From a virus, in IMG/VR virus record IMGVR_UViG_3300044646_000318, positions 1 to 20,745 of that record: a DNA stretch of 20,745 nt; one strand, 5' to 3'. Both the position numbers and the translations under genes were made by a program. Below the pieces are notes generated by a model. The model had not been told where the DNA came from and ran no database searches. It saw only the letters and a list, made by a program, of their open reading frames with translations. This document shows, one piece after another, positions 1 through 20,745 of this stretch (its first letter is position 1; each line of letters begins with the position of its first letter).

Positions 1-40
1 TTCCGCTGTGGGTATTGCGATGCCACAGGAGAACCAAACC

Positions 41-205
41 ATGCAACTGCTCGTATCTATTCTATTTCTGACGCCCGTGCTGCTAGGCATCGTGCTAATT
101 TCAAGACGGTGGCTCAAGATACTGAATCAGATAAGGCGGGATGAGTGGCGTCGAGTGCCTCCGCCGGAGTGGGCGGCAAAACGAGGTGGAGTACAATACT
201 GGTGA
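41..205 (+). CDS. small single-pass membrane protein, 54 aa
   Basis: The start at 41 is chosen because AGGAG at 27-31 lies nine bases upstream; the frame also has a GTG at 8 and an ATG at 20 with no such site. Residues 3-20 form one hydrophobic membrane segment. It is followed by a basic stretch (RRW, IRRDEWRR) and a proline-rich PPPEW motif, so by the positive-inside rule the C-terminal tail should be cytoplasmic. The stop at 203-205 overlaps the GTG start of the sigma-like gene, which points to translational coupling and a shared role. I do not recognise the family. A membrane partner of the sigma-like protein is possible but is only inference from coupling; no domain supports it. Confidence 0.6.
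   Translation: MQLLVSILFLTPVLLGIVLISRRWLKILNQIRRDEWRRVPPPEWAAKRGGVQYW
183..191 (+). promoter_or_regulatory. Shine-Dalgarno site deciding the GTG start at 202
   Basis: GAGGTGGAG lies inside the end of the 54-aa gene. Its GGAG part ends ten bases before the GTG at 202. This favours the GTG over the ATG at 145. Confidence 0.55.
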
Positions 206-822
206 GCGACTACAGAGTAAAAATATCCGTATCGAACGCACGAATACGTCGAGCGATGGAGTCTGCTGGATATACGTCAGTGCTTCAAATGTGCAGAACT
301 AAAAATCTGCCAATCGGCGCTACGTTCGATCTTATAAACATGAAAATGTCTCCACTTAACCAGAACGGTGAGTGGAGAAAGTGTGTATTGCAGTTGTGCG
401 ATGTGCTGTACGCATTGCCCGATGATTTGTTCAGCGAAAGACAGAAGGTGCTTGTATTAAAGACATCGACAGGAACCAAAGACGTTACCGAATCTGAACT
501 TGTAAGTCTTGCAGGCGGCGAACTCTGGAACGAGCGTCTTGAAGATATGCAAGACAACGCAGGTATTCTTGAGATTGCTCAAGAGGAAACAGAAAACCTA
601 TTGAATACGGCTATGGATAGCGCATTAACTCCGCGACAAAAAAAGGTCTTGAGTGAAAGGTTTGGTCTGAATGGTGCTTCTAAAACTCGCAACGAGGTGG
701 GAATGGGCTTAGGAGTAACACAGGAACGCGTACGACAATTAGAAATGAGAGCGATTAGGAAATTGAAAAAACATCTAGAAGAAAAAGTTAAAATCGGGAA
801 TGAATTAAAGGACTTGAGATAA
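202..822 (+). CDS. Xre-like / sigma-70 region 4 transcription regulator
   Basis: This 206-aa protein probably binds DNA and may recruit RNA polymerase to phage promoters. Residues about 142-192 match sigma-70 region 4: LTPRQKKVL, then an RFG motif, then a helix-turn-helix with GVTQERVRQLE and basic residues AIRKLKKHL. The N-terminal part (about 4-75: DYRVKISVSN, AMESAGY, SPLNQNGEW) resembles an Xre-like domain that I recall in front of sigma region 4 in other phage proteins. No region 2 is visible, so it is not a complete sigma factor. GTG at 202 is preferred because it forms a GTGA overlap with the upstream stop and has GGAG at 188-191. An in-frame ATG at 145 would need a long overlap. The gene is A+T-richer than the structural genes and converges on the late operon, which suggests a middle or late regulator. 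Confidence 0.75.
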   Translation: MSDYRVKISVSNARIRRAMESAGYTSVLQMCRTKNLPIGATFDLINMKMSPLNQNGEWRKCVLQLCDVLYALPDDLFSERQKVLVLKTSTGTKDVTESELVSLAGGELWNERLEDMQDNAGILEIAQEETENLLNTAMDSALTPRQKKVLSERFGLNGASKTRNEVGMGLGVTQERVRQLEMRAIRKLKKHLEEKVKIGNELKDLR

Positions 823-840
823 AATATAAACGAGTGGTGA

Positions 841-1053
841 CTACCGATCTAGCGTAGTGCCGCGCACGTTATATGGCCGTGCTTGCTTAAAGTGTTTGCT
901 GCCGCAGCGACAGATGCCGCCGAGTAGTCCGTTTACAGTCTCGTGGGCGCAGCCCCAGCCGATGCCATTCCACGGGCAAAACCACACGCAATTCTGGCAC
1001 GCATCCGGTTCGGCCCACGCCATCTCCTCGAGTGCGTCGTCTTCCAGTTTCAT
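841..1053 (-). CDS. small Cys-rich, possibly zinc-binding protein, 70 aa
   Basis: Its ATG at 1053-1051 overlaps the TGA of the metallophosphoesterase as ATGA. This supports starting here rather than at the longer frame opening at 1164, which would lie inside the enzyme gene. Six cysteines (C19, C22, C26, C35, C48, C50) and nearby histidines (H37, H54) include the pairs CQNC and CRC, as in small zinc-ribbon proteins. The N-terminus is acidic (KLEDDALEE) and the middle is Trp-rich. It is the last gene of the minus-strand operon. I do not recognise the family. A structural metal site is likely but the function is unknown. Confidence 0.6.
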   Translation of the reverse strand: MKLEDDALEEMAWAEPDACQNCVWFCPWNGIGWGCAHETVNGLLGGICRCGSKHFKQARPYNVRGTTLDR

Positions 1054-2111
1054 CGGGAGCGCAGCCAGCGTAGGTAGTCTGCCCCGACCTCGGGCTCCCA
1101 AAACACCTTGACCATGTCGGGATGGTCGTGCGGTAGGCTGGGGTCGATAACGGTGAGGGCGCACGGCGACAGCGAATTGTCACGGAATCCGCGCTCCTTT
1201 GCGTAGCGGTCGTAAACCTTATATGAGGCGACCTTGATCGCGTGCATGGTGATGCCTTGGATGGGGTCTTTCAGCACGCTATACGCGCTCTCGTGCTTAT
1301 GTCCGGCGACGTAGATGTGGTCGCGGGTTCCCATCAGCGCGGCCTTCATCGGGCCGTGGGCTGGGTTCCAGATTGACGAGCCGCTGTGGTCATGCCGTGC
1401 ATTGACTCGTACCTCAACACCGTTCGGAAACCGCAGCGCGATTCGTGCCTCGCTCGACTTATAGAGCGAGTTCTGCTGCTTCGCAATCCACTTGAGCGGA
1501 TCGCCCGATCCAGACCATAGATCGTGATTGCCGCCGATCATGTAAAGCCAGCGGCACCGATTTACGAACCATTCCGCAATCCGCCATGCCTGTGCTGCCG
1601 AGGTGCTCTGATCGGCGTAGAGCCGCGCCAGTCGGCCCGTCCAGTTGTTCGTGGTGTCGCCCACGTTGCACGCGAAAAGCCCCTCTGTGGCGTTTACGAG
1701 GGCCGTATGTCGCTCTATGGACTCGATGTCGCAGCCGTCGTCATCAACGTGCGGGTCGCCAAAGTGCAGCAGCCCAATCGGGCCACCGATCTTGATGCGA
1801 ATCGGGATGAGTTTGCTGGCCTCTTCGTGCTCACGCTTGTGAGTAAATTTGCGCTTTCGCTGCTCGATCAGTTGCTCAATCGGGATGTCGTCATCGGGCA
1901 GTGGCGTGAACTCAAAGTCCGCTGTTGGCGGCTGGTTGCGATTTTGATAGGTGGTCGCGTGAACCTCTAGCCCTGCACCGCGCATCGCTGCTATCCTTCG
2001 CAGCAGACCGCGTTCGGAAAGTTTCAACTCGGCAGCAGCCATCGTGCGAATGCCCTTGTGCTTGGCAAGGGCCGCTATGATCTGCTCGTCAGTCGCTTTT
2101 TTTTCGGTCAT
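1050..2111 (-). CDS. calcineurin-like metallophosphoesterase with N-terminal HTH-like region
   Basis: This 353-aa protein is a predicted two-metal phosphoesterase. The expected metal ligands appear in order: GDPH (D119, H121), GDTTNNW (D152), GGNHD (N195, H196), a His in the ARHDHSG segment (about 240) and AGHKH (H271, H273). Residues about 1-50 (ATDEQIIAALAKHKG, then a SERGLLRRI helix) look like a helix-turn-helix, so the enzyme may be targeted to nucleic acid. The region from about 60 to 105 is charged and probably a linker. The start has CAGGAA just upstream. The gene overlaps both neighbours, which are small Cys-containing proteins. The substrate cannot be read from the sequence: DNA ends, nucleotides or a protein phosphate are all possible. 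Confidence 0.85.
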   Translation of the reverse strand: MTEKKATDEQIIAALAKHKGIRTMAAAELKLSERGLLRRIAAMRGAGLEVHATTYQNRNQPPTADFEFTPLPDDDIPIEQLIEQRKRKFTHKREHEEASKLIPIRIKIGGPIGLLHFGDPHVDDDGCDIESIERHTALVNATEGLFACNVGDTTNNWTGRLARLYADQSTSAAQAWRIAEWFVNRCRWLYMIGGNHDLWSGSGDPLKWIAKQQNSLYKSSEARIALRFPNGVEVRVNARHDHSGSSIWNPAHGPMKAALMGTRDHIYVAGHKHESAYSVLKDPIQGITMHAIKVASYKVYDRYAKERGFRDNSLSPCALTVIDPSLPHDHPDMVKVFWEPEVGADYLRWLRSR

Positions 2112-2328
2112 TTCCTGTTTTCTTCCGTGTGACCTTAATGCCGAGTTCCTTTCGGCGTTCTTCGGTCAGTTTATCGTCACGCGTCCCGCTCCACTCGAGC
2201 GAGCCATCGACTAGGCGAAATGCTTCTTTGTGGATCAGCGCACAGTCGCAGCACTCGGTGTAGTTGTATCCTTTGACGCGGTACCACTTGCCCTCGTACA
2301 TCTGTATCGACTTGAGTTTATTTGCCAA
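2089..2328 (-). CDS. small phage protein with YTECCDC motif, TTG start, 79 aa
   Basis: The frame opens further upstream at 2349, but a perfect GGAGG (complement of 2336-2340) sits seven bases before a TTG at 2328-2326. The TTG start giving MANKLKSIQ is therefore preferred. The protein carries a compact CCDC motif followed by ALIH and a basic C-terminus (RKKTGNDRKKSD). I recall similar CCDCxLxH small proteins in many phages, where they are uncharacterised and sometimes suspected to bind metal. It overlaps the lysozyme stop by 11 bases and the phosphoesterase start by 23 bases, so it is coupled to both. No function is assigned. Confidence 0.6.
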   Translation of the reverse strand: MANKLKSIQMYEGKWYRVKGYNYTECCDCALIHKEAFRLVDGSLEWSGTRDDKLTEERRKELGIKVTRKKTGNDRKKSD

Positions 2329-2800
2329 GGTAAAGCCTCCGCTCATCAAGTCGTCGATTCACTAGACCGCGCATCACCTTGCCCGCGGCCTTCGTCCACT
2401 TCATAAATTCTTCTGCTGCTTCTTCAAACTCGCCGCGATTGTGTTTCATTCGCAGCGACGAGCGTTGCAGATTGCCCAACCCTACATTGAAAGCAAAGGA
2501 AACGAGAGCGTCGAATTGGCCTTGATGAGCAAAGCCAGCAGGGCAATATCGGGCCACGCCGCGCTCAAAGCGCACAAGGTCTTGAGCGAGGAGAGCATCA
2601 ACCTGTTCAGCAGTCCAGACACGATCATCCTCTGCGCGTAGTGTAAACTGTAGCCTATCGGATACAGGCATCGCGGCCTGTGCTGGGTATAGAAGGTGAC
2701 CGACCCCGACCGTCCATAGCGAGGCCGGACACCGATAGGGGCGCATCCTTACGCCCTCATGGTGGCGAATCATCGCCAAGGCGTTTTCGCTGACCTTCAT
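2318..2800 (-). CDS. endolysin, GH24 phage lysozyme
   Basis: This 160-aa muramidase should cut the glycan of peptidoglycan at the end of infection. The N-terminus has the GH24 catalytic arrangement Glu-8-Cys-5-Thr: E15 in HHEGV, C24 and T30 in LWTVGVGH. Cys replaces the Asp of T4 lysozyme, as in the P21/P1 type of the family. The GxGH loop and the later FDALVSFAFNVG and LVNRR segments are also typical. The length is normal for a single-domain enzyme. The N-terminus shows no signal peptide or SAR anchor, so release through a holin is expected. It overlaps the holin-like gene upstream as ATGA, which completes a lysis pair. Confidence 0.92.
   Translation of the reverse strand: MKVSENALAMIRHHEGVRMRPYRCPASLWTVGVGHLLYPAQAAMPVSDRLQFTLRAEDDRVWTAEQVDALLAQDLVRFERGVARYCPAGFAHQGQFDALVSFAFNVGLGNLQRSSLRMKHNRGEFEEAAEEFMKWTKAAGKVMRGLVNRRLDERRLYLGK
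2336..2340 (-). promoter_or_regulatory. Shine-Dalgarno GGAGG supporting a TTG start
   Basis: This GGAGG, read on the minus strand, lies inside the end of the lysozyme gene seven bases before TTG 2328. The in-frame ATG at 2346 lies upstream of this motif and has no comparable site. Confidence 0.5.
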
Positions 2801-3282
2801 TTTTTCTGGAATGCTTGCGTCCCGAACCAGAAGGCAATGATCGACGACAAGATCAGCATCTCATCGTCGCTGAATACGTTTTCCATCGCTATCGCAAACG
2901 GGATGCCAGTCGTGTAGGCGTACCAAACGCCAGCCACGTTCAGCGCGACCAACTCCAGCACAAAAATGTACGTCACGACCGGGCGAACGCTGGCACGCAG
3001 GTTAATCATCCACTGACTAGCACCCTTGCCGATCTCGATGTCGTGCTGGTACAGAGCCTGTCGCTCCTCGCCAGCCGTCTGCGTCTGGATCTGTTCTAGT
3101 TTGATCTCTTCGACCTTTGCTTGTGCGAGAAAGCCACGCTCTGCCAATGCCAACTCGCGCTCCTTCTGGGCTGCGACAAGGGCCAGTTCGTGCTTCTTGT
3201 CTTGCCGGTCTTGAAAGATGGACAGAATCTTCGGCAAGCCGCCAGCGAGGAAGGACAGGAAGGTCGAGATCATCGTCATCAT
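2797..3282 (-). CDS. 3TM holin-like protein with internal coiled coil
   Basis: This 161-aa protein has a hydrophobic N-terminal helix (about 5-22), a charged Ala/Glu/Lys/Gln-rich helix (about 25-80) suited to a coiled coil, and two strong membrane segments (about 101-123 and 141-158) ending in a basic QAFQKK tail. This order resembles the three-TM holin family described with gene transfer agent release (GTA_holin_3TM). It directly precedes the lysozyme with an ATGA overlap, so a role as the membrane pore or its regulator is likely. GGAG eight to nine bases upstream supports the start. The family call rests on architecture and position rather than on a diagnostic motif. Confidence 0.7.
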   Translation of the reverse strand: MMTMISTFLSFLAGGLPKILSIFQDRQDKKHELALVAAQKERELALAERGFLAQAKVEEIKLEQIQTQTAGEERQALYQHDIEIGKGASQWMINLRASVRPVVTYIFVLELVALNVAGVWYAYTTGIPFAIAMENVFSDDEMLILSSIIAFWFGTQAFQKK

Positions 3283-3536
3283 TTGCCGCGCTCCTCTATC
3301 AACTTGACCCGCATTTGCAGATCGTAAATTTTATCCAGCAGTTCTTCTTTCTGTTTCTGCCGACTGGCAGCACTAATCGGACTATCGGTAGGTACACCCT
3401 CCGGCGTAATCAGAGCGGGCATTTTGCCTTCGATAGCAATCAGACGATTATTGAACGATGTAATCTCCGACAGCAGCCAGCCAACAGCGGCGAGCAGTAC
3501 AGGGAAAAGCATATCCACAATCTTCTGCATATTCAT
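3279..3536 (-). CDS. small TM plus coiled-coil protein, lysis region, 85 aa
   Basis: One membrane segment (about 8-23, MLFPVLLAAVGWLL) is followed by a charged helical region ending in LLDKIYDLQMRVKLIEERGK, which has heptad-like spacing of hydrophobics. A Pro-rich middle (ALITPEGVPTDSP) separates two helical parts. The gene overlaps the holin-like gene as ATGA and has GAGGG about seven bases before its start. It could be an antiholin, a second holin or an i-spanin-like protein. No lipobox partner is visible, so a full spanin pair is not supported. Confidence 0.65.
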   Translation of the reverse strand: MNMQKIVDMLFPVLLAAVGWLLSEITSFNNRLIAIEGKMPALITPEGVPTDSPISAASRQKQKEELLDKIYDLQMRVKLIEERGK

Positions 3537-3555
3537 TGCAAGCCCTCGCTAGTGA

Positions 3556-3711
3556 TTACTTGTCGTTGCGTTTGTTGACAAGATCGAACAGCGTTTTGAT
3601 CTTGTCCTCGAGTACCGCGACGCGAAGGTCTAACTTCGACAGCACAATGATGAGCGTGATGAGCGCAAGGATTACCGGCCATGCGCGGGTAAACATCTCA
3701 AAGATGTCCAT
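3556..3711 (-). CDS. small TM plus coiled-coil protein, lysis region, 51 aa
   Basis: This short gene starts directly after the stop of the 86-aa gene (TAA then ATG with no spacer). The product has a hydrophobic helix at about 12-25 (PVILALITLIIVL) and then a charged amphipathic helix (LDLRVAVLEDKIKTLFDLV) ending in basic residues. The plan matches the neighbouring 85-aa and 86-aa proteins. The junctions are tight, the frame is open and no other gene fits here, so I regard it as real. The role is probably in lysis or membrane regulation, by position only. Confidence 0.65.
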   Translation of the reverse strand: MDIFEMFTRAWPVILALITLIIVLSKLDLRVAVLEDKIKTLFDLVNKRNDK

Positions 3712-3972
3712 TTATCGACGCTCCAGCACGCGGTCTAACTTGGCCTCGATTGATTGCAGCCTGGTATTGGTATCAGACACACGCGCCTCGATCACCGCAA
3801 TGCGCCTATCGGCTTCCGGCTGGATCGTGGTCTGCTCGACCTTTTCTAATCGTTGGCTGATCGCGTCAAGTTTCGAGGTCATCTGCGTGCCCCAGATAAT
3901 CAGCGCCACAACCAAGCCACCGTCTACCAGCAGCGAACCTGTCGGCACTTTGAATTTGGACATATCAATCAT
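3712..3972 (-). CDS. small TM plus coiled-coil protein, 86 aa
   Basis: The ATG at 3972 is preferred over the GTG at 3990 because GAGG lies about eight bases before it. Residues about 13-29 (GSLLVDGGLVVALIIWG) form a membrane segment. The rest is a long coiled coil (KLDAISQRLEKVEQ, then RIAVIEARVSDTNTRLQSIEAKLDRVLERR) with clear heptads. It lies between the tail-tip gene and the lysis genes. Predicted topology places the coiled coil on one side of the inner membrane, as in XhlA-like or i-spanin-like proteins. It is the first of three adjacent genes with this plan. No specific function can be shown. Confidence 0.65.
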   Translation of the reverse strand: MIDMSKFKVPTGSLLVDGGLVVALIIWGTQMTSKLDAISQRLEKVEQTTIQPEADRRIAVIEARVSDTNTRLQSIEAKLDRVLERR

Positions 3973-3982
3973 GTGTGCGCCC

Positions 3983-6403
3983 TCAATCACTCCGCTCGAT
4001 GGTGATAATCACATCCGCTGTTGCGGTCAGCGGGGTGCCCGATGTGCTATCGGTAACGGTACACCGATACGTCGAATAGAACGATTCGCCAGTGTTCATT
4101 CCTGTCTTGCTGAATGTTGTAGTCGCTGCGGTCGGACTATTGACCGTGAGCGTGTCGCCCTCGAGCAATGCCCACGAATAGGTATAGGGCGAGGTTCCGC
4201 CAGTCGGCGTGACCGTGGTGCTGTTGGTCGTCGCGCTTGAGGTCTGCACGATCTTAACCAACGTCGCAGGGCTGGCCGATGCGCTAAAGACGGTACGCGT
4301 GATCGACACGCTAACATCAGCCGTTTTCGTGGCCGCAACGTTATCGGTTACGGTGCAACGGAAAACAGCATCGTAGGTGGTGCCGCTGGCGAGACTCGTG
4401 CCGGTGAAGGTGCTGGTCGCCGAGGATGCGCTGTCCGCCGAGATACTGGTCGATCCGCTTTGCCGTGTCCACGCGTAGGTATAGGGCGACGTACCGCCGA
4501 TCGCAGTGGCCGTAGCAGATGCCGTGGTGAGGCTCGCGCTCGTGCCCGAGGTGGTAAGACTGCTAGGCGATACCGACAGCGACAGCGCACTCGGCAGTGA
4601 TGCTGCGCCCGCTGGCACGCCATTAACCGGAGGCTCTGGATCGGACACGCCGCCATCTGGTGTGCGGATCTTGACCCAGTAGTAGCGCGTGGTGGTGTCG
4701 GTCTTGGCTATGAATACGTTAGTCGAGATGCCCGTCCAGATCTTCGTGGCCGACGAGAAGGGGGTCTGCGAGGTGTACTCGTAGAGATCATATTGGGAGC
4801 CAAGCGGCACGACGGTAGGCGCAGACCACGAGAGATAGATGCTGCTTTCAAGAGTGGTGACGGTAAGGTTCGTCGGCGGGCTTGGCTCGTAGATGTCTGG
4901 GGTCGGCGTGGTAACGCTCGTCGGTGTCAGATAGTCGGTCGTCAGCGGATCGTTCCAATCCGTAGACGCTTCCTCGCGCAGCACTAACTCGATTGCGCCC
5001 GTAGGATCGAACTGCCAACCCTCACAGCGCACGGTCTTGTTCGTCCAACCAATCTCGGAGAACGTCACCGTGCCGGTTTCAAACGGCAGAATGCCAAAGG
5101 CACTCATGCCGCATTTAACCGTGGCGACTTGCCCGTTGCGGCTGCGGCGCGAGAGAAGGATGGCGTGCCGCTGCGCTTCGTACTCGTTCGTGCAGGCTGC
5201 AAAGTCGGTCTCTAGCCACATCTGCTCGCCATCGGCAGAGACGTAGGACGTATTGATAACCGGCTGGTATTCCATCGCTTGCCAGTTGCGGTCTTTATTG
5301 ATGAACCGCCCGCGCACCGAGTTATAACGCTGGTTATACGGATACGCGGTGACAACCGAGATGCCGCCATTCACGAGATCACCGTCCGTGAGCGTGAAGG
5401 CAGAGGCCGACCATGCGCCAGCATAGATGCGCCACAAGCCGCCCGAGTAGTAGCACACGCCCGCCATCGCTTGCGACAGCACCCGTATGTTGTCCTCGAA
5501 CCTATCGGTCGCGGTCAGTGCGACGTTACAGGTGTATCGCTTCTGCGTTGCAGACGCTGGTAGGTTTACTGTCTCGTCGCAGATGTCTGCCGCATCCATT
5601 ACCTTCAGCCAGTCGATGCGGGTATCGTCCTCGCCAAGTCCAAGCGAGTCGTCGATAAGATAGTCGGCGAGGCACAGCGCGGGGTTCGTCGAATATGCCC
5701 ATGTCGTTGGGTCTGTAACCCGTTGCGATCCGCTGCCACCGCTGCGCGTAGAGTCGAGCCGTGGGTCGTAGACCTTGCGACCTTGTACCAGCAGCGTCAG
5801 TTCCGGCTTGCCGGTTCTATAGGTCTCCTCGTCATACTTGAATGTTAGTGCAACATAGGCGATGCCTTTGCCAGCGTGGGCCGCTGTCCACTGATCTGGC
5901 TTTGCCGCTGCTAACTTATAGTCTACGGTCTGCGTCGAAGTGCCAGTGTATCGACGCACCCACGCCTTGTTAGCGTATGTGCCGGTCGTTACCTTGCCGT
6001 CGTCATCGGTTCCGCTGATTGCCGAGATCGTGCCAATAGCCTCGCGGTTGAAGTACACAGTGCCGAGTTGATTGCACTCGTGCCCAGCAATGGCGAGAAC
6101 TTGGTGCAGATACTCGTTGGTCGTGCCGGAGGTCATCGGCGGAATAACGTTCATTCCAGACGTCAAAACCTCTCCATAGATGATACGGCGAGGCTCTACC
6201 GTTCCGGTGTATTCAACGTCAGCCGGTTGCTTGTTAACCTTGGGGACGCCGATCAGCGACTCGGTTATTTTTGCCAATGCTGCTGGGGTTGCCAGATACG
6301 TTGCAGCCGTGACTACCGCATAGACGTAATAAGCATTTGACGCGCTAACGGCAAAGGTCGTGACAATAAATTGCGTTATCGCTTGAGCAACCGCTTGAGG
6401 CAT
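3983..6403 (-). CDS. tail tip protein, gpJ-like, with FN3 and tandem Ig-like domains
   Basis: This 806-aa protein is the last and largest tail-tip gene, the position of the host-contact protein in lambda-like phages. The N-terminus has Ala-rich hydrophobic segments (about 1-45). Residues about 55-490 look like the tail-hub part of gpJ-like proteins (EPRRIIYGEVLTSG, then a domain with WLKVMDAADICDE). A fibronectin type III domain follows (about 508-600: PPTNLTVTTLESSIYLSWSAP, later YYWVKIRTPDGG). Two related Ig-like domains (about 605-703 and 704-806) share GGTSPYTY and FRCTVTD / YRCTVTD. GGAG seven bases upstream supports the start. The Ig-like domains may bind the cell surface, which is inference. 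Confidence 0.8.
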   Translation of the reverse strand: MPQAVAQAITQFIVTTFAVSASNAYYVYAVVTAATYLATPAALAKITESLIGVPKVNKQPADVEYTGTVEPRRIIYGEVLTSGMNVIPPMTSGTTNEYLHQVLAIAGHECNQLGTVYFNREAIGTISAISGTDDDGKVTTGTYANKAWVRRYTGTSTQTVDYKLAAAKPDQWTAAHAGKGIAYVALTFKYDEETYRTGKPELTLLVQGRKVYDPRLDSTRSGGSGSQRVTDPTTWAYSTNPALCLADYLIDDSLGLGEDDTRIDWLKVMDAADICDETVNLPASATQKRYTCNVALTATDRFEDNIRVLSQAMAGVCYYSGGLWRIYAGAWSASAFTLTDGDLVNGGISVVTAYPYNQRYNSVRGRFINKDRNWQAMEYQPVINTSYVSADGEQMWLETDFAACTNEYEAQRHAILLSRRSRNGQVATVKCGMSAFGILPFETGTVTFSEIGWTNKTVRCEGWQFDPTGAIELVLREEASTDWNDPLTTDYLTPTSVTTPTPDIYEPSPPTNLTVTTLESSIYLSWSAPTVVPLGSQYDLYEYTSQTPFSSATKIWTGISTNVFIAKTDTTTRYYWVKIRTPDGGVSDPEPPVNGVPAGAASLPSALSLSVSPSSLTTSGTSASLTTASATATAIGGTSPYTYAWTRQSGSTSISADSASSATSTFTGTSLASGTTYDAVFRCTVTDNVAATKTADVSVSITRTVFSASASPATLVKIVQTSSATTNSTTVTPTGGTSPYTYSWALLEGDTLTVNSPTAATTTFSKTGMNTGESFYSTYRCTVTDSTSGTPLTATADVIITIERSD

Positions 6404-6404
6404 T

Positions 6405-6803
6405 TCAGATGCTCCAATAACAGATAGTTTTTGCGCGGTCTTCCATCACAACGCCGGATTGCCCAACGCTTGCGATGTGCCTGCCGATGCATATGCCTAG
6501 CGTTTCGCCGTTCGCACCGTTGAATAAAACAACATCGCCACGCATAGGCCGACCTTCTGTTTTGTGAGGGCCGATAAATGTATCGACTGCCGCAGCGATG
6601 CCGCCAGACTGCGCGATGTAAGTCTGTGCGGTAGCCTCGTCATGGTAACGAGACGCGAGACTAGTGGCGTGTTTCGTGTCGCAGATCACATCAACTGCAC
6701 GCGCCACGAACAGGCAGCAGTCGTTATCGCCCCACGAAAACTCACGGTTAGTATTGGCCGCAATATGCTCGTGGAGTTTGCTTGCCCAGTCATAGCGGCG
6801 CAT
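6405..6803 (-). CDS. tail-tip NlpC/P60-like (DUF6950-type) protein, gpK-like position
   Basis: At 132 aa this resembles the DUF6950 branch of NlpC/P60-like proteins: FSWGDNDCCLFVA near residues 22-34 with C29 as candidate nucleophile, then RGDVVLF and LGICIG. The usual His before GI is absent (T-L-G-I). I recall the same in DUF6950 proteins, so peptidoglycan cleavage is not certain. The gene sits between gpL-like and gpJ-like genes, as gpK does in lambda, and starts with a TGATG overlap. A local wall-degrading or tail-tip assembly role is likely. Confidence 0.75.
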   Translation of the reverse strand: MRRYDWASKLHEHIAANTNREFSWGDNDCCLFVARAVDVICDTKHATSLASRYHDEATAQTYIAQSGGIAAAVDTFIGPHKTEGRPMRGDVVLFNGANGETLGICIGRHIASVGQSGVVMEDRAKTICYWSI

Positions 6804-7429
6804 CAGACTTTTCGCACCTCGCGCTGCTCAATAGGGCTGGGCTGGCTGAATCCGAAACCGCCATAGGCTGCGTCTCGTGCGCCCCATTTGCTGATGAAGC
6901 CTTGAATGGAATACGTTAAATCGAAGAACCGATCACCGGAATACAGCACTTGCTGATCTTCGTCGGTGTATCGAGCAACGCGAGGCTCCCGGCGCAAACG
7001 ATGCTCGCACGAAAGTTCTACAACGGCACTTCCGTTGTTGATCTTAAAAACCATCTGGTTCATCCGCCCTTCCCAAATTGTCTCTGGAGTGGCGATGAGT
7101 GCGCCGGTGGTTTGGCTTACGAAGCCGAGATACATGGTCACGTCGCGGTTTTGATATACCTCGGTCATCGTCGGCACAACGAATGTTGAGTCAACACCCG
7201 ACAGCGATAACTTGATGCCGCGTGCCACGATGTCGATATTCTCGTCGATGATGTCAACTCCAGCGAATTGCCCAGCGCCGAGATAGTCGTTACCGCCAAA
7301 CGATAACGTGCCGGAGCCGTCGTGTACCCGTACCATGCCGGAGGCAAAGTCAAGATCGGCTAGCACGACAACGGTTACGGCTAGTTTGTCGGCCTCTGTC
7401 TCGTTAGTGGCAGAGACGAAACGACTCAT
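6803..7429 (-). CDS. tail tip / hub assembly protein, gpL-like position, 208 aa
   Basis: This protein is rich in predicted beta strands. It contains a stretch typical of tail-hub proteins: IWEGRMNQM, then VELSCEHRLRREPRVARYTDEDQQ. It resembles DUF2163/gpL-like tail proteins in size and position, but lacks the C-terminal cysteine cluster of lambda gpL. It overlaps the upstream gene as ATGA and the downstream gene as TGATG. It probably joins the tube end to the tip protein. The family call rests on order and length more than on a diagnostic motif. Confidence 0.65.
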   Translation of the reverse strand: MSRFVSATNETEADKLAVTVVVLADLDFASGMVRVHDGSGTLSFGGNDYLGAGQFAGVDIIDENIDIVARGIKLSLSGVDSTFVVPTMTEVYQNRDVTMYLGFVSQTTGALIATPETIWEGRMNQMVFKINNGSAVVELSCEHRLRREPRVARYTDEDQQVLYSGDRFFDLTYSIQGFISKWGARDAAYGGFGFSQPSPIEQREVRKV

Positions 7430-8433
7430 GTGATGTCCTCAACAAAGGACAGCGTGACATCGGAGATGATACCGGGCCGCGTACCCATAGACGTTGACTC
7501 GTCGGCCACGATGAACCGGCCCATTGGCGAGCGGAAGATCACTGGCGTATTGTTGGCCGGAGACGTTCGCAGCGTAGGCTCGAACATCAGAAAGCCGTTG
7601 CCAGATGAGTCGGAGTTAAGGTCAGCGGTCATGCGCTTGAGTTCGCCATTGACTTCGAACCAGTCGCCCGCCTTTGCAAGCCCGTTGGTCGATGTCGGCA
7701 GGCCGTCGATGATAAGCGTGCCGCCTGTCTGCGATGCGCCGTTGACCAGCGCACAGCGAGCCGAGGATACCCACGAGAGAAACTGGAAGTCGCCCGCAGC
7801 GCGTCCCGAAATGTAGTCGTAAAAGGACAGATGCGTGCTCGTGCCAGATGCCGTGAAACTGTCCACATACATTCCGGCCGATGTGCGCGTTGCACCGTTT
7901 AGAACATCTGTCGCACCTTGCGACGTACCAGCCTCCATCGAGGCTCGAGCGTTGCCCTTACCAGCGGCCAAGAGCATCCGTATCGCGTAAGGAGCACTCG
8001 CAACAGTAGTAGCGGCAGACTGATAAACATAACGGTCGCCAGTAACGCCAGTGCGAGTGAGGCGCAAAGCAAGATGGCTATCAGACGAAAGGACGAGTTC
8101 AGCATTGCTGGAACTGAATCCAGTTGTATTTGTAACTGCTGCATTATTGGTCAGTAACTCTGGGCAGGAAAAAGAACCGGAGAGGGTGTAGGCGGGATCG
8201 GTAAGCCATACGCGATTGGCACGACCTCGCAGGATAGCGATCAGAGACATCAGTCGTCGTCGCTTCTGATCCGACACGCTGCGAAAGGTCATCCGCACGC
8301 CCCAGCGAGTGCCGGGACGCGACACGGTACGCACTGCGCCAGAGAGCGGCGATGCGAACACTGCCGTGCTGTCGAACAGGCTCCACTCTACATCCGACGC
8401 AACGAGGTCGGGCGGCAATACATAGTCTGTCAT
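7426..8433 (-). CDS. distal tail protein with central carbohydrate-module-like region, 335 aa
   Basis: This is the first gene after the tape measure, where distal tail proteins usually lie. Residues about 1-85 (DVEWSLFDSTAVFASP, RWGVRMTFRSVSD) look like the conserved N-terminal part of such proteins. The centre (about 95-210) has a Thr/Ser-rich beta pattern with YVYQSAATTVASAPYAI and LSFYDYISGRA, similar to carbohydrate-binding or lectin-like insertions. The C-terminus (LIIDGLPTSTNG, LKRMTADLNSDSSGNG) looks like a beta domain that returns to the ring fold. I infer a ring at the tail tip with an exposed sugar-binding insert. The gene starts with an ATGA overlap. Confidence 0.65.
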   Translation of the reverse strand: MTDYVLPPDLVASDVEWSLFDSTAVFASPLSGAVRTVSRPGTRWGVRMTFRSVSDQKRRRLMSLIAILRGRANRVWLTDPAYTLSGSFSCPELLTNNAAVTNTTGFSSSNAELVLSSDSHLALRLTRTGVTGDRYVYQSAATTVASAPYAIRMLLAAGKGNARASMEAGTSQGATDVLNGATRTSAGMYVDSFTASGTSTHLSFYDYISGRAAGDFQFLSWVSSARCALVNGASQTGGTLIIDGLPTSTNGLAKAGDWFEVNGELKRMTADLNSDSSGNGFLMFEPTLRTSPANNTPVIFRSPMGRFIVADESTSMGTRPGIISDVTLSFVEDIT

Positions 8434-9785
8434 CGGCCTATCCCATAGCGTCTGTCGAGTTCGTCGAATATGCGCCGGTTATTCTCCGCGAGGATACCTG
8501 GCAGCGCATCTTGTAGATCAGCACTCGCACCGCGAGCGTCGATATTGTAAACCGGCGAGACGGTGACGCCGCCCATTTTGTTATTGGGCACGATGTTGCC
8601 AGAGGTGCCAGGCACGAACATCTCCGGCCCGCGCTCGCCGACCAGATACGGGGTGCCAGCAGAGACCGAGCCGCCCATTGCGCGTGGAATGAGCGCACCG
8701 GCCAAGGCTCCAAGGAATCCGCCTTTACCAACGAACCCGCCGAACAAGGATTGCAAGATGGTCGCTGCTGCGGCCTCTGCTATAGCGCGTCGAATGAAGT
8801 TTAAGAAACCAGCGAGCATACCCTTTAGCCCATCTTTGAATGGATCAAAAAGAAAGTCTGCAAAACTCGATTGAATGTTTTCTGCTGCTGCCTTGGCAAA
8901 CTCCTGCATCTGATCGGTTGCTTGCTTAAATTTTGGTACAAATCTTTCGCCAGTTACTTCAACGCCGGGGAGAATTTCATCAAGAATTTCAGAAAGCCTT
9001 CTCGATTTTTCTTCCGCACTTACAGTAGACGCTTCTATTTCTGCTTGTGCTTTATAAAATTCACTAGCCGTTTTCTGAATAGATGTTCTATTTCTTTCTT
9101 CAAAACTGGCTAACAAGGATTCCATTGCGCCAGTTGTTTTTCGAGTTGAAGTTATCTTAACTTCCTGCAATGTTTTGAATAATGCTTCTTCTCTAATTAA
9201 AGCATCAATTCTTTCTGCATCTGCTTTTGCTTCTGCAGAAGCAAGTCCGTCTACTAATGTTAACTGATTTCTTAATGCAGCAATTTCTGAATTTATAATC
9301 TCAACGCTTTTAACGCCACTCGGCCCTGCCATAGCAAATTGACCAGCAAGCATTGTTTTATTTGCTATTTGTCCTCTGATTATTGATGCTGCATCTGCGG
9401 CTGTTCCACCAGGGCCAAGCGCGCCGAACGCGATCAGTTCTGATCGAACAAATTTTATAAACCTTGCCGCCTGTTGTATTGCTTTGGCAAAACCTACGAC
9501 TAGAGCATTCGTAAATGCCTCTGCTGCAGATATAAGTGCAGGGTCTTTTAATGCTCTATTAAGTTCTAATAAAGCACGCTGACCTTCTTCTGTTTTTTTT
9601 GCTGCTTCGGTTATCTTTTGAAATGAACTAATTATCAAACCTCCGGTTAAAAAACCGAAGGCAAGATTAACTGTTCTAGCAGTAACCTTTGCAACTCGCT
9701 CTATTGACTTCATACCGCGCAATGCGGAGTTAATCGCAACTTGCGTGCGGTCAACCGCTGTGAGGACTACTTGTGCTTGCGCCAT
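8430..9785 (-). CDS. tail tape measure protein, 451 aa
   Basis: This protein sets tail length and is passed into the cell with the DNA. The N-terminus is helical and basic, with one hydrophobic segment (about 39-55, FGFLTGGLIISSF). The centre is charged helix. Near the C-terminus lie a hydrophobic Ala/Gly-rich region (about 318-370) and the common tape-measure tail motif AGTPYLVGERGPEMFVP, then SGNIVPN. It directly follows the frameshifted chaperone, as in lambda G/GT-H. At 451 aa it is short for the family and predicts a short tail. The DNA for roughly residues 25-300 is much A+T-richer than the rest, which suggests mosaic origin. Confidence 0.85.
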   Translation of the reverse strand: MAQAQVVLTAVDRTQVAINSALRGMKSIERVAKVTARTVNLAFGFLTGGLIISSFQKITEAAKKTEEGQRALLELNRALKDPALISAAEAFTNALVVGFAKAIQQAARFIKFVRSELIAFGALGPGGTAADAASIIRGQIANKTMLAGQFAMAGPSGVKSVEIINSEIAALRNQLTLVDGLASAEAKADAERIDALIREEALFKTLQEVKITSTRKTTGAMESLLASFEERNRTSIQKTASEFYKAQAEIEASTVSAEEKSRRLSEILDEILPGVEVTGERFVPKFKQATDQMQEFAKAAAENIQSSFADFLFDPFKDGLKGMLAGFLNFIRRAIAEAAAATILQSLFGGFVGKGGFLGALAGALIPRAMGGSVSAGTPYLVGERGPEMFVPGTSGNIVPNNKMGGVTVSPVYNIDARGASADLQDALPGILAENNRRIFDELDRRYGIGR

Positions 9786-10284
9786 GATTTCTCCTGCTCT
9801 TCCGCTTCTAACTTACAGGCCGCGAGAAGATGGTAGAAGTCGCTCTCTGTCATCTCAAAAACTTGCTCGGGGAGGACGTGCAGCCGTAGCGCGAGAGCAT
9901 AAATCGCTCGGAGATGCCCGTCCTCTATTAGTTTTTTTCTGCGTCCTCAATGCTTGGAACTGGGGTGTTCATGGCCGACACGATCTCCGCGATAACCTCG
10001 GGATCGTAGTCGTTCATTAACTCCATGCGCTCGGCTTTGCTGAACAGACGCTTGCCCTCGATATCCCTAGCGCGAACGATCAGCGTGATCGCCATCGCCT
10101 CTAGGTCTAGCACGGTTTCGTCGCCTTTCTGCTTTGCCAGCATAAAGATTTCACGACGCTCGGCGAGCGTCATGTCCGGCCAGAAAAACACAGTCGTTTT
10201 CCAAGCCGGTACAGGTATCGCAACGAGCGTCTCCGGCTTGCGCCGTTCAGCGAATTGCGATTTCGCCTGTTCTTTCCAGTTCAT
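9767..10284 (-). CDS. tail assembly chaperone, -1 frameshift product (gpGT-like), 172 aa
   Basis: After the 118th codon (AAC, 9933-9931) a -1 slip continues translation from CTA at 9931-9929 through 54 more codons (LIEDGHLRAIYALALR, later DFYHLLAACKLEAEEQEKSW) to TAG at 9769-9767, just inside the tape measure start. The extension is open, helical and has no start codon with a ribosome site of its own. It also fills what would otherwise be the only sizeable gap in the late operon. This matches the G/GT arrangement of lambda-like tails, where the T part binds the tail tube protein. The segment is to be read as join(10284..9931, 9931..9767) on the minus strand. Confidence 0.8.
9928..10284 (-). 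CDS. tail assembly chaperone, unshifted product (gpG-like), 118 aa
   Basis: This gene lies between the tail tube and the tape measure, the fixed position of tail assembly chaperones. The sequence is soluble and helical: AIPVPAWKTTVFFWPDMTLAERREIF, then LDLEAMAITLIVRARD. Its last codons run over an in-frame slippery heptamer, and translation ends at TAA 9930-9928 unless a -1 shift occurs. The start has GAGGA five bases upstream. It should coat the tape measure protein during tail assembly and be absent from the finished virion. The call rests on order, size and the frameshift rather than on a named domain. Confidence 0.8.
   Translation of the reverse strand: MNWKEQAKSQFAERRKPETLVAIPVPAWKTTVFFWPDMTLAERREIFMLAKQKGDETVLDLEAMAITLIVRARDIEGKRLFSKAERMELMNDYDPEVIAEIVSAMNTPVPSIEDAEKN
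9931..9937 (-). promoter_or_regulatory. programmed -1 frameshift slippery site A AAA AAC
   Basis: Read on the minus strand, zero-frame codons GAA AAA AAC TAA contain the canonical X XXY YYZ heptamer in the correct register, directly before the stop. No strong downstream hairpin was evident by eye; GAGC/GCTC could form only a four-pair stem around 9893-9909. Confidence 0.8.
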
Positions 10285-10298
10285 AAGTCCTCGCTATA

Positions 10299-10691
10299 TC
10301 AAGAGGTGGCAGCAGTCAGAGCACCGTTGCCGATGAAGTTAAAAGTCACTTCCGTGATCGCACCGCGCTGCACGTTGCGTGTGATCTCGGTCACGAGAGC
10401 GTTTCCGCTGTAGCGCGTATCGCCACTGTCCACGCCCTCTGGCGCGAGCACGAGCGAAACGTTAGCACCAGGAGCCAGAGCGATCTGGCCAGTGGTGTCC
10501 GTCTCGTCCCAGAATGCCGTCACAGAGCCGTTCCACGAGGTGATCGCGGTCACGTTGTAGGTCTTTGCCGTATCCGAGAGGGTGGTGTCCTCGGCGTACT
10601 CCGCCGTCGCGGTGAACGAGAAACCCGTCACCTCGGCGACAGTGTTTGCGCCAACCCGAACCACGCCTTCCGAGCCATGATGATTTGCCAT
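10299..10691 (-). CDS. major tail tube protein
   Basis: This 130-aa protein is a good match in size, position and pattern to siphovirus tail tube proteins. Alternating beta strands (VVRVGANTVAEVTGFSFT, AITSWNGSVTAFWDE, ALVTEITRNVQ) and the C-terminal ITEVTFNFIGNGALT are typical of the tube fold. A strong AAGGAG seven bases before the ATG overlaps the stop of the terminator gene. This fits the high expression needed for a protein present in many copies. It polymerises around the tape measure protein. Confidence 0.87.
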   Translation of the reverse strand: MANHHGSEGVVRVGANTVAEVTGFSFTATAEYAEDTTLSDTAKTYNVTAITSWNGSVTAFWDETDTTGQIALAPGANVSLVLAPEGVDSGDTRYSGNALVTEITRNVQRGAITEVTFNFIGNGALTAATS

Positions 10692-10702
10692 GTTTTATCT
10701 CC

Positions 10703-11146
10703 TTACGAAATGATAGTCCCTGCGTCTGTCTCCGCAGTCCGGTAAGACACACGGAACTGCATTCTCGCCGACCCTATTGGCGCATCGCCGCTAAAGTCGA
10801 GCGTCACTTGCGTGTCGCTTAACACGCAATCCTTTACAACGCCGCCGAGCGTATTGTCCGCTCCGATGGCGTTCTCGACTGCCTCGCACAATCGGTCGAG
10901 GCGGTCGTCTAAATAGTCAGAGTCTCGCGCCACGCATTCGACGACAAGATTTAATTCTCGTTCAAACTTGCGCGGGTATGTCAGCGTGGTCTGCGGGATC
11001 GCCTCGGCATTGGTGTAGACCAGTGCCATTGATACCGTGTCGGCAGGGATCGGATAGACCCGCGACTTTGACACCGTATCGGCGACCGCTGCGGTTTGCA
11101 GCACCGAGACCACGGCATTGCGTACTTGTGTGCGTGCGTGTGCCAT
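10703..11146 (-). CDS. tail terminator protein, gpU-like
   Basis: This 147-aa protein has the alpha/beta order of tail terminators: an N-terminal helix (RTQVRNAVVSVLQ), a strand with ALVYTNAEAI, a strand plus long helix (RELNLVVECVARD, then DDRLDRLCEAVENAI) and a final strand (ARMQFRVSYRT). It lies directly before the tail tube gene, as gpU does in lambda. It should cap the tube and join it to the head connector. It starts with a TGATG overlap. Confidence 0.75.
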   Translation of the reverse strand: MAHARTQVRNAVVSVLQTAAVADTVSKSRVYPIPADTVSMALVYTNAEAIPQTTLTYPRKFERELNLVVECVARDSDYLDDRLDRLCEAVENAIGADNTLGGVVKDCVLSDTQVTLDFSGDAPIGSARMQFRVSYRTAETDAGTIIS

Positions 11147-11553
11147 CAGTTGCTCACCTCAAGCAAGATGAAGCCGCCGTTCTCCAGCAGCATATTGGAG
11201 CCGTCTTGCAGCAGCAGATTGTTGACCGTTGCGATTTCCAACTCGGTCATGTATTCCAGATGCAGCACGGTCATACCCGTGCCGTCTCCGCGAAAGTTCC
11301 GAACCGTGTAGTTCCGGCAGTCGATAATCACGAAATCGCCGACTACCGGCTTGCACGGCAGCGTTGCCGTCGGGATGGTCAAGATCGGCGTGCTGCTTGC
11401 GAATTCAACCTCGGCAACGTCAACGCCTTGGTAGTTGTTGTCGAATATGCCGACAATCGGAAACCGCGTCTTGCGATTTTGGTACACAGCAGATGTGCCC
11501 CAATCCGTCGAGGCCACCATCGACAGTCGATCAAATGCGCTCTCGAAACTCAT
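11146..11553 (-). CDS. gpFII-like head-tail connector paralogue B with C-terminal LLL-repeat tail
   Basis: The first ~100 residues are clearly related to the upstream 106-aa protein: ESAFDR, GIFDNNYQGV, EFASS, VRNFRGDGTGMTVL. The order of strands (GIFD, then a strand with a Pro/Thr loop, then RNFRGDGTGM) resembles lambda gpFII, which binds the connector. Unlike its paralogue it has about 35 extra residues (NNLLLQDGSNMLLENGG, then FILLEVSN) made of two or three Leu-rich turns, like short beta-repeat tails seen in other phage virion proteins. It overlaps the upstream gene as ATGA. It may form a second ring layer or carry an exposed attachment. Confidence 0.7.
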   Translation of the reverse strand: MSFESAFDRLSMVASTDWGTSAVYQNRKTRFPIVGIFDNNYQGVDVAEVEFASSTPILTIPTATLPCKPVVGDFVIIDCRNYTVRNFRGDGTGMTVLHLEYMTELEIATVNNLLLQDGSNMLLENGGFILLEVSN

Positions 11554-11870
11554 GGCGCAGACAAGCCCGTTGTGATTTCGAGGACGAGCACAGTCATGCC
11601 TGTGCCATCTGCTCGGAAATTGCGGACGTTGTAGACCTCTTCGTTGTAGTAAACCTTATCGCCTTGCAGCGGCTCAAAGGGCAGCGCAGAGGTTGGCAGC
11701 GTGATCTGCGGCTGATCGCTAGCGAACTCGGGATCGGCAACGTTCACGCCTTGATAGTCGCTGTCGAATATGCCGCGCATGGTATAGCGCGTGCCTTGGT
11801 TCTTGTAGATAAAGGTCACCGCCGCATCCGATACAAATGCCGAGCGGTCGAATGCGCTTTCAACTGGCAT
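11550..11870 (-). CDS. gpFII-like head-tail connector paralogue A
   Basis: This 106-aa protein has the gpFII-like pattern RGIFDSDYQGVNV, then LPFEPLQGDKVYYNEEVYNVRNFRADGTGM. It precedes its paralogue with an ATGA overlap, and both lie between the capsid region and the tail terminator, where head completion proteins are found. It overlaps the methyltransferase stop by 11 bases. The likely role is the stopper or joining ring between portal and tail. Which copy does which job cannot be read from the sequence. Confidence 0.75.
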   Translation of the reverse strand: MPVESAFDRSAFVSDAAVTFIYKNQGTRYTMRGIFDSDYQGVNVADPEFASDQPQITLPTSALPFEPLQGDKVYYNEEVYNVRNFRADGTGMTVLVLEITTGLSAP

Positions 11871-12405
11871 ACGTCACGCTCCACATTTCGCTGGTTGAGG
11901 TCGGCCCGATCAATCGCACCGTCCCGCTAAAGGTCTCGCTGAATAGCCGATGCCACTCTGGGTAAGGTCGCGCCGAAGGGTGTAGGTTCACACCGTCCCA
12001 CCATGTAGGGTAATCGGCTGCGGCAATGATGATCGTCCCACGGCAGACGCGCTCGAGTTCTCGCAGCCCCGGCACGATGTCTGGTTCCAGAATGTGCTCG
12101 ATTACGTCGATGCAAGTCACTACGTCGAACGACTTGTCGGCAAAGGGTAGGCTCGTGATGGTGGCGTTTTGCACATTGCCGCCACACAGTTCCGGCACAG
12201 CCTCTGTGCCTATAACGGGATTAAAGCCCATTGCAGCGGCCTCGCGAATCAACTCACCCCTGCCACAGGATACGTCCAGAAAAGCCCCCTTATAGGCTCT
12301 CAATGCGGCACGGACAGGGTGCAGTCTATCGTCGGCCATCGCGTAGTGCGGATAGCGGCTATAGACGTCGCGGTACTTTTCAATCTCCTTTGCGCGGTCG
12401 TCCAC
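11860..12405 (-). CDS. class I SAM-dependent methyltransferase
   Basis: The Rossmann methyltransferase signature is present: motif I FLDVSCGRG (about 42-50), a GTEAVPE stretch after strand 2, SLPFADKSFDVVTCIDVIEHI (about 85-105, motifs II/III of the Methyltransf_11 type) and a later strand TIIIAAADYP. The start is uncertain. The frame stays open to 12471, but that part lies inside the 61-aa gene. GTG at 12405 leaves a plausible N-terminus (DDRAKEIEKYRDVYSR) with a 25-base overlap. The substrate is unknown; the family includes small-molecule, sugar and protein methylases. It is the third gene of an enzyme insert between the capsid and the connectors. Confidence 0.8.
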   Translation of the reverse strand: MDDRAKEIEKYRDVYSRYPHYAMADDRLHPVRAALRAYKGAFLDVSCGRGELIREAAAMGFNPVIGTEAVPELCGGNVQNATITSLPFADKSFDVVTCIDVIEHILEPDIVPGLRELERVCRGTIIIAAADYPTWWDGVNLHPSARPYPEWHRLFSETFSGTVRLIGPTSTSEMWSVTYAS

Positions 12406-12565
12406 GTTTCGGCTGCTCTGGCTGGAAGAAAGACGGGCGGCTGTACTCGACCGCCATGCCACGGCCCACAAGCCACTTTCCGAAGGTCGGGTCTACTTCG
12501 ACCACCCGGCCACGTTCAAGCGTTTGCCCGTTGTAAAGACGGGAGCGGATCATCTCGACTTTCAT
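12380..12565 (-). CDS. small basic conserved phage protein, 61 aa
   Basis: It starts with an ATGA overlap to the preceding gene. The sequence MKVEMIRSRLYNGQ, GRVVEVD and KWLVGRGMAVEY looks like a short beta domain that I recall as a common uncharacterised phage protein near head genes. The C-terminus is a basic proline-rich tail (PKRGRPRKGD) resembling an AT-hook (RGRP). A longer minus-strand frame runs upstream to 13036, but that part overlaps the Rossmann protein and has no start site. It could be a virion accessory or a DNA-contact protein. The function is not known. Confidence 0.65.
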   Translation of the reverse strand: MKVEMIRSRLYNGQTLERGRVVEVDPTFGKWLVGRGMAVEYSRPSFFQPEQPKRGRPRKGD

Positions 12566-13080
12566 AATCCTTGGAATACCTGTGTTAGAGAGCCAGAAAC
12601 CACTCGTACCCGTTCGGGTTCTTTCATGTAGTCCCGAACCTTGATCCATGCTTGCACGTTGGAGATACCTTCCTCGACGCGCAGATCGCCTAACTTGCTG
12701 TGCCAGTACCGCCGGTTGCTCATGTAGTTGTCGCAGCCGCAGATGTATATCTGGTCGAAGCCCATAAATCCAGCGATCCACGTTGCCGTGCCGCCGGAGA
12801 ATCCGAAGTCGGGACAGATGCCCGACCAAATATCGCACGCATCTTTGTGGTGCGAAATCACTGGCGCATGATCTTTCAACAACGGCCAGAGTTCTTTGTC
12901 TTGGTAAACAATGTAATCGAGAGAGAGCAGGAGAGCGTGCTGATTGACTCCAACCAACACGCCCCCCTGCAATAACAGTGGCTGCACCGCCTTGATGTCT
13001 TCCACCAAGGACGGGCCACCACCGAGGACAGCGCAACGCTGCCCACGATGGCGACCCTCCAATGCGGCTAGATCAATCAC
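12562..13080 (-). CDS. Rossmann-fold MptE/DUF115-like protein, 172 aa
   Basis: The start is taken as GTG 13080, two bases after the capsid stop, because upstream codons run into the capsid gene. The ribosome site is weak. The N-terminal motif RCAVLGGGPSLVEDI (about 15-29), VGVNQHALLL and DYIVYQD, then GFSGGTATWIAGFMGFDQIYI (about 93-113) and GCDNY match the DUF115/MptE-like group. That group includes MAF flagellin glycosylation proteins and 6-hydroxymethylpterin pyrophosphokinase; sialyltransferases have a similar GNGPS motif. I infer a glycosyl- or nucleotidyl-transferase-type enzyme. Its place directly after the capsid, with a methyltransferase two genes on, suggests virion or surface glycan modification, which is inference. 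Confidence 0.65.
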   Translation of the reverse strand: MIDLAALEGRHRGQRCAVLGGGPSLVEDIKAVQPLLLQGGVLVGVNQHALLLSLDYIVYQDKELWPLLKDHAPVISHHKDACDIWSGICPDFGFSGGTATWIAGFMGFDQIYICGCDNYMSNRRYWHSKLGDLRVEEGISNVQAWIKVRDYMKEPERVRVVSGSLTQVFQGL

Positions 13081-13082
13081 TC

Positions 13083-14375
13083 TTAGGTCGTGACGATCTC
13101 GTTGCACTCGGCGAACGACTCGGGGTGCCGCACGGCGAAGTCGCAATCGTGGAAAGCCACGACGCGCACCGTACCGGCATTCGAACCGCTGTACTGATCG
13201 ACGAGGATGTCGATACCCGACCACTGGCCGATGAGCAGATCGCTCCACACACCAAACAGCATGGCCGAGAGGCTGGAACCCGAACCCTTCGTGAGGTTCG
13301 AGGGAACCTGCTGCGAAACGTAGATCGGGTAGCCGTACAGGTTCGCCATATCCGGGCCGAGGATGAAGTTGCCTTCCACGCCGCTCGACTGCCGAGAGGT
13401 CGTGGAGAGTTTCGCCTTCACCTGTCCGTTCGTGAGGAACGCCGCAGAGCCGGTCAACGCGTTGTCCGTTTCCACTTCCTTCACGAGGTTAACCACCATC
13501 GCCCAAGTCGGCGCAGCACCGTTCGTGCCGAGCGTCACCGAGCCAATGCCCGACGTGTTGAGCACGCCGGTCGGCTTGTTGCTGCCCGAGCCAGCGACCG
13601 CAGCACCGTCCATCGCCACGGCAATCGAGGTAGCCAAGTCATTGCGAACGAGGTTCTCGATGTCGAGCGACGACTGGAGCATCAATCGGCGGCTGATGTC
13701 AACGTAGGCACCGAGGGTCTTCGGCGACATCGTGACTTGATCGAACGCCGGAGCGTTGGTGCTCTCCGTCGGTGCGCTGTTCTCGGCGACCCAGTAGGCC
13801 GAAGAAGCCGAGGTCTTGCGCGGGATGGCGACGTTACCGTTGAGGCCCGTCAGGAACTGCGCGCCAAGGGTGTTGAGCACCATCTTGTTACGCAGCACAT
13901 CAATGAACGACGCAGCCAGCAGATCGGTCGCAACGAGGTTGCCCGCCTTCGCCGTGCCAGAGGCCGTCGAGGTGGTCAGATCGCGCTTCCCGTACAGCAC
14001 ATCGACCGGAATCAAGAGACCGCGTGAGGTGCGGCCTTCCTTCTTCGCGGCGGCTTCGGACACTTCGAACTCGAAAGCCGCGTCCTCTTGGGCACGACGA
14101 TCCTGCGGGTTAGACAGAGCCTTGATCGCACGGACGAACGAGAACGAGCGCACTTCCTTATCGGAGAGGCCGACCTCGTGGTCAACGTTCAGCGGCTTGG
14201 AGGCCACCTTGTCGAGCAACGCGCCACGGAACTGCTCGATCGAGGCTCCGTCACGAATCGCCGACTCGCCGAACTCGCGCTGATTGTGACGCGAGGCCAG
14301 ATCCATGATCGCCGAAACGCGGGCGCGTTCGGCCTTTGCTGCATCCTCACGGACGCTGTTGATTTCGTCAGACAT
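13083..14375 (-). CDS. candidate internally initiated major capsid protein, 430 aa
   Basis: ATG 14375-14373 (codon 370 of the fused frame) has AAGGAG six bases upstream, stronger than the site of the full-length frame. The product would begin MSDEINSVRED with the typical helical delta domain followed by the HK97 fold. About 430 residues is a normal size for an unprocessed capsid protein. Internal initiation would yield the large excess of capsid over protease that assembly needs, without separate genes. The alternative is that only the fusion is made and cut by its own protease. The sequence cannot decide between these. Confidence 0.6.
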   Translation of the reverse strand: MSDEINSVREDAAKAERARVSAIMDLASRHNQREFGESAIRDGASIEQFRGALLDKVASKPLNVDHEVGLSDKEVRSFSFVRAIKALSNPQDRRAQEDAAFEFEVSEAAAKKEGRTSRGLLIPVDVLYGKRDLTTSTASGTAKAGNLVATDLLAASFIDVLRNKMVLNTLGAQFLTGLNGNVAIPRKTSASSAYWVAENSAPTESTNAPAFDQVTMSPKTLGAYVDISRRLMLQSSLDIENLVRNDLATSIAVAMDGAAVAGSGSNKPTGVLNTSGIGSVTLGTNGAAPTWAMVVNLVKEVETDNALTGSAAFLTNGQVKAKLSTTSRQSSGVEGNFILGPDMANLYGYPIYVSQQVPSNLTKGSGSSLSAMLFGVWSDLLIGQWSGIDILVDQYSGSNAGTVRVVAFHDCDFAVRHPESFAECNEIVTT

Positions 14376-15482
14376 TTTTGTCTCCTTGACAATGATTTTA
14401 GGTTCGGCAACCGGCGCAGTGTTGATCGCACGACCAACGCCGACACTGGTATCTGCCGGGATAGATACGATACTGATTTCGAGCGGCATCCAACTGACTG
14501 CGCGGAAAACCTCCCGGTCTCCTTGCTTTCCGTCCGATACCATCTCGCTGATAACGTAACCGACAGACACGTTTGACCGTATTCCATCCTTTACGTCCTG
14601 CCAGATTTCCTCGGCTCGCGCACTTTTCCCAAAGCGCACGACAGCCCGCGCCACGCGGTCTGCTCCGAGGCTGATCTGCTCCACGACGCCGACTTGATCG
14701 GCCATCTCGTGATCCACAAGCAGCGGCGCACGGCCACTGCCAATAAACTCCATGTCGATTGAGCCGGGCGAGTGGTCGAGGATTTCCATGCCCCAGCCAC
14801 GGTCGACCGCCATCTCGCTCGAGAAGGCCAACGTCGCACGACGCTGGTCTTCCATGATGGACGCACGCTCAAAGATCGCTGAGCGGAATACACGCTCGGT
14901 CGGCCCCTTGCGCTTGGCAGGGCCAGCGTAGTCCTCTTCATACGGCTCATTGCCGTACATATCCTTGGGACGCTCGCCCTCGGCAAAGATTTCCTCGCCA
15001 TCTTCGGCGGCTTCTTCCAGCGCCTCGATAGCCTCGTCCGCTTCCTCGCTTTCGTCCATGTCGTACTCCGACTTGGCGAATGTCACGGTAACGGTTGCCT
15101 CGTCCTCGACGACAGCGACGACGTGCCTTGTTTCTACCTTGTCCATATTTCGTCCCTCATCTTCGCGATCCAGTTCCGCGCTTTTTCGATTAGCCCAACT
15201 CTGGCCGGGGTCTCCGCCCCAGAGTGCCCACGCGATACGCCCTGCGGACGGGTAGCCCTCTTCGCCCGGACGGAAGCCCTCGGCTTCTTTGTCGATTTCG
15301 TGTCTTGCAAAGTAACTCACCATCCTTCGGATCGTTTCGGGCGAAAGATTCGCTCGATTCTTAATGTCCCGAGCACGAGCAACGCCGACCTCTGTGCCGC
15401 CGCGTCCGAACTCTTCGCGCCACTCTAATCCGCGAGCGGCCTCTGCTGCCATTGCCTCTGTGGGCTTTGTGTCAACAGCCAT
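13083..15482 (-). CDS. fused prohead protease and HK97-fold major capsid protein, 799 codons
   Basis: One frame holds three parts. Residues about 30-100 form a small domain (GVARARDIKNRANLS, MVSYFARHE, GRIAWALWGGDPGQSW) that I recall at the N-terminus of other phage head proteins. Residues about 113-355 are an S78-type prohead protease with candidate catalytic residues H258 (LLVDHE), S306 (NVSVGY) and E335 (PLEISIVSIPAD). From M370 onward lies the major capsid protein: a charged helical delta/scaffold region (about 370-490), then the HK97 fold (LGAQFLTGLNGNVAIPRK, YWVAENSAP, LGAYVDISRRLM, NLYGYPIYVSQQVP). An acidic linker (about 142-185) sits inside the protease part. Two internal in-frame ATGs have ribosome sites. 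The start overlaps the fiber stop as TAATG. Confidence 0.9.
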   Translation of the reverse strand: MAVDTKPTEAMAAEAARGLEWREEFGRGGTEVGVARARDIKNRANLSPETIRRMVSYFARHEIDKEAEGFRPGEEGYPSAGRIAWALWGGDPGQSWANRKSAELDREDEGRNMDKVETRHVVAVVEDEATVTVTFAKSEYDMDESEEADEAIEALEEAAEDGEEIFAEGERPKDMYGNEPYEEDYAGPAKRKGPTERVFRSAIFERASIMEDQRRATLAFSSEMAVDRGWGMEILDHSPGSIDMEFIGSGRAPLLVDHEMADQVGVVEQISLGADRVARAVVRFGKSARAEEIWQDVKDGIRSNVSVGYVISEMVSDGKQGDREVFRAVSWMPLEISIVSIPADTSVGVGRAINTAPVAEPKIIVKETKMSDEINSVREDAAKAERARVSAIMDLASRHNQREFGESAIRDGASIEQFRGALLDKVASKPLNVDHEVGLSDKEVRSFSFVRAIKALSNPQDRRAQEDAAFEFEVSEAAAKKEGRTSRGLLIPVDVLYGKRDLTTSTASGTAKAGNLVATDLLAASFIDVLRNKMVLNTLGAQFLTGLNGNVAIPRKTSASSAYWVAENSAPTESTNAPAFDQVTMSPKTLGAYVDISRRLMLQSSLDIENLVRNDLATSIAVAMDGAAVAGSGSNKPTGVLNTSGIGSVTLGTNGAAPTWAMVVNLVKEVETDNALTGSAAFLTNGQVKAKLSTTSRQSSGVEGNFILGPDMANLYGYPIYVSQQVPSNLTKGSGSSLSAMLFGVWSDLLIGQWSGIDILVDQYSGSNAGTVRVVAFHDCDFAVRHPESFAECNEIVTT
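14382..14387 (-). promoter_or_regulatory. internal Shine-Dalgarno AAGGAG before the capsid ATG
   Basis: AAGGAG on the minus strand lies six bases before ATG 14375 inside the protease-capsid frame, at the junction between the protease end and the delta domain. It is among the best ribosome sites in the window. Confidence 0.65.
15153..15158 (-). promoter_or_regulatory. internal Shine-Dalgarno GAGGGA before the protease ATG
   Basis: GAGGGA on the minus strand lies six bases before ATG 15146 (codon 113), exactly where the protease part begins (MDKVETRHVV) after the N-terminal domain. It could start a protease-capsid product lacking that domain. Confidence 0.45.
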
Positions 15483-17161
15483 TACTCAAGCCTCAAGAAC
15501 GATTCCGCCGTCGTCGTCAATGTTAAGGCTACCACACGAACCGTGCCGTCGCTGCCTTTGACCTTGATCGTGAGCGTGGAATTGTCGGTCAACTCAAACA
15601 CCATGTCGCCGTTGCTGCTCGGCGTGGCCGATGCTGCGGGTTGAATGGTCACCGCATTGGAGTTTTGCGTCGACATTGTGCCAAGGCCACTGACTGCGGT
15701 ATTTGCAATCGAGATAGCCGTGTTCGATGCGGCAGTAAGCCGACCCTGCGCGTCTACGGTGAATGTCCCAACTTGGGACGCCGAACCGTAGGACGCTGCC
15801 GTCACTGCGGTATTGGCGAGCGAGATGGTGCGGTTCGCAGACAGATCGCCGCCGCCGCTCAATCCTGTGCCAGCCGAGATGGTCGTGGCGGAGGCCGCAG
15901 CACCTAGAGCAGTCAAAGCCGCGCCCGCTGTGGTCGATCCTGTGCCGCCGTTCGCAACGGCCAGCGTACCGGCCAGCGTAATGGTGCCGCTGCTTGTGAT
16001 CGGGCCACCAGAGGTGGTCAGCCCAGTGGTGCCGCCCGATACATCAATGCTCGTGACCGTGCCCACGCCGCCAGCCGAGATCCACTCGACATCCGTGCCG
16101 CCGATGTTGACGGCAAGCACTTTTCCGGCGTTGCTGGTATACGTCGGCAACAGATTCGTGCGTGCGCCAGAGGCCGACGATGCGCCTGTTCCGCCATCCG
16201 CCACGGCCAGATCGGTAATGCCGGTAACGCTACCGCCGGAGATGCTGACGCTGTTGGCGTTCTGGGTGGACATCGTGCCCAGCCCAGAAACCGCCGTGTT
16301 AGCAATCGAAATCGACGTATTGCTCGCAGCGGTGAGTCTGCCCTGCGCGTCTACCGTGAAGGTTGCAACTTGTGATGCAGAGCCATACGAGGCCGCTGTG
16401 ACGGCAGTATTTGAGAGGCTGATGGTTCTATTGGCCGAGAGGTCTCCGCCGCCAGAAAGCCCTGTCCCTGCGCTTACGGTGCGCCCTGTGGGTACGCCGC
16501 CCAGGTTAGAGAGCGCGGTCGATGCGTCCGAGGCTCCCGTGCCACCGTCTGCGATGGCAAGGTCGGTAATCCCAGAGACGGAACCGCCGGTAATTGCAAC
16601 CGCGCTGGCGTTCTGCGTGGACATCGTACCGAGGCCGCTCACCGCCGTGTTAGCGATAGCGATATTGGTATTGCTAGCAGATGTCAAACGGCCTTGAGCG
16701 TCTACTGTAAACGTTGCAACTTGGGACGCAGAACCATATGCGGCCGCTGTAACCGCGGTGTTTGCGAGAGTCAGTGTCCTGTTTGTCGACAGATCGCCGC
16801 CGCCCGATAGCCCTGTGCCCGCCGTGAGCGTGCGACTCGTAGGCACGCCGCCTAAATTAGATAGAGCAGTCGATGCGTCGCTTGCTCCTGTGCCGCCATC
16901 TGCGATAGCAAGATCAGTAATTCCAGATACCGAACCGCCGGTGATCGCTACGTTGTTAGCATTCTGCGTGGATATTGTGCCGAGGCCGCTGATTGCACTG
17001 TAAGCAATAGAATTGGCTGTGAGCGCAGACAATGAGGTGATGTCAGAATTTGCCCCCTTTTTTGCGCCATCGGGCCAGCCGGTGCGGACAACAACCTCGT
17101 TGTTCGATTCCTCAATGACGACCGATTGCAAAGTTTCGTCAACGATGATGCGCTCGGTCAT
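15482..17161 (-). CDS. candidate head fiber protein with 117-aa repeats, 559 aa
   Basis: The start at 17161 is supported by an ATGA overlap with the upstream gene and GAGGTGA six bases before it; an alternative start at 17191 has neither. The N-terminus (TERIIVDETLQSVVIEESNNEVVV) looks like an attachment region. Repeats of 117 residues follow at about 58-174 and 175-291, with partial copies at about 292-330 and 380-490. Each has SGLGTMSTQN, ADGGTGAS, AGTGLSGGGDLS and a YGSASQVATFTVDAQGRL block, as in trimeric phage fibers. The C-terminus (about 500-559) is a non-repeat beta region. Its location between portal-side genes and the capsid, far from the tail tip, suggests a fiber on the head. No chaperone domain is seen at its end. 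Confidence 0.7.
   Translation of the reverse strand: MTERIIVDETLQSVVIEESNNEVVVRTGWPDGAKKGANSDITSLSALTANSIAYSAISGLGTISTQNANNVAITGGSVSGITDLAIADGGTGASDASTALSNLGGVPTSRTLTAGTGLSGGGDLSTNRTLTLANTAVTAAAYGSASQVATFTVDAQGRLTSASNTNIAIANTAVSGLGTMSTQNASAVAITGGSVSGITDLAIADGGTGASDASTALSNLGGVPTGRTVSAGTGLSGGGDLSANRTISLSNTAVTAASYGSASQVATFTVDAQGRLTAASNTSISIANTAVSGLGTMSTQNANSVSISGGSVTGITDLAVADGGTGASSASGARTNLLPTYTSNAGKVLAVNIGGTDVEWISAGGVGTVTSIDVSGGTTGLTTSGGPITSSGTITLAGTLAVANGGTGSTTAGAALTALGAAASATTISAGTGLSGGGDLSANRTISLANTAVTAASYGSASQVGTFTVDAQGRLTAASNTAISIANTAVSGLGTMSTQNSNAVTIQPAASATPSSNGDMVFELTDNSTLTIKVKGSDGTVRVVALTLTTTAESFLRLE
15663..17000 (-). repeat. in-frame tandem repeats of 351 bp within the fiber gene
   Basis: The anchor TTCTGCGTGG and its near copies occur at 16962, 16611 and 16260, exactly 351 bp apart (117 codons). 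A further diverged copy lies at 15663 after a 597-bp (199-codon) step that includes a non-repeat insert. Protein copies are nearly identical while many third codon positions differ. Confidence 0.8.
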
Positions 17162-17502
17162 CGCGTCACCTCTGCGTCTACAGTGAAGCAACCCTGCACG
17201 AGCCGATACACCGTGCTGCCCGAGACTAACTCTAGGTCATAGACATAGTGACCGGCGACGACCGCTGCCGTATCCGCTGCCGTTACGGTTAGCGTGATAG
17301 TGCCAGCCGTGCCGCCAAGCGCAATGCGCGAGTTCTCTGTGGTTAGCGACAGCAGCGTGGAGGATGACTCGACCGTTTCGCGCACTTGCATACGCGCTGT
17401 GTAGCCGGTCAAGTTTACCGCGCTTGATGAATCGTCGAGCCATGTCAACTGACGGCTGAAGGTTGCGCCTTGATCGCAAACGATGTCGTATTTAGCCGCC
17501 AT
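17158..17502 (-). CDS. BppU-N-like beta-sandwich protein, probable fiber partner, 114 aa
   Basis: The opening KYDIVCDQGATFSRQLTWLDD followed by VNLTGYTARMQVRE is a pattern I recall in many phages near fiber genes. It is similar in layout to the N-terminal domain of baseplate/receptor-binding accessory proteins (BppU-N). The rest is beta-rich (GTAGTITLTVTAADTAAV, GHYVYDLELV, VYRLVQGCFTV). It overlaps the portal stop by 11 bases, has GAGGTG before its ATG, and ends in an ATGA overlap with the fiber gene. Tight coupling suggests it anchors the fiber to the capsid or assists its folding. Confidence 0.6.
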   Translation of the reverse strand: MAAKYDIVCDQGATFSRQLTWLDDSSSAVNLTGYTARMQVRETVESSSTLLSLTTENSRIALGGTAGTITLTVTAADTAAVVAGHYVYDLELVSGSTVYRLVQGCFTVDAEVTR

Positions 17503-18937
17503 TGCTCACCTCTGGAGGAATCAAAGAAGTGCCGCCCGGAAGCGTTACATTGAACGACGCGATCATCTCTTCTTCGGCTTGACGCTCACGCATCACATCC
17601 TCAATGTCTAGGCCGCGCTCTGCGAGTGCTTGTGTGCGTGTCATCAGTCCGTTATTGATCGCAACAATCTGCGCCTCCGCCTCATTGCGCGGATCAACCC
17701 ACTGCCAGCCACGCGGCACCCACTGGGTCGCGCTGAACTTGAAGAACTTGTTGGCCGGAAGGTTAATCACGCCAGAGTCGAGCGTTTGTCGCAGCCAGCG
17801 CAGATAAACCGGCTGGCAGAAATGCTCAATGACCCAATGCTGCACGGTGCGCCAATGGTCGCGCTCCTCGAGCAGTCCTTGGCGGATGGACGAATACGAT
17901 ACCGCCTCGAGATCATTAGCCAGCGACGTATAAGACACGCCGAGGCCGGAGGCTATGCCGCGCAGCATCGCCTTTTCAAAGTCCTTAAAAGCCGTCGAGG
18001 GATGCTGCGGATCGTATGCCTTGAAGTCTACGCCAGCGGGCAGTTGCGAGAACTGTCCCGGCTGCACGTCCATATTGAGCGTGCCGTCCGGTGCAGTGCC
18101 ATCGCCTTGGTACTCGTCGCCGGATTCCGAGACGAAAAAACCCATCTTGGAAGCCGACACTCGCGCTGCGACTAACTCGGCCTCTTCGTAACCGCCGAGC
18201 ATCTTTAGCCGCGTCATCGAGGTGGCCGTCCACGGACTGCCGCGATTCTGGCCGATACGATCCACGCGGAATGCGTGAATCATGCGCTCGGCTGGAATGC
18301 GCTCTGTCTTGGGGTTCGTCGTGCCGATCTGATAATCATCGGGCGGACGTACCCGCACATGGTAAGCGACCGGACGGCCAGAGGCATCTATCTCGATGCC
18401 CATGCGAATCTGACCGCCGTTTGCCAGAATCTCGTTCTTGTCTTGGTCGACAAGATCGGGATCAATGAACTGTAAGCGAAAACGGAATGGGTTTGCATTG
18501 TCCTCTACGAACAACACAAAGCACTCGCCGTCTCGCGCTACGCTCTCGATAAAGACCCGCTGTGCGTCGATCCACGACAGCCGACCGTCTACCGTACACA
18601 CGCCAGGCTGCGCCCACGCATAGAACGCCGCTTCTAACTGTTGATTGGCTACTTGATCGAGCGCACCCGTCTGCTCACGCGCACGCACCTGTAAGGTGAT
18701 GCCACGCGGCCCGACGACGTTGGTTGCTACGAGATCAAGATACCGTCGCGCATAGTCATTATTTTGGCAGAGATCCCGCGAGCGAGCACGCATGGCTTTA
18801 AGTGCATAGCGTAGATCGCTGTCGGCGGTTTTGGTTTGAACGAGCCAGTCGGAGAAAAGCCGTCCGGTGTTTGCTGCGTCAAAGGATCGCTTGCGAGGCT
18901 TTGGCGTTTGTCTTTTGAAATAGTCGAGTAGACTCAT
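17492..18937 (-). CDS. portal protein, lambda gpB-like
   Basis: This 481-aa protein forms the ring through which DNA enters and leaves the head. It matches the lambda-type portal family (Phage_portal_2): a basic N-terminus, LKAMRARSRDLCQNNDYARRYLD, NVVGPRGITLQ, RDGECFVLF, RMIHAFRVDRIGQNRGSPW and, further on, YSSIRQGLLEERD. The length is slightly shorter than lambda gpB. It begins with an ATGA overlap to the gpW-like gene, the same order as W-B in lambda. No separate clamp or protease domain is seen. Confidence 0.93.
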   Translation of the reverse strand: MSLLDYFKRQTPKPRKRSFDAANTGRLFSDWLVQTKTADSDLRYALKAMRARSRDLCQNNDYARRYLDLVATNVVGPRGITLQVRAREQTGALDQVANQQLEAAFYAWAQPGVCTVDGRLSWIDAQRVFIESVARDGECFVLFVEDNANPFRFRLQFIDPDLVDQDKNEILANGGQIRMGIEIDASGRPVAYHVRVRPPDDYQIGTTNPKTERIPAERMIHAFRVDRIGQNRGSPWTATSMTRLKMLGGYEEAELVAARVSASKMGFFVSESGDEYQGDGTAPDGTLNMDVQPGQFSQLPAGVDFKAYDPQHPSTAFKDFEKAMLRGIASGLGVSYTSLANDLEAVSYSSIRQGLLEERDHWRTVQHWVIEHFCQPVYLRWLRQTLDSGVINLPANKFFKFSATQWVPRGWQWVDPRNEAEAQIVAINNGLMTRTQALAERGLDIEDVMRERQAEEEMIASFNVTLPGGTSLIPPEVSNGG

Positions 18938-19521
18938 GCCGTAAACCTCACGCGAATGGTGGCGTTAGTTCCCAATCCCTTGGCGATCTGTTCGGCCCTG
19001 CGCTCTCGCGTCACCTCGCCCTTGAGCCGTTCGCGTTCGGTCAAAAGGTCGGCACGATTCCAGCGCGAGAGCGAGCGTCCGGCAATCGAGTAGGACGCGG
19101 CTGCAAGGTTGGTCGGGTCTTTTAAGTACGTTTCGATGTTGTCGAGCGCAATCTGCGCGAACGAGCGCGGATCGGCTGAACTGGTCGAGCGGTTCGGCGC
19201 AACCTCGAACACGCCTTTGTCGACTTCGATACGGGCAGAGTCCGAGGTGCGGGTGATGTATGCGACCCAGTGATACCGGCCTTCTTCGTAGTTGGCTGTC
19301 GTCGTCGAGGAAACCGAGACCGTGTAAGCCTCGGTCGAGCCGGTGGTCGAGATAGCAATCTTCTCGCCCGTGATCTCTCGACGCGCAATGTACGAAAGGC
19401 TATAGGCCGACGATGGGTAGTCCGTGACTAAATCGGTGCGCTTCCACGCCCAGAGATCGCCCGCTTGCAGAGCGGTCGGCTCTCGGGTCGGATAATTCGC
19501 AGAGTCAAAAAGGTTAGCCAT
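18934..19521 (-). CDS. gpW-like head completion protein with N-terminal beta domain, 195 aa
   Basis: The C-terminal ~75 residues (FAQIALDNIETYLKDP, AASYSIAGRSLSRWNRADLLTERERLK, TIRVRF) follow the helix, hairpin, helix plan of lambda gpW, which closes the portal after packaging. The first ~115 residues are a beta-sandwich-like domain (LQAGDLWAWKRTDL, AYTVSVSS, GRYHWVAYITR, IEVDKGVFEVAP) similar in pattern to the 114-aa protein downstream. gpW itself is 68 aa, so this looks like a fusion. Position directly before the portal supports the gpW call. The beta domain may decorate the head vertex, which is inference. Confidence 0.6.
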   Translation of the reverse strand: MANLFDSANYPTREPTALQAGDLWAWKRTDLVTDYPSSAYSLSYIARREITGEKIAISTTGSTEAYTVSVSSTTTANYEEGRYHWVAYITRTSDSARIEVDKGVFEVAPNRSTSSADPRSFAQIALDNIETYLKDPTNLAAASYSIAGRSLSRWNRADLLTERERLKGEVTRERRAEQIAKGLGTNATIRVRFTA

Positions 19522-19536
19522 AGACTACCCCTAGAT

Positions 19537-19686
19537 TTATTGTACCGGCTCCGAAGGCGGAACCTGTGGCTCGGCCTGCTCTTTAATCTTCAACACCAGA
19601 GGCCATGCGCCAGTTTTAGTGGGCAGATCGCCAAGCACTTGCAGAATGGCGTTGACTTCTTCAATCGTCAATTCAAGTTTAATCAT
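19537..19686 (-). CDS. small conserved phage protein, 49 aa
   Basis: The gene starts with a TAATG overlap to the 106-aa gene. The product begins MIKLELTIEEVNAILQVLG, then LPTKTGAWPLVLKIKEQ, and ends in a Pro/Glu-rich tail. I recall very similar small helical proteins in many environmental phages next to fiber genes; none has a known function. The frame is compact, open and fits exactly between its neighbours, so it is very likely real. Confidence 0.75.
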   Translation of the reverse strand: MIKLELTIEEVNAILQVLGDLPTKTGAWPLVLKIKEQAEPQVPPSEPVQ

Positions 19687-20006
19687 TAGGCTACCCACGG
19701 CAGCGGCGGCGAAACAACCGGCGGGTTGATTTGGTTTTGAATCTGCTGCTCCACCGCAGCCTCGGTCGCGTCCTTATCCACGCCGTTGGCCCAGATCCAT
19801 CCCAACACTTGATCTTTCGTCAGTTGGTCATACGGGGTGAACGCACCCTGCACGACGGGAAACGAACAGGTCGAGTAGACGCTGCCGTTGTATTGGCCGT
19901 CTACGCCGTTGCACTGCCAGTGCGCCGTGACGACGTAATCCGCGCCCTCTGCGGTTTGCGGGATGCAGTTAAGAACCGAGATGTTCCATGTGATTACAGT
20001 AGACAT
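19686..20006 (-). CDS. DUF7936-like protein, 106 aa
   Basis: The sequence has the look of the DUF7936 family as I recall it: VITWNISVLNCIPQ, VVTAHWQCNGVDGQYNGSVYSTCSF, then DQVLGWIWANGVDKDATE and a C-terminal INPPVV / PPLPW. The N-terminal two thirds are beta-rich and the C-terminal part is a short helix plus a Pro-rich tail. It lies between the spike and the gpW-like gene. The stop of the 55-aa gene directly abuts its ATG. A virion or fiber-associated role is likely by position; the function is unknown. Confidence 0.7.
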   Translation of the reverse strand: MSTVITWNISVLNCIPQTAEGADYVVTAHWQCNGVDGQYNGSVYSTCSFPVVQGAFTPYDQLTKDQVLGWIWANGVDKDATEAAVEQQIQNQINPPVVSPPLPWVA

Positions 20007-20174
20007 TTATTTACTCTCCAATTTGTCTTTTACGTCCGTCACGCCTTTTTCATTTAAGCGAACGGTTACACCATCTTTGCGCTGCTCAATAAAGCCATCT
20101 TGCTTGAATTTAATGTTGCCGCCTAACGCAGCAAAGTTTGTCAAATCTAACTTTTTTCCGTCAATCTCAAGCAT
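20007..20174 (-). CDS. small hypothetical protein, 55 aa
   Basis: The ATG at 20174 shares a base with the stop of the spike gene (TAATG), and its own stop directly abuts the next ATG. The product (LEIDGKKLDLTNFAALGG, then DGVTVRLNEKGVTDVKDKLESK) is charged and probably a small alpha/beta fold. I do not recognise it. The region is A+T-richer than the head genes, like the spike gene before it. The perfect fit between overlapping neighbours supports it being real. Confidence 0.6.
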   Translation of the reverse strand: MLEIDGKKLDLTNFAALGGNIKFKQDGFIEQRKDGVTVRLNEKGVTDVKDKLESK

Positions 20175-20745
20175 TATTTGCTCTCCAATGCGGCGACTTT
20201 CGCCTCAAGTGATTTAATCATTGCTTGCTGCTCTTGGATGGCCTTGACCAACACAGGGATCAAGTCCTGCCGCACAGACTTGTACGGCTTTTCGCCTTCC
20301 GGTGCAGGATCGCGCCACTCGTCAACAAGGTCGGGGAATACCTGTTCAAACTCTTGAGCGATAAATCCACGGTCGCCCTTGATGTCTTTGCCCTTGCCTT
20401 CTTTCCAGTCAAACTTGCGAGGCTTCAATGCAAGAACAGCATCAAGACCAACATCCAAATCACTGACGTTTTCTTTAAACCGCTGATCGGAAATGGCGCT
20501 AATTGTTGTATTGGTAGCGTAAACCGTGCCGCCCATTCCGACATAAAAACGATTAGCGGCTGCTCCAGTTGAGTAAACAACTAACGTTTCTGTAGTGTTA
20601 TCAGTTCCCGATCTTGTCGATGCAATAGAACCGTTTCCGTACAAACGCCCGCCCGTTGCAGCAGTGTTGTCAGCACTCGTCGTCCCAACCAGAAATTCCC
20701 CCGCCGCCGTGATGCGGGCGCGTTCGGAGCCGCCAGTATAAAACC
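20174..20745 (-). CDS. fiber/spike protein C-terminal part with S74 intramolecular chaperone (5' part beyond window)
   Basis: The frame is open to the right edge, so the start is outside the window. The visible part begins with FYTGGSERARITAAGEFLVG, a repeat-like stretch common in phage fibers. It ends in the endosialidase-type chaperone domain (Peptidase_S74): SDQRFKENVSDLD (Ser at about 20491-20489 as the likely self-cleavage residue), ALKPRKFDWK, GFIAQEFEQVFPDLV, then SVRQDLIPVLVKAIQEQQ and a trimeric coiled coil (AMIKSLEAKVAALESK). The chaperone aids trimer folding and is then cut off. The protein is likely a receptor-binding fiber or spike, placed unusually upstream of the head genes. 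Confidence 0.88.
   Translation of the reverse strand, partial: FYTGGSERARITAAGEFLVGTTSADNTAATGGRLYGNGSIASTRSGTDNTTETLVVYSTGAAANRFYVGMGGTVYATNTTISAISDQRFKENVSDLDVGLDAVLALKPRKFDWKEGKGKDIKGDRGFIAQEFEQVFPDLVDEWRDPAPEGEKPYKSVRQDLIPVLVKAIQEQQAMIKSLEAKVAALESK

Follow-up and report, generated by a model that had tools for sequence, protein, structure and literature searches.

A single gene in the window, the whole stretch of 20,745 nucleotides of viral DNA analyzed here, encodes a helical N-terminal domain, an S78-type prohead protease, a delta (scaffold) domain and an HK97-fold shell protein in one frame, and within this frame, at the border of the delta domain, lies a start codon (codon 370, M370) that is preceded by a Shine-Dalgarno (SD) sequence and is conserved across relatives. 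We consider it likely that this frame serves as a nested translation unit, in which the capsid protein is made mostly from the internal start and the longer forms co-assemble with it as the supply of protease. A further ATG with an SD-like sequence, at codon 113 (M113), is a candidate for a second internal start.

Domain layout of the fusion frame

The features of the gene, with the basis of each in brackets, are:

13083..15482, minus strand: fusion frame of N-domain, protease, delta domain and capsid (799 codons, uninterrupted)
15480..15482, minus strand: annotated start ATG, codon 1 (sequence; SD pairing -5.6 kcal/mol)
15153..15482, minus strand: helical N-domain, residues 1-110 (PHROG 2859; AlphaFold)
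15153..15158, minus strand: SD-like GAGGGA of the second start (E109 is GAG in 37/39 representatives)
15144..15146, minus strand: internal ATG, codon 113, at the end of the N-domain (conservation)
14892..15146, minus strand: acidic, mostly disordered segment, residues 113-197 (AlphaFold pLDDT <50 at 109-173 and 188-197)
14448..14891, minus strand: S78 prohead protease, residues 198-345, with H258, S306 and E335 (Pfam, PHROG, alignment, AlphaFold)
14376..14447, minus strand: hypervariable disordered linker, residues 346-369 (relatives' sequences; AlphaFold)
14382..14387, minus strand: SD AAGGAG of the capsid start, codons K366 and E367 (-8.5 kcal/mol; no synonymous change in 39 representatives)
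14373..14375, minus strand: internal ATG, codon 370, conserved start of delta domain plus capsid (conservation in relatives)
14028..14375, minus strand: delta (scaffold) domain, residues 370 to ~485, the end being approximate (predicted helices 375-482; R4C mature start)
13086..14027, minus strand: HK97-fold shell protein, residues ~486-799 (Pfam PF05065; Foldseek match to 8gta)

An earlier note, made from the sequence alone, had described a stop-free frame of 799 codons at 13083-15482 with an N-terminal domain of about 100 residues, an S78 protease with the residues H258, S306 and E335, and an HK97 capsid, and all of these were borne out. The library profile matches of the protein are to S78 and HK97 families. 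In particular, residues 203-795 match the protease-capsid fusion family PHROG 617 (E=1.4e-156), to which the protein belongs, as both the S78 protease and the HK97 capsid lie in its single frame. The protease is assigned from Pfam PF04586 at residues 251-345 (E=6.6e-5, 23.5 bits, above the cut-off of 21) together with H258, S306 and E335, which are invariant in an alignment of 61 diverse homologues, and the capsid from PF05065 at residues 514-791 (E=2.5e-47, 162 bits) and Foldseek matches to 8gta and HK97. The NCBIfam model for prohead protease/MCP fusions, NF045541, scored 150.8 bits, short of its curated cut-off of 525.

In the AlphaFold model of the 799-residue protein (mean pLDDT 67, 50 sequences), residues 9-109 form a helical N-domain and most of 109-197 is disordered; the beta-rich protease (198-342) is followed by a second disordered stretch (343-373), a helical delta region (375-482) and then the capsid. 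The mature N-terminus of a relative, the roseophage R4C, aligns with approximately residue 513. Protease and capsid share one frame at all 334 fetched loci in which both were detected; a split between them was sought in 346 fetched loci and none was found within the family, the distant phage phiPsal1 being the sole exception. Frameshifts near the capsid C-terminus at L046 and L066 were taken as probable sequencing errors, and these two loci were excluded from the close-relative alignment; a stop near the protease start of L141 was also treated as a probable sequencing error.

The ATG of codon 1 overlaps the stop of the upstream frame as TAATG and has GAGG at 15491-15494 on the minus strand as its SD. 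Portal and capsid are separated in the window (15482-17191) by a tail-fiber-like frame (PHROG 11393) and a small gene of PHROG 1084; in CRP-811 and S-CBS1 the portal is directly upstream of the fusion gene.

Conservation of the start codon at the delta domain

ATG 14375 is codon 370 and is preceded by AAGGAG at a spacing of 6 nt, as the earlier note had it, and its placement of this ATG at the delta border also holds: M370 lies in a disordered linker (343-373), shortly ahead of residue 375, where the first delta helix begins. The SD pairing at M370 (-8.5 kcal/mol) is the strongest of the 22 in-frame ATGs, the next being -6.1 kcal/mol, and outdoes that of the gene's own start (-5.6 kcal/mol); among the 20 other putative gene starts listed in the window, one beats it (-9.2 kcal/mol).

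Loci were testable for this start when they contained VGxGR at the protease end and enough sequence (n=286). A Met is present 5-60 residues past VGxGR in 282 of these, and the remaining four (L218, L219, L226 and L243) have GTG at the equivalent place. Inspection revealed a fifth GTG case, L246, which sits among the 282 owing to a later Met; here a GTG with a GGAG SD occupies the start position, and GTG makes up 3 of the 47 Val codons of this locus. The rule of taking the first Met after VGxGR mislabels L019, L107, L108, L150 and L246, because the Met that it picks lies within the SD or further downstream, and on inspection these have a normal SD-preceded start or GTG. Between R351 and G412, M370 is the sole column conserved at 90% or more in the 61 homologues, the residues on either side of it vary freely and the linker is hypervariable. 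The same Met is found in the isolates VP882, phiHAP-1, R4C, RcCronus, vB_EcoM-ep3, Persinger and PPpW-3 and also in S-CBS1, S-CBS3, S-LBS1, CRP-406, CRP-811, CRP-821 and others, and in these isolated phages the linker ahead of it is completely different.

Close relatives retain the start codon, and nearly all have an SD-like motif ahead of M370. The peptide patterns that fetched these loci overlap neither start site, leaving the sample unselected for starts; in two other queries, one pattern of six overlapped a start Met (EDQTMTDE; IEKEETAM). When 126 non-redundant representatives were compared, 48 of their post-protease Mets (38%) had an SD of 5 nt or longer at a spacing of 4-10 nt, vs 102/2541 (4%) of other internal Mets; the tests treat related representatives as independent, so that p-values are not strict. 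The SD classes require at least 22 changes on the tree, and the SD core before the delta-start Met occurs in all three codon registers.

SD use differs between clades. In the window and Roseobacter-type clades, 82-90% of delta starts have an SD energy of -5 or below; the figure is about 60% in the Rhodobacter-like and gammaproteobacterial clades and 9% in the cyanophage-like clade, in which 29% of downstream genes have an SD, a share that is low yet above that of the delta start. The delta start codon is kept in every clade, the cyanophage-like one included, and a kept codon without an SD in that clade fits SD-independent initiation; for the SD argument itself this clade offers no support. The cyanophage-like loci (S-CBS1, S-CBS3, L183-L261) have a Pro/Ala-rich linker, without SD, upstream of the conserved start. 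Thus, the conservation check that had been set beforehand came out in favor of the capsid start: the codon is near-universal and the SD is kept in most clades, with flanks that change.

At the level of single codons, K366 is AAG and E367 is GAG in 33/33 window-clade sequences each, and several adjoining codons vary as much as expected or more; codons with zero change also exist elsewhere in the gene (21/726). Synonymous shuffling of the 7 upstream codons in the window sequence was not significant, being underpowered because Lys-Glu and Glu-Gly pairs yield SD-like sequence in most codon choices, and a 7-codon sliding test of synonymous change gave no marked dip at either internal start (17th and 31st percentile). 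Register, substitution and codon-column tests were used in place of shuffling. Synonymous constraint at both sites is limited to the SD codons.

The N-domain border and a candidate second start

Helical and highly conserved, the N-domain was modeled with a mean pLDDT of 93.8 (AlphaFold, residues 1-111). Residues 4-110 match PHROG 2859, whose function is not known, in a profile search; neither a Pfam nor an NCBIfam model matched the domain, and a PDB fold search with it returned nothing significant. The domain is also found in phage proteins that carry the annotations portal, prohead protease, XkdF, ParB-like, Dps-like and TUDOR-containing, and is thus a widespread uncharacterized phage domain. 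Varied modules lie between the N-domain and the protease at L082, L086, L145, L148 and L237, among them a Hva1_TUDOR-like domain, an RPYPNEHAAR-type module and stretches without assignment, and the border acts as a cassette site.

ATG 15146 is codon 113 and has GAGGGA at a spacing of 6 nt, in agreement with the earlier note, which had put it exactly at the protease start. That position is wrong by ~85 residues: M113 is located just past the last N-domain helix and marks the end of this domain, and the predicted protease fold begins at 198 (AlphaFold), with homology from ~200. The SD pairing of M113 (-6.1 kcal/mol) equals that of M142 (-6.1) and is close to that of M11 (-5.8). As M113 is undistinguished within the window sequence, its case rests on conservation.

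GAGG is present ahead of M113 in nearly all window-clade sequences. E109 is GAG in 37/39 representatives vs 53% gene-wide, and codon 110 begins with G in 38/39, encoding Gly or Glu alike. The window clade conserves the M113 start, and CRP-821 and CRP-823 have equivalents of it at the same border. The N-domain of CRP-821 is followed by additional inserted modules, past which homology resumes at EGRT-M-EIRHIV, with GAGGG before the ATG. The CRP-823 isolate has an extra T relative to CRP-821 (TTT to TTTT) upstream of the M113-equivalent ATG, which puts the N-domain out of frame and could be a sequencing error; in this phage (L087 2150-2200) the fusion is split in two frames that are annotated as two 'major capsid protein' genes. 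The CRP-811 clade has an SD-preceded Met after the N-domain and before the TUDOR-like module. Across these two clades, the window's and that of CRP-811, at least one SD-preceded Met is present between N-domain and protease in 47/47 representatives, vs 5/34 elsewhere.

A competing explanation is that the capsid start alone is used and that the GAGG ahead of M113 arises as a side effect of a conserved Glu-Gly-Arg peptide and a Glu-rich linker. We regard this as a serious contender that falls somewhat short of probable. It would account for the SD-like background in the window-clade linker, where GAGG-type sequence precedes 24% of non-Met codons, for an SD at M113 that is no stronger than that of M142 and for L069, which is without an SD at this site; it is harder to reconcile with the GAG preference at E109, the G-initial codon 110 and the resumption of CRP-821 homology at the M113-equivalent Met past the inserted modules. 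M113 passes the conservation check within its clade, and the sister clade has equivalents at the same border; the ease with which Glu-rich linkers give GAGG leaves its case weaker than that of the capsid start. Initiation at M113 probably gives a protease-capsid product that lacks the N-domain, at about an even chance or slightly better, a rating held down because the GAGG background in such linkers is high. On the strength of the conservation at M113, three nested products, as the earlier note had proposed, are plausible. The fullest version of the proposal, in which three SD starts would give three nested products with capsid in excess and protease in the minority, and in which the capsid start would be a general, undescribed feature of the family, is tentative and lies close to the balance point, on its doubtful side.

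Proposed products and known systems

A T=7 head contains 415 shell copies and needs far fewer proteases. The conserved start at the shell part suggests that shell protein free of the protease is produced as well, in excess, and that this start would set the protease-to-shell ratio. In the mechanism that we favor, ribosomes at ATG 15482 would produce the full N-domain-protease-capsid chain, the strong SD before ATG 14375 would direct synthesis of a delta plus capsid precursor of the standard HK97 type in larger amount, and further initiation at ATG 15146 may yield the protease-capsid form without the N-domain. The long chains would join the prohead as a minority via the shared capsid domain, carrying the protease inside, where it would remove the delta domains and itself and then be lost before packaging. 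Internal initiation would here do the job of retroviral Gag/Gag-Pol. We infer the use of the starts, the co-assembly and the product ratio, the last of which the earlier note had put forward as a dosage device.

An alternative in which every shell protein starts out as the full-length fusion and is then self-cleaved, with M370 a cleavage-site or structural residue, is unlikely. Prohead proteases do cleave close to domain borders, the change of Met to Val at five loci is conservative and the cyanophage-like clade retains the Met without an SD; however, residues on both flanks of the Met vary freely, its substitute is always the start codon GTG, even where GTG is rare, and SD nucleotides are retained in differing codon registers. 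Moreover, were all 415 copies full-length, the pre-shell parts would take ~60-110% of the prohead interior, vs 14-26% for the delta domain alone, given an assumed inner radius of 18-22 nm. Less probable still is that the internal starts are unused relics of once separate protease and capsid genes: such a fusion is plausible because the capsid gene of the distant phiPsal1 is separate, with a start aligning near M370, but the start codon has been kept over deep divergence amid free change and swapped for another start codon.

The nested translation unit that we propose can be set beside several known head gene arrangements. In HK97, gp4 and gp5 are two separate genes; the window has the same combination of an S78-type protease and a delta-capsid precursor, joined in one frame. 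The fusions of PHROG 617 and NF045541 likewise have protease, delta/scaffold and HK97 capsid in a single frame, and the window protein has an N-domain and an acidic linker in addition. The roseophage vB_DshS-R4C, of the same family, encodes a protease-delta-capsid fusion in which the conserved Met follows TCGGAGGACGCA; unlike the window protein, this fusion is without the N-domain. Its solved chain corresponds to residues 362-629 of the 629-residue fusion (the C-terminal 268), and the virion contains 415 mature copies (PDB 8gta, PMC10276861); a term search of the structure paper found no mention of the protease part or of cleavage.

Protease/capsid fusions have been described for Pseudomonas phage MD8 (PMC8508860), Paracoccus prophages (PMC6536676) and Microbacterium clusters EE and EL (PMC7302621), those of MD8 and Paracoccus having ClpP-like proteases, unlike the S78 protease of the window. 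No report of an internal start was found in the relevant passages of these three papers. Nested in-frame head genes are represented by lambda C/Nu3 (Shaw and Murialdo 1980, reference 43 in PMC8508860). The window gene resembles this pair in its protease-bearing long form and a shorter, here putative, in-frame form from an internal start, and a conserved internal start codon with an SD is indeed present in its protease-bearing frame. The lambda short form is a scaffold, with the capsid gene separate, whereas that of the window would be scaffold plus capsid. Thus, protease-capsid fusions were already known, and the conserved internal capsid start is apparently new, as we found no description of it for such fusions in the open-access literature, which covers few subscription journals.

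Fusions of this type face a stoichiometry problem, since a T=7 head needs 415 shell proteins but far fewer proteases, and an internal start that is conserved would resolve this while leaving the gene whole. The finding also draws attention to a widespread uncharacterized helical domain joined to head proteins. If the proposal is true, the annotation would change to one gene with two or three products, and this would bear on the interpretation of capsid N-termini and proteomics for many isolates, including R4C, VP882 and the CRP phages.
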